Below are positions 1 through 64,000 of a stretch of 64,000 nt of DNA, in pieces. Each line of letters opens with the position of its first letter. Positions within the stretch are counted from its first letter, which is position 1. Source of the DNA: Arthonia radiata (Eukaryota; Ascomycota; Arthoniomycetes; Arthoniales; Arthoniaceae); assembly GCA_002989075.1 (NCBI GenBank), contig PSQN01000010.1, positions 682,001 to 746,000 on the forward strand. Direction: 5' to 3'. The notes beneath the pieces are model-generated. The model was not told where the DNA came from, ran no database searches, and saw nothing but the letters and a program-made list of their open reading frames with translations. A program made the position numbers and the translations under genes.

Positions 1-1468
1 ACAGAGCCGCCGGAACATACACGCTTGTCACTCTGTACAGGTGCGCAGATGTAGAAGCACGAGTATGCGGCAGTGAGACACGATGATTGGGCAAACCCTG
101 TCTTCATGTGATCCCAGCTCCAGAAAGACCGGGCGATTCGCTTCACAGCTCAAGCTATGCGTAGAGCTGTTACGAAGAGCGCTTGGAAAGCTCTTACGAT
201 GCGAATCATGGTTGAGAGCTCCAGAGAGCAGCTTTGAGTCCCCTCGAGACGCTGAACGAAATGTTTGGGATGCTGTGTCTGACCGCAGACAATCGATAAA
301 GAGTTCCGCGTTATCGGGACCCGTGTGGGACTGACCCAGTAATCTTGAGGCGCGCCTGTCCGCGCTTGGGGGCTCTCGCGGGGAGTGCACGAATGAAAGT
401 TGCCTTCTGGTCCGGATGGGACCTTGATGACGACGAAGATGGATCTGCAGAATAATAGCATGCTCCTCATCAGTAGGGATAGCCTGACCCCGGACGACGA
501 AGTGGACAAGTTGCCATCAGTCTGCTATCCTACGTCGCATTCGTCTCACCTCTTCTGTTGGTCTTTTTGCACTCCCAACGTCGTAATAATAATGTCTATT
601 CTCGGTAACTGCTGCCTTGATCTCAACCGGGTCGCGTGGGTGTATGTCACTTGGTAGCTTTAACGGAAGAGTGTGGAGGCTTGACACTTGAGTTTTGACG
701 AGTTGCATAGCGGTGCTTGGTGGTGGGATCGGGGATTGGTGGAAGCATCCCACCCAAGACTCGTGTGCGTGGGTCGAGTCAGTGGCGGCGGCGCTGATCC
801 TGATGGGTTGTTGTGGCCAGGGCCGAGGAGGGTCGTAGCCAATGAGAGCTTCGAAGAGAGAGACTGCACGCTACTGCAGCGCCGGGTCTCTCAGCACGGA
901 GCACTAAGCTCACTAACGCAGCGAGTAGCGGCACATCTCGTCTGGTCGCAGCCCGTGCGTCTTCTTTATCCATCGCCCGCGCTGCGCAGTTCTCTCACAC
1001 ACCTGGTCTGTTCTCTCGCTCTCTTCATCCAGTCTGGCGACCATCGTTTTCTTTGCCCGTCCTCTTTCTTATACACCACCCCTCTCCTCCACTTTCGTTT
1101 ACTGGTCTTTGGAAGAGACCTCGACAATCACTTTTTCTTTTTCGTTTGACAGACGCTGACATAGTCAACATCACTTTCCTTTCAATACTGAAACAACCCA
1201 CCTGAGGATTGACCATCACGTCAACCACTCATTCATTCCTTCCACACCACCCAATACTATACACTTACTATTACCTGCTACATAATCCTGACATCAACGT
1301 CAAATGTGCTATTAGCAAACGCGACACCTGTCAATTGCAAACTAAATAATCCTGAACAAACAAACCCGATCGGAAACGCGAAGTCTATCTTTGGTATGCT
1401 CGGCAACGTGCATTCCATACAACAAACACACGCTGACCTCATGGGGCAGATCTATAATTCGTTGCACA
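1..1468. other. Upstream region and long leader of the Msn2-like gene
   Basis: I find no convincing gene here. Open frames on both strands are short, overlapping and often lack an ATG. From about 960 the plus strand becomes rich in C and T (runs of tctctc, ctctcc), which is typical of fungal promoters and transcription starts. The part from about 1040 to 1468 is probably 5' untranslated leader of the zinc-finger gene. It carries upstream ATGs, including a three-codon frame at 1304-1315. Confidence 0.6.
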
Positions 1469-1518
1469 ATGGAAGCTACATACCAAGCTCCCTTTTACTA
1501 CTACCAGCCCGAGGCTGA
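1396..1518 (+). promoter_or_regulatory. Upstream ORF overlapping the start of the Msn2-like gene
   Basis: An ATG at 1396 opens a 40-codon frame ending in TGA at 1516-1518. It overlaps the proposed main start at 1469 in a different frame. A ribosome using it would pass the main ATG, so it could lower translation of the regulator. This holds only if the leader is unspliced: GTATGC at 1395 could also be an intron donor, and removing an intron there would destroy the upstream frame. Confidence 0.4.
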
Positions 1519-3193
1519 ACAGCAACGACAGCAATACCCACCGCAAATTGCCGTCGCTCCTCAGGCCATGCCATCTAATGTACAATATACCCAACAACAA
1601 CACGCTGCCTTCTTCCAGACTCAGCCAGTCTATCAGCATCTCATGCCGACACCGCTTGCGTCTCCACAGCCGATCCACCACCGACCAACCATCTTCATCG
1701 AGAAGCAAGGTCCGCGCCTTCACGCGCTGGACACTGAATGCAGCCCCGCGACGCCAGCACTGTCTGCGTCAGGCAGCTCAGCCAGCAGCCCGCCATCATC
1801 CGTCGGCTTTTTGCCCACGCCAGTCAATGGCTGCTGCACACCAGCTCCCGATAGCCTGCCGGGTGTCAAGCAGGGATGTGAGGTTGAGGTCTTTTCTGAG
1901 ATCCTTGCGGGTAGCGACTTCCCCCGGTCGTGTTCACCACCCTTGACGCCAAGTAAGTTCCCCTTCGTCCCTTCGAACGCAAACATTTGTGCGATGAAAT
2001 TCAGTGTTGTTCGGGCGCGTCTTGAAGGAATGTGGCACTAACGCGTTTCACCGCCAGTTTACGTCAACCCCTCGCTCAAGAACGAAGCTCTCCATCTTCC
2101 TCTTCTTACACACTTCAACGCCGCTTTCACTCCATCTCCATCACCGTTGCCTAGGTCGGCTGTGTCTGAGTCTGACGATGATTTCTGTGATCCTCGCGCC
2201 TTAAGTGTTGAGTCTCCAACTCTTGTTCTACCCACCCAGGTCAACTCTGCCACATCAATCCTCACCAAGCACAGGGCAGTCCTGTCTGAGCACAAGATCA
2301 TCTCACCCGCGGAGTTTCTGAGCACTGACGGCCTCAACAACTTCGAGGCACTCTTTGAGCACGAGGCTGAAGAACAAGTGCCCATCGCCGGCTTCGCTCC
2401 CACCGACAACGCGGTATTCGTCGGCAACAAGCGCCAACGCACCGATCTAGTTCAATTCCCCAACGAAGACGAAAGCTTCTTTAGTGAGGACTCCTTCAGC
2501 GAGAGCGACGACGAGCACCTGGCCTCCACCTGGTTCTTGAACTCGTCAGACCTGGAAAATTCCTTCTGCTCTGACATGTCCACGGTGTGCTCGCGGCCCG
2601 AGAGCCAGCACTTCGACTCTGACATGAACCAGTCGACTCAGCACATGTCCGGTCAGTACCAGCAGACCAGCAATGACTGCGAGGACGCCGACGGTCAGAA
2701 TTTCGACACTAATAGCATGAACGGTGGCGACGCCTCCGACCCAAGCAATATTAATCGCCGTGGACGCAAGCAGTCATTGACCGAGGACCCTTCCAAGACG
2801 TTCGTCTGCCACCTGTGCAACCGTCGTTTCCGCCGTCAAGAACACCTCAAGCGTCACTACCGCTCACTCCACACTCAAGATAAGCCCTTCAAGTGCCAGG
2901 AGTGCGGCAAGCAGTTCTCTCGAAGCGACAATCTTTCACAGCACCAGCGCACCCACGGCAGCGGCTCATTCCCGTTGGCCGTCATGGACGCCTCGCAGAT
3001 GCCCACAGACATGTCGATGGCGCACATGCACCACTCAGATTCCGAGGGTGAGCGCATGACCCAAGTCATCCTACAGACTGCCGCCACAGTGATGGCGCCC
3101 ATGTCCGACGGCTCCTCATCCGACATGTCTGACTCCATGAGCAACTCTTCCAAGAAGGGCGGCAACAAGCGCAAGCGCGACGAGCAGCACTGA
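1469..3193 (+). CDS. C2H2 zinc-finger stress regulator, Msn2/Seb1 type
   Basis: Two exons, 1469-1952 and 2058-3193, give 539 residues. The intron has donor GTAAGT, a CTAAC branch site near 2037 and acceptor GCCAG. A tempting AG at 2153 breaks the frame. The N-terminus is rich in Q, P and Y (MEATYQAP). Acidic and Ser-rich stretches occupy the middle. Two C2H2 fingers lie at about 410-463: the first is CX2CX12HX4H (CHLC, HYRSLH), the second CX2CX12HX3H (CQEC, HQRTH). The C-terminus ends in a basic [11 protein letters not shown] tail. The finger pair matches the Msn2/Msn4/Seb1 family, which binds AGGGG stress-response elements and enters the nucleus under stress. The family is known; the stress role here is inference. 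The start is chosen because the frame is open and family-like from there. Confidence 0.85.
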
Positions 3194-4335
3194 GCGCTCC
3201 CATCTCATGCCGGTATGACGAGACGATCAACGACGGCGGCCTATGTACCAAGGGCATTAGTGCAACGCCCTGGCCGTTCAAAAGCTACTAAGCTTCATTT
3301 GTACAATTTTTGCCAACACCAGTCGGACCGCTCCACACGGAAAGATGGCGAGGGGAGACGCTTTTGATTTGAGTTTTGATAATGCCTGGGACGCCGATCT
3401 ATACAAGACGAGGGGAGGACCAAGCAAGTACTCAGTATACTTTTATTGTAATAATTGACCGACAGGCCTCGTGGCAGGCGCTGGAGTTTCGTTTCTGCTG
3501 TTCTGGTCGATGGACCGGTAGTAAAGCTGGGAGTTTGAGCAGGTGTTTGTACGATGGGTGAAAACTTCTTGTCAACGTGACACCGGTATGGGCACATATA
3601 GCTGACCGCTGAGCGGGATGCTGTGGACGTCCCTCGGGGTCGTCGCTCGCGCTGTACTATTAGATTTGTAAAACGCGAGTTTGACTTCATCTTCTTCTTG
3701 CCTTGATTGCCCTTCTTCGTATCCCTTCGGACGGTGACCTTTTCTCAGCGTGGTTACGCAGCTGGCTACGACAGGCGACCTGAGATCAAAGCCAGTACCG
3801 CACACCATCACGGCCTCCGAAACTCTTCATCGTCCACCCCACTCGAATTGGAGCTGGCCATCATCGCCCACAAGTCTTTGCGTTCACAGAGTCGTTTAGC
3901 AGCACACACCCCGCAAACGGGAGCATTACTGCTCAGATACGCTTTCCTAACGGTGCAGGACTTCGCCTTTGATTCACTGGGCAATCACCGTCGTTGTCGA
4001 CGTTATGCAGCGTACACCGATATGCTCGTTGGAGGGAATACTATACATGAGGTCTGAGCTTGAGTCTACTTTACTCTGCGTGCGACTGTGAGAGGGAACA
4101 AATACCAAGAGCGGACATCGTCGTCGACGACGAGCGTACAGGAAAGAAAAGAGGATCATTCAACTTGTAATGCACTCATCTCGCTTTCTCTAGGTCTGCT
4201 GCGTATAAAAAACCGCATACCGTCCGCAGCGCCAGACGCCATGCTATCCAATTCCCTTTCTCCTCGTGCACTCATACCCACATCACACTGCCACACTCTC
4301 ACAACGCCCTCCCCATCCCAACTCCCATACCTCAC
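3194..4335. other. Convergent intergenic region
   Basis: This lies between the 3' ends of the Msn2-like gene and MCM7. I see only short frames with no recognisable motif. The longest (plus strand, 3707-4057) lacks an ATG start and family features. Probably 3' untranslated sequence of both genes. Confidence 0.5.
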
Positions 4336-6744
4336 CTACTCACTCTCCTCCCCCTGCTCCACAAACACCAGCCTTGTCCCCCCAGCAGCAGTCTGCCACA
4401 CATCCAACAAACTATACTCCTCCACCGCCGCATCCAACTGCACCTGCGTAAACCCCCTCGCCAACACCCGCTCCCCCACCCTCCGCATGCTCAACTCCCC
4501 TGACGTCCCATCGCCCGCCGCCGCGGCCCCACTCGCCGCCATCCCCCGTATCAAATGGTAGATCTTAGAACTCGCCGTCTCGTCTGCCCCCTGTCCTGCT
4601 CTCCCACCCTCGTACAACGACGACTTCGACACCTCCATCAGCCGCAGCGCCTCATCCACATCATCCGTCACCACCTCCTCCGCGAACCGCAGCCGTGCCA
4701 GCGCCTGCGCCAACCGGATGACGCCAAGCAGCGTCCGCGGCGTCGTGTGCGCGAACTGCCGCTTCGAGGCCTCGTCCCGCTTCTGCTGCGCGCGCATGCG
4801 GACGTACGCGCCTACTAGATACTCCGACACAGACTGCGGCACCGTCGGCCGAAACGAGCGGGCGCGCGCAACCCACTGCCGTACCTCATGCGGGCTGAAG
4901 ATCAACCCCTCCTGCTCGGGGTGCCGAGAGTACATATGCACGTGCGTGACGTGCCTTGCCAAATCCTCGTCCGCGTCCCGATCTGGCGCGTCGAGGATAA
5001 GAAAGAGGACGTCGAAGCGACTCAGCAGGGCCGCGGGGAGGTTGATGTTCTCGAGCGGTGAGACGCGGGGGTTATACCTGCCATACAGGGGATTCGCGGC
5101 GGAGAGGATAGCGGTGCGCGCGTTGAGGGTCGTGGTGATGCCGGCTTTGGAGATGGAGATGGTCTGCTGTTCCATGACCTCGTGGATGGCGGTGCGGTCG
5201 GACTCGTCCATTTTGTCGAATTCGTCGATGCAGCAGAGGCCGTTGTCTGCGAGGACTAATGCGCCGCCTTCCAGCACCATTTCGTCGGTGACGGGGTCGC
5301 GCATCACGGCTGCGGTGAGGCCGACGCCGCTGCTGCCGCGGCCGGTGGTGTAGACGCCGCGCGGGGCGACCTTGGTGATGTACTTCAGTAACTGTGATTT
5401 GGCCACGCCGGGGTCGCCCATGAGGCAGATGTTGATGTCGCCGCGGATGCGCAGGCCGTCTTTCATTTCCTTGGTGACGCCGCCGATGAGCTGGAGGAGG
5501 AGGGCTTTCTTCACGTCGAGGTGGCCGTAGATCTCCGGGGCGATGGAGCGCGCGAGATACTCGTAGAGCTGGCCGGAGCGGGAGAGCTCGTCCATGCGGG
5601 AGACGGTGGGCGCGGCCAGGACCATGTCGTCGTATTGTTTCTTGTGCAGGCGGATGTGCTGGGCTTCGAGGTAGGTGTCGGTGAGGAGGCCGGCGCGGAT
5701 GGCTTTGAAGCCGGTGTAGGGGATTGGCAGGAAGATGCCGGAGATGTCCATCACGTCGCCTGGGTTGATTTGGCGGACTAGACCGCCGTAGCAGTGCACT
5801 GTGAGCATGCGCGGGATGTGGCCGACGGGGACTTGGTCCGCCATTTCTTGGATCTTGATCTCTTGGAAGGGGGAGAACTTTGAGGCGCGCGCGACGGGTT
5901 CTAGAGTGCCTTTCGTGTTGTTGTTCTTGCAGTCTTCGGAGGGGCAGAGGACGAGCGGCGTGAAAGTGCGGGTCGTGATGGGTTGGAAAACCTGGTTGCC
6001 GCAGCGGTCGCAAGCATAGGCATTAACGGTGACGGCGGGCTTGACATCCGAGGCGCGCGTGCAGATGCCACGGACGGTGATGAGGTGGCCGAGCTGGTCG
6101 CCTTTGACGGCGCGGATCGCCAATGGCTTGTCTGGGGAGGAGTACTCGGACGAGGGATTGGTAGGCGGCTTGAAGGAGAGTTCGTAACGGCGCATCAGCT
6201 CCGGCGGGAACAGCATGTCGGGGTTGGAGTCTGCGGGGAGTGTGCCCTCGTCGAGGTTGTGTTGTGTGTATTCTGTGACATTGCGCCGTGCTTCGAGGAG
6301 AATGTCAAGGACGTCAGATTTGAAGGTCACGTCGGTGGACGGCTCAGGGAGGAGCTTGTCAATTGCGCGCGAGAAGATGTCGATGTAGTGTTTGGCGTTT
6401 TTTTGGATGGAGGAGACGAGGTTTTGGTTGAGGCCTTCTTGCGCTTGTTCCCACTCGTCGAGGTCGTCGAGGTCGATGTAAATATGGTCTCGTTTGCGAT
6501 CTGCGACATCTTGGAGAAGATCCATATACTTGTGCTTCGGATCTCGCCGTCCTCTTTGGTTGTTGCCATTGCCGTCTACTACATCGTCCATGAAGTCGTA
6601 TTCGTCGCTGGTGCCATCACCGTCAAGATGTAATTGGTTGAGCTCATCTGATACTGCCGTGGTCTTGTATGAGGCGACAAAGTCTTGGAAAGCGGCTTGC
6701 TGCTCTTCGTATATTACCGGAGGTTTGTATGTGAGGAGGGCCAT
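4336..6744 (-). CDS. MCM7: DNA replication licensing factor Mcm7
   Basis: A single exon encodes 802 residues, the usual length of fungal Mcm7. Mcm7 is one subunit of the Mcm2-7 replicative helicase loaded at origins. The N-terminal domain carries a zinc-binding set (CDRCG at about 245-248, CPSEDC at about 267-272). The AAA+ core has Walker A GDPGVAKS (443-450), Walker B CCIDEFD (504-510), a sensor region with NPLYGRYNP and the arginine finger SRFD (about 575). The stretches ITVRGICTRASDVKPAV and QEIKIQEMADQVPVGHIPR are typical of Mcm7 rather than of other MCMs. The C-terminus has a winged-helix-like tail. It is divergent from PEX1, with MCB and E2F-like sites 175-195 bp upstream. The start is the first in-frame ATG with a family-like N-terminus. 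Confidence 0.95.
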   Translation of the reverse strand: MALLTYKPPVIYEEQQAAFQDFVASYKTTAVSDELNQLHLDGDGTSDEYDFMDDVVDGNGNNQRGRRDPKHKYMDLLQDVADRKRDHIYIDLDDLDEWEQAQEGLNQNLVSSIQKNAKHYIDIFSRAIDKLLPEPSTDVTFKSDVLDILLEARRNVTEYTQHNLDEGTLPADSNPDMLFPPELMRRYELSFKPPTNPSSEYSSPDKPLAIRAVKGDQLGHLITVRGICTRASDVKPAVTVNAYACDRCGNQVFQPITTRTFTPLVLCPSEDCKNNNTKGTLEPVARASKFSPFQEIKIQEMADQVPVGHIPRMLTVHCYGGLVRQINPGDVMDISGIFLPIPYTGFKAIRAGLLTDTYLEAQHIRLHKKQYDDMVLAAPTVSRMDELSRSGQLYEYLARSIAPEIYGHLDVKKALLLQLIGGVTKEMKDGLRIRGDINICLMGDPGVAKSQLLKYITKVAPRGVYTTGRGSSGVGLTAAVMRDPVTDEMVLEGGALVLADNGLCCIDEFDKMDESDRTAIHEVMEQQTISISKAGITTTLNARTAILSAANPLYGRYNPRVSPLENINLPAALLSRFDVLFLILDAPDRDADEDLARHVTHVHMYSRHPEQEGLIFSPHEVRQWVARARSFRPTVPQSVSEYLVGAYVRMRAQQKRDEASKRQFAHTTPRTLLGVIRLAQALARLRFAEEVVTDDVDEALRLMEVSKSSLYEGGRAGQGADETASSKIYHLIRGMAASGAAAAGDGTSGELSMRRVGERVLARGFTQVQLDAAVEEYSLLDVWQTAAGGTRLVFVEQGEESE

Positions 6745-7305
6745 TGCGGCTGGCGTCTAGGACGCTGAGTTTGTCCTGATCTCGGCGCAAAACTTACACA
6801 AAAGACGGCCTTGTTGTTTACTGAACTTCGGTACAATACACCGTCTGGACGAGTGTCGGGTTGGGCTGAACTCGGAACACTTCACGAGAAGAGCAATGGC
6901 AGTGGAATGAAAGGTTCAGCGCCAAAGGAGAACGCGTCGCAAAGCGCGTCAATGTCGCGGTCGCGTAGATGAGGCGCAGCATCTCAATATGTGGAACCTC
7001 ACTGTTCACAATCCCCACCTCTCTGTCTTTCAGGGGCGTCTAAGCCCCCTGAAAACGCCCACCCTGCGCAGCTGAAGCCCGGAAATCCAGTCATTTAGGG
7101 GACTCCAGACCCCGCTGTGCCCAGTAGAGGTATCCTCGAGCACCTCGGCTCGCACAAGGGCTTTTGCCGCTCGACGCTCGACTCTGGCGTCAATAATGTT
7201 AGATCATTCCACGAACGCGCCATCGTTATTGTCGACTACCGGACTCACCTTTCTCCTGCAGCATGCGAAGGACGCAAGTATCCTCTTTACCAAGCGACAG
7301 AAGGC
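6745..7305. promoter_or_regulatory. MCM7/PEX1 divergent promoter region with an inverted repeat
   Basis: This 561-bp segment separates the start codons of two divergent genes. Besides the cell-cycle sites reported separately, it holds an inverted repeat: the arm TCAGGGGC at 7030-7037 and the arm GCCCCCTGA at 7044-7052, with six bases between and one extra base in the right arm. It could be a hairpin in the PEX1 leader or a dimeric protein site; nothing decides between these. Confidence 0.5.
6919..6937 (-). promoter_or_regulatory. E2F-like site and MCB box upstream of MCM7
   Basis: On the minus strand, reading toward MCM7, TTTGGCGC (6926-6919) fits the E2F consensus TTTSSCGC. The palindrome ACGCGT lies at 6932-6937 and is the MluI cell-cycle box bound by the MBF complex (Mbp1-Swi6) in yeasts. 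Both lie 175-195 bp upstream of the MCM7 ATG. MCM genes are classic G1/S targets of this system, so control by an MBF-like factor is a reasonable inference. Confidence 0.5.
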
Positions 7306-10300
7306 ATGCCTCCAGCAAAGCGCAGCCCAGCGTTTGGCGCTGACGTCTCCTTCAACCCAGAGCTGCGCAACTGTCTCGTGAGTATCCCGGGACCGCTTGC
7401 AAACGCCATTGGAGACCGAGCAGATGTCAAGATTCAACATGTCGTGGTCGAGGTCGCGTGGAACTCTCCGGCATCCGGCCAGAATGCGAAACCTCGACGA
7501 AAGATTGTGGGTGCTGGATGGACTGGCATGCCTAGTACAAAACAGCAGAGCGCTGCAATCGACAGTAGAGGCAAGCCCGGGAAAGCACCTGAGGTACTGG
7601 AAATCGACCCGACCTTTGCACGAATCAATGGCATGGACAATGGACAGAGGGTGCGTCGCCTCTTGCTGGTGTGGCTTCACCAAGCGCTGATTGACCCGTA
7701 GTAGGTTGAGCTTTTGATCCATACAGACCCGCCCAAAGCGCATACTGTGCAGATAGAGCCTGCAACTACCGCGGACTGGGAGAGTATGTCACCCTCATTC
7801 AGCGTAAGTGACCATGTCACTGATGCGTAACAGTGATCGAGCTGCACTCCGAATTCCTGGAGACGCACTTCCTATCTCAAGTCCGCGCATTGCCAAACCC
7901 CGACTTCAAGCCATCCGGCAACGATCCGCCCTCCTCGCATCCGTTGGTCCTTCGCCTGTCCCCTACGTCAACCGCAAACGTCTATGTGAAGTCCTTGAAG
8001 CTCGACACCGAAACTTCAAAACCGACTCGGCATGTACGGATAGAAGGCAGCGATTGTGAAGTCCACGTTGCGCCGAAGCCGCGACAGAAAGTACAGACCG
8101 AAGAGCACAGCGCACAATCTTTGGACGGCCAAAGTGGCACAGGAAGCACGAAGACTCGATCGGCAAAGCCTGAGCCTCGACCAGCTGCTTTTCTGAGAGG
8201 AGTGTCGAGAGACGTTGCCAGTGACTGGTTTGACGATGAAGAAGACAATGAGAAAGATGAGGGGTTGAGGGTTTGGGTGGATTGGAGTGTCATGTCCTCC
8301 AAAGACTTGCGAGGTTTCACTTGGGTTTGGGTGTCCATCGCTCGGCCAGCGGGACTGCAGGGCAGTATTGAAGAAAGTGCAGAGGCTATCAAGCCCGCTT
8401 CGAGGGTCGTTGCACAGCTTCTCGCTTGGGAAGATGCACCTAGCCCTCAAATGGCCGCCGCATCATTGCAATTGTGCGCAACATTGGACGCCAAGAACAT
8501 GGCTGGAGAGACTCTGAGAATCGAAGCGGCGCCTCCACAGGTATCAAGATCAGTGGTGAGGTCGCTCAAGGTGTACCCTTTTGCGGGCGGTACCGATCGT
8601 CAGAAAGATGGATTTCGTTTTGGCAGCAAACTTCGCGCAGATCAGCAAGAAGCAGCACAGAGGCTATTAACGATATATTATAGTAGCACAGGACGAGGAC
8701 GTTTGTTGTTCCAAGGACCCATTACGGATGGCATGCTCTTATTGCCCTACGGCGACGACAAGGGCCCCGAATCATGGCCGGGAGGTATCGTCAAGTTTCA
8801 TCCTCCTCCAGGACCGCCCGTTGACGGCTTGAAGACTACACGGGGGTGGCTTTTAGGGTCTGACAGAAAGCTAGTCGCGTCCACGTCAACGGAGTCTTCA
8901 AAAACTGCTCCGTCGGATCGTCGACTGAACGTGGAACTCTCCCCTGATATGATAAATCCGTCCGGGCCATCTGCTAAATGGGCAATGGGCGAGCAGATAC
9001 CCACTCAGCGACCACTTATGGTTGGTGTGGACGACACCATCGAACAAGTCCAGTCTCACGTAAGGCGCTCGTCTTCTATGCTCCTCACTGGAGGTCACGG
9101 CGCTGGCAAGACGACTATGGCACAGCTGACCGCTCATGACACTCAACGAGAGCTACTCGCTCACGTCACCTACTTTTCCTGCCAGTCCCTTGTGACCGAG
9201 GAAACCCGCATCAACACAATCAAGGACACTATATCGCGACTGTTTGCGCTCGCAGCCTGGAGCGCCCGCTTAGGAGGACAGTCGCTCGTTATCCTCGACG
9301 ACCTTGACACCCTCTGCCCAGCAGAGAACGAACTCGAGATCGGCAACGAGAACAGCCGCAACCGGCACGTGAGCCAGATCGTCCAAAGCGTAGTCCGCCA
9401 GCACTGCTCACTGGACTCGCGCGTCTGCCTGCTCGCAACCGCACAATCTAAAGAAGCCTTGCACAACATCATCGTCGGCGGCCACGTCGTTCGCGAAGTC
9501 ATCCACCTCCACGCCCCAGACAAGGACCAGCGTCGCAAAGTCCTTGAAGCCTTTGCCGCCCAAGACGCCTCCGCAAGCCAGATCGTGAACGGTAACGACG
9601 AGCACCACATCGACTACCTCGAAATTGCTGGCCGCACGGATGGCTACATGCCCGGCGATCTCAAAGTCCTCGTCTCGCGCGCTCGCTCCGAGGCGCTCAT
9701 CCGCACCATCAACTCCAGCACGACCTCGACTCCAAACCTCACGCCCGAAGACTTCACAAACGCCCTCAAAGGCTTCACTCCCACCTCACTCCGCAACGTC
9801 ACCCTGCAACACAGCTCCACAACCTTCACTTCAATCGGCGGCCTCACTGACACTCGCCGCACTCTTCTCGAAACTCTACAATATCCTACCCTTTACGCCC
9901 CGATCTTCGCGAAATGCCCCTTACGGTTACGGAGCGGATTACTTCTTTACGGTTTCCCCGGTTGCGGTAAGACGCTGCTTGCATCAGCAGTGGCCGGGGA
10001 GTGCGGCCTCAATTTCATTTCGGTCAAGGGACCTGAGATACTGAACAAATACATCGGTGCTTCCGAAAAGAGTGTCCGGGATCTGTTCGAGCGCGCCCAG
10101 GCGGCTAGGCCTTGCGTGTTGTTCTTCGACGAATTCGACAGTGTGGCGCCGAAGCGTGGGCACGATAGTACGGGCGTGACGGATCGGGTTGTCAATCAAC
10201 TGCTGACGCAAATGGACGGCGCTGAGGGACTGAGCGGGGTGTATGTGCTTGCAGCTACTTCGCGGCCTGATCTGATCGACCCTGCGCTGCTGAGGCCAGG

Positions 10301-10961
10301 GCGTCTGGACAAGAGTCTGCTTTGTGAGATGCCGAGTCTGAGCGATCGCGAGGACATTGTGAGAGCACTAAGCGGGAACTTGAGGATGGGCGATGATGCC
10401 AGGAGCAGGCTTGGAGAGGTAGCGAAGCAGACAGAGGGGTATACCGGCGCGGATCTGCAGGCCGTGGTGTATAATGCGCATTTGGAGGCTATTCATGATC
10501 TGCTTGGGGACGGGGAAGGCCACAGGGGCTCGCGGCCAGGCGGTGGGTCTATGAAAGCAGAGGGCGGCAAAACAGCAATCCCGGATTTCACCTACTTCCA
10601 CGCTGGAGAGACAGACGGCCCTACCTCAGGCGCGCAGAAAGCCAGAGAGCGAGCGGAGATTGCACAACAACTGCGGGATCATAAGTTAGCGCAGCAAAAA
10701 GCACGAGCGGCGCGGCGGGACTCTCAAGTCGAAGAGTCCGGCATAGAGGAGCAGGAAGAGAATAAACAGAGCGAGAGCAAAGAGCCAACGATCCATTGGG
10801 TGCATCTGAAGCGGGCGCTGGGGCAGACGAGGCCGAGTATTTCGTCAGAGGAGGTGCGGAGGCTAGATAGGATTTACACAGAGTTTGTGGCGAGCAGAAA
10901 TGGGGAGATGCCGAGTGGGCAGGGAGGGAGTGAGATTGGGGGACGGAGCAGTTTGATGTAG
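7306..10961 (+). CDS. PEX1: Peroxisomal AAA ATPase Pex1
   Basis: Three exons, 7306-7650, 7705-7783 and 7834-10961, give 1183 residues. Exon 2 supplies VELLIHTDPPKAHTVQIEP and a codon split by the second intron rebuilds DWEMIELH, the family's N-terminal fold. Pex1 pairs with Pex6 to extract the ubiquitinated receptor Pex5 from the peroxisome membrane. Residues 1-170 form the adaptor-binding N-domain. The D1 ATPase has Walker A GGHGAGKT (about 561-568) and Walker B VILDDLD (about 627-633), with Asp in place of the catalytic Glu. The D2 ATPase is fully conserved: GFPGCGKT (about 848-855), LFFDEFD (about 904-910) and the arginine pair in LLRPGR. A charged tail follows. The longer open frame upstream of 7306 is ignored because family similarity begins at MPPAKRSP. 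Confidence 0.93.
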
Positions 10962-11874
10962 GCGGAGTACTTGGTGATGCGCGGCTTCGCTGTGGAATTC
11001 ATTGAAGTCGTCCTGTTCATCCTATCTCTCATCTTGTGATCGTCCCGCTACGCTTCATATATATCGCCGCAAAGAGATGGTAGGTGGTGTAGTGCTATGA
11101 AAGCCTTCGTTGATGTTAGTCAAGACTGCTGGAAGTTGGCGTTGCTGTTGATTAGCGTCGGTCGAAAACGGCGTCCTGAAGACTTGTAGTGCTTGACAGC
11201 ATCAAGTACAATGGAACAATGTCTGTCGTAGCGTTGTTGTTGAGCAGACCTCGTCGTCGTCGTTGTTGACTATTCTAGTGCTAGTTGCAAGAGACGCGCG
11301 GCCCGTCAGCCCCGAATCTGCAGCCCTATCCCCGAGCCGGCCAGCCTCCACATTTGCGATCAGCGACAATGCGATACCAAGCTTTCTCTAACAGCTCCCA
11401 CCGTCTTGGCATGAACGGCAATACGCACCTCTATCTTTCGTCATCTGTTCGACATCGCAATGGGCACGCGCGAAGCTCTCACGCCAGCATCTCTCACTAG
11501 ATAAGACTATGGCTACTTTCTACCAGGCCGCGTCATTTACAGGAGTCTAATTGGAGAGCGCGGAGCTTGAAACCACGGTTGTCAGCTGTGCCGAACTTCC
11601 TCCTCCGCCACACCTTTCCTCTTCAGCTGTCCTGCCATCACACCATCCTCACCGGCCTGGCTCGCTCTTCTCCTCGCCTTCGCCCTCCCTCGTTGTTTCC
11701 ACATGTTCCGTCCTCCTCGCCCATCCTCTGCCTGTTCTCCTAGCGTCGGATTCCTATTACTTTTCACCCCACCTACAGTGATCACGAAGCCGAGAACCTG
11801 AGACGCAAACATTGATCCCCACTTAAGCAGCAAATCGTGAAGCCTTCTATTTTGGTTATCTCAAGCATTTCCCA
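10962..11874. other. Intergenic region between PEX1 and the C2-domain gene
   Basis: No gene is supported. The final 300 bases are rich in C and T (CCTCCTCCGCC, CTCTTCTCCTCG at about 11600-11720), as expected for the promoter and leader of the downstream gene. Short frames here have no ATG or no recognisable content. Confidence 0.5.
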
Positions 11875-14485
11875 ATGCCGGACGAGCAAGAACGAAGCGT
11901 TAGACACTCGCATGAACAGCCAGCAAGACCTCACGAGGCAGCCCAGTACCTCGATCAATCGCAGCAGTCTCCATATCAGAGCCATGACCCCGTCGATTCG
12001 AGCGAGCTTTACCAGTCTGATGGCAGTCTCGGCAATAGAACTGTTAAGCGCCGGCCAGTCAGCCAGACCGCAAGTCCGCAGCAGCCACAAACGGCCAGCC
12101 GGTCAAGCGGTACATATCTGAATTATAGGAACCTCAGCGGGCAAATCTGGTCGGGCGATCAACAATCAACTCCGACCGCTAGTGTTGCGACGCCTGACCA
12201 ACAGCGCCATCGGGAGGGGCCACAAACCGCACGGCATGCGACGCACCAATACCCGTCCGATGCGCCGCAAAGGCCCGAGCCTGACCCGTATGGTGCCGGT
12301 TCTGGAGCAGACGGACACCGCTATTATGCGCAACAGCAAGAGCGTCGTCAGGATGCGCCTCAGGAAGCACGCCAGCACCCCTCCATCACGCAGCGACAAG
12401 CTGGCTCCAACACGCCCAACACTACGCCTGCAGCGAATATGAGCCCGCAATTTGCGCAGCCGCGGCAGGACCAGCAAGATGCTCCCAACGCACCGCAGCT
12501 CTCTTCCTCGACTACGCAGCGAAGAGACGAGTATGAGCAAGCCGATAGAGCTCCCCTGGCAAACGGCGGCCCTCGTGACGCGCAGCAGGTTGGTGGAATG
12601 CCCGCGCCCTCAGAACATGAGCAACACCATGGCCACGAGCAGCAAATTCTCCACGAGAAGCAGCTCGGTGGTATCGCAGACACCCAGTCACCAACAGAGC
12701 CCGTGCGAGCACCTACGGAAGAAGAGCTCAAAAAGGGTCCTGCTGGAGGCTACGATGCTACGCCCATACCTCATCGCACTCCTGGCTATACCATGAAATT
12801 CACAATACACAAAGCCAAGAATCTACCCATTTCTGATCTTGCCACCATGTCCGCCGATCCGTACTGTAGACTGGAGCTGAAGACGGGCCTGCCGACCCGC
12901 CACAAGGAAGACCCGCCCCTTATGTTCCGCACACGGACGATATGGCGTGAGACAGAGCCGGTCTGGGAGCAATCGTGGATTGTTGCGAACGTACCTGCAA
13001 CCGGAGCCAGACTCAAAGTCAGGGTGTACGACGAAGACTCGAATGACACGGACGATCGCTTAGGTAACTCGCACATCACCATATCAGGCCTTCATGACAA
13101 CTGGGAGGGCATAGAGTACAAATCCTACAAGATCAACAAGCGAGCAGGTAGCTGGAGAGCATATGCATTGCGCGCGGTGGCAGTCTGCCTAAAGAGGACC
13201 GCAGGCATGCACGGCGAGCTTTACGTCAGCGCACAGTGCCTGGGAAGAACACCTGGAGACGAGGGCGGACGGGCGTATACGATTGGACTACAGTATTGGT
13301 GCAAAAACTACTCGCCTATGCTCGGCCGCCTAGCTGGCAGTAAAGAGCCGAACGATCCTGAGTATAACAAACAACACAATGAGGACCACGATCGAATGAC
13401 AGGAGAGGATACCAGCAGCGTCAAAGAAAAGAGTAAGGAGAAGGCCCCAAGTGTGTTGAACAGCAACAAGAAATCTCAGGATCAGCACAATCAGCAACGG
13501 TACAACTTCCAATCGAATCAGATGCAACTCCAAGGTCCGGTCCCTCCAGAGCTGTACCATCGCTACGTGGAATTTCGACCCTTTGTGAAGTCGATGTTCA
13601 CAGGTTCTGGCTTGCGAGGTCTGATCCTCAACAAGGCAATCCATGCTCAGCATACGAAAGTGTACAATTTCAATAAGGATACACGCTATGGTGTCTTCGA
13701 GGATCCATGTAACGATATGACTCTGAAGTTTTTGGATCTTGCTCATTTCGATCAAGGCGGCCGCATCCATACCTATATTATTACGCTTGACGGCTTGATG
13801 CGGTTCACTGAAACCGGCAAGGAGTTCAGCATTGACTTGCTCAGCAAGCACACTATGCACAGCGACGGAAGCATCTACATCGCTTTCAGCGGTGAATTCT
13901 TCATCCGCCGGCTGAAAAACAAGTCTGCGCCTGCTCCCCTCTCCCATGACGCACAAAAGGGGGACCCGTCTGCTCAAGAGAACGAGACCCATCCGCCAAA
14001 GAAGCTTCCAGGCGGGCCACCTGGCGACTCTCCTCCGCATGACCCAGCAGATTATGAGCTCGTTATCGACAATGACAGCGGCACGTATCGGCCAAATGCT
14101 AAGCTGCTGCCACTGTTACGGCGCTTTCTCGAGCAGAATTTCCGTGGTCTAAAGATTGTGACGCTGGATTGTCAGGCGGACGAGGAGTTGATGAAAAAAC
14201 TCAAGGAAGAGCAGCGGGAGCGGAAGAAGAAAGAAGGCGACCAGCTAGTGTTTACACAGGTCAGTCGCTCGAGCAGTACCAGCTCTAGCGATGAGGAAAG
14301 GCTGGATGAGTTAGCGAGCTCGCAGCAAGATGATGCGCCGGCTCAGCGACGGCATCGGCTGGGAGAAGCAATTGGTAAGTCAAAACCCCTGTCGATAACG
14401 CATAGTCTCAACCAGTAGCTAACGATGACAAACAGGCCCGTTTGTGAATGAGCACGAGCATGCGCGGAAGCTGGTCATGAGGTGA
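11875..14485 (+). CDS. C2-domain protein of unknown function
   Basis: Two exons, 11875-14374 and 14436-14485, give 849 residues; the small last exon supplies GPFVNEHEHARKLVMR. Residues 1-290 are disordered and rich in Q, P, S and R. A C2 domain starts at about 307 (MKFTIHKAKNLPISDL, SADPYCRLEL, KVRVYDEDSNDTDDRLG) and runs to about 430; its Asp-bearing loops look able to bind calcium and lipid. A second conserved block (about 560-690) includes RPFVKSMFTGSGLRGLIL and a basic patch. A mixed-charge, Ser-rich tail follows. The layout resembles a widespread but uncharacterised C2 family of filamentous fungi. Membrane association through the C2 domain is inference; the cellular role is unknown. Confidence 0.8.
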
Positions 14486-14962
14486 TGAAAGCTGTGTTTA
14501 TTTTTCTGCGCTATTGATACCCCGTAGAGTCGGCCTGGAGGCTTGTTCATATAGATCGAATTGTTATTACTCGAAGGCATCGCAGTGTTTGTTGTCTTCG
14601 TGACGGTGACCTTCAGCCTCGATTCGTCACGAACGTAGCTGGTGCCTCTCCCCCCACCCCAAGTGATGAATGCAACGTGATGAATTTGTGATGAATGCGC
14701 TTCAACCCCAGTCATTGCAAGAGAAAGTGATAACTTCTGAGATAGGAAAGTGGGAGTGGTGCGCGTTGAGGGTGAACTTTCCGTCGCGTATGGACGTACC
14801 TAGCCCTCGCGCATCCTCTGGCGCAATCTCGAATTCCTTTCACCAGCCATTGACTGCAATCCACACCTTGCTCAATATTATCTCGGAGTTTGGCGCATAA
14901 ACAATCAATCGGCGCGCTAATCACCGGCTTTCTTCCAGGCCATGTAAAATACCAATCGCAGC
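14486..14962. other. Intergenic region upstream of the Zn2Cys6 gene
   Basis: I see no gene. There is a small direct duplication, tgatgaatgcaacg followed by tgatgaatttgtgatgaatgcg, near 14664-14700. The rest is unremarkable promoter and leader. Confidence 0.45.
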
Positions 14963-17900
14963 ATGAGCAGACCCCTCCTACCGCAAGGCCAGAACGAATC
15001 TGGAGGTCAACAGCAACATCAACACCAGCTCCAGTACCCGGAACCAACGTCACCGCAACACCAGCAATATCCGGTCCAGATTGAACCTGCTCAATACCCA
15101 CAAGCGACACAAGATGCTTCTGTCGTCTCCCCTTCTTCCGCGGACGCACCACAGGATTCTCCCGCACAGTCTTCCGGCTCCGCGAAACCCTCATACGCAA
15201 AGCGCGGAAAGATTACGATAGTAGCATGCGTGCCATGTCGCAAGCGCAAGACGAAGGTACGTGCGCCTACGGATGTCATACGGCGCAAGGCGAGTAAGAT
15301 CGCTAACTAACACGCCAGTTAGTGCGATGGCCAGCGGCCGTCCTGCACACAGTGCCTCTCTCGCAATGGACCCTGCGCTTATGACATGACCGATGACCAG
15401 CGCAAGCTCACATACTTGCGCGACAGCGTGGAACAGCTCCAGACCGGCAAGAGCCTACTCGAGCAGCTATTGAATACCATACAAACGTCCAGCAGCGAGG
15501 AAGCTATTGAAGTCTTTCGGCGCCTACGATCTGGAGCCGAATTAACGTCCGTAGCTGAAGAGATTCAAGCTGGAAAGCTGCTATCCGGCGTAGGAGGCAA
15601 CGTTGTTGCAAGACAAGGCAGTGGAGACGAGCAAGCGGGTGCGTAAAGTCTGAGAGTCCCTCAATATTCATCACATCAGCAGAATGCGACCTTTTCTGTA
15701 CAGCGATATGCTCAACGTCCTTTGCTAATGAGTCTGTCCCCTAGAATTCCCGTCGCGGCGTATCCCTCCCCGACTCGATCATTATGAACGTCTTGTCCGG
15801 TCGCTGGCTCTGGCCTCTCCACAAGGCTCAACAGATATAGTACACCGTCTAAAAGCATCCGAGGACATTCCCTCCATCCTCAAAAATATCGGCCAGGGAT
15901 CTAAAGACCCAACACAGCTGATTCCTCGGCATACACCGACTGGCGTGGAGGGTAACTTCTCTTCGCAGGACAGTACGTTTGGAATGGTGAAAGGCGCGGA
16001 GATGCGGTCGACCCACGCTTCTCTCGCTCTAGACACCGAGTTTGTAAGCAGTACCGTTACCACGCCATGGACCAGTGTAACGCAAGACGAGGAGCTTGTT
16101 CAGCACTTACTCGATCTCTACTTCACCTGGCAGCACTCATTCTTCCAGAGCTTTCCGGAGGACCTTTTTCAAGCCGACTTCAAAGCAGGCAGGACGAAAT
16201 TTTGCAGTGCTATGCTCGTCAATGCAATATGTGCAGCAGGCTGCTTACTGTCAGACCGCGGGGGCACTGACGCTCTTGTAACACGATTCCGCGATGAGGC
16301 GTCAAGGCTATTACGGGACGATGAAAAGCCTACGATAACTACGACAGCAACATTATATCTGATCAGCTACATCGAAGGGACAAAGGGCGAATTGAGCGCT
16401 TTGTGGATGTCTTCTGGTGCAAGCGCTCTGATGGCTGCCGATCTGAGTCTGCAGCTCAAGAGAAATCCAAAGGTTGAGAAAAACACCGAAGGCGAGCAAG
16501 AGGCCGCAAAGGAGGACAAGGCCAGATGCCATGCTTTCTGGGGTTGCTTCCATGTTGATCAGTATGATGCCCCCAACGCTGTTGTTTACAGACTCGCTGA
16601 TATTTTCATTTCAGAATATCTGCTTTCACACTCGGGCGTCTGCCGAGATTCAATGGGCATGGAGTGACTGTTGAACTTCCAGTCGTCGACGAACAATTCG
16701 ATCAAAAATCGTGGCATCCATACGAAGTTAGTGAACAGAACAAACCTGGGGCACGCTCATCAACTTTTCGAAGTTGCTCGGATCTTTCAATGATCATCAA
16801 CGGCACCTTAATGATGTTCTTCGCACCTACTGTACCAATGAGCGGTAGCGGGCTGGTCGCGGAGTATCAAAAATATGACGAGTGGATGCGTAACTTGCCC
16901 CCGTCTGTACGGCAAACCGAGGATGCACCTCCTCACGTTCTCTGCCTGCAGTAAGTATCATCAGTGCTTCTACACGCCGGTTGCTAATCTATATAGCATG
17001 TACTACCACGCGGCAGTGCTATTGTTGTTTCGACCTTTTCTGAAGGCAAAGATCACACAGCGGTCGGACCTTGTACCGCGTGAAAAAGCACGAGAGTCTG
17101 CCAATCAAATCTCTATTATATTCGAGCTTCACCGGAAACTCTATGGGTACTCTGGGATCTACATGTTCCAAGTGCACTGTCTTCTCACAGCATGCACAAT
17201 CCACATCATCAGCATGCCGACGCCGTCGCCCATCAAACACTTCAAGGCTGCTTGCGATGCCTTCCACGACCTCTCACCTACTCACGAATGGGCCAGGACG
17301 TCGTTGCAAATACTGAGAAATCTTGCCACAAAGTGGCATCTGATCATGCCAAAAGACGCGGAGATTGCGTTGTATCGAGATGAACAAGGCCGACCACAGT
17401 CACCCGACATACCAGCAATGTCTCCGCCGTCCTTCATGCAACCGACAGATCCAGCAAACGCCTACGCGGTTAGTCCGTCTTAAATGCAAGCTTCGGCATA
17501 TAATACTGACATGCCCGCAGGAGCAGCGCATAGGCAACGAAGATCAATCTACTCCGGCACGCTCAGCAGCTTCAAACATTGATCCTGCCCTCGCCACCCT
17601 CAGTGCAACATCACCATTCACACTCACACAGCCTGGTGGTAAACGGACGTCCTCCCAAATGTCACCTCCATCCAGTTCACAAGCCAGCACGCGCAGCAGT
17701 CGCGAAGAGCCCTTCTCGCTTGGTCAAAAGCGCCCACGCATGATCGCGACAGCTCAGGGACCTGTGGCTGCTGGGCCGTCATCAGGGCCTCTAGCCTCCA
17801 ACAGTCCTGCAAGCGCTCAGAGTGCTACCTTTGTGCAGCGATTCCAGAACCCGGCGAATTACCTTTATTCCCCGCTCGCTAATCAGCAAGCGCCGCTCTT

Positions 17901-18237
17901 GCAGCCCGTGAGAAGAACAAGTCAACAGAATGTCATGGTCGGCACCGGGTCGCACAATAGCGCTGCTAATTTCTCAAGCGGAGGGAGTGCACCAACGGCT
18001 ACGATGCAGCAACCAGGGGTTAAACAGGAGACAGAGACGAGCCAGGCTTCCATGATGAACAGCCAAGCGCAAGCAGGACATGGGCAGCCGCATGGACAGC
18101 AAGGTAGCGGAGTACAGAGTGGCAACACTGATGCGAACACGCAACAGGGCCAGGTCAACCAGAATTCAGTCGATGGACTGAGCTTCAGTGACGATTTTCG
18201 AGATCCGTTTATGGGCTTTCTCGAGGTGAACGACTGA
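14963..18237 (+). CDS. Zn2Cys6 fungal transcription factor
   Basis: Six exons, 14963-15256, 15323-15638, 15745-16561, 16615-16950, 16997-17468 and 17521-18237, give 983 residues; all phases agree. The zinc cluster reads CVPCRKRKTKC, split by intron 1, then DGQRPSCTQCLSRNGPC at about residues 89-118, complete with six cysteines. A short coiled-coil linker follows (LRDSVEQLQTGKSLLEQLL). The middle domain resembles the fungal-specific transcription factor domain: FWGCFHVDQ joined by intron 3 to ISAFTLGRLPRFNGHGV, then MYYHAAVLLLFRPFL. The C-terminus is a long tail rich in Q, S and P that could activate transcription. It acts in the nucleus. I cannot name the ortholog; a NirA-like regulator is one possibility, but nothing here proves it. 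Confidence 0.85.
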
Positions 18238-18640
18238 TGAAGGGGTATGGCCGGCAGGCAATGCTGTGCGCGAAAGGATATGTATTGGTTTATACGAGGG
18301 AGGATATTTGTCGATGTGTACGAGGGTGCCTATCACGCCTATATAATTGATATACTGCTGCGCCAGTACCATGTTACTGTTTGAGCATGATTTCCTATTC
18401 AAGGGCGGCATGACCCCTGAAGTCCGGCGAGTCATTGACAGCTTTCGTCCAAAGTCCCGCCAGGCACGAGTGCTGGCGTCAGCTACCTTCGTCCCATCTG
18501 CTCTGGCCACGACCAGCACTTCCTGCTCTGACTCTTCTCAAAGCTGCGTGTGATCCTCTCGGGAATCAGCAAGTCCATATCCGCATAGCTTCGTCGCACG
18601 TACTTCGAACGCAAAACCCCCCAGTCGCTTCACAGCCAAG
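18238..18640. other. Intergenic region upstream of the proteasome gene
   Basis: No gene is visible. The segment is the 3' end of the Zn2Cys6 gene plus the promoter and short leader of the beta4 gene. I recognise no proteasome-specific promoter element. Confidence 0.45.
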
Positions 18641-19580
18641 ATGTATGCTTCCGAACCGCAACCCTCACGCTGCGATGGCTAACCAGTGCAATTAGGGACA
18701 TCCTAATAGGCCTGACAGGTCGCGACTTCACAATTGTAGCAGCTTCAAAGGCTGCCATGCGAGGCGTCACAATCTTGAAGGCGAACGACGACAAAACGCG
18801 CAAGCTCTCGGATCATACCGTGATTGCATATGCTGGTGAAGCAGGCGACACCGGTATGTGTAGCTCGAACGTTGCCCAGCTTTGATCTCAATGTGCATGA
18901 ATTGTGCTGGAAGTCACTTGAGGCTTGCCCCGGTCCATCGAGCGACCTTTCGCTGACAACAAGTAATCACAGTCCAGTTCTCTGAGTACATTCAAGCGAA
19001 TATCAACCTCTACAGCACACGAAACGGTGCGGTCTTACAACCACCAGCCATCGCCGCCTTCACACGGAACGAGCTAGCACGCGCGCTCCGCTCTCGGAAT
19101 CCATACAATGCCAACTGCCTAATCGGTGGCATGGTCATGCCACCACCACCATCACAGACCAGCCATGTCGCTCAGACCGAGAAGCCGTCCTCAACCAATC
19201 CTTCTGAACCCGCAACAACTTCAGAAGGCACCACCGCTGCGCCATCAACATCGAAAGCAGACGAAGCACGCCAGCCTGTGGAGGATGTGTCATCCTCGAA
19301 GCCCATTCCCAAGCTCTACTGGCTGGATTATCTCGCGACCCTGGCGGCTGTGCCGTACGCTGCTCACGGCTATGCGCAGTACTATTGCTTGTCAACGCTA
19401 GACAAGCACCATCATCCGGACATGTCATTGGAGCAAGGATTGAAAGTACTGAGAATGTGCGCAGACGAGTTGAGGAGGCGCATGCCAATCGACTACAAGG
19501 GTCTCAACGTAAAGGTCATCACAACAGAGGGCATCAAGGAAGTCGAGTTCGAGGATGATGCCAACATCAAGCCTTGGTAG
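18641..19580 (+). CDS. PRE1: 20S proteasome subunit beta4 (Pre1/PSMB2)
   Basis: Exons 18641-18642, 18696-18853 and 18973-19580 give 255 residues. No intact ATG opens the frame; AT at 18641-18642 joins G at 18696 across a 53-nt intron (donor GTATGC, branch CTAAC, acceptor TTAG) to give MDILIGLTGRDFTIVAASK, the family's N-terminus. Beta4 is a non-catalytic member of the beta ring and lacks the N-terminal threonine. Conserved blocks are TRKLSDHTVIAYAGEAGDT, ANINLYSTRNG, YWLDYLATLAAVPYAAHGY and the C-terminal VKVITTEGIKEV. Between LIGG and PKLYWLDY lies an extra low-complexity stretch of about 55 residues (about 108-163, rich in S, T, P, E), so the protein is about 50 residues longer than usual. 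eIF3b starts 209 bp downstream on the same strand. Confidence 0.9.
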
Positions 19581-19789
19581 CATAGTGCATCGATGAGTGA
19601 GGACCCATTCTGAGCCTTGCTTGCTGCGGCGAGTTCTGTAATTTTATGCCTTTGCGCACCAGGTATCCCGCGGTGTCACGTTTATTCCTAGCGGCCCCGC
19701 TCTCTCCGGATCGTCCCACATCTTGCCCGGTGTCCGCCTTGCTTCAAACTATTATTGCAGCGAGCACACACCCTCTTCATTCAGCAAAT

Positions 19790-22118
19790 ATGGCACCCAG
19801 TTTCGATAATCTGCAGGATGATTATAGCGATGAAATCGAAGAGATAGACTTTTCTGGTGCGCAGCCTTTTCGCATAGGCGGGGCTGGACTTGACTAACAA
19901 ATATCCAGATCTCAACGAACAATTTGACATTCGACTAGAAGAAGGTCTCGAAGGTTTCGTGGTCCTTGACGGCCTACCAATAGTCAATGAAGATGCGAAA
20001 GGCAAACTTGTCAAGTACATCCTCAAGAAGCTACGCGCCGCGGGGGATGTTCGAGAAGATGCGTTCCACATGCCCCTCAACGACGAAGGCAAGTCTGAAG
20101 GCTACGCTTTTGTCGAATTTGGAAATGCGGAACAAGCAAATGGCGCCGTCAAGACATTGAACAACACCCCACTGGACAAGAAACACACCATGTTCGTAAA
20201 CAAGCTTACAGACATCGAGCGGTACGGGCGTGAAGGCAGGATCGCTGAAGAGTACGAGCCACCCCAGATCGAATCATACAAGGAGCGCGAACATCTCCGC
20301 TGGTGGCTGGGCGACGAAGATGGACGTGATCAGTTCGTCATGTTCCGCAATGAGAACGTGGGCGTGTTCTACAACGAGCGAGAAGAGCAGCCGGAGAACA
20401 TCGTTGATCGCTTACAGTGGACGGAAACATTTGTGCAGTGGTCACCAATGGGCACATACCTCGCATCTATGCACACTAGAGGTGTCTTACTGTGGGGTGG
20501 GAAGAGCTGGTCAAGACTGAAGCGACTCACACATCCCGGTGTCAACCTCATCGACTTTTCGCCCAACGAGAACTACGTGACGACGTGGTCGCACCGACCT
20601 GTGGTGGTTGAGGAGGACACCCCGATATTGACGGCTGACGAGGACGGCAAGAACTACATCATCTGGGACGTTGTGACCGGCAAACCTCTGAGGTCATTCA
20701 CAAATCTCGAGCAAGGCACAACCCTGGATGAGGAAGGCAAGCCAGTGAAGAAAAAGATGAGCTGGCCGGCGTTCAAGTGGTCCGCTGACGATAAGTACGT
20801 CGCTCGGATGAACCAGGGGCAGTCAGTATCAGTCTATGAGCTGCCGCGTATGAACTTGCTCGACAAGGTCTCCATCAAAATCGAAGGTGTCGTAGAATTT
20901 GAGTGGGCACCTGCCAACCCTCAGCGCGACAACGTTAAGACATACGAGCAACTCTTCTGCTTCTGGACGCCCGAGATCGGCAGCAACCCCGCAAAGGTGG
21001 GCTTGATGACCATTCCCTCAAAAGAGATCGTACGAACGAGAAATCTTTTCAATGTCTCAGATGCCAAGCTTCATTGGCAGTCACAGGCGCAGTACCTGTG
21101 CGTGAAAGTGGACCGACATTCGAAGTCCAAGAAGTCGTTGGCCACTAACCTCGAGATCTTCCGTATCCGCGAGAAAGGCGTACCAGTTGAAGTTGTAGAC
21201 GCAATCAAAGACCCTGTCATCAACTTTGCGTGGGAACCCAAGGGTGATCGCTTCGTCCTCATCACCGCAGCTGAGATCCCTATGAACACCGCCGTTCCTC
21301 CTAAGACAGCAGTCTCATTCTTCTGCCCGGAGAAAGCCAAGGGTACAATTGGCGCCAATTTCCGGCACATTCGAACTCTTGAGAAGCGCAACAGCAACGG
21401 TATCTACTGGTCGCCGAAGGGCCGATTCGTAGTGATCGCAACGGTGCAGTCTGCGCAGAGCAACGAGTTAGATTTCTATGATGTCGACTACGAGGGCGAG
21501 AAGGACGAGAAAGACAAAGATTTGGCTGCGAACCTGCAGCACATGTCGACTGGGGACCACTACGGCGTGACGGATGTCGATTGGGACCCATCTGGACGAT
21601 ACGTCGCCACTAGTGCAAGCATGTGGAAGCATGCGGTAAGTCGCTGCATTACACTCTTTATTGAGCCGCGTGGCTAATGAATAACCCAGATGGAAAGCGG
21701 CTACCACCTCTACGACTTCAAAGGCCATCTCCTCCGCGAAGAGCACATCGACCGCTTCAAGCAGTTCAGCTGGCGGCCCCGCCCACCGACCATGCTCACC
21801 AAAGACGAGCAAAAGAACGTTCGCCGCACTCTCCGCGAGTACAGCAAGAATTTCGACTACCAAGACGAGCAGCGCAAGACGTCCGCCAACCGTGCGCTCG
21901 TCGACCAGCGCAAGCGCATGCTGGCTGAGTGGTTCATGTTTGAGCGTGAGTCGCAGGCGGAGCTGACGGAGTTACGACTCGACGCGGCGGCGAGAGATGA
22001 TATCCCTGAGGACGAGCTGGAGGATGAGGAGAAGGAGGAGGAGTTTGATGAAGATGAGGCGCAGGTTGTGGAGGAGATTGTGGAGGAGATTATTAAGGAG
22101 ACGGAGGAAGTGTTGTGA
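19790..22118 (+). CDS. PRT1: Translation initiation factor eIF3 subunit b (Prt1)
   Basis: Three exons, 19790-19856, 19909-21635 and 21690-22118, give 740 residues, the usual length. eIF3b is a core scaffold of eIF3, which binds the 40S subunit and mRNA in the cytoplasm. The start [23 protein letters not shown] is acidic. An RRM spans about 40-125 ([25 protein letters not shown]). A nine-bladed beta-propeller follows with typical pieces such as [38 protein letters not shown] and [16 protein letters not shown]. The C-terminus is a helix with alternating charges and a strongly acidic end. The last intron has branch GCTAATG. Family identity is clear. Confidence 0.95.
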
Positions 22119-22249
22119 GCGCGTGGGAGGGTGTGGTTGTGTAGTCGAATGGGCCCGTTGAGCTTCGTATTGAGTCTTGCCTATGCTTAGTGACCTTCCA
22201 CTGCGCTTTGTATGTGACGACCTCGTTGCTGCCACTGCTCTGCTCAGGA

Positions 22250-22260
22250 GGGTTAGGGTT
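22250..22260 (+). promoter_or_regulatory. Telobox-like motif upstream of YTM1
   Basis: GGGTTAGGGTT holds nearly two telomeric TTAGGG units, 83 bp upstream of the YTM1 start. In several fungi, Tbf1-type Myb factors bind such boxes in promoters of ribosomal and snoRNA genes. A similar motif lies upstream of uS13m in this window. A regulatory role is inference. Confidence 0.4.
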
Positions 22261-22342
22261 CCATAGGGCAGTTTTTCACGACCCTTCGACCGCACGAGAC
22301 CTTTTCATTTGCTCTTCATTCTTAATTGTATGAGCAATCGCT

Positions 22343-24078
22343 ATGGCCGAAGCCAGAATTATTAACGGACAGTCGCAGCAAGTGCGCATTCAGCTCGCCA
22401 GCCAGCAGAGTGATCTTGAGCTGCCTGAACAAACTGGTCCTATTCTCGTGCCCACTTGTAAGTACATAATCTGAGCCAGACTTTGGAGACCAGCATTGTG
22501 ATTTGAGAGACATTGGGCAAGAAAAAGGAGTATGTGGCGTCCTTGAGCATTTGTGTCCTTGTCTTGGTTGAGATGTGGGGTCCTAGGTGAGAGAGGTAGT
22601 GTAGGGAGGGGACTCTGTTCTTCAACATGGGCTCGAGGAAGTGCGGTTGCTGTTATAGAGATTTAGAAGTCACCATAGGCTTGTTTCAGACCACCGGTCG
22701 TCATCAGTGCAAGCATCTGGATATTTTGCTAATCTTCGCAGCTCTCCGCAGACAAGATCTCAGCACACTCGTCAACGAGCTTCTCGAAAACGAGGCTCGT
22801 GTACCTCTCGAATTCTTCATCAAAGGCTCGCCCTTGCGAAACTCAATAGAGGAATGGCTCACAGCGCACGGAGCGTCCACGGAGGACTTGTTGGACGTCG
22901 AGTATGCACGCGCGCAGCTACCACCTCGATTCCAGTCGAGCTTCCAGCATGACGACTGGATAGGTGCGGTTGACGTGTTGAGCAGTACGTCAGGCTTGTC
23001 GGAAGCAGTACATCCTGGCCATGAGCGAGTCCTCAGCGGCAGCTATGACGGTAGTGTACGAGTATGGAACGCGTCAGGGCAGTGTCTTGCCACTTCAGAG
23101 GGCGCCGAAGCACCTGATGAGTTCAGCAATCGTCGGCTTGCAGACGGTCGACTTCCAATGCTGCTCACCGCAAAGTTTGTCTCACCTTCAAAGATCGTGG
23201 CGTCCGGATGGCGGTCTTATCTGCGGATGTGGGACTACACAGAAGGCGAAGACGCCTCAGCTGGAGGAAGCGCAAAGCTCACACCAGCTCTCGATTTGTA
23301 TGGGCACAAGATGGCTGTCAATGACATCGCAGTCAGCGACAGTCGTATACTATCAGCCTCGACAGACGGTACCGCGATGCTCTGGTCGACAAGTGCTAAA
23401 GGCGCTCCAGACGGAGACGCCTCACTCCTGCCTTCCACGAGCTCTAACAAACGGAGAAAGCTCAACACGCCGCAGACTACAACCAGAGGTCCAATAAACG
23501 CCCTGACCGGCCATGCATCCAAGGTCATGGGCGTCACATTTCACCCCAACGACTCTTCAGTTGCCTATACAGCCTCACAAGACAGCACCGTCAAGACATG
23601 GGACCTCGAAACCGCACAGCCCGTCCAGTCTAGGACTCCTGGCGGCCCTCATACACCGCACCGCTGTATCTACGCCTTCAAAGAAGTGGGCCTTGTTGTA
23701 ACAGGCACAGCAGACAGGCGCATCTTGCTCATGGATCCCCGCGAAGACGCCGTACGACAGTCTGTAGGTACGCTCATGGGTCATCACAACGCAGTCGTAG
23801 CGCTCGATGGGGATCCCGAAAGCCAATACGGACTAGCGAGCGCCAGCCACGATGGATGCGTGAGAATATGGGACATCAGAGTGGCGTCTGACCCGGTGAG
23901 CGAGCAAAAGGGGAGCACGTACAAGATTCCGCGCACGGGCAAGGGGAGTAAGTGTGATCGGATATCTGGTGGCGAAGGCGTGAGAGTGCATGCGTTGAGG
24001 TGGGACAAGAGCGTGGGGATCGTGAGCGCGGGCATGGATAAGAGGGTGCAGATTGACAGAGTGGGGAGAGGTGGTTGA
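22343..24078 (+). CDS. YTM1: Ribosome biogenesis protein Ytm1 (WDR12)
   Basis: Exons 22343-22457 and 22742-24078 give 483 residues. Ytm1 joins Nop7 and Erb1 in the nucleolar PeBoW complex needed for 60S maturation; the Rea1 ATPase later removes it through its N-terminal ubiquitin-like domain. That domain is split by the 284-nt intron, the longest in any confidently modelled gene of this window: QQVRIQLASQQSDLELP and GPILVPT on exon 1, then SLRRQDLSTLVNELL on exon 2. Seven WD40 repeats follow (HERVLSGSYDGSVRVWN, DSRILSASTDGTAMLWS, SVAYTASQDSTVKTWDLET, YGLASASHDGCVRIWDI), interrupted by a basic SNKRRKLN loop that may help nuclear import. The acceptor has a nearby GCTAATC branch. Confidence 0.93.
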
Positions 24079-25810
24079 GCCTGAGCTTTAGCATGAGTAT
24101 CCACTTTTCGTGCTGGCACATCTGTCATCCGATCTGCAGAGCGGTGCTTCCACCCAAACGCGTGCTATCAAAGCTTGAAAAGCTTCCATCCGTGGAAAAG
24201 GCACTACAATCTGGTTTCGTCTCATCAGCGATCTCGCGAGCGGTATCAACGCAGCTTAGCCCTCGTGGCTATTGACTACAAGCTAGGCATGTCGTAAATC
24301 CTCCAATGACCTAAGTAGTTTGGTCGAATGAGGGTCACGTCTGTACTAGAAACGAGAACAATGGAGAGCCAGCTGGCTTGCTCCATGGCAACCGACACTG
24401 AACGCATTCAGTGTGGGGTGCGTCGTCGAACAAGCTTCTGACAGCTGATGACAGATAGAGGCTGAAATGCGGCGTCTTTTGAGCTGTTGTCTCTTTACTG
24501 GAACGGTTCTAACGCTTGTACAGATACTGCGGGGACAGGCAAACACACCTTCGTCCGATCTTACACGCTCCTACTGTTATACACTCCTCCTAGCGACCCG
24601 ATCTGTCACTAAACCTCCATGGCACAGCTTCTGTTTACTGTCTCGATATTCTCTTCTCTCGGCGTTGTCACGGTTACCTAGGTCCTTCTACGAGGCACCC
24701 TCTTCCTCCGTTACGCTGTGGAGGGATCTTCTCTGTACGCCTCTCCCGGATTGGCGCTCGACCCGCGTTTTTAGAACAAGACTATCTTTCCTGGTAAAGG
24801 AACACAACGGTCTCCTGTTTGCGGCGGTGCCGTGATGCTATTTGTCAATACATGCACAGACTAGATCTAAGGCTGAGCTAGATAGGACAGTGCAACGTCT
24901 AGCGTTGAAGGAGGGCGTGCCCTTTCCCCGTATACTTCGCGCCAACGGTACTGCAGGATGTATTCCATAAGTCGAATAAGCTCGCAAATTCCAACGCGTC
25001 AATTTTGTGAAGTGCCGCAGAGATCGAAACGGAGCAAGTCCATTTGGTAAGGGGTCGAAAAGTCAAGGAAAAGACACAATGGCACCCGACTACGATTGGA
25101 CGACAGGTCCAACACGCAGGTCTACGTTTGCAAACTGGTCGGCACTCATCCCAACACGTCTCGGTACACTTCAAATATCGGGTCCAGAGATGTCAATCGT
25201 GCTGTATTTGCCGCGCCGAATGAGGGCAGGTACTTTTTTCACATGCTCGCAATTACCCCTCCGAACCATCTCTTCTGTAGAAGCTCATACCCATGGCCGA
25301 TGGAGAACCACGAACAATTTCGTCATTCATCGACAGACATTCAACGAGAAACGCGCCACCCATCTTCATCCGCACTTTTGGCGCGACGGCGCTTCGAATG
25401 TTGCCAAGCGTTGATTTTGACCGACTTTTCCGTTTGCCTCATATGGTTTCTCCAAAAACACAACGTTGGTCCCAGTGCACGATACTCAATCATCTTGAAA
25501 GCCACGCCGTTTGGGTGGCGTTCGTCTGACGTCTGAACGAAGCAGCTGTCTGCCATTAGGCTATGGAGATCCGATTCTCAGCATTCGCATGTGCCGAATG
25601 GACGCAGAGCAACGAGTCCATCCCATAGCGCGCTTCTTCCTGTGTGATACTTAAGCTGAAGCATTTCCTGTCTTTTTACTCCTCATCCTCACTCATCATC
25701 TCACTGTTGTCCAATAGTTCGTCCTTGCTCGGCATTGTTCACTCAACCGCCCCTCTGAACTTTCTTGTCAAAAAAAAAACCATCTTCTCACGACACCGAT
25801 CGAAGTCAAG
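24079..25810. other. Long intergenic region before the secreted protein gene
   Basis: This holds 1.7 kb without a supported gene. One ATG-started frame, 25293-25529 on the plus strand (78 residues, MADGEPRTISSF), has no recognisable domain and could be chance. The last 170 bases are C- and T-rich with an A10 run at about 25771 just before the next ATG. That suggests promoter and leader of the secreted protein gene. Confidence 0.45.
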
Positions 25811-26837
25811 ATGCAATATTCATCTCTCATGCTGGCTGCCCTTTCCGGCTTCACAATCGCCAGTCCGATCGTCGAGCGTACGAACAAAGACAAAGCTCCA
25901 AGCTACTACAAGCTCCACCAAGTTGCTCGAGTGCGTGTGCCCCCCTCCAGGATCTTGGGTGACTGGGGGACTCGTCCCTTCGCTTGGCCGCACTCTGGCA
26001 TTCATATTGACTAACAACCACCACCAGTTCGACAACGCTGAAGGCATTCCCGTAACCGGCGGCGGAGCTGTCGGCACCAATGGCATCTACGACGATCTCT
26101 TGTACAAGGGCTTTGGCTCTTACACTGAAAACGTGACGCCATTGGCTGGGCTCAAGGTAACTGTCCCTTGCGCTTTAGTTTGACGCCAGACGCTGATCCG
26201 AGTGACAGGCAAACTCGCCACAAACGTTGATACTCTACTCGTATGTATACGCATCGTCACGTCAGTTAGCTTTGGCATAGCTGAAATTCGAGTGTTGCAG
26301 CGGCCAAGCGCCTCAGACGATCCTTCAAGGTATGCATTTTTTTTTCAGGCACACACACCCGCCCATAGAGCCCTAGCACCTCATGACCTCATTACTGACA
26401 CCCCAATAGGCCAGCCCGCCATGACAGTGAACTACCCCGACAGCACCATCGACCACTTCGACATCTCCTCCTTCTACTGGGGCTGCGTCCTCGGCCTCGA
26501 GAACGCACTAGACGCCGTGAGTGCACTCCGCAGTACTTGTCTCCCCAAGACAACACAATACTAACACTGTCGAACGCGCTAGGTCCCCACCGCCTGCACC
26601 CTCACCGTGACCGGCGTCGACAAGGACGGGAAGACCGTGAACAAGAAGAGCTTTCACTTCGATCCGCAGGGCGCACTGGCTGCGGACCAGGTCCTGGCGA
26701 AGTTGGAGGGGTTCACGGGGCTGTACGCGCTGTACTTCCAGACCACCGCCGATAATCCGTTGCTTCAGATTGATGTGGCGACTGGTGTTGACACTATTAC
26801 TTATGATGTTTACAGCGCCAATCCGATCAGCCCGTGA
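25811..26837 (+). CDS. Small secreted protein, fungal family of unknown function
   Basis: Six exons, 25811-25930, 26028-26156, 26209-26240, 26301-26329, 26410-26516 and 26583-26837, give 223 residues. The two middle exons are only 32 and 29 nt, and together they supply ANSPQTLIYSGQAPQTILQG; phases agree throughout. A signal peptide is clear: MQYSSLMLAALSGFTIA, with likely cleavage near residue 17-18. The mature protein has paired cysteines in SFYWGCVLGLENALDA and VPTACTLTVTGVDKDGK, plus a putative N-glycosylation site at ENVT. The layout matches a common family of secreted proteins in Pezizomycotina without known function. It has no catalytic motif. A wall protein or effector-like role is possible but unsupported. 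Confidence 0.82.
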
Positions 26838-27116
26838 TGGTTGGTTGGAATGCTGACGCAGGAAGCGTTCGATATGGAAAAGTGTGGGAGAGAGCGACCG
26901 CGGTTGCAGGCTCAGTTGGAGCCGTGGGCGTTCGCTGAGATGATACATGAGTTTTGTGTAGTCGAGTCGTTCATGTCTCGAGCAATGAACGCCGCAGCCG
27001 AGATAGGGAACCGAGATCGCACATCACATCAATCGCCTCCTCTCTTCTCTCTCCCCAATCTTTTGCTCGCTCGCCATTCTGATCCCGTCATTCATTTTGC
27101 CCTCCTCCCAAAACAA

Positions 27117-27701
27117 TCACCTCAAAACAACCCCCTCCCTCTCCTCCCTCAACGCCCTCTCCTCCCTCTCCCTCAGAATCCTTCTCGCTCGTTCCTCCCG
27201 CTCAGATCTTAAACACAGCATCACCCAAAACATCGCGGTCATCTCCACAAACGCCCATGCGAACACCAGCCCGTTTTTCATGCCGTCTAGCCTTCCTTGC
27301 CCGAAGTTGGGGTCCGCGATGACACCGAAAGTTGTGTCCTTGGGTCTGGTAGAATAGATCCACCCGGCCAGCCCGAAGAACAGAAACGTACGCGATATGG
27401 ACTGCGAGGACCAGTAGTCGTCATACGACACCTCCGGGAGTGTTGTGGTTGTTAGGTCGGAGAGGGAGAGGAGGAGGAGGGCGAGGGCTGCGAGGGCTGT
27501 GGCGGGGGAGGGAGTTTCGGGGAGGGTGGTTGGAGAGAGTGTGGAGGAGGTTGTGGGAAGAGGCAGCTTCATGGCTGTGCTGAGGAGGAGGACGGTGTTT
27601 TGGGAGAGGAGCGTGGCCGGGGAGTAGAGGAGGAGGTAGGCGCTGTAGAGGCGGATGAGGGAGAGGAGGCGCAGGAGGAGGGTTGTGGTTATGATTGCCA
27701 T
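27117..27701 (-). CDS. Ilm1-like membrane protein
   Basis: A single exon encodes 194 residues. The open frame runs further upstream but without an ATG; the ATG at 27701 begins MAIITTTLLLRLLSLIRLY, which fits the family. About four hydrophobic segments are visible: residues 3-25, about 75-95 (ALAALALLLLSLSDL), FLFFGLAGWIY and VFAWAFVEMTAMFWVMLCL. A highly charged Arg/Glu tail ends the protein. Features shared with yeast Ilm1 are the AMKLP segment after the first membrane span, the SDLTTTTLPE turn and the charged C-terminus. Loss of ILM1 raises loss of mitochondrial DNA in yeast, but its biochemical role is unclear and the protein may sit in the endoplasmic reticulum. Confidence 0.75.
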   Translation of the reverse strand: MAIITTTLLLRLLSLIRLYSAYLLLYSPATLLSQNTVLLLSTAMKLPLPTTSSTLSPTTLPETPSPATALAALALLLLSLSDLTTTTLPEVSYDDYWSSQSISRTFLFFGLAGWIYSTRPKDTTFGVIADPNFGQGRLDGMKNGLVFAWAFVEMTAMFWVMLCLRSEREERARRILREREERALREEREGVVLR

Positions 27702-28303
27702 TGTGGCGAGGGCGGTGGTTCGGGTCGAGGATGGCTGGGGGTTGAGGTTGAAGTGTGTCGCAGAGGTCGAGACGAGCCGCAGAGATTGGGACGGAAGCGC
27801 TGAGGAGCTTTGGTCCTTGCTTTCCTGCAGATATCCGCTGCGGTGGATGATTGTTGGTTGCACCGGTAGAGTGAGAGGTGCTGTATCATGCAGTGGATGT
27901 AAGCGGACGTCTGGGGAACGTGCAAGGATTGTGGTGAGTTGCAGGACGGCACGTGACCGCGTCAGTTTCGCGTTGTGCCAAGAATTGCATGGGTCCTGAA
28001 ACGACGTCCTTCGTGAAATTGAGTTGTGCCATATGTTTCTCTGCTGCGGGGGAAGCTCAAGATTCCCATATTGACTTGCCTCTGACGTTGCGTGCGAACC
28101 TGTCTGTTAGTGTCCTGTGGAAGCATTCTTGATGAGCACGTACTTTACTGCGCAGAACCCAAAGACGTTTAATGATCTCCCTGTGCGCAGAGGACGTTGT
28201 TGAAAAGCCTGGACCCATTTCTTTTCCTCTTCCAGCAAAACCCAACTGAAGATATTTAGCTGCTCAAAAGGTAGACTCTGTTTGCAGCGTACGCCTCACG
28301 ACG
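27702..28303. other. Divergent promoter between the Ilm1-like and zinc-finger genes
   Basis: This 602-bp segment separates two divergent start codons. I recognise no specific site and no further gene; frames here are extensions without an ATG. Confidence 0.45.
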
Positions 28304-30917
28304 ATGGGTCAGCATGATTTAACCTGCAACGGATGCAGGAGAAGATTCACAGTACAGGGAATTTATGACGACCATCGTCGGGACAATCCAGCATGTAAAG
28401 CGGCTTCCGTGCGACCGGCACCTGCAACGGGGCTCTCGGCGCAGGTGAGCCTTCCTCATTCGAATGTGAAGTGGAAAGAGCGTCCAGACAAATCGACGCT
28501 CTCGAAGTCTGCTAATACAGTTATATCCTACACCTTGTTCGGTGGCGTGGCAGCTTGTATGATACATGTCTAATGCATATTTAGGGCTCTGCATCTTCCC
28601 AAGGTCCGTCCAACTTCCGTTGTGAGCCTTGCGGCAAGTCTTTCAACAATCAGAACGGTCTCAACAACCACCTCGCATACGCTCCCCAGCACCAAACGCC
28701 GGCGGCCAGGACACCGTTTGTGCCGAACCCACAGAGTCGAAGCTTCAAAATGGGAAAGCAGAACAGGAGATTTCCCTCGCCAGGCAAAACTCCCAGGGAG
28801 TCAGCTCACGTCTCCAACCAGCGCACTCCAGCGACAGGCGCTAACGCCACCTCCTGGAGAGCATCTCCGCGAGACAACACTACCGTAGAACGGATGCCTC
28901 GAACGCGGACACGCGAGACTACTGCGACCACTAACGGCGGCTCGACCAATGGAGGCTGGGGCGAGCCGATCCGGCAGTCGGATCATGCCTGCGGCCGCTG
29001 TGCTAAGGCTTTTCGCTATAGAATAGATCGCTATAAGGTCTGTGGTGCTGGCGCACACATGCTCTTATGTGCTTACTGACACTAAGTGCCCAGCATATGG
29101 TAGCGGAACACCCTGAGCACGATCCAGGCACCAAGCCTGAGAATGACCATCCGTCGTGGGACACCGAGCCAAGTTGGGACAATACGAACGACGACACCGT
29201 CTGGGGTGCCCCCACCACTGGGAATGACACATGGGCTACATCGACGGATCAGAATGGATGGAGTCGCAGTCCAGCAAATGATTGGAAAGCTGAACCTTTG
29301 CCAGCAGAAGCAGCTTCAATGACGAAAGAGGATAAGACGCTGAAGCAAAAGCCAGCCAATCGTTCTGATGGCATCAAGAGCAGCGTGTACAGTGGTGGAG
29401 CTCTGTTGCCTGATCGATACGCACCAACGTTGGCAGGGGCAGGGGTGTCGACAAATGACCGAAACTCCGCGGAAGGGAGCGCGGTCAACCTCGAGGACTC
29501 TGTTGAAAAGGGCAAGGTGGCGGATCAAGATGGACACCTACGAAATGGTGATGACGACGTGAACAGCGCGCTCTCGAAGATGACCTTGGCTGGCCCTACT
29601 CCAGCTATTGCTGTGTCTGTCCAAGAACTTCCAACAAACTCAGCAGCTCCAACATATGGCAGTGAATGGAGCAAGGGTATTGGCGGTCAAGCCAACTGGG
29701 GCCCGTCAAATGAGCGTTCTGGGTGGTACGTCGACCCACCGTCAGACTGGATGGTTAGACCCTCTCCAGCCGAGGCTGCAAAAATGGCAAAAGAGAGCAA
29801 GCAAACCTCACGATCTCGGTCACCGAGTGTCATTAGCACAAGCAACCCAACATGGAAGCCGCCTTCTCGAGCGACAAGCACCAGCAGTCGTGAGACTTTA
29901 ACGCCTAAGGCCACGGGCCATTCTAGACTTTCAAGTAGAAGTCAGGCCGAATTCGCTACTGGCGGTGACCTATATCGGCCCCAGAGCAGCAACTCAATGA
30001 AGGGCAAGCACAGAGCATCCTCACGTACCACTGATTCCACCAGAGACACTCCTGACGATGGCGCTGGGCGGCCGCATGACCATACGCAGATGCTTATTGA
30101 CGTTGATGAGGAGGAGCCGCGGGATACTATGCTTAAGAGCCAAACTTTACCTCCACAAGAGCCGCCTCGAGAAAAGATCGATGGCCTAGCGAATGGTATG
30201 CGGGACTCAGCGAAAGGGAGGCATTCACTCTCATTCCACGACGATCAAGAATATAAGAAACAAAAGCAGGCTCATGTTGCTACACCTTCCCGCGATGAGA
30301 TCACGCACAATGACGAAGACTCGATGCGGGGAGGTGCCGGTGTAAATCAAGAGAAAGGACAACATCAACAACCTGAGCAGCAACATGATGAGCCACCAAT
30401 GCGAGGGGGCTTCGAGCGTAAATACTACGATCTACGTGCGTTGCAAGAACGACCGCTACGTGATGGCCATGGCTCTCGATACACACGGCTATTGCCCGGC
30501 TCCTCCACGAGTGAAGACTACCTCCCTCAATTCGACCGCGCGACAGGGCAATCGGATGATCGCGCGCGCGCTGAACGATTGAACATGCAATACCGCAATC
30601 GTAATGCACCATCTCTCTCACCTCCGCCGCGTCAGCAGCAAATCAGAACCAATGGCGTCCACACCGTCCATCATCGCCCTGATCATCGAGTCGAGCAGAA
30701 CACTGACTTCCTTGCTCGCCTCGTCAATGACCTCGGCGACCTGCGCAAGGAAATGGAGACTGGCCTTGCGTCTGTTAGAAGCGACGTGTCGGAGTCGAGG
30801 CGGAGGGACTACGATGAGGCGTATAGAAAGGGTCGCCGGGACGCGATGAGGGATATCATGGATGACTACCATCGCATGACTCCGAGAGACTTTCAGCGGA
30901 GGTATGCGCAGGTCTAG
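28304..30917 (+). CDS. C2H2-type zinc-finger protein with internal repeats
   Basis: Three exons, 28304-28444, 28585-29037 and 29094-30917, give 805 residues. Three finger-like units share CX2CX12H spacing: CNGC at about 8-11 (last ligand C), CEPC on exon 2 (HLAYAPQH) and CGRC, whose His ligands begin on exon 3 (HMVAEHPEH). Intron 2 thus cuts finger 3 between K and H. A long disordered region follows, rich in S, N, W and G. It holds two copies of a unit: NGWSRSPANDWKAEPLPAEA followed by ASMTKEDK, and SGWYVDPPSDWMVRPSPAEA followed by AKMAKESK. A coiled-coil-like segment near the C-terminus (about 700-790) ends in an Arg-rich DYHRMTPRDFQRRY. Binding of nucleic acid is inferred from the fingers. 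I do not recognise an ortholog. Confidence 0.78.
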
Positions 30918-31151
30918 AGGGCCTCCGAGGCTGATCAGAGGGAGATTGGATTGGGGAGTGTGAGGGTGGGGAGGACGAGGCGTTGAGACGATGTTGAGGT
31001 TGGCTGAGCTATTGATAGAGTGTACAGGGGATGTACAGGAGTGGGTGTAAGTATCATTACTTTCAGCGAACATGTTGATGTGAACACAGTCACTCACAGT
31101 TGCAATAAGCGTGATCCCTGATCCCACTTTTCCGTATGAGAACTCTTAGTG

Positions 31152-32132
31152 TCAATGGCGGCCATGATGCAATTTAGAGCTAGGACTCCTCATATGGCGC
31201 GTTTCAAAGTGGACTGCATATGAGATCGGAAAGCGCGTGAATGCCTTCGTGGGCTTGAATTCGGCATCTATTCGTACATTAGGACATAGTCTGCACAACG
31301 GAAAAGGCTTACTAGATCTTCCACCGGTCACTTCAGGTAGGCCTCGGGACGAAATCTTCGTCCTCTGTCCACTCGAAGATCCCTCGGAACGTGCCGGCTC
31401 CGCCGTCTGGGAATGTCCGCCTCCCCAGATAGGGTTGACTATTGACATTGCGCTGGCAGAAGCCGGGCCTTGGATCTTGCCACATCCAGACGCAGAAGAT
31501 ATAGCAGGAGCCGGTTGCACTGAAATAGAGGCAAATGACTCGCTTTCCTTGGCGCCAGACGGTGACGGCGGCTTGCTCTGGGGCTTGGGCGTCGGAGCAG
31601 TGGGCTTTTGCTTCTCCTTGTTCAGAGCCGCTGCCTTCTGCTTCTTCAGACCCGGAGAAGGCTCACATCCATTTAACGTTGATGATCCCTCTTCGCGTCG
31701 GAAGCGGTCAACGTTAACGTGATCTAACTCCGGGAACGAACCCGTGTTAGCCATATCCATGAAACGGTCAAGGTAGTAGACGAATCCTGCTCGAGGGCAA
31801 CATAAGCTCTCAGGATCTGCATCCGCTCGCCTCGGAACCATCACGATATACGGGACGTGAGTTGGCACAACGCGATCTCCCTTGATCTCGGTGTCTTCGG
31901 GACTGAAGACGCCTCGGGTGAATGCGCGTGCCGCCTCATCGCCGTGCTTACTCATGAAGTCAATTACCGTTGCAGCTGCATCGGCATCGTCTCGAGCAAG
32001 CGCGCCTCCGCACAAAGTGGCTTGCCATTCGAAAGCCCCGACATCAGGATACTGCTGTTCCTGCGAGACTTCTGACGAACGTGGACTTGGGGCTTTCGCC
32101 TTGCCTTTGTCCTTCTTCTTGTTTCTCGCCAT
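31152..32132 (-). CDS. Orphan protein with a C2H2-like C-terminal motif
   Basis: A single exon encodes 326 residues from a well-placed ATG. The N-terminus is basic (MARNKKKDKGKAKAPSP), like a nuclear or nucleolar signal. A folded-looking block at about 30-145 includes VPTHVPYIVMVPRRADADPE and CCPRAGFVYYLDRFMDMA. A disordered middle, rich in S, P and K, follows. Near the end, CRLC is followed after 24 residues by HFETRH, a C2H2-like set with an unusually long loop that may bind zinc. I recognise no family. It sits beside the tandem orphan array and shares no clear motif with it. Confidence 0.6.
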   Translation of the reverse strand: MARNKKKDKGKAKAPSPRSSEVSQEQQYPDVGAFEWQATLCGGALARDDADAAATVIDFMSKHGDEAARAFTRGVFSPEDTEIKGDRVVPTHVPYIVMVPRRADADPESLCCPRAGFVYYLDRFMDMANTGSFPELDHVNVDRFRREEGSSTLNGCEPSPGLKKQKAAALNKEKQKPTAPTPKPQSKPPSPSGAKESESFASISVQPAPAISSASGCGKIQGPASASAMSIVNPIWGGGHSQTAEPARSEGSSSGQRTKISSRGLPEVTGGRSSKPFPLCRLCPNVRIDAEFKPTKAFTRFPISYAVHFETRHMRSPSSKLHHGRH

Positions 32133-32941
32133 GACGGTGAGACTGGGAGGAAGAGCAATATAGTACTACCTGGTTATGCACTGATGTTGGCGAGGAGTGA
32201 AGGGATCCAGTTGCGTGTTCTAATACGCAAGAGTGAGTTAGCGCATACTGATCATTTCCCAAAAAAGTAATACCGAGCGGGCATCTAACCTTGCCCGATG
32301 CTAGCGCGACCTCCTGCATGTGGTCCGTGTGTCGGAGCCCGTTCCCTCTACAAGTCTTGTTTACATCAACGCTATCCATTCACTATCATGGCCCAAGGGC
32401 TCGAGAGCTTCCTCCGGGTCTGTCAATCTCAAAGCTATGGTGAGAAGGGGTACGAGATAACGACGAGTCAGACATGCTCGACGATCTGTGGGACGAGACA
32501 CTGGAGAGTGATGTTTTCGTTCTTCTATATCGAAATGTACCAACAGTTGGAGATCCTAACCAGCTTAACGTGGCGCAAGCGAAGGTTACGATGGACAACT
32601 AGATTCATAGCGAAGCATATCAGTTGCATCAGTTAGTAGGCCTGAACGACGAAGGTGACCAAGGCTCCCTGTTACGACAAAGCTACATATAGAATGGCAA
32701 GACAGAGCAAACGCATTAAAATAGAACGCATGGCATCAAGTGGCAATTTACATTCAGCGGCAGCGCCCTCTTTAACCCGAGGGCAAACGGAGTAATTTAC
32801 GTTCGCTTCCTGTGCGTACAAAGCAACAACATTTGTGCTTCGCAGCAACTTTTCCCACTTGTTGAGATGCTCTGTACCTGCATCTAAGCCTGCCTTAACT
32901 ATCACAATATTCTTCAGAAACGGATCAACGGCTACGACAGC
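32133..32941. other. Intergenic region upstream of the orphan array
   Basis: No gene is supported. The region separates the divergent orphan (start 32132) from the first array gene (start 32942). Unlike the leaders of the second, third and fourth copies, I see no TATAAA or TATATAA 120-170 bp upstream of the first copy. Confidence 0.4.
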
Positions 32942-33829
32942 ATGTCTACCCCCTCATCAAGCTCGCTTCAGATCGCAGACTACAGCCAGATGCTCGACTG
33001 GTTCCACACCATCGTGCTGCGCGTCGACGAACCTCCGAAAGGACCAATAGGCGACGTCGAGAGAAAGATCTTTAGCAGGCTTAAACTCGAAGTACACTTC
33101 TACCGCCAGTCCAGCCAGCTCATTGTGTTCTCAACAGGGCTGCGCGAGGAATCTAAAGCGCTAAAGGCTGTCAACAAGGTCGTCATGACAGGCCATTGGT
33201 CCCTCGAGGAAGAGCTTTACAGAAACCGCCCTGGAAAGTCGGGAACGCATACATTCGACCAGCTTGCGCTGCTTGCCACGCACTTCGTCCAGTCTGTGTA
33301 CGATTTCCGCACGGCAGAAGAGCATGGCAGTAAGGCGATACCGATCTATACGCAGAACATGAGGTACACTGCTCACGACAGACGCGCGTTGGAACATCTG
33401 TGGATCAAAATCACGGCCAGTGCGGAACAGATAATCGATGAGAATATCTTCTGGTATCCTTGCTCTGTGGAAGCCGCAGCACACCCACCAGACCTGATCG
33501 ACCGTGCACCAGCCATCATGTTCTGCAGCGACCTGGCGCAGAATCCTGATCTACCGGCGGACCTGCGCCAAAAGTTTGCAGAGCGCTACGTTCAGGTTCC
33601 GCTTGGCTCAGTCATCCTCTCGCCGGAGTGGGAAAACGCTGGGAATGCCAATGTCGGAGCGGCGTTCAAGGACGAGCGGTTGTGGATCCGCGAGGACTTG
33701 TATAAGGAGTCTGAGGTTGACGATCTTTGGCGAGATATTCGGAGTCAGATCTCTCGGATTAGGGAGATGCCGGCTGAGGCTCAAGACGTATTTGTGAGAC
33801 TGTTGCAAGATAGTAATTCGAGCGAGTAG
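32942..33829 (+). CDS. Tandem orphan family, copy 1
   Basis: An intronless gene of 295 residues. Visible family features in order: a Trp near the N-terminus (QMLDWFHTIVL), the block KALKAVNKVVMTG, a helix LALLATHFVQSVYDF, the core block NMRYTAHDRRALEHLWIKI, an ENIFWYP strand, APAIMFCSDLAQNPDLP, and the signature RLWIREDLY at about residues 245-253. Here the protein continues for about 40 residues after the signature (a charged helix including IRSQISRIREMPAEA); the other copies stop at or before it. There is no signal peptide or membrane segment, so it is probably intracellular. I recognise no known domain and assign no function. Confidence 0.72.
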   Translation: MSTPSSSSLQIADYSQMLDWFHTIVLRVDEPPKGPIGDVERKIFSRLKLEVHFYRQSSQLIVFSTGLREESKALKAVNKVVMTGHWSLEEELYRNRPGKSGTHTFDQLALLATHFVQSVYDFRTAEEHGSKAIPIYTQNMRYTAHDRRALEHLWIKITASAEQIIDENIFWYPCSVEAAAHPPDLIDRAPAIMFCSDLAQNPDLPADLRQKFAERYVQVPLGSVILSPEWENAGNANVGAAFKDERLWIREDLYKESEVDDLWRDIRSQISRIREMPAEAQDVFVRLLQDSNSSE

Positions 33830-34593
33830 GCCTTGGTAGCGCTTGCTGGCGGGTAAGGTAGGTGCCGGCTGTAGCAGTGCCTTTGTTTGTCACGGTCCAT
33901 TGCCAGCCCAAAGTGTGGATATTGCACTCACCAGCTCGTTTCTGGCTCTGCTCAGCGCGTCATACCCGCGATTTGAGAAGTCTATCTCTAAATTGAAGCT
34001 TCTGTACTGATTTGAAGGTCAAGCAACCATGGCACCTCGCCAACTATCCGATAGCCTCCATGGCCAAGGACAAAGAGCGTGACTTACTGTAGCACTGCCT
34101 CCGATGACCTTACTTTCCATGCTCTCGATGCCCGTCAGTGTCAGTAGTTTTCCTCCGGTGCAAATTCCCGTGCGTGAGCGCACCTAAAGGCTGGGGTACG
34201 TACGCATCGCGTGCACCCGTATCAATCAGCAGCATCCCTTTTCTTATCCTTACATACCCACCTCCGAACCGCTCTTTACTTTCAAGAACGCGTTCACCCG
34301 CAACAGAGCGTCGGTCGCATGCGGTGCCGGGAAGATCCAGTTGCTTTGTCACGGATGAGGACGGCATGGCTCGAGACGGCTCCGCAATGCTGGTGACGCT
34401 GTCCGGCTCGGTGGAGCGTGCTGAACCGCCGTCTGTCAGACAAAGAGCCAGCGACATGGAGCTTATATAAGACTGCTCTTCTGCTGTGTGAGTGTGAAGC
34501 AGAACACAACATCCAGCACAAGCTCCACAACTCAACTCAGAATCACGATACTTCGAAAGCAACCCTCTAACACTGTAGTCACCTCAGTCTGAG
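33830..34593. other. Spacer and promoter between array copies 1 and 2
   Basis: A TATATAA box lies at 34464-34470, 130 bp upstream of the copy 2 ATG. The leader between them is rich in A and C (acaacatccagcacaagctc). Open frames on both strands (for example minus strand 34110-34562) share no family motif and I do not call them. Confidence 0.5.
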
Positions 34594-35442
34594 ATGGCTT
34601 CTTCGTCGAACGAAGCCTACCCCATCGAACTGAGGACGCACGGAAACTGCGTCAAATGGGTACGATCAATGATCGACACCGTCGACCCTGCCAGATCTCA
34701 TCTCAAAAAGAAGCCGGTTCAAACAGACGAGGCCACCGGGGAAATGCTTGATCGACTGCTCATACAAATCAGGGAGTGTTACAGCGACACAAGATGTCAG
34801 GCCGTATCGGCGGCGCTCAAAGAGCATCCTAATGCTCTCATCAACGTCAACAACATCATTTTTGAGCATGCCTTTTCAATAGAAGCAATCGGGGATGGGC
34901 CAACAGTGACGAAACCAACCCTCCCCACAGATTCATCCCTCTCCATCGGTCCGTCCCTCTACAAGTTTCTCGCGCTCTTGCTCAAGCACGTTTGTGAGAT
35001 CATCAAAGACCACAGAGATGGTGCGAAATCACAAGGATACCTCGGAGCGGAGCGACCTCAAATCAAATTCTACGCTTGCAGCCCAGGTTATACGCCAAAC
35101 GACGCTGTGTTCCTGGACTGGTTGCATATGCAACAGCTGCGAATATTCGAGATGCCCGACCCTCCTTATGATCGTCGCACAATATGGTTTGGCCCTTTTG
35201 CTGCATTACCAAACGCCAATATGCGACTGTTCCGTGGCGAGGTGAAGCCGGCTATTCTTTTCTGCACCGACTTACCAGCAGACGCTGGCTTACCAGGAGA
35301 CGACGGAAAGGAGTACTGGGAAGTGCTGAACGCCAAACTGCCGGCGAGCCCGTCCTCTGAGTATTCTGCCTCAGAGAGTGATACATTACAGAAGGGCATA
35401 TTCGGACCGATGCGGTTATGGATCCGAAAAGATCTTTGGTAG
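34594..35442 (+). CDS. Tandem orphan family, copy 2
   Basis: An intronless gene of 282 residues. Family blocks in order: NCVKWVRSMIDTV near the N-terminus, AALKEHPNALINVNNIIF at about 73-90, a helix KFLALLLKHVCEIIKDH, SPGYTPNDAVFLDWLHM, DRRTIWFGPF, KPAILFCTDLPADAGLPGDD and the terminal RLWIRKDLW, after which the stop follows at once. The middle has an insertion between the second and third blocks compared with copy 3. It looks intracellular, with no signal peptide. Function unknown; homology to the other three copies rests on shared order and spacing of motifs. Confidence 0.75.
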   Translation: MASSSNEAYPIELRTHGNCVKWVRSMIDTVDPARSHLKKKPVQTDEATGEMLDRLLIQIRECYSDTRCQAVSAALKEHPNALINVNNIIFEHAFSIEAIGDGPTVTKPTLPTDSSLSIGPSLYKFLALLLKHVCEIIKDHRDGAKSQGYLGAERPQIKFYACSPGYTPNDAVFLDWLHMQQLRIFEMPDPPYDRRTIWFGPFAALPNANMRLFRGEVKPAILFCTDLPADAGLPGDDGKEYWEVLNAKLPASPSSEYSASESDTLQKGIFGPMRLWIRKDLW

Positions 35443-36242
35443 AAGAACAGATCGGCAATCCCAGGAATGGCAAAACGACTGCTGATTCGGCCAAGACAAT
35501 GCTGCGCGATCAACGACCGGATGCGGCCAGGAACGTCGCGTGCTCACCGGCCCAGGGGAAAAAGCTTGTCTTGGTATGGAGAATATTAGCTTTATAATGT
35601 TTAATACACAGTCACTCTTTTAATTACCCACCTTTCCGTGAACATCAGCAGATGCGACTTTGCTATTCCTCAATGTGAAAGATGCTCCCAGATTCGAAGT
35701 AAGCATTTCGCAAGCTCGCGTCAGCTCATGAATGCCGTTACCCTAGAGTTGTAGCCTTTCGACCTCGAAATGACCAGGTTGCTTGGCACATATCGCCAAA
35801 TTTTTTGTCCCGTGCTGCTCGACCTTGAAAGATGGCTGTCTTTGCTCAGCTGACACCTTACCTATCCAGACGGTTCCCAAAGGGTGGAGTCTGCTCCGTC
35901 CACGCCGCGTCCAGCCCGCGAGTCGTCTCTAAGCGATTGCAACTGCTCATATCGGCGGGTAAAGGTGGTCCTGTTGGCTTTATTCTCGGCATCAGAGGGC
36001 TCTTTTAATGCCTCATCTCGGTTAGATGCTACTATCACCGCTCCTCATCATGGTGAAGCGCGTCAAGCCGACCGCGCTCCTAACAAAGACTCAAGGATAT
36101 GGAGGCTATAAAGGACCGCTCCGCCGCCATGTAAGTGAGGTGCAGACACTCAACAGTCCTCAGCACCCACTACCACCACTCTTGCTATATCTACCCACAG
36201 ACACGCTTAGGGCATCCTATATACTTAACCGTGGGAAGGAAC
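35443..36242. other. Spacer and promoter between array copies 2 and 3
   Basis: A TATAAA box lies at 36107-36112, 136 bp upstream of the copy 3 ATG, nearly the same distance as in copy 2. The open frame upstream of 36243 has no ATG. A GTAAGT at about 36131 could start a leader intron. No gene is seen. Confidence 0.5.
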
Positions 36243-37022
36243 ATGGCGTCCTCACCAGGTCAAGCAGCGCAACAGGCCGAGCAAAACGTCGATCGATTCG
36301 ACCACTATGATCGCATGGCGGAATGGGTTCGGAGAATCGTGATATCCACAGGGACAACTACGGAGAACGATAGAGCCAGCACTCACAAGACCGGTGTGAT
36401 AATTCTCCATAATATTACTGAGGGTGTCAACTTCTGCTGGAACTCAGGTCTTAGGAGGACATTAACCGAGGCACTTCAAAAGCATCCAGATGCTCTCAAA
36501 GCAGTTGATAAGGTCGTCTTCAACGGAGGGGACTCACTGCAGAATCACCATACTTTCAAAAAAAAGCACGGAAATCCTGTCATCGCTATGCAATTCGCAC
36601 TTGTTGTCACCAGCGTCGTCGAACCCATTCACGACGGCAATGACCCTCCTCGCCAGATTTACACTTACATGGACGATCCACGATATACTAGCAACGATAC
36701 ATGGGCCTTGAGACGGATGTGGGTGAGCGCAGAGATCGACATCTACGACAAGATCGATCGGAAAACGTTGTGGTATGCTCCGCATCCTCTAATACTCGAC
36801 CTTGAGGAAGTAGAACGGCAACCAACTATTATCCTTGGGCTCATTCCTTTCCTGAACTTCCCGAATGGATTTAGTGATCAAGGGGGACAACCTCTCTACA
36901 TTCAAGAGGTGAGCGCGGGACTTCCAGAGGGCGAGGATCCTGAGGAGGGAGATACAGAGCGGCAGAAGATGTGGGATGCATTCAATGGCATGCAACTGTG
37001 GATCCGGCGTGACTTGTGGTGA
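36243..37022 (+). CDS. Tandem orphan family, copy 3
   Basis: An intronless gene of 259 residues, with an ATG in good context (gaacATGG). Family blocks: RMAEWVRRIVIS near the N-terminus, ALQKHPDALKAVDKVVFNGG at about 80-99, a helix MQFALVVTSVVEPIHDG, YMDDPRYTSNDTWALRRMW, DRKTLWYAP, QPTIILGLIPFLNFP and the terminal MWDAFNGMQLWIRRDLW directly followed by the stop. This copy shows the motifs most cleanly. It has no signal peptide or membrane span. Function unknown. Confidence 0.76.
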   Translation: MASSPGQAAQQAEQNVDRFDHYDRMAEWVRRIVISTGTTTENDRASTHKTGVIILHNITEGVNFCWNSGLRRTLTEALQKHPDALKAVDKVVFNGGDSLQNHHTFKKKHGNPVIAMQFALVVTSVVEPIHDGNDPPRQIYTYMDDPRYTSNDTWALRRMWVSAEIDIYDKIDRKTLWYAPHPLILDLEEVERQPTIILGLIPFLNFPNGFSDQGGQPLYIQEVSAGLPEGEDPEEGDTERQKMWDAFNGMQLWIRRDLW

Positions 37023-38065
37023 CTCAGATTACTTCTGTCTCTGGGAGAGCACACCGTCAGCATTTAAGAATTGAATAGTCCTCAGTCGGGTTTTAAGGGA
37101 GGAGGTGATCATGAAGATGGAAGTGAACTGGGACAGCTGTTGATCATCCATTCCATTCCATCCCATCATTCATCGAAGTAATTGATCATCGCGTCATCTC
37201 ATGGCTGGCTGGACATCGATGATGGGCGGATCGAGACTTCATTTGGCACGCGAAAGGTCAGCTTTGTAGTAGCATAATGTTTAATACGAAATCGATTTAA
37301 ACGACGTACATTCTTCTTTAAATCGTCGGGGACGAGCCAGAATCTGCCTTGGGCGCTTTGGAAAAACAAGGCTTTAGACGAGTCCACTCAAAATGTTGAA
37401 TAGCTTGCTTAACTTGAAGTCGGCTTATAGACTCTTCTCGTAATTCTCAATCAGCTAAGTCGAGCGCCGCTTCTTACCACTTAAAGCCACTTTTGTGGCA
37501 AGCTTCATTAAACGGCTTCGGTCTTGGGGAATGTGGGGTGAGAGACAACGATGCAAGATCTGGTGGTCATTATTCAGTTGCCGCGAAGCTCGTGTCAAGC
37601 CTGTGTCGGACCGCATCAAGCAGCCAACGACGGTTGAAAACTGGTAGCGATACAACCCTCTTGCAAACGGTATGCGATTTACTTCGAGCTTCTTGAGTGA
37701 CATCTTTGAGTGTGTCGTCTGCGGCATGAAGCGGTCTCAGCAGCCGCAAGCCGCTCCAACCCACATTGTAGCGGAGCGCCCAACGGCTTACTGGCAGTGC
37801 CGATGGCCGTTATGGTGCGGGTGGCAGCGACTGACCACCGCTCTCGAGGGTGGATGCGTCTTCAACCGCGATGTACTGGTGAAGGGTCAGCAGAATGATC
37901 ATTATAAAGATGTTGTTGGTAGCACTTTGTTTTGACACAATCAACCCAATTGCATTACCCCAGCTGATACTCCTATTGAGTGCAATAAAAGCCATCAAAA
38001 CAGATCACCTCGTTTCAAACCCACTCAACAATAACCCTCGGATCAGCTCCACCAAAGCAGTACCC
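37023..38065. other. Spacer and promoter between array copies 3 and 4
   Basis: A TATAAA at 37903-37908 lies 163 bp upstream of the copy 4 ATG and inside the longer open frame that begins at 37895. That argues that the longer start is not used. The rest shows no gene. Confidence 0.45.
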
Positions 38066-38827
38066 ATGGCAGATGATATGAGGACCTGGGCCAAAGGCTA
38101 TTGTACCGAGATTGAAAAGAACGTCACGATACCGGCCGCAGAAGCAACGAGGAAGCACGAGCTCCCATATGATGAGCAGATGTTCAGGCAGCTGAGACAT
38201 GAGGTGGCCATATGCCAGAAGTCCCCTTTGCTTCGTAACGTACCGGAAACGCTGTCGTCGCGCCTGGAGAAGGATACCAAAACTTTGGAAGAAATCGAAA
38301 AAGTGGTGTTCGTCGGGGAAAGTTGCCCGGATGTGGCATGGCAAGACCCTGCGGCGGCCGACGGCCAGGCACTTTTACAGCTTGCGCGACTTCTAGAACA
38401 TGGCGTCAAGCCCATAGCCCACGCTAAGCGCGACAAGTATCCTGGCAAAGAAAACAAACTTGACGTCTTCTTCTGTTGCGAGGATTTGGAGTACGCGGAC
38501 AAAACATTCTTGGAGTACCTTCACATTACCCCTTTGGAGAAACTCAACGGCGATAGCGTCGACCGGACTACCTTGTTGTTTTCTGTCAGTGAAGATGTCG
38601 ACACTTACTTGAAGAATGTCTGGGAGCGAGCTCCTCCAATCCTGCTGATAAAGGATCTGAATCTGGTAGAAGCGTGGAGCTTTATATACGGCAACATCAA
38701 ACAGCGCTATGAGCAACTGGAAGAATTCAAGATTCCAATCAGGGAGTTGAATACTGATCAGTCTGAAGACGACAACTCTACAGTGGTGGAGAAGATCTGG
38801 AATGCATTTCCTGACATGGGTCTTTGA
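38066..38827 (+). CDS. Tandem orphan family, copy 4, C-terminally shortened
   Basis: An intronless gene of 253 residues from the ATG at 38066 (MADDMRTWAKGY). A longer frame from the ATG at 37895 would add 57 residues, but a TATA box sits inside it. Family blocks: TWAKGYCTEI, EKDTKTLEEIEKVVFVG, the helix ALLQLARLLEHGVKPI, DLEYADKTFLEYLHI, DRTTLLFS, APPILLIKDL and WNAFPDMGL. The protein then stops at TGA where the other copies read Trp: the next codons, GTC AGG AAA, still resemble the I-R-K of the LWIRKDLW signature. It has lost the signature through a premature stop but otherwise stays open, so it may be a functional variant or an early pseudogene. Confidence 0.65.
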   Translation: MADDMRTWAKGYCTEIEKNVTIPAAEATRKHELPYDEQMFRQLRHEVAICQKSPLLRNVPETLSSRLEKDTKTLEEIEKVVFVGESCPDVAWQDPAAADGQALLQLARLLEHGVKPIAHAKRDKYPGKENKLDVFFCCEDLEYADKTFLEYLHITPLEKLNGDSVDRTTLLFSVSEDVDTYLKNVWERAPPILLIKDLNLVEAWSFIYGNIKQRYEQLEEFKIPIRELNTDQSEDDNSTVVEKIWNAFPDMGL

Positions 38828-39389
38828 GTCAGGAAAGCATGATCGTCCAAAGCGAGCGCACACAATAGTGAAGCTTATCGCTGTACCCTGAGCTTAGAAA
38901 TTAATGTATAATGTCTAATCTCTCGCCCATCCCGCGCATGTGATTTTTGTTGATCAGTGGAAGCACCTCGGACGAGATCGCTTCATTAGTCGATACTCAC
39001 CGTTGCCAGCAAATTGTCACCTGTTTCTGCGCGAGGCGTCCGTCGCATTTCATCATGTCGAAACTCGAGTAGTAAGAGCCGGCACGAGATGGCAGAGACG
39101 AGGCAGTAAGTCGCATAACCTGGACATCGACGGTGAGTGATGGGTTTGAGAAATATTCGGATGTGATGGTACGAGTACGCTAGCGTCGCCAATTGGAATG
39201 TTCCTGACATTTTGTCGCTAACAATACGGCGGCAGATCAGATCATGTTGCGCCGAGAGCCTTTTGCCAAGCCTATTTTTTGCTACTCTAAGGTAACATTC
39301 AGTAATCCGGGATCATCGGTGCCTGATACTCAATCGCAGCATAGCAAGAAGCTTCTACAAAGTTTGGGAGACCCAGCAAAGCATTCACG
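38828..39389. other. Intergenic region after the orphan array
   Basis: I see no gene and no fifth family copy. Short frames lack the family motifs. Confidence 0.4.
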
Positions 39390-39810
39390 ATGCCAACACC
39401 CCTCGACAACGCCCTCAACTCCCGCAACCTCTTCCTAGGTAAGCCATCTCACGCCACATAACCAGCCACCCTCATTTCCCTCCTCCAACACCCATCTCCC
39501 TACCACTCATCCCTGTCCACCTCTCCTTTCCCTCCCTGTCCGCCCCTCTCATTCCAGTCCCCATCTTCATTGCCCCTTCCTCCTCCCAGGCTTCGCAACC
39601 ATCATCACGGCCGTCTCCGCCTGGAGCATCTGGGGCACCGACGCCGTCTTCCCCAAAGAAGCGGATCCGACAGGCGACCCGACAACGTGGAGCGTCGAGG
39701 AACTGCGCCGATGGCTGAGAGCGCGGGATCTGTTTACGACGGATAAGGAAACGAGGGAGGAGTTGGTGGCGAGGGTGGAGGCGAATATGAGGGCGCCGAG
39801 GACGTCGTGA
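39390..39810 (+). CDS. Small membrane protein with an Ish1-like motif
   Basis: Two exons, 39390-39438 and 39590-39810, give 89 residues; the intron is 151 nt (donor GTAAGC, acceptor TCCCAG) and joins to give NLFLGFATIITAVSAWSIWG. That join makes one hydrophobic segment at about 15-33, a likely membrane anchor. After FPKEADPTGDP comes TTWSVEELRRWLRARDLF and then TREELVARVEANMR, which fits the Ish1/Msc1 (HeH/LEM-like) helix-turn-helix motif that recurs in stress proteins of the nuclear envelope or ER. Only one motif is present. Small single-motif proteins of this layout are known in filamentous fungi, but I cannot name a function. The spliced gene is short and easy to miss. Confidence 0.72.
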
Positions 39811-40106
39811 GGGGTTTTGGGGCAGATGAGGAGAGTGGAGGAGGGGCTATGGCGGCGGTTGGAGTTGGGTTGGTGAGACGGGGCTGGGGATCTTGCGAAG
39901 GGGTTGTGGCGGGATGGAGTCTGCTGGGCGTTGTGTTGGACTAGGCACTGGTGGACACGCTAATGAATGACGACGCACGATGATGTGTGTACTTAATATC
40001 ATTGCATCTGTTCACTTGGTATATCCAACGCCGCGCCTGGCGTCACGCGCATGGCACAACCCAGATCCCCTCCGAAACAAATGAAGCACTCATAGCACCA
40101 ACCACT

Positions 40107-41795
40107 CTACCACCCTTCCACCTCCCTCACCCGCAGCCACATACCCCCATCCGGCTTGCTCGTTATCAGCCCCGCCGGAAAGTACGTCTCGATACTCTTC
40201 GTCAGCTCAAACTCGTGCCGACCGACCACAGCCGCCAGCAGGCACTTCAACTCACTCCTCGCAAACCCCTGTCCAATACAGCTCCTCGGCCCATGCAAGA
40301 ACGTGAGTAGCGCGAAGTTTGTGGGAGCGCCACCGGTGTTATTGGGCGTGCCATCGGCGTTGATCCATCTCTCAGGCTTGAATTCACTCGCGTCTTTGCC
40401 CCAGAAGTGCTCGCTCCGGTTGATGGCCCATGGAACGAGGAGCACGTTCGTCCCAACGGGGAGGCTGTATCCGCCGAGCGGTGTGGACTTGACGACTTCG
40501 CGGATGGTGACTGGGACGGTGGGGTAAAGACGGGTGGTCTCGTTGCAGACGGCATTGAGGAGGGGCAGGTTGTCGATTTGTGCCGCAGAGATGTTCTCGC
40601 CAGAGTTCGGCGACGGAAGATTGGCGCGGACTTCCTCGCGCACTTGACGTTGGAGGTCGGGATACAGAGAGAGGAGGTAAGTGCACCATGATAGGGTCGA
40701 AGACGTCGTCTCGTGGCCCGCTGCCATCATGGTAAGCGTCTGATGCGCGAGCTCGTTATTAGAAAAGTCGTTCGATTTGACAAGCAGCGATATGATATCG
40801 TTGAAACTATCTTTGGCCTGTTCGTCTTCCTCGAAACGTCGACGACGTGTCTTTACCATTGATGTTGCGAAGTTCATTAGGTATGCTTGGATTTCAGTGA
40901 TCTGCCTATTGATCTCCCACGGAATGAGAGAGACAAGCCACTGCGGGAAGATAAGCTGCATGGCGAACCACACAAGCTTCTCTTTATCGGGCTCGAGGAC
41001 GGTGTGATAGCGTTGAACCAGTTCATCGTGAGGATTTTGGAGGCTGTTGAAATCGCGACCCAAGCCTGCAATGCCGATAATGTCAAGAGTGCTGCGCATG
41101 CACCATTGGCCGAACTCAAGCACAACGCCGTCGATCGTCTGCTTAGGTGGGGATTTACCCGCGAAGGCTTCCTTGGGAGGCTCGGCTTTGGGGTCGGACT
41201 CGGACAGCATCATGTTGGCAAGCTCACAGGACTTGGTCCAGAACATGGGGTAAAGGTCACGGATGTGCTTCACTTGAAAGGATGGTAGCAGATGCTTCCG
41301 CTGAAAGCGGTGCACATCACCTTCGACCAGAATCAAGCCATCGCCCAGGATGCGGCGTAGTAACGTGATGAATTTGCTCGGTTTCTCGTAGTCGTAAGGA
41401 TTCTCATTGAGGACAGTTTTGAGGGTCTCAGGACTAGTAGGCACGACAGTCGGGGTGTTTAACGTCCCACGGAAGTATAACAACCCATCGTTAGGGATGC
41501 CGTTGACCCACTTGCGCAGGTGCTCAGCTGGCGGCCTAGAGAACTGCTCGAAGAGAAATCCATAGAATACATTGCCGCCTTTCGGTCCCGGAAGGTTGCG
41601 AAGAGGATTGAAAAAGAACGGCCATATGAGCCATCCGTAGAAGGCGACGAGACCGAAGTTGGCTAGGAATAGTCGCAATGCTAGCCGTCCTAAGCCGCCG
41701 GTAGGACGCAGTTGAGGGAGAAACTGTAGGATCAGAATGCTCTCGACCGCAGACAAGAGTAGGACAGTGATGACATGATCGCGGAGCTTTGCCAT
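40107..41795 (-). CDS. Cytochrome P450 monooxygenase
   Basis: A single exon encodes 562 residues. The open frame starts seven codons earlier without an ATG; the ATG at 41795 gives MAKLRDHVITVLLL. Two N-terminal hydrophobic segments (about 8-25 and 42-62) followed by the proline hinge NLPGPKGG indicate an ER-anchored microsomal enzyme. The I helix carries AGHETTSS, the K helix ETTR (E-x-x-R) and the PERF-like region FKPERW. The heme loop is FLHGPRSCIGQG with the ligand Cys at about 506. It needs cytochrome P450 reductase for electrons. Substrate is unknown; no polyketide or peptide synthase lies in this window, so a secondary-metabolite cluster is not supported. Two bZIP-like sites lie upstream. 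Confidence 0.92.
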   Translation of the reverse strand: MAKLRDHVITVLLLSAVESILILQFLPQLRPTGGLGRLALRLFLANFGLVAFYGWLIWPFFFNPLRNLPGPKGGNVFYGFLFEQFSRPPAEHLRKWVNGIPNDGLLYFRGTLNTPTVVPTSPETLKTVLNENPYDYEKPSKFITLLRRILGDGLILVEGDVHRFQRKHLLPSFQVKHIRDLYPMFWTKSCELANMMLSESDPKAEPPKEAFAGKSPPKQTIDGVVLEFGQWCMRSTLDIIGIAGLGRDFNSLQNPHDELVQRYHTVLEPDKEKLVWFAMQLIFPQWLVSLIPWEINRQITEIQAYLMNFATSMVKTRRRRFEEDEQAKDSFNDIISLLVKSNDFSNNELAHQTLTMMAAGHETTSSTLSWCTYLLSLYPDLQRQVREEVRANLPSPNSGENISAAQIDNLPLLNAVCNETTRLYPTVPVTIREVVKSTPLGGYSLPVGTNVLLVPWAINRSEHFWGKDASEFKPERWINADGTPNNTGGAPTNFALLTFLHGPRSCIGQGFARSELKCLLAAVVGRHEFELTKSIETYFPAGLITSKPDGGMWLRVREVEGW

Positions 41796-43005
41796 GCTCG
41801 GGCGAAACCTACGCAATGCTTCTAGTGCTTCAAATTAATTGTTGCGATTGTCCTCACAATCATAGGGATACACTGGCTATTGAGTAATATAGTGTTCCGT
41901 AGGGGGAGCGAAACGGGCAATGTCGAAGCTGTACAGTCCTAGCCAGAACTTGTGGTGAATGATAGACACTATGTCTTTCTCTTCAACAACTCTATCAGAA
42001 TAGTCTTTCCCAACCTCTTCACTTATGTATTGATGCCAATGGCAGATGCCTAAACGTTCTTTACTGTAGGGAAAGGGGATTTTCCTGTTCCAATATTACT
42101 GTGCTCAAGCAGAGGCAGCGAGATTGTCGTCACAATGATTGGATGCACTCGACGAGGAACTTCAATTCACACGCGACAGTGATCGTCATGCTAGCCATTA
42201 TTAAACGGTACATGCATATCACCATGCAGGCAACTAAACGTTAAGGAGGGGCCTCACATGCGAGCCGAGGCGCGTGGGTGGCGCGAAGCCAGGGCGCCAT
42301 TGGCGGAGATGCCAACATTAAAACTCAAACTCAGCAGAGCGGTGACAGAGACCAGCTACAGATATCGACGCCGAGCGTTTACGACCTATGGCATTAGATA
42401 TTACGGCGTTTTGAGTCGTCCCGAAGGCTTGCGGAGTCGGAGGATTTCTTTGTTGTGGTGGAACCCAGTTCGAGCGGGAGCTGCGGAGCGCGGCGGAACG
42501 TGGCGGAGAGGGCGGCGCTTTCTGGTTACAAAATGGCTGTCACTATCATTGACTGCCTGATAAGGTACAATAAATTACGTAAAGAATCCTCTATTTCAAG
42601 TAAAATACAGTAAAAAAGGGGCTAGACCTCAATACACGTTACTTACAGGCTCACGTGACTGCACGGGCCTTTTATGCCAAGGATCTGGCAGGGTAGACGT
42701 ATCCCCGCCCAACTCGTCTCAAGAAAAAAGGAGCTTGAACAAGTCAGAACCGAGACAATTTTGGAAGACAAAATATATACTATTATACTTCCGCTTTAGG
42801 CAATTTATCGTGCACGGATACAATTTTGGGCAGCTTAATACCGTCTCTTTTACGTAAATAATAGGCCCTCCGTTACAGTAAAATACGGTGCAAAATACAA
42901 TTTTTCTCCCTACTGCCTGAGATGCCTTCCGTTGTGGAATGCGAGGGACTGCAAAAATGATGCGATTCTTTGAGCGGTAGTTCGAGTCTGACTATGCGAC
43001 CTGAA
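41796..43005. promoter_or_regulatory. P450 upstream region with paired bZIP-like sites
   Basis: This 1.2-kb segment lies upstream of the P450 and downstream of RRP9. The palindrome TTACGTAA occurs at 42575-42582 and at 42850-42857. It matches the site class bound by Yap-type bZIP factors, which respond to oxidative and toxic stress in fungi. An E-box-like TCACGTGA is at 42651-42658. The flanks of the two TTACGTAA sites also share GTAAAATAC stretches, so a local duplication is possible. The open frame 42258-42560 has no recognisable content. Confidence 0.4.
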
Positions 43006-44709
43006 TCAGAGCTTGGGTATCTCGAAGAGCACTGCGGTGTTCTTGCCCTTCTTCTGCAGCCATCGGCCAGTGCGCATCTCTTTACCCACGGCTGCGACGA
43101 CCCTGATGCTATCTTTGCCTCGCTCACCAATTTCAACCACTTTCAAATCATTGACCACTCCTCGCACCGGACCTTCGGTTGTGGACTGCTTTCGCTGTCC
43201 TTCAATACCAATCTCACCATCCTGCAGAGCATTCTCGAAATTGATCTTTTCTTGCAAAGCTTCTCGCCCAGCCACGCCAACCCTCTCGATTCTCTTCATG
43301 TCCTCGCTCAGTCGCCAGACTCTGATGTAGCCATCCCAACTTCCCGTCATAAAGAGATCGCTGAAGGGCACACATGCCATTGCTGTGACATATCTAGGAA
43401 TTGGCTGAGCGTTCGTCTTTCTCCCACTCACATCTGCTTCAGCCCATGATAGCTCTGCGGACAGTGCTGGGTCATAGCCGTGAGACATTGGCAAGACATG
43501 CAGTGGCTTCTTCTTGTACAACGCATATAACGATAACGACCCGTTGTCAGAGCCAGTGACGAAGAGCTGAGAATCAATCTGAATGACACGGTCAAGTGAG
43601 CCTTCGAAAGCACGTGGTGGTTCTTCTTCATCATTGACGTCCTTTTTCTCTTCATCCTGGTTGCGTTTTCCTAAACTCGTAAATCCACCGCCTCGAAACA
43701 CCAGTTGACTTTCTTCGACAACCTTCCACAGTCGGCTCGTACGATCTCGACCTCCAACACTCACACATCGCTCTTGACCACCACCCACAGCGCTGACATC
43801 GACCACTTCATCCTGGTGCCCAAAGAGCGTCTCGACGTATGCCAGTTCATTCAAACTCCAAATCTTGACCGTCCGATCTTTGCCTGCGCTAAACAGCTGG
43901 TTCGTCCGGCCTCTGAAAGCCAGCGATAGAACGGCGTCTCGGTGATGCGTGAATACCCTCAAAGGCTTGAGATCCGAAGCCCGCCAGATGATCAACCGTC
44001 GGTCAGCTCCCCCAGTAGCAACAAAATTGCCGTCATGAGATGCGGCAATGCAGAGAATCGCTGCAGTGTGGTGTTTGTACTTATTATCGCCTGCGCGCTT
44101 TCGAGTGCCGCCCTTACGGTATGCAATCTGCTTTGGTTTTCTTCGTGGCGTGGTGTTATCGGTTCCTTGAGCAGCAGCCAGTGGCACAAGCTCCCATTTC
44201 GCAACGACACAGTCCTTGCTTGCCGTATATGCGTACTTGCCCGCACCATCCACCGCCACTCCATTGAGGCTCTGCGAATCGGTCCCAAATCTGACGCTTT
44301 CCGCTGCCGACCAGTCCAGCGTAGACGCTATTCTCTTGTACAGTCTGCCCTTGTCTTCCGCCACATCCTCTTTTAATCGTGCAGCAATAAGCTCGCGGTC
44401 AACCTCCTCCGCATCGAACGCTTCAGGATCGATGTTCTGGTCTTCAGCGACATCGCGTCGAACATTAGACAGGTACTGCTCTGCGAGCTTCAGACGCCGG
44501 GATGCTTCAGTCTCATTCTCATCTGCAGATGACGAAGCGGAAGGGGTTGGCGAAGCTGCGCGTTCTGAACCTGAAGACTCGCTACCAGAAATTTCTTCAT
44601 CGTCTTTTTCGCGAGCTGGCTGTGGCTTGTGCCTCTTCTTCGCAGCCGTTGACTGGGTAGGTGCGCGCTTTCGTTTCTGAGATGCTGGACGCGTGAAGAA
44701 GGACGACAT
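43006..44709 (-). CDS. RRP9: U3 snoRNP protein Rrp9 (U3-55K)
   Basis: A single exon encodes 567 residues. Rrp9 binds the U3 snoRNA B/C motif in the nucleolus and is needed for early 18S rRNA processing. The N-terminus is basic and then acidic (SQKRKRAPT, EKDDEEISGSES), followed by the family helix RRLKLAEQYLSNVRRDVAEDQ. WD40 repeats form the propeller: SLNGVAVDGAGKYAYTASKD, AILCIAASHDGNFVATGGAD followed by RRLIIW, LFSAGKDRTVKIWS, VSVGGRDRTSRLWK, LFVTGSDNGSLSLY and LFMTGSWDGYIRVWR. The protein is within the family's range. The start is the first ATG. It is divergent from the Uaf30-like gene, which also belongs to rRNA production. Confidence 0.9.
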   Translation of the reverse strand: MSSFFTRPASQKRKRAPTQSTAAKKRHKPQPAREKDDEEISGSESSGSERAASPTPSASSSADENETEASRRLKLAEQYLSNVRRDVAEDQNIDPEAFDAEEVDRELIAARLKEDVAEDKGRLYKRIASTLDWSAAESVRFGTDSQSLNGVAVDGAGKYAYTASKDCVVAKWELVPLAAAQGTDNTTPRRKPKQIAYRKGGTRKRAGDNKYKHHTAAILCIAASHDGNFVATGGADRRLIIWRASDLKPLRVFTHHRDAVLSLAFRGRTNQLFSAGKDRTVKIWSLNELAYVETLFGHQDEVVDVSAVGGGQERCVSVGGRDRTSRLWKVVEESQLVFRGGGFTSLGKRNQDEEKKDVNDEEEPPRAFEGSLDRVIQIDSQLFVTGSDNGSLSLYALYKKKPLHVLPMSHGYDPALSAELSWAEADVSGRKTNAQPIPRYVTAMACVPFSDLFMTGSWDGYIRVWRLSEDMKRIERVGVAGREALQEKINFENALQDGEIGIEGQRKQSTTEGPVRGVVNDLKVVEIGERGKDSIRVVAAVGKEMRTGRWLQKKGKNTAVLFEIPKL

Positions 44710-45150
44710 TGTGACTCCCTACTCGTGCTACGTACAAAACAGACCTTCCAGTTCACCAATGACAATGTTCTTGACCAACTCCAAATTCCATGCCCCAATC
44801 GATAAAGAGAGGTCATGTAAAAAGATTGTGGCATTGACCCGAGGCTAGATCGACGTCAATCTGCGCGCGGAATACCAGATCCAGACACTAAGGGACCACC
44901 TTCGCTTGTCCTTGACCAGATCGCAACACTGTTGAGGTGAGGATGTGAAACGCAAGCGACAGGTGAACGCCCGAGATACCCTTCACGCTCATTTGAATCT
45001 GTCTTCGCCGCCCATCAGTGCCCCAGACCTCTCATTCCTCTGCGCAAGCTCATCACGCGCTTCCGACCATCCACGCGCTAGGACGGCGGTATATACGTTC
45101 TTTGGCGGACGCAGACCCCTCATCAACGGCTACTGACAGAGACCGCCACC
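44710..45150. other. Divergent promoter between RRP9 and the Uaf30-like gene
   Basis: This 441-bp segment separates two divergent start codons. I do not see the yeast PAC or RRPE motifs, nor a telobox. No further gene is visible. Confidence 0.45.
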
Positions 45151-46343
45151 ATGCCTCGTAGGTCAACGTCCCATCACCCATCCCAAAAGCTTGCAGCAGC
45201 GCTGACCGACCCCAGTATCCGCTGAACAGCGCGCCAAGTACACCCCCATCATTGACGGCCTCCTCAAAGCCAGCAACCTCGAAGAAGTCTCCGCCAAGCG
45301 CATTCGCGACAGTCTCGCCGGAGCTGTTGACGAGGATCTCGCGCCATACAAGGTACTTCCGATCTCTTCTTTCATCTGATCTCCCCGCCCCGCTATTTTC
45401 GGCCATACCTGACATTGGCCAGAACGATCTCAAGACCCTGATACACGAACGATTCGACCATGTTGCGAATCCTCCCGCGGCATCACCCTCTCCTGCGCCT
45501 GCAATCAAGTCTGAACCTGTCGCCTACTTGCCGACCCCAGACCATACCGTCAATGGCAACTCCCACCACGCAGCCACCAACGGCGTGAAAGAAGAGGTCT
45601 CCAGCCCTGCATTATCACCACCTGACTCAGAGCCCGAAGAGCGCCCGAAGAAAAAGCAAAAGACAAGCAAGGGCGAGTCCGACGCCGCGCTCGCTGCACG
45701 ACTTCAGGCTGAGGAGAACGGACGCAGCAGACCGACGAGGGGAGGCGCGACGAGGAGAAAGGCTGCGCCAATAAAGAAGAGCCCGAAGAAGAAAAAGAAG
45801 AGCGCAGCGAAGGTGACGGAGGATGATGATAGTGACGCAGGAGAAGGTGACGAGAGCAGTGAGAAGAAGAAGCGGAAACCGGGTGGGGCGTTCAATGTGA
45901 GTATCTCACTTCTTCCTTTTCCGCGCAAGCAGACTGTATGCGCATCCAGAGAGTACCATGCTTTCGCGAGTGAGATTTCGAGCTAACGTGACTTCGTCAG
46001 GCTCCTCTTCAGCTCTCGGAACCTCTCGCCGCCCTCCTCGGCGAACAGCAGCTCTCACGTCCACAGACTGTGAAGCGAATATGGGACCACATCAAAGCGA
46101 ATAGCTTGCAGCACGAGGACGACAGGCGGCAGATCCGCTGCGATGACCAGATGCGCGCGGTATTCCAACAGGACAACATCCACATGTTCTCGATGGTGAG
46201 TAACCATCATTAGCACTTTCAACGATCCTACAAAGATGCATGACTGACTCGAACAGAACAAAACATTGTCGAAGCATCTGTATCCACTCCCGGAGGCGGA
46301 GGTCAACGGTAATGGTGTGCACGCCGAGTCTGAAGCTGAGTGA
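45151..46343 (+). CDS. SWIB-domain protein, Uaf30/Spp27-like
   Basis: Five exons, 45151-45157, 45216-45352, 45423-45896, 46001-46195 and 46257-46343, give 299 residues. The first exon is only 7 nt (ATG CCT C). All phases agree. Residues about 5-60 form a DEK-C-like helical domain (YTPIIDGLLKASNLEEVSAK, NDLKTLIHERFDH). A disordered region rich in Lys follows, with basic runs such as KKSPKKKKKSAAK. A SWIB/MDM2 domain spans about 205-285 (APLQLSEPLAALLGEQQLSR, KRIWDHIKANSLQ, FQQDNIHMFSMNKTLSKHLY). DEK-C plus SWIB is the layout of Uaf30 in yeast and Spp27 in fission yeast, part of the upstream activating factor for RNA polymerase I. That role is inferred from the family. Confidence 0.87.
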
Positions 46344-46699
46344 GGTTTCTGAGACTCGGAACTGCAGCCCAGGGCAGGAGGTAATGTATCTAATGAGCAT
46401 CACGATACGACGGCGTTGGTCACCTAAAGAACCGTGTGGACATGGACGGCTGACGTAGGATTGCAAGGCGCTTAGTAATGGATATTGAGGTCCACAAGCT
46501 TATCGCGGCCATCTACTGCGACTAATCTCAAGCAAGGCGTTGTGGCAGCCAAAACGGTGGCAGACTTGAATTTACTGATATTCCCACGTTATGGAATCAT
46601 ATGACAGCACCAGAAACTTGAATAGCAAACGTCAAATCATCGCAATCTATAACGCATCCCAGTGCTTTTTGGATCCCATATTGCCTTTCAACCCGACGC
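46344..46699. other. Convergent intergenic region
   Basis: No gene is seen. Probably 3' untranslated sequence of the Uaf30-like and serine dehydratase genes. Confidence 0.4.
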
Positions 46700-47809
46700 C
46701 TACATGTCTTTCACTTGATCCGCAAACTTTTGTTTCAAATCCATCAACCTCTCAACCGTCAAATCACTCCCTCCACAAACAACCACCACCACCTCTTCGT
46801 CCTTCCCCAACTTCCTTCCCAATATCCTCTCCAGCCTATCCCCAAAACAAACGGCAACATTAACGCCACACGCCATCTCCACGAGCATCCTCTCCGCTTC
46901 CAGCAACTTCCAGCTCCCCGCCGCCGCCTCCGCATCCGTCAGCGTACTGCTAATCACGGTACTCTTCCCCTTCTGCTCCGGCCGTCGTCCCGTCGCCCAC
47001 TCAAACGCCCGCTCGCAAACCCGCGTCGCGCCCAAACACCTCGCCGAGCTCGTGATCCCCGGAAGCGTCACAAGCTGATCCGCTTTCACGGCCTGGTTCA
47101 GCGAATCCGCGCCCACCGTCTCGAGCGCGATCACAGGGACAGTCTCCCACCCCTCCCCCAGCACATGTAGCCCCTGCATCATCCCACTCAACAACCCCCC
47201 ACCGCCCACACTACACACGATCGCGCTTGGCAACTTTCTTCCCTCCGCCCTCCACTGCCCCGCCAGCTCCGCGGCTAGCGTGGCGTTCCCCGCCCACACA
47301 TCCGGGTGGTCGAACGGCGGCACGTACACCCCGCCTGCGTCCTTCTCCAGCAGTTCCTCGCGCAGGAACGTGTCCGCTTCCCGCCATGATTTGCCCCGCT
47401 GGATCACGGCGGCCGCGCCGGCCTCGCGGATCTTGGCGATCATGAACGGCTGCGTGGACTGCGGGACGACGACCGTGCAGGGGTGGCCGAGGGAGCGGGC
47501 GGCGTGCACGGCGGCGAGGCCGGCGTTGCCGCCGCTGGAAGAGTAGAAGTGGATGGGGGCTGTGGCGCCGTTTGCAGTCGGGTGGTCGGTGCCATTCGAC
47601 GAAGCGTTCGTGCCGTTCGCCAAAGAGGACAACTTCCGCTCGTGGAGGCGCGCGAGCATGTAGTTGCCTATGCCGCGGGACTTGAAGGAGCCGGAGGGCT
47701 GGAGGTTCTCGAGTTTGAGATGGATCTGGCAGGGCGCGGCGCGGGTGAGGGCGGTGGAGTGGAGGGTGGGGGTTGTGCGCCAGGGGTGGGAGGGCGCGGT
47801 GGTTGCCAT
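46700..47809 (-). CDS. L-serine/L-threonine dehydratase (PLP enzyme)
   Basis: A single exon encodes 369 residues. The enzyme deaminates L-serine to pyruvate, and usually threonine to 2-oxobutyrate, in the cytosol with pyridoxal phosphate. The PLP lysine is K43 in SGSFKSRG. The glycine-rich loop SSSGGNAG near 90-97 and the phosphate-binding CSVGGGGLLSG near 198-208 are intact. Near the end, VVVVCGGSDLT matches the usual CGG(S/N) element of fungal Cha1-type enzymes. An insertion rich in N, G and T at about 60-85 lengthens a surface loop. The family is fold-type II; closely related threonine synthase-like enzymes are less likely because of the short length and the CGG motif. It is intronless and read toward the Uaf30-like gene. 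Confidence 0.88.
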   Translation of the reverse strand: MATTAPSHPWRTTPTLHSTALTRAAPCQIHLKLENLQPSGSFKSRGIGNYMLARLHERKLSSLANGTNASSNGTDHPTANGATAPIHFYSSSGGNAGLAAVHAARSLGHPCTVVVPQSTQPFMIAKIREAGAAAVIQRGKSWREADTFLREELLEKDAGGVYVPPFDHPDVWAGNATLAAELAGQWRAEGRKLPSAIVCSVGGGGLLSGMMQGLHVLGEGWETVPVIALETVGADSLNQAVKADQLVTLPGITSSARCLGATRVCERAFEWATGRRPEQKGKSTVISSTLTDAEAAAGSWKLLEAERMLVEMACGVNVAVCFGDRLERILGRKLGKDEEVVVVVCGGSDLTVERLMDLKQKFADQVKDM

Positions 47810-48102
47810 GGCTTCCGTTGAAGATGGAGTTTGGGTGCGAGACGCCTGATGGCTTTGTGATTGTGTGCTTGGAATAAAAAAGAATACCGAGCGGGCTTTT
47901 TGTCGACTGCCCCTCTGTGGTCTTGAAAATTTCAGTGTGGAAGGTTTTCTAGCTGGTGCGCTCGTCCGTTTGCGGATGATTTGGCGAGCCTTGTATCAGT
48001 TCATTATCGGTTTACTGATAGGGCGCAATTTCAAGTCGTATTTGACTCACTCGTCAGCGTGACATTTATCTCGGTGTAGTAGACGCCGAGTGCTATCTTC
48101 GG

Positions 48103-49478
48103 TCAGTCAAAGAATTGCCAGTGGTCAGCGAGATGTCCAGCGGTGATACCGACGTGGGCTTCGACCGCCTGAGAGTCTTTTGCGCTTCGAATGGTTTCTT
48201 GCGTGATCTCTGACTCCTTCACTTCCTCCTTGGCTAGGTTGAGAAATCCAACGCCCCTCCCTCCCAGCAGCGTTTCGTATCGTGCGTACCCTTCATCCCT
48301 CAAGGTTTGTTCGACCTTCTCAAGCTGTTCGTGAGTCGTCGCAGGATTCAACACTGCAAAAGCACAACCTCCACCTCCTCCTCCAGTCAGCTTCGACCAA
48401 CCAATGTCCTGCTGGTCAATGAGTTCCCTAATACGCTCCAGTCGCGGATGCGATACACCGAATGTTGCAAGCAGTCCATGATTGAGGCGGATGAGCTCGC
48501 CCACCTTGGTGATCGACTCTGGGTGCGTGTGATCGAACGCATCAGATTCTGTCAGAGCATGCATAGACGCTGTGATCTTTCCGATGCCCTCTAGAATGCA
48601 ATTGACGACTTCGGGATGCTTCTCCTTCAATTGGCCTACCTTTGCCACTTCAACAGCTGTAGACCGTGACTGCTTGGTGTCGACAAGCAACAGTTGCAGG
48701 GTCGGAAACGCTGGTAGCGGAGTGATTGCAGGACCTTTAGGAGGCGGTCTGCGCTTAAAGAGTACAGCTTTTCCCAGAGTCGCAACTGTGTTATCAATAC
48801 CGCTGGGGTTACCATGTATATTCAGCTCCCCTACGAAGGCCCAATTATTGATGATATCCCGAACGTTGTCGTTACCAGGCTGTATATTAGCTTGATTGAT
48901 GTGACCTGTTTGCACCAGGACTGCTGCACTCAAACAAACGCTGATACTTGCACTGCTTCCAAGGCCAGACGCGATTGGAATAGCGGAACGCAATGTGTAA
49001 GTGCAAGCTGGTATACCCGGCTCAGCCAAGCTCAGTAGAACATACAAGAACGCAGAAGCAGCTGAGTGATGCACGTGCACGGTGTCTGGAGCAGCACCGG
49101 GTGACACCGCTTGAACAAAGGGCGTCAAGGCTTTGAGGAGTTCTGGGTTCAGATTCGACACATGGTGATCAAAAATTGCACGCTTCTTCTGGAAGAGCTC
49201 CCATGGTAGTGAAGCTGTTTGCCAGTCGTGATGAAGCTTCACGTCCGGAAAGTCTAGAGTGATAGTCCCGTCATTGCTGGGCTTGCGTGCTACAAGCAAA
49301 TAAGAGCGCAAGGACAACGCAGCTGCTATGGCAGGCTAAGGACGGCATCAGGACATTGTCTTGGTGGAAGGAGAATCTAGTCATCTCGCACCTGACCGTG
49401 AACTACGGCATGCTCTCCAAAGACGATCACTTTGCCCGGAGCTGAGACAGCGAAAGGATAGTCGACGTCGGCGGTCAT
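48103..49478 (-). CDS. ERG12: Mevalonate kinase
   Basis: Two exons in transcription order, 49478-49392 and 49335-48103, give 439 residues, close to yeast Erg12. The intron is 56 nt; only the acceptor CTTAG at 49336 keeps frame and joins AVVHGQ to PAIAAALSLRSYLLV. The enzyme phosphorylates mevalonate with ATP, an early step toward sterols, dolichol and prenyl groups. GHMP-kinase motifs: APGKVIVFGEHAVVHG at about 13-28, the ATP loop PIASGLGSSASISV, the acidic catalytic region in NIHGNPSGIDNTVATLGKAV and the C-terminal KLTGGGGGGCAFAV. The family's feedback inhibition by farnesyl diphosphate is known but not visible here. It is divergent from STE24, 312 bp away. Confidence 0.95.
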
Positions 49479-49790
49479 ATCGTTGTTTCGAACTTCTTCT
49501 CCCGCAGAACGGGCGAATCTAGATCAACTTGAGGGTCTCATTCAATTTGCGGTTCTCATCTTCCTCCGCTGGCGAGCCTTTTTCGAAGATTAGCGAAAGT
49601 TGTTGGTGCAGTCGTGTAGTCCACACGTGGGTGTGAAGTTGCCAAGGAGACACCCCTGGCTACGAGTCATTAGCGCGTCAAGGGTAGAGCTTGCCCTAAG
49701 ATTTCTATACAGCTGGAGCAAAATGGCGGCACCTTCATCATCGCTTGCTTCTGTCTCATCAACGACACATAGCTCTCTGCTATTCTCGCT
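49479..49790. promoter_or_regulatory. ERG12/STE24 divergent promoter
   Basis: This 312-bp segment separates the start codons of mevalonate kinase and the CAAX protease. Such a short shared region could allow co-regulation. An ATG at 49723 opens a plus-strand frame but cannot splice in phase to STE24 exon 2, so it would act as an upstream ORF if transcribed. I see no sterol-response element that I can name with confidence. Confidence 0.45.
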
Positions 49791-51262
49791 ATGGATCTTC
49801 TCAGGGTATGTCGAAACACAATTGAACTGCGCCGCTCAACACCCCTCAACCACGCCCGCAAGAGAGCTTGCACTGACTGCTTCAACAGCGTCTCGCTGAC
49901 TTCCTGGACCGGCCGCTGTTCCCGTGGAAGAAGCTGGTCATCGGCTTCTCCGTGGGACAGTACGTACTGCAGACGTATCTCTCTTTCCGACAGTATGGCG
50001 TCCTCACCGGCAAAGTCCGACCAAAGGCGCTTGAAGCAGAGATCGATCAGAAAACATTCGACAAATCGCAAGCCTACGGCCGCGCAAAGTCCAAATTCGG
50101 CTTCGCATCGGGACTCTTCAGCCAGGTGCTGGACGTGGCTGTCCTGCAGTACGACGTCTTCCCCAAGCTATGGGCCATCACCGGCATCTGGATGACCCGC
50201 TCCGCTCCCTCATGGTGCGCTGGTGAGATCGCCCACAGCCTGGTCTTCGGTTTCACGTACAGCCTCATAACCACCGTTCTTGGCCTTCCTTTCGACTACT
50301 ACTACCACTTCGTCCTCGAAGAGAAATACGGCTTCAACAAGCAAACACTCAAGATATGGCTTATGGACATGCTCAAAGGTCAAGCGCTCGGCATCGCCTT
50401 CGGTGTACCCATCGGCAGTGCGTTCCTGGCCATCATTCAGAAGACCGGCGAGCAGTTCTTCTACTACCTTTACCTGTTCGCGCTCGCCACCCAGGTCATC
50501 ATGATTACCATCTACCCTATCGTCATTGTCCCGCTCTTCAACAAGCTCACACCACTCCCCAAGGGCGAGCTCCGTGCAGCAGTCGAAAAGCTCGCAGGTA
50601 GTCTCAAGTTCCCTCTCACTGAGCTGCAAGTCATCGACGGCAGCACGAGATCGGCACACAGCAACGCCTACTTCACAGGCTTGCCAGGAATGAAGAAGAA
50701 GATCGTTCTTTATGACACACTAATCGACAAATCGGAGGAGAAAGAAGTCGTCGCTGTTTTGGCACATGAGCTAGGCCACTGGCAAATGAGCCACGTATCC
50801 AAGCAGCTCGGCATCGCACAGTTCCATCTCTTCTTCATGTTCGCGCTGTTCTCCGCGTTCGTCAGCAACCGCTCGCTATACCAGTCGTTTGGTTTCAACA
50901 AGGAGCAACCCATCATCATCGGCTTCATGCTATTCAACGAGATCTTAGCGCCGACAGACTCCGTGCTGAGGCTGCTCATGAACATTATGAGCCGCAAATA
51001 TGAGTACGAAGCTGACGCGTTTGGTGCGAGGTTGGGCTATTCCAAGGAATTAGCAAGCAGCCTCATCAAGCTACAGATCCAGAATCTCTCGGCTATGGAC
51101 GCGGACTGGTTGTATTCGGCATACACATACAGCCATCCGATCTTGACGGAGCGGTTGAGAGCGCTGGGCTATAAGAGCGAGGTCAAGGTGGGTGGTGATA
51201 TGCCTGCTGATGGTAAATCCGATGGCGCTGTGAAAGCCTCTGGGACAGACTTGAAGGGTTAG
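49791..51262 (+). CDS. STE24: CAAX prenyl protease Ste24
   Basis: Exons 49791-49805 and 49889-51262 give 462 residues. Exon 1 codes only MDLLR; the join gives MDLLRRLADFLDRPLFPWKK, matching the family. Ste24 is a zinc metalloprotease of the ER and inner nuclear membrane. It removes the AAX residues after farnesylation and clips the a-factor precursor. Zinc ligands are in HELGH (about 298-302) with a third Glu in EYEADAFGAR. About seven hydrophobic spans are visible, for example VIMITIYPIVIVPLF and FHLFFMFALFSAFV. The C-terminal SHPILTERLRALGY is typical. The tail after it is short and polar. Confidence 0.95.
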
Positions 51263-51642
51263 GTGCCCTTCAAGGATCAGGAAGAACAAGTCGATGAAGC
51301 CCACGGCAATCAGGCTTCCAGCAGTCGCTTGAAGCTTAACGACTTTTCCATGCACCAAGAAAATCCCGACCGTATCGACCGCTTTGTCGATGACGCGACG
51401 ATGACATGTGCTACTCTGCCGCGTAAGAGGAGTCTCAGTCCTTACAGCAAGCGTGTGATGTTAACAAGGGAGCTTGAGTGGGAGCGATCCATCAGACCTC
51501 AGAGACTCTGACGAGGTGCGGTCCACCTTTGAGGCAGATCCCGCTTCTGTTCAGTTAGGCATAAGACGGAATGTACGATACATGCAGCACATCAAAACGT
51601 CGAGTGCATGAAGCATCATGAAAGAAACGAGTTGCATAGTCA
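51263..51642. other. Convergent intergenic region after STE24
   Basis: No gene is seen. This is probably 3' untranslated sequence of STE24 and of the Lys/Arg-rich gene. Confidence 0.4.
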
Positions 51643-52860
51643 TTACAACTCTATGGAGCTACTGCGTCTTCTTCGCTTCCGCTTCTCGTTTGCGCGGTGT
51701 CTCGTCGTGCTGGGACTTTGGCTGTCTCTGATGTCGTTGCTGTCAAGCCCGTTCCTCGAATACGCAGGGCTCTCACTGTAGTCCCGACGACTTTCTTGCG
51801 ATTTCTGGTTGGTTTTGCTCTCCTTCGCGAGCCTCTTCGCCTCCTTGCGCGCTCGTTTCTCCTCTTTGTGTGCTTTGCGGGCAAGTTCTTCGGCTTGTTC
51901 TGGTTCTTCAGAGTCTTCCAGGTGCGGTGTGATGCCATTAACTTTGCTATGCTGCCTGATTGATGAATCCTCCTCAGCTCCTGGTTCTGCGTCGAGATCT
52001 TCGGCCTGGTCTTCGCGTTGTGCTTCTGCTTCTTTACGCCGCCGCTTCTCCTCTTTCCTGGCTCTGCGCTCCAGCTTCTCATTGCGTTGTGGGTCCCCAT
52101 GGACCTCAAACGCCTGGGACGACACGCCATTGATACTGCTATGCAGACCATGCGGCAGCTCATCCTCCTCATCCGCCATCTCCTCAGCGAGCTCATCATG
52201 CTCCTTCTTCACTTCTTCTTCCTTCCTCCGCCGTCTCTTCTCGTCCTTCCGCCTTTTCTTCGCCGCCCGCCTCACCTCCTCATCATTGTCTTCTTCCTCC
52301 CTCTCCACATCCCTCTTCCTCTTCTTCTCCCTCCTCTCCTTCTTCGCAGCCTCATCAGTCCTCGTAATATCCGGAACCTCCCCATCCCCAACCACATCTC
52401 CCCTCGCCCCAAGCTCCCCCTGCTCCCTCATCTGCTCGCCGTACCCTTTCTCAGCCTGCATCTCCTCCTCAAAGCTATCAGGCACCACCTCCTCGTCATC
52501 CCCAAGCACAACCGGATCCTCCAGCGCGCCTCTCGCCGCCTCCAATCCCTCCCGTGTAATCACCTCCGTCTCCCCCTCCTGGAAACCCTCTGTCTCCTCT
52601 TGTGGGACCAGCCGGATTCCTCGCAAGCCCTTGGCGACGCGCGAGAGTTGATGGAGGACCAAAGAGCCGCCTGGTGCGCGGCCTTCGAGTGTGGGACCAT
52701 GCTCGTTGAAGCGGACGTCGGGGTGGAGGTGTGCGTGGTGGGGTTGCGCGGAGAGGGTGAGGTAGGTTTCGATGTGCTTAAGGGCGGTGGCGGGGGTGAT
52801 GGGGCGGGTGGAGAGGGTGTGCGATGGGGGCGGGATGGCGGTGAAGAGGGTGTTTGACAT
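51643..52860 (-). CDS. Lys/Arg/Glu-rich orphan, probably nuclear
   Basis: A single exon encodes 405 residues from the ATG at 52860 (MSNTLFTAIPPPSHTL); the open frame upstream has no ATG. Residues 1-100 look folded (ALKHIETYLTLSAQ, HLHPDVRFNEHGPTLEG, LHQLSRVAKGLRGIRLV). Residues about 155-400 are extremely charged with repeated RRKEEE, KKRRKDEKRRRRK and KEEKRARKEAKRLAKE, forming a long charged helix or coiled coil. Such composition is common in nucleolar proteins, and the position next to ribosome-related genes fits but proves nothing. I recognise no domain. Fungal homologs with a short N-terminal domain and basic tail are likely. Confidence 0.7.
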   Translation of the reverse strand: MSNTLFTAIPPPSHTLSTRPITPATALKHIETYLTLSAQPHHAHLHPDVRFNEHGPTLEGRAPGGSLVLHQLSRVAKGLRGIRLVPQEETEGFQEGETEVITREGLEAARGALEDPVVLGDDEEVVPDSFEEEMQAEKGYGEQMREQGELGARGDVVGDGEVPDITRTDEAAKKERREKKRKRDVEREEEDNDEEVRRAAKKRRKDEKRRRRKEEEVKKEHDELAEEMADEEDELPHGLHSSINGVSSQAFEVHGDPQRNEKLERRARKEEKRRRKEAEAQREDQAEDLDAEPGAEEDSSIRQHSKVNGITPHLEDSEEPEQAEELARKAHKEEKRARKEAKRLAKESKTNQKSQESRRDYSESPAYSRNGLDSNDIRDSQSPSTTRHRANEKRKRRRRSSSIEL

Positions 52861-53204
52861 TTTTGGGTTGGGGTTGGGTGGAAGTGAGAGTGGGCGTATG
52901 CGCAAATTAGGGGTGGGTGGCCGTCATTTTCGTTGAACTTGCGTCTTGCTGAGCTGGTGAGGTACTTTACGAGGGGCGGCAGGGGGGTTTGTAGTGATAT
53001 GTAAAGAGCGTTGGACACTGAAGTCAATGTTCAAAAAATCAGCGATCTTCGAGGGCAGTTTTACGCGGGGAAACCTCGGTTGTGGATGCCGCTTTGGACG
53101 CTAGCTGTTCGTCTCGTCTTTGTTGACTACAAACTGCTATTCGTACTACTCAACTGTTCGAAATCGCAATCCTAAGATACATAGCCTGCTGAGAAGCAAT
53201 CACA
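52861..53204. other. Divergent promoter between the charged orphan and bL34m
   Basis: This 344-bp segment separates two divergent start codons. A single TTAGGGG lies at 52907-52913. A single unit is too little to call a telobox. No gene is seen. Confidence 0.4.
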
Positions 53205-53618
53205 ATGGCTCTAGACCTCCGCGCCCTCCGCAGCGCCCTTCCCACCCTCACGCGCCGCACCAGCCCCCAGCGCTCATCCTACAGCGTCCGTAAACTCTCC
53301 ACGACATCTACCCATCGATCCTTGCATACACAAACCAGACCGACATTTCGCTCACAACCTCCATGCAATTTCTCTACAGCAAGTTCATCAAGCACGGCAT
53401 TGCGATTACATAGGGCTACCGCATCGAGGAGCAGAAGTCCAGCACAGCCGAGGGGCTTCAGCACTTCTGCGGCGCTGCTTGGGCCGAGAGATACGTATAA
53501 TCCGTCTCATCGAGTGCGGAAGCGGCGGTTTGGCTTTTTAGCGAGATTGAAGAGTCGGACTGGGCGGAAGGTTTTGAAGCGGCGGCAACTAAAGGGACGG
53601 AAGAGTTTGAGCCATTAA
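53205..53618 (+). CDS. MRPL34: Mitochondrial large-subunit ribosomal protein bL34m
   Basis: An intronless gene of 137 residues. The N-terminal 95 residues are rich in R, S and T and almost free of acidic residues, a mitochondrial presequence that is long for the family. The C-terminal 42 residues hold the whole bL34 fold: [20 protein letters not shown] followed by [21 protein letters not shown], including the conserved KR-GF-R-K pattern. It belongs to the large subunit of the mitochondrial ribosome. It is convergent with the mitochondrial Met-tRNA synthetase, so both genes of this pair serve mitochondrial translation. Confidence 0.93.
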
Positions 53619-53916
53619 AGGCGTCTTGGCTTAAGGTGTTCTGAGAAGCGTCGCTGCAGCTGGTTTCCACGTTCAAAAGGGCATGGACGGGCTGAGCAAA
53701 TTGTCAGCTGAAGTTCGGGCTAGCGGCGTGCGAACGACCGGTGTTTGAGAAATGCGTGTCACGAATAGGAGAGGCATTGCAGTTGAATGGTTGAAGGAGA
53801 CCACCAAGATACATCAGAACATTACAGCGGCCTTGTATCAAGAGGCATTAATAGGAGGTATCGCTCTTGTTGTACAATACTCATACATACACCACTACCT
53901 CTCGCCGAGAGCAGTG

Positions 53917-55698
53917 CTACGCCCCATTAATGAGCGGCGGAAACAGCACGCCGTCATGACCCACACCCAGATCAACCTTGCTCGTCCCATATTCGAAGTC
54001 AGCCCCCAGCTTTGCCCATTCGAACGATCGCCGGTCCTCTTTCATGCCCAGCATATCAGCCAACTGCGCCGCTTTGTTCGGCATGTACGGCTGCAGCATG
54101 ATCGCCGCGAGTCGCAGAGCCTCAGCGCAGAGATACACGATCTCCTCCGTTAATCTCTGTATTCTGTCTCTGTCCTGGCCTGATGCTGTTTGTAATTGTT
54201 TGACCAGCGCCCACGGCTGCATTATCTGCGTGAAGGCATTCGTCGCGAAGACCATCTCCATGATCTCCTTCAAAGCTTTCCCGGGTTGCAGATCTTCAAA
54301 ATGCTTCGCAACCTTTCCAGGAGCTAATTGGAGAAGTGTCTTTTGGATCGCAATTTGGGAATCGCCGCTAATGGTGAGGAGATTTGAATGAGAAGCTCTC
54401 TCTACGGCCTTTCGTACACTCCACCCTTTAGCACGTGTGATTCGGCTGCTGAGGTTGCCGAGACCGCCTTGCAAGTCCTTCTTGTATCTAGCAACGATAT
54501 ATTCATTGCTGTAGTCTGCATCTTGTCCGATACCGCCATCATTGGCAAGGTAATACCGCAAAGGGTCGATCTCGAAGCGATCGATAGCAAAGAAAGGATT
54601 GACGACATTGCCTGTTGACTTTGCCATTTTCTCGCGGCCAAGTGTCCAGTGCGCATGTGTCAGGACTTGTTTCGGTGGTGGTAGACCAAGAGTGAGGAGG
54701 AACGCTGGCCAATATATGCAGTGAAAGCGGACGATGTCCTTGCCAATAACATGGCAGTCCGCTGGCCACCCTTGTGCGCTCTCCTGTCCAGGTGTCCATG
54801 GATAACCAGCTTTGGTGATGTAATTGACCAAGGCATCGAGCCACACATATATCGTCTGGCTTTCGTCTTCGGGTACTGGCACACCCCAGCTAAGGCGCGA
54901 AGAGGGACGCGAGACCGAGAGATCTTCAAGTCCCTGCTTGACTTGCTGAACCACATCCTCCATGCGGTGTTGCGGGATGACAAAGTGTGGGTTCTGCTGG
55001 TAGAACTTCAAGAGCTCGTCTCTCATCGCAGACAATCGAAACCTGTAGTTCGTCTCTGATGTCCACTCCACCTCTTTGCCGGTCTCCATTGACACCATGA
55101 TCTTCCTGCCAGTTGGCGGATCCACAATCAAATGTACCGCGGACTGCGGGTAGAACGTCTCGTCGCTCACTGAGTACCATCCTTCATGCTTGGACAAATA
55201 TATCATGTCCTTTTCCCGCAGCGTTCTCCATGCATGTTGGACTGCTTCCTTGTGATCCACGTCCGTGGTCCTGACAAAGTGGTCATTGAGCATTTCAGCT
55301 CTCTCCGCCAGCGACTTAAATACTTCTGCACCCTCATCACAAAACGCTCTCGGCTCACTGCGAGCTTTGATAGCTGCTCTCTGTACTTTCATGCCATGTT
55401 CGTCTGTGCCTGTGCAGAGTATTGCATCTCTGCCGCAAAGTAGCTGCCACCTTTTCAGAATGTCCGCCAGGACCATCGAGTATAGGTGGCCGACATGAGG
55501 AGCAGCGTTGACGTAGAAGATCGGGGTTGTAACATAGTATGGTTTCGCATGGTGTAGCGCACCGCTGCTAGAAGGTCGGCTACCCTTTATGCTTGGTGGC
55601 AGGGAGGGAGTGTAATGCGGTCGCCTCCTAGCAACGCGCACCGTCGCGAGATTTGCATTGGTTCGAAAGCTCTGCAGGCTTCGTGCGCATAAGCTCAT
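53917..55698 (-). CDS. MSM1: Mitochondrial methionyl-tRNA synthetase
   Basis: A single exon encodes 593 residues from the ATG at 55698 (MSLCARSLQSF); three extra upstream codons lack an ATG. A basic presequence of about 50 residues indicates import into mitochondria. The class I signature HIGH is HVGH at 68-71 (IFYVNAAPHVGH), and KMSKS is KMAKS at 357-361. The catalytic domain also has TGTDEHGMK and WGVPVPEDESQTIYVWLDAL. No zinc-knuckle cysteine pairs are visible, as in the mitochondrial type. The anticodon-binding helical domain follows (about 420-560). The enzyme charges mitochondrial tRNA(Met). Family and compartment are clear; import is inferred from the N-terminus. Confidence 0.94.
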   Translation of the reverse strand: MSLCARSLQSFRTNANLATVRVARRRPHYTPSLPPSIKGSRPSSSGALHHAKPYYVTTPIFYVNAAPHVGHLYSMVLADILKRWQLLCGRDAILCTGTDEHGMKVQRAAIKARSEPRAFCDEGAEVFKSLAERAEMLNDHFVRTTDVDHKEAVQHAWRTLREKDMIYLSKHEGWYSVSDETFYPQSAVHLIVDPPTGRKIMVSMETGKEVEWTSETNYRFRLSAMRDELLKFYQQNPHFVIPQHRMEDVVQQVKQGLEDLSVSRPSSRLSWGVPVPEDESQTIYVWLDALVNYITKAGYPWTPGQESAQGWPADCHVIGKDIVRFHCIYWPAFLLTLGLPPPKQVLTHAHWTLGREKMAKSTGNVVNPFFAIDRFEIDPLRYYLANDGGIGQDADYSNEYIVARYKKDLQGGLGNLSSRITRAKGWSVRKAVERASHSNLLTISGDSQIAIQKTLLQLAPGKVAKHFEDLQPGKALKEIMEMVFATNAFTQIMQPWALVKQLQTASGQDRDRIQRLTEEIVYLCAEALRLAAIMLQPYMPNKAAQLADMLGMKEDRRSFEWAKLGADFEYGTSKVDLGVGHDGVLFPPLINGA

Positions 55699-57872
55699 TG
55701 CAGACAATAAGATTTTGATACTGTTAACTTTGTTAAGTCGAGCTTCTCACCGCTACCCTGCCATCTATTGCCCCATTTAGCCCGCACCGGTCACGCGCTA
55801 CCATCAACAACAACCCAAGATCATCGAGTCGACATCGCTTTCAAGACCCGATGAACCAAGATCTATGCCTTCCATAATCCTCCGTTACTGACTGTGCGCC
55901 ATCGACGCCACTGTCTACCTCCATGAAGCCAGTATATAGGCATGTGACTGAGCTCTTCAGGTTGCTAGGAGTTACATGGTGTGTTTGTGAGGGCGACCTC
56001 ACGTCGTGAATTGAGCTCAAGGATAAAAATACCCGCCTTGAGCTACATTGATCTTTTCAAATCAAGCTGTAGAACCCGTGGCGAGTGAATGAACAACATA
56101 AATATCGGCAAGTATCATCTCCTTCATCACTTCATAAGGAAGCTATGGAGTTTCGCGCTGATGGAAAGCGCGAGTTTGGTCGCTCCCTTGCATTGCATCC
56201 AGCACCCAGCGTTACCAAGCTATTGTTGACGAAAAGCGAAAAACAAGACACCATGACCTGCGAAGGCGAGCTTACAGCGAACCACGTCATACCCTCCCTG
56301 AAGGATCAGCTACAATTCTAAGGCACGATTGCGATGTTGATTTCGCGTTAGATTCCTACCGTTGGAAGACGTAGGCGAACAGTAGGTATTGTTTTGACAA
56401 GAAAGCAATGACATCCACCTCGAGCACGAAAACTACACGCTAAGAGAGGAACCGCCTATCGTTACTGAGCACATGAGTGCTAACAAGGAGCCCCGATAAT
56501 AACGTTTACCAATGCTTGCTATGAACTCAATCACGCTATCTCTGACTGGAATAAAGCGGATGGACACGAATAGCAACAGCGGAGCAGAAGCCATCGCTGC
56601 TGACACATTCTGGATTCCAGTAGCGTAGACTCCTCAAGGAGGCGCCCGTCAGGCTCACCATCTCTTTCGATTGACTACACCGTTTACTGAGATGACCGCT
56701 GATGTTTTTCCATGTCACCACGGCACAGTCAATGAGTCTGAAAGATGAAAGAATCCCATCGCATCTCCTGTGACTCACACTTTGACTGGCCCATGATAGG
56801 AGATATCTTCTCGTCCTTGAGCATAGGCTGAAGAGGTCTTGAACTGGGCCTCTGGAGAGGAAATGCGAGGCAGAGCTGACACGGAGATGAGTCGCAACCG
56901 CGTCTAGTGGCCGTCTAGTACCTCTCGAAAGGGGGGGGGTTGTGGCTTTAGAGCAAGTCATTGTCGCCAGAGCTGAGCCCTCGCCGAAGACCAGAAATAG
57001 AGCGACCTACATGAAGTGTTTGCCTGGCATTAAACTGCTAGCAAGGACACGGAGTCGAATGCGACATTGACGTTCAATACCTTGTCGACGAGGAAGAAGC
57101 TCCATGGGGTGAATGAATGTGGCTTCGAAGAGCTAGAAGAGACCGCGTTGGGCGTTGAAGGGTCCCGCGCCTCGCGGCTCGTGCCTTGGAGCGGACTTAC
57201 CGAATGAGCTACTTCCCACTGGCACACATCCGCGTGTGAATGGAAACTCTTTTGCTATTCTAGAATGGCGCAGAGAATGAGTGGTCAGTATGTTTCCTTT
57301 TCATACCGCGCTAGTATGCGGACTGCATGACACTAGTGAGGAAGAAGCTAAAAGTGGCTCGAGCGCAGCCGCGGTGTTGCGACAGACGCGACGGGAGATA
57401 TCAGCCTCGATCCTAATGACATCTTCCTGTCTACCTTTCTTAACATCGCGCAGTAATCTTGCGGCTACGGAGACGTGCTAGATGACTGTTCTGACAAGGT
57501 GTCTGTGCTGAAGGTTTCAGGCCGTGATTCTGCCTGCGCCTGGACAGCGTGTACGCTCCAATGAGGGAGACCCATTGTCGGAAAAGCATCCATAATGACA
57601 GTCTACCGCCGTGCATTAGCATCTTCATGGTGGTTGCCCTTTGAGATGGTGCCAGACTGATCATGCATTCGAGGCGTTCACCTGAGATATGGGGGTTCAT
57701 GAGGCTTCTCGGCACCCTCTCAGCCCAGGGCACAGTCATTGTTCGCATTAATGATATAAAGGTAACACAGGTGACTTGTAGAAGGTTGGCATCCTCTTTG
57801 TACATTTGCAAGACGAGCCTATCGTTCAACCACCTCCAAAACATCTTCCACGCTTAATTGAGCTCCTATTGT
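55699..57872. other. Long intergenic region
   Basis: This holds 2.2 kb without a supported gene. Frames on both strands are short (below 145 codons), lack good ATG starts or overlap one another; none shows a domain. A G9 run lies at about 56931. The first bases are the promoter of the mitochondrial Met-tRNA synthetase and the last few hundred that of the next orphan. A spliced or non-coding gene cannot be excluded. Confidence 0.4.
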
Positions 57873-58700
57873 ATGCCAGTCACCAGATCTCAGAGTCGTG
57901 CAGCATCTAGCGTCCCCGGATCATCCGCATCGAGTCAGCCTTCAATACTCCAGGAGAACCTGCAGGCTTCGTCAGGCGTCTCAAGCTCTGCTCAGGCTGT
58001 GATCAACTATCCAGACGAGCACAGTCGCCTCTTCCACAAGCTCACAAAGAATCTCGACCTCTTTCAACCTACGTACCTCAGACCAGATCAGCTCGAGCAC
58101 GCCAAGTACGGTGTCTTTCCCCATCACCTCGACCATCTCACCCGAATCAAGACTCAGTCTTATATGACCTGGGCGAACGCTGTTGCATTAGTAGCCTTAC
58201 AAAACGAGGACGCTCTCAATATCATGGCCAATGCTGTCGCCGACCCGATGCCCGCTCTCGAGGAACTCAGGAACCAAGTTCGAGACGTCTTGGACGACTA
58301 CTCACGCAACCCCGGCAGGACCTATGCTGAGACTCAAGTCGCAGACGACAAGCTTGAGGATGCGCTGAATGATTTGATGAATCAGACAGATTCGATCTCG
58401 AACGAACACCCAATGAATAGCGATGCCTGGGAGTTCGCAGTAGGCATCCTTATCCTCATCATGGAGGATCTGTGCGATCAGGTGCCCTCCAGACAGACCA
58501 CTCTCGATACCCATCTCGGCCTCATGGATACTGCTATGGATAAGATATCCAGCTTCACCGAGGACGTCAACAAGTTATACATCGATGAATTGCAAGGCAT
58601 TGTGCAGAAGCTGGAGCGCAGAGGCTCTTCTTTCGATGCCTCTGTAGCTGGGCTTACCGATAAAGTCAGGGATACTTTGCGCAGAGCCGAGCTGGCCTGA
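57873..58700 (+). CDS. Orphan helical protein
   Basis: An intronless frame of 275 residues from the ATG at 57873 (MPVTRSQSRAASS); the longer frame has no ATG. After a Ser-rich disordered N-terminus of about 45 residues, most of the protein looks alpha-helical and acidic (YPDEHSRLFHKLTKNLDLF, LEELRNQVRDVLDDYSRN, AWEFAVGILILIMEDLCDQ, LQGIVQKLERRG). There is no signal peptide; the single hydrophobic helix at about 190-205 is probably buried. I recognise no family. It shares no motif with the four-copy array, although both are intronless orphans. The coding call rests on frame length, an internal codon pattern and sensible protein composition. Confidence 0.6.
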   Translation: MPVTRSQSRAASSVPGSSASSQPSILQENLQASSGVSSSAQAVINYPDEHSRLFHKLTKNLDLFQPTYLRPDQLEHAKYGVFPHHLDHLTRIKTQSYMTWANAVALVALQNEDALNIMANAVADPMPALEELRNQVRDVLDDYSRNPGRTYAETQVADDKLEDALNDLMNQTDSISNEHPMNSDAWEFAVGILILIMEDLCDQVPSRQTTLDTHLGLMDTAMDKISSFTEDVNKLYIDELQGIVQKLERRGSSFDASVAGLTDKVRDTLRRAELA

Positions 58701-59865
58701 GCGCTCAATTGCAGCAGTCATATTGACGTAGGCGTCGTGACAGCAATGGCTGGGTGGGGCACTGTGAGGGTAGTGATGGGGAGGCGTCTTTCCTTTGTTC
58801 AATTTTGTTTCATTGACTTCAATTCTTTACACCTTTGCTGCAGGACAGCAGAGCCATTGGAAAAAAGGGTTCTGGAAGCTCACACTTTCATTTCATGTAC
58901 ATACTTGCGACATCACTTCGTTCCTTGGGCGGCTTTGTGTGGATCAGCAGCTAGTAAAAGTAGATGAGCAATCACAAGACGTATTCTCCCTTTCCCAGCA
59001 AGCGGACCTGCACGACAACCTGGATAGCTCCTTCCTTCCCCACACTTCAGCACGCGTCATGCACGGTCTTTGTGTCACTTTGAAAGAGCCCTCGAGGTGC
59101 TCACACAACGGTCCATTGATCTGCAAGTCCTTCAAGCGCCGAGCTGCGTCTCCCTGTCTTAAAGCGGGGATGAACGGTTAATGATCTGCTGCTTCTCTCT
59201 TCCTGTCTTCCTCTGAACTCTTCAATCACTATTCACTCACTCACTGCCGGAAGATCCAACCTCGCGTCCATCTCCGAGCCAACTGTAGACGGGCGTTTGT
59301 TCGGACATCACGGAATCCGAGTAACGTCATCCGAAACGCGTCGCCGATCGCTTGTTTCAGACCTACGTGCTACCGTCGCACCTCCCTGGCTTCACCTCAG
59401 CTCGTCCATCTAGCAAGATTCTTTGCATTCCTGCTCTGGATCGCACAGGACGAAGCTCACACGACAGCAGGTTGTACAGCTTCAGCACTAACAGCGACAC
59501 TCCTCCAGGTCCAAGCTCAGGAGCTTGTACTGTTTACCCCGCAAATTGTTCGGGGCTAGATTGGGAGAGGTACAAGACCCGGTTTCACAGTTCCTCTGGC
59601 AGCATAACCACCGTATCCGTCGACGCCGCTCGAGCTTCTACATACCCGCCGCATCCTATCTATCACTCCTTATCAGTCCGGATCAGATCACCTCATCTTT
59701 GAACATACTGTATTATTAGAGCTTCCCCGAGCTTGAGACACCTCCCACCTGTCCACCTGTTCAGACGACAAGACCCATCCAGACCCCAGCAAAGACATCC
59801 GTGCTGCTCGCCACACCTCTACAGACACATCGCTCGCCACATCACACAGCAGCCACGTATCCATT
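58701..59865. other. Intergenic region with a long pyrimidine-rich leader
   Basis: No gene is supported. From about 59180 the plus strand has C- and T-rich stretches (ctcttcctgtcttcctctg) and a short cactcactcactc repeat near 59235. That suggests a long transcribed leader of the next gene. Frames here share no motif. Confidence 0.45.
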
Positions 59866-60738
59866 ATGACCTCGTCGGACCCCTCAGACGGGTCTCCACC
59901 CGGCCGCCGACGCCGCTCCTCCTTCACCGACATGTTCGCCAGACCCTCCATCGACACATCCACAGCTAACAGCGTCACCTCCAACGGCCCTCGCACATCC
60001 TCGATAGCATCCGCTATGCAACAGCGCGCACGCCGCATGTCCATCACTTCCGTCGGCCTCTCCGGCTCACCAAACGGGCCGAGCACAGCCTCCGCTTTCG
60101 ATACAATTCGGGGTTCCCAAGTGGGACAAGCACGGCCCGGTGCAAATCCCGGCATGGGGGAGGAGGAGGCGGTTGAGGACGCTGATGAGGTGCCACCGCT
60201 CAACGGCGAGGGCAGCAGGCCCACGAGCCCAACCGTGGGCAGGAGACTGAGCTTTGGAGCGAGAGCGTATCGCGCCAGCAGCGGCGCGAGCAGCAACGGG
60301 GATACAGGCGGGAGCGAGGGCAGTGATCGGAGTCCCAATGGTACTGCGGGCAGTCCGCCGGGGACGAAGAAAGGTGAGTGCCATCGTATACCTCGGAACG
60401 CTGTCCTTAGATCGCGAATGGAGCAGGACCGCTGGGCAACATACCATCGATGGAAAACGCCTTGTTCTGACGGTGTGCAGTATGCTGATGATCAAACAGA
60501 AGGCTTCAATTGGTCCGAGAATCTCCGCGCACGCGCTCAACGCTCTTCCATTTCCGCCGGCTCCGGCAACCCATCCTCTTTCATGCCGTTACCAGGCATG
60601 CACGCCAAATCACGCAGCGTCGCCGATCCAGGCGCAGCAGCTGCACCAGCGCCACCTCCACCTGCTCCTCCGCCCGCGCAGAAGCGGCCGGACCATTTCC
60701 AAGAGCGGATCTTGAAGGGAGACTTTTACATGGACTGA
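59866..60738 (+). CDS. Small Ser/Pro-rich conserved fungal protein
   Basis: Exons 59866-60373 and 60500-60738 give 248 residues. The 126-nt intron (donor GTGAGT, acceptor AACAG) is a multiple of three and has no stop, so the frame also reads through. Splicing is preferred because it joins TKKEGFNWSENLRARAQRSS, which is smooth and family-like, while the retained stretch is unlike the rest. The protein is disordered: a basic RRRRSSFTDMFARPSID start, RRMSITSVGLSGSP, TVGRRLSFGARAYR and a proline run APPPPAPPPAQKRPDHF. The repeated R-R-x-S sites could be kinase targets. It ends ERILKGDFYMD. Small proteins with the FNWSENLR motif are widespread in filamentous fungi and of unknown function. Confidence 0.75.
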   Translation: MTSSDPSDGSPPGRRRRSSFTDMFARPSIDTSTANSVTSNGPRTSSIASAMQQRARRMSITSVGLSGSPNGPSTASAFDTIRGSQVGQARPGANPGMGEEEAVEDADEVPPLNGEGSRPTSPTVGRRLSFGARAYRASSGASSNGDTGGSEGSDRSPNGTAGSPPGTKKGECHRIPRNAVLRSRMEQDRWATYHRWKTPCSDGVQYADDQTEGFNWSENLRARAQRSSISAGSGNPSSFMPLPGMHAKSRSVADPGAAAAPAPPPPAPPPAQKRPDHFQERILKGDFYMD

Positions 60739-61362
60739 ATGGTTACAATTGGAGCGCGAAAGAGTGTTTTGTGGGTTGAAAGCTGTCTGAGTCCAAGACC
60801 AGTGCTTGTTAGAGTCCATCATTGGGAAATGTCCAAGTATGAATGGAGCTGTGGGCGAAGGGAGGTGTACTTATCGCGAAACGCAAACAGAGGCTGGAAT
60901 AGCAGAGTGCGGAGGACTTGCGAGGAGGCACTATGATCATCACGACGTCTACGAGACATACGCATCGACCTCTTGAGGCGATCAGCTTGTGTGCGGCAAG
61001 CTGGCCGGCAACGGCATTCTGTATGGCATGACTTTGAATCTATGCTACGCAGGACTCAACTTCTTCCTGCTCTACTGCACGCACCACCTTGTGTACGGAG
61101 CATGCTCCAGTCTCACATCTTGTGACACCTGGACGAGCACATCCTTGACCGCGTCACGTCTACCTTCACGTCCAAGTCCCGCATCGCCATGTAGTCTCTC
61201 CCTGCGAGCCCACATATCATGGACATCACAGCCTCCCCTCAAAATGCCTGAAAGTCCGCGACGCTCCACGATCTGCACCTGCACGGCGTTTGTGCTTCTG
61301 CCGTCCTTTCGCTCCCTCCTCTCCCCCCCTTCCCCATCCTCTCTCGCCCCAACAGTAAAAAA
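60739..61362. other. Convergent intergenic region
   Basis: No gene is supported. Plus-strand open frames that run from here across the uS13m gene are its antisense shadow. Probably 3' untranslated sequence of both neighbours. Confidence 0.45.
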
Positions 61363-61986
61363 TCACCCTCTCCGCTCAACCCTATTCAACCTCACCGCCG
61401 TCGCAACCTGCGTCCGCGTCCGCTGCCCTCTCACCGGCAAACCCATCGCGTGTCGCCGTCCCCTGTATGCGCCCATATCCCTCAGTCGCCTGATATTTTC
61501 TTGTAACCGCCGCCGTAAATCATTCTCTATGGTCAATTGGGAGAGAGAAGCGGTGAGCGCTGTGATGGTGGAATCGGGGAGCGAGCCAAGACGCGCGGTG
61601 GGGTGGATGTGGTGTGTGGCTAGGAGGCGGTCTAATAAGTTATGTCTGGGAGATGGTTGTTAGTAGACTGTCTAGGACGAGGTGTGATAAAGGGGAGAGG
61701 GGGGGGGGTTACCGTGCAGGCGCCGGTGGGGGATTCTGCTGTGCGGATGAGGATTGTGCGGCAGAGGAGGTATTCTGCTGGTAGTGGGTAGGAGGGTATG
61801 TGTGCGGCGCGATTCTCGGCTGTAATCTCGCTAAAGAGGATGTGTGCGACGAGGCGGAGATGCCGTAGAGGGACGTGAGCGCTTTGCGGACGTATTGGCG
61901 CTCGGGGAAGTTGATGCCTAGGAGGAAGGGCTGGGGATATTAGTCACTTTGTCTTGTGTTGGTTTTGATGGGTTGGCGCTTACCAT
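61363..61986 (-). CDS. SWS2: Mitochondrial small-subunit ribosomal protein uS13m
   Basis: Exons in transcription order: 61986-61984 (exactly ATG), 61930-61713 and 61645-61363, giving 167 residues. The 53-nt first intron (GTAAGC, branch CTAAT, CCCAG) joins M to [20 protein letters not shown]. The last exon supplies [14 protein letters not shown] and [20 protein letters not shown] followed by [11 protein letters not shown], the uS13 signature. The second intron has a strong branch CTACTAAC. Its donor is uncertain: GTAACC at 61712 keeps about 46 extra low-complexity residues, while a poor GTCGCA at 61850 gives 121 residues, close to the family norm. Both stay in frame. uS13m sits in the head of the mitochondrial small subunit and contacts tRNA. 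Confidence 0.82.
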
Positions 61987-62747
61987 GCCTGCAATCGTGT
62001 GGCAGTAGCAAGAGGACTGGGTGTCGGGATACGCAGTATCGTGGTCGGCGATGAGATGACAATGCGATGTGAGAGGCTTACCCTAACCCTAATATTTCCC
62101 GCGGAATGGAAATGGTGAGTGGATTTCCGGTCGAGGTGCAGTGCGAACCACTTCACGCCAACCGACCCGCTCCGCGACCGCACAGCCGCATCGAAGGCTT
62201 CTCGAACGTGCCATGCACGACGCGGCTTGTAGCTGTGGTCGCCGGACCGTAGTGCCCGCGCTGGGGTGAACGAGTGGCTGGTGAGGTGCATTCCGGAAGG
62301 GACGGAGGGGTGCTGGACTGGACGGGTTGATTGTGCTAGAACTTACGCAAAAGTGGTTCCAATCCATGAAGGGGTGGCGATCGGCGAGCACGGAACATCG
62401 ATGTCGTTCGCATGCTGGGTGGATCAGCTGAAGGTGAGATGGGAGGCTGCAGTAGGTGGTGGGCATGTGATTATGAGATTATGCTGGATGCATGAATTAT
62501 GGGTGGCGGCTTAGGCACCCTGGATTCGAGTGTTGAGATTGATGGGGGGTGGCGGCTGTGCCGGTAACAGGATGGAGTAAGCAACATCATTCCGGAGACG
62601 TCTTTCTAGCATCAGTAAATCACGCGGTCATACACGGGGAGGTGCAGCAATGGTGGGCGAAGACTTCTCAGTAAGGCAAGGGTCAAAAGAGACGATCAGA
62701 GTGTAGTGATAAATAATAATATTGATTCAAGATGAGTATCTCTCAAC
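61987..62747. other. Intergenic region upstream of uS13m
   Basis: Apart from the telobox-like motif I see no gene. The segment holds the uS13m promoter and the 3' end of the Arg-rich orphan gene. Confidence 0.4.
62081..62092 (-). promoter_or_regulatory. Telobox-like motif upstream of uS13m
   Basis: CCCTAACCCTAA on the plus strand is two perfect TTAGGG units on the coding strand, 95 bp upstream of the uS13m ATG. The position mirrors the motif 83 bp upstream of YTM1. With only two units it is a regulatory-type box rather than a telomere remnant. A Tbf1-like factor is a candidate reader; that is inference. Confidence 0.4.
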
Positions 62748-63890
62748 TCAAGCCCGATAAGAATACTGATACTGCTTGACCTTGGTGCCATCCTTTGCCA
62801 AAAATTGCCGCTCCGTCACATACTCCCGCGCGCGCACATCGCGCGGGTCTTCCAGCATGCCCTTGATCTCTTCCCTGTTCGCGCTCGTCGCGCTCCTCTG
62901 CCTCTGCGCTGGTGCCTGTGGAGCTGGCCCAACCGACGTCGCGGCGCGTGACCGTGCGCGCGGCGGGTCAGGTGCTGGCACAAGGAAATCACGTTCGCGA
63001 TCAGGCTCGCTGCGTGCATGTCGGATACCACTTCGCGATGCAGAGCGGTGGCGAGAGCGAGACTCATGGCGATGCTGGCTACGATGTCGGTGATGGGAGC
63101 GGTGGTGGTGACCACTGTCCCGGTATGAGCGTGAGCGGCGCGGTCGATCGTCGTCAACTTCGTAGCGAATGTAGTGGTCGGATTCGTAGATCTCCACGGG
63201 CGCATCCTTAGCTCGAGAGCTACGTCGAGAACGCCGTGATCGCCTCTGATCATCTTCGTGCAAGACGATCTCAGGCGCATCCGGGACTGGTGGAGGTGCG
63301 AGGGACGATCGACGCTGTCGTGTGGGTGGCGCACGGGTCTCTAGGCGTGCGCTGGCGCTCTTTGCGTAGACTTCGGAGTCGCTGCTGAGGTCGTCTTCAT
63401 CCGACTCGTACTGGGTCTGCTTCGAGGTGGCTGGCGCATGGATGAAGACTGGGTATGGATCTGGCTGGGGTAGCTGAGCTGGGTGGAAGTCGGGAAGGCG
63501 CGCAAAGGTGTCTTCAGCGTAAAGCGTGGGTGAGCGCTTCTGGACGATGACAGGCGTTTGTCGTGACCGTTGGCCAAATCCTGACAGGCTCAGGCGATTC
63601 CGTCGTGTGCTGTTCGAAGGAGACCGTTTCTCAGTGTGGACGATCTGGCCATCGGTGATACGGTTAGAGTCGCTTGGTCTGCGCGCTATCGTGTTGTAGA
63701 CAGTCTCGCGCTGCGACGGTGTGACGGACATGTCGAGGGCGCGAAGAGCGTTACGGTGGTGGCGCTGTCGCGAAGGCAAGACGAGAGTTTGATCTGTCGA
63801 TGTCGGCTTTTCATGAAAGCCTTGACGATCAGGCACTGTGACGAGAACATCGGGGTGCCCTTTGGGCAGTTGTTTGATGATGAGACCCAT
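62748..63890 (-). CDS. Arg/Ser/His-rich orphan, disordered
   Basis: A single exon encodes 380 residues from the ATG at 63890 (MGLIIKQLPKGHPDVLVTVP). Most of it is disordered, with R-S, H-R and S-R repeats at about 215-300 (HHHRSHHRHRSQHRHESRSR) that resemble RS-type domains. Short ordered-looking ends remain: residues 1-25 and the C-terminal block ARAREYVTERQFLAKDGTKVK with KQYQYSYRA. The C-terminal block is likely the conserved part. An N-terminal Met-Gly is compatible with myristoylation, but I cannot judge the site. RS-like repeats hint at RNA binding or nuclear speckles; this is inference. I recognise no ortholog. Confidence 0.65.
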   Translation of the reverse strand: MGLIIKQLPKGHPDVLVTVPDRQGFHEKPTSTDQTLVLPSRQRHHRNALRALDMSVTPSQRETVYNTIARRPSDSNRITDGQIVHTEKRSPSNSTRRNRLSLSGFGQRSRQTPVIVQKRSPTLYAEDTFARLPDFHPAQLPQPDPYPVFIHAPATSKQTQYESDEDDLSSDSEVYAKSASARLETRAPPTRQRRSSLAPPPVPDAPEIVLHEDDQRRSRRSRRSSRAKDAPVEIYESDHYIRYEVDDDRPRRSRSYRDSGHHHRSHHRHRSQHRHESRSRHRSASRSGIRHARSEPDRERDFLVPAPDPPRARSRAATSVGPAPQAPAQRQRSATSANREEIKGMLEDPRDVRAREYVTERQFLAKDGTKVKQYQYSYRA

Positions 63891-64000
63891 TTTGGAGATG
63901 ATTGTCGAGTGTGTGTGAAGACCCGGATAGGATTTAAATTAGGATGGACCGGCGTCGGCTGACAAACCAGTTCACCTAGCTAGAGTCTCGAAAGGAACGA
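63891..64000. other. Upstream end of the window
   Basis: This short segment is the promoter side of the Arg-rich orphan. No further gene is visible. Confidence 0.35.

Follow-up and report, generated by a model that had tools for sequence, protein, structure and literature searches.

What do four consecutive genes on the plus strand of one fungal contig encode, and do they form a protein family of their own? The window analysed here, a 64-kb stretch of DNA, lies on contig C6 of a genome whose 16 contigs total 33.5 Mb. The earlier note on this stretch described an array of strongly diverged, intronless orphan genes, and four consecutive single-frame ORFs were indeed found at 32942-38827:

32942-33829, + strand: g1, single-frame ORF of 295 aa, with LWIREDLY followed by a 41-aa tail
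34594-35442, + strand: g2, single-frame ORF of 282 aa, C-terminus LWIRKDLW
36243-37022, + strand: g3, single-frame ORF of 259 aa, C-terminus LWIRRDLW
38066-38827, + strand: g4, single-frame ORF of 253 aa, the most divergent copy, without the C-terminal motif

The array is real, its family is known, and its branch within that family is divergent.

The earlier note had named alignments no better than shuffles as the outcome that would speak against common ancestry. Instead, all six pairwise alignments of g1-g4 scored above every shuffle (n = 500 per pair), with z values ranging from 7.5 for g2-g4 to 24.5 for g1-g3. The other three copies share just 24-28% protein identity with g1, and the duplication is therefore old, as had been proposed. 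Common ancestry and old duplication both hold. Divergence is saturated, with tree branches exceeding one change per column. The link of g4 is the weakest in the array, because g4 as a single query did not find g1-g3 in the genome and was missed by their queries as well. In these single-protein searches, none of the four queries matched anything at E < 0.01 beyond itself or array members. The sole further match of the g4 query was locus L026 (E 1.27), and no L026 ORF matched the family profile better than E 1.

The motifs ascribed to all four proteins were present in part. An exact KVVF occurs in g3 and g4, with KVVM in g1 and NIIF in g2, and YTxND is exact in g2 and g3 but is replaced by YTAHD in g1 and by YA and then D in g4. 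The terminal LWIRKDLW occurs as such in g2 and as LWIRRDLW in g3, whereas g1 carries LWIREDLY 41 residues before its end and g4 stops before the motif (...FPDMGL). The proline block, given as P-x-I-x4-L, is actually P-x-I-x5-L in g1, g2 and g4, and g3 does not fit it. Nor is an intronless structure exceptional in this region, as long single frames also occur in the window for MCM7-, PEX1- and STE24-like ORFs.

A Pfam scan of 20 other long ORFs in the window gave matches for 14, mostly to housekeeping families; the gene content identified includes MCM7, PEX1, Fungal_trans, Ilm1 and a STE24-type protease and suggests that the host is an ascomycete. Six of the 20 had no Pfam match at E ≤ 0.01 (29037-30917, +; 31152-32165, -; 51643-52923, -; 57858-58700, +; 59737-60738, +; 62748-63938, -), and some of these may be chance frames.

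Against the Pfam SRR1 model (PF07985; curated cut-off 24 bits), g4 scored 17.2 bits (E 0.0049) and g3 13.3 bits (E 0.079), both under the cut-off, and the Pfam scan of g1 and g2 returned no SRR1 match. Since all four fall short of the cut-off, we file them as divergent relatives rather than Pfam-grade members. A BTH_I2711-like Pfam match on g2 (E 0.15) was taken as chance, as were other isolated weak matches.

We compared the array with its relatives in the same genome by means of profiles. Alignment A2 was built from nine one-frame paralogues among the 17 SRR1 matches in the genome and contained nothing from the window; eight of the nine pass the SRR1 cut-off, and L021 does not. When the A2 profile was run against 302 window ORFs (≥ 80 aa, stop to stop), g1-g4 took the top four places (g3, E 9.8e-14; g1, 1.3e-13; g2, 1.3e-8; g4, 9.1e-7), and the next window ORF had an E value of 2.2. 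Among 1000 shuffled copies of g1-g4, the best E value was 0.012. Profile-to-profile comparison by hhalign aligned the array (profile A1) with A2 at 99.1% (4.2e-19) over 211 columns, versus at most 0.5% for 100 column-shuffled versions of A2. Direct pairwise alignments of array members with paralogues gave a weaker signal, exceeding all 100 shuffles in 13 of 36 cases (3/9 for g1, two for g2, seven for g3 and one for g4), with g1-L007 as the strongest pair (score 91, z 12.3). The signature by which the array had first been noticed also occurs in clear SRR1 paralogues: the C-terminal W-I-R-K-D-L strand is common to L007 (WIRKDL) and L006 (WIRQDL), and L020 has WVRTNL. The paralogues (L005-L021, L046 and L065) are alignable with the array over the 211 profile columns, and the array differs from them in that g4 lacks the C-terminal strand motif and all four copies lie below the Pfam cut-off.

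On these sequence comparisons, g1-g4 almost certainly belong with the SRR1-like family. That they form a true orphan family, with a domain unrelated to anything described, would accord with the missing or sub-threshold Pfam matches and with single queries that recovered just the array; the profile searches and their controls with shuffled sequences speak against it, as does the C-terminal signature shared with the paralogues. Because of the profile tests we set this reading aside as extremely improbable. The earlier note held that a match to a known domain would end the orphan status, and by that standard the four genes are divergent SRR1-like relatives. Four would-be orphan genes thereby gain a family name.

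Named members of PF07985 are yeast Ber1, fission-yeast Srr1, plant SRR1, mammalian SRRD and worm VIRO-9. Fission-yeast Srr1 and budding-yeast Ber1 share the SRR1-like domain with the array. SRR1-domain proteins have been connected with the circadian clock of plants, with microtubules and the stability of chromosomes in yeasts, and with virus replication in worms (PMC12455975, PMC10219947). Such domains are described as widespread, with a biochemistry still lacking an explanation (PMC12455975, PMC10219947, PMC10868785, PMC11481519). The SRR1-like family is thus itself known but poorly understood. We found no description of an SRR1-like expansion in filamentous fungi in a literature search that most subscription journals lay outside.

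A search of the genome with the SRR1 model gave 17 matches, 16 of them over the cut-off, and none of 14 control genomes had a match. Ten of the 17 sit in whole-looking frames of 252-478 aa, so single-frame genes are not special to the array. Locus L046 matched SRR1 below the cut-off (E 0.00089), and L065 had no Pfam SRR1 match but matched the family profile at E 8.6e-16. Together with the 17 matches and the four array genes, these bring the SRR1-like loci in the genome to at least 23, a lower bound because scoring covered the best candidates only; some of them may be broken, e.g. L018 and L046, which have a stop inside the match. Because the family has so many other copies here, the array represents local expansion within a known family. 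A second cluster, L011, L010 and L008, lies within ~10 kb at C13:1612822-1622825, with one gene on the plus and two on the minus strand. Neither the M-P-H-C motif of canonical SRR1 nor a canonical Srr1/Ber1 orthologue was seen among the SRR1-like frames read in this genome.

Phylogenetic trees omitted L008, L010, L012, L013, L014, L016, L018 and L019, which have in-frame stops, split frames or long expansions. The 15-row tree grouped g1-g3 together (89/95) and placed g4 beside L065; a single clade of g1-g4 was not rejected in this tree (p-AU 0.429). With L065 and L046 left out (13 rows), g1-g4 fell on one side of a branch with support of 78/47.

The predicted model of g3 (pTM 0.76) has the same order of helices and strands as that of L007 in the confident core, the C-terminal half of the L007 model being of low confidence. 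SAM-linked Rossmann proteins made up most of the top rows of structural matches for g3 and led those for L007, with modest fold scores; Foldseek against the PDB gave no match at E ≤ 0.001. A sequence search of the PDB found no SRR1 structure, and profile A3 had a single match within the E 1 limit, to a fragment of a rhoptry protein (E 0.056), which was taken as chance. As modelled, the domain resembles class I SAM-dependent methyltransferases (those of loganic acid, geniposidic acid, catechol and theobromine) in its general Rossmann layout of strand 1, loop, helix and strand 2, with an acidic residue after strand 2.

Two sites in this layout were compared between the array and its paralogues. 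In the loop that follows strand 1 (GLGS), the third-position glycine is present in all nine aligned paralogues and in none of the four array copies; it may be a defining feature of the SRR1 family at large, and L065, outside that alignment, also lacks it. The D-P-x-F block after strand 2 reads DPRY in g3, NMRY in g1, SPGY in g2 and CEDL in g4, so that the D-P pair, kept in six of nine paralogues, is gone from three of four array copies. An Asp four residues past this block is present in all 13 aligned proteins, and g3 additionally keeps YAP and then H after strand 4. Mutation of a D-P pair is reported to impair fission-yeast Srr1 (PMC10219947); by motif reading, without an alignment to Srr1, this pair corresponds to the D-P of the paralogues and g3. 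The diverged natural copies, at least 23 with and without the putative pocket residues, form a variant set that could help to separate positions needed for the fold from those needed for function.

The upstream regions of the array genes carry the following features:

34440-34533, + strand: core promoter of g2, conserved with g3, with TATA box TATATAAG at 34464-34471
36083-36181, + strand: core promoter of g3, conserved with g2, with TATA box TATAAAGG at 36107-36114
37903-37910, + strand: TATA box of g4, TATAAAGA, 163 nt upstream of the ATG at 38066

The plus strand of the window contains eight TATAWAR sites, three of which lie upstream of g2, g3 and g4, at 130, 136 and 163 nt from the respective ATG; the same search found none before g1. 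Among nine paralogues checked, two have TATAWAR within 300 nt. The open frame of g4 extends to an ATG at 37895, which would give 310 aa; as the TATA box falls after this ATG, 38066 is the likelier start. The 170 nt upstream of g2 and of g3 aligned with a local score of 35, compared with 16.5 for the best of 500 shuffles, and the remaining five promoter pairs were at chance level. In yeast, TATA boxes are a mark of regulated genes, which often respond to stress, and their occurrence at three of the four array genes fits regulated expression. A 14-nt word is also found in two exact copies and is a candidate common 3' element of g2 and g3:

35594-35607, + strand: 14-nt word ATAATGTTTAATAC, downstream of g2
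37274-37287, + strand: second exact copy of ATAATGTTTAATAC, downstream of g3

In the explanation that we consider best and hold to be probable, the array arose long ago by tandem expansion of the SRR1-like family in a presumed ascomycete. Each gene would encode one alpha/beta domain of Rossmann or class I methyltransferase-like layout, closed by the C-terminal strand of the LWIRKDLW block. In the family, the strand-1 loop would form a nucleotide- or SAM-type pocket together with the D-P motif that follows strand 2, and this pocket may have been eroded in three or all four of the array copies. With an eroded pocket, the array proteins would be expected to serve in regulated binding or as adaptors rather than as enzymes, and particular conditions would switch the genes on via their TATA-type promoters. 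We propose this pocket-eroded, regulated and non-enzymatic mechanism tentatively, as possible rather than probable. It seems doubtful, although conceivable, that the array stands at the base of a regulated branch with an eroded pocket, within an SRR1-like family of filamentous fungi that is large (here at least 23 loci and two clusters) and evolves fast. In such a branch, the methyltransferase-like domain would have turned into a module for recognition without enzymatic activity, and tandem duplication would diversify it.

The same fold could instead belong to active enzymes, which would use the altered pocket to bind SAM or a similar ligand and act on a lineage-specific substrate. The prominence of SAM-linked Rossmann proteins among the structural matches of g3 and L007 agrees with this, as do the DP, YAP and H residues retained by g3. 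However, the loop glycine is gone from four of four copies and the DP pair from three, the fold scores are modest, and the fission-yeast study describes what the domain does biochemically as unknown (PMC10219947); we regard enzymatic activity as improbable. Varying pocket positions might also be expected if the copies were duplication relics under relaxed constraint, heading for loss with frames kept open by inertia, and g4, which lacks the C-terminal motif and sits on one of the two longest branches, would suit such a history. Yet all four frames (253-295 codons) are open despite 24-28% identity to g1, the core signature is kept in three of four copies, and g2 and g3 have a conserved core promoter, which makes decay quite improbable. 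The selection suggested by the earlier note receives indirect support only, from the long open frames, the persisting core positions and the conserved g2/g3 promoter.

Several loci outside the window showed further irregularities. L008 (C13:1622331-1622714, -) and L010 (C13:1620051-1620467, -) each have one in-frame stop in the same aligned column, TGA in one and TAG in the other, where L005, L011 and L013 have Trp. Apart from this stop, both frames, with totals of 493 and 529 codons, are open. Before the stop, 43 of 105 aligned codons are identical between the two (differences by codon position 50/33/84), and after it 53 of 139 (76/58/91), so that the resemblance at the protein level carries on past the stop. 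The stops may reflect either a pair of nonsense changes in the same codon or readthrough that has been conserved. In L012 (C4:466802-467155, -), the in-frame stop lies inside GGTGAGTT, a likely intron donor, and L012 therefore probably has an intron. In L018 (C9:60144-60422, -), a single TGA separates two stretches, each of which matches the family profile, and the locus is possibly a pseudogene.
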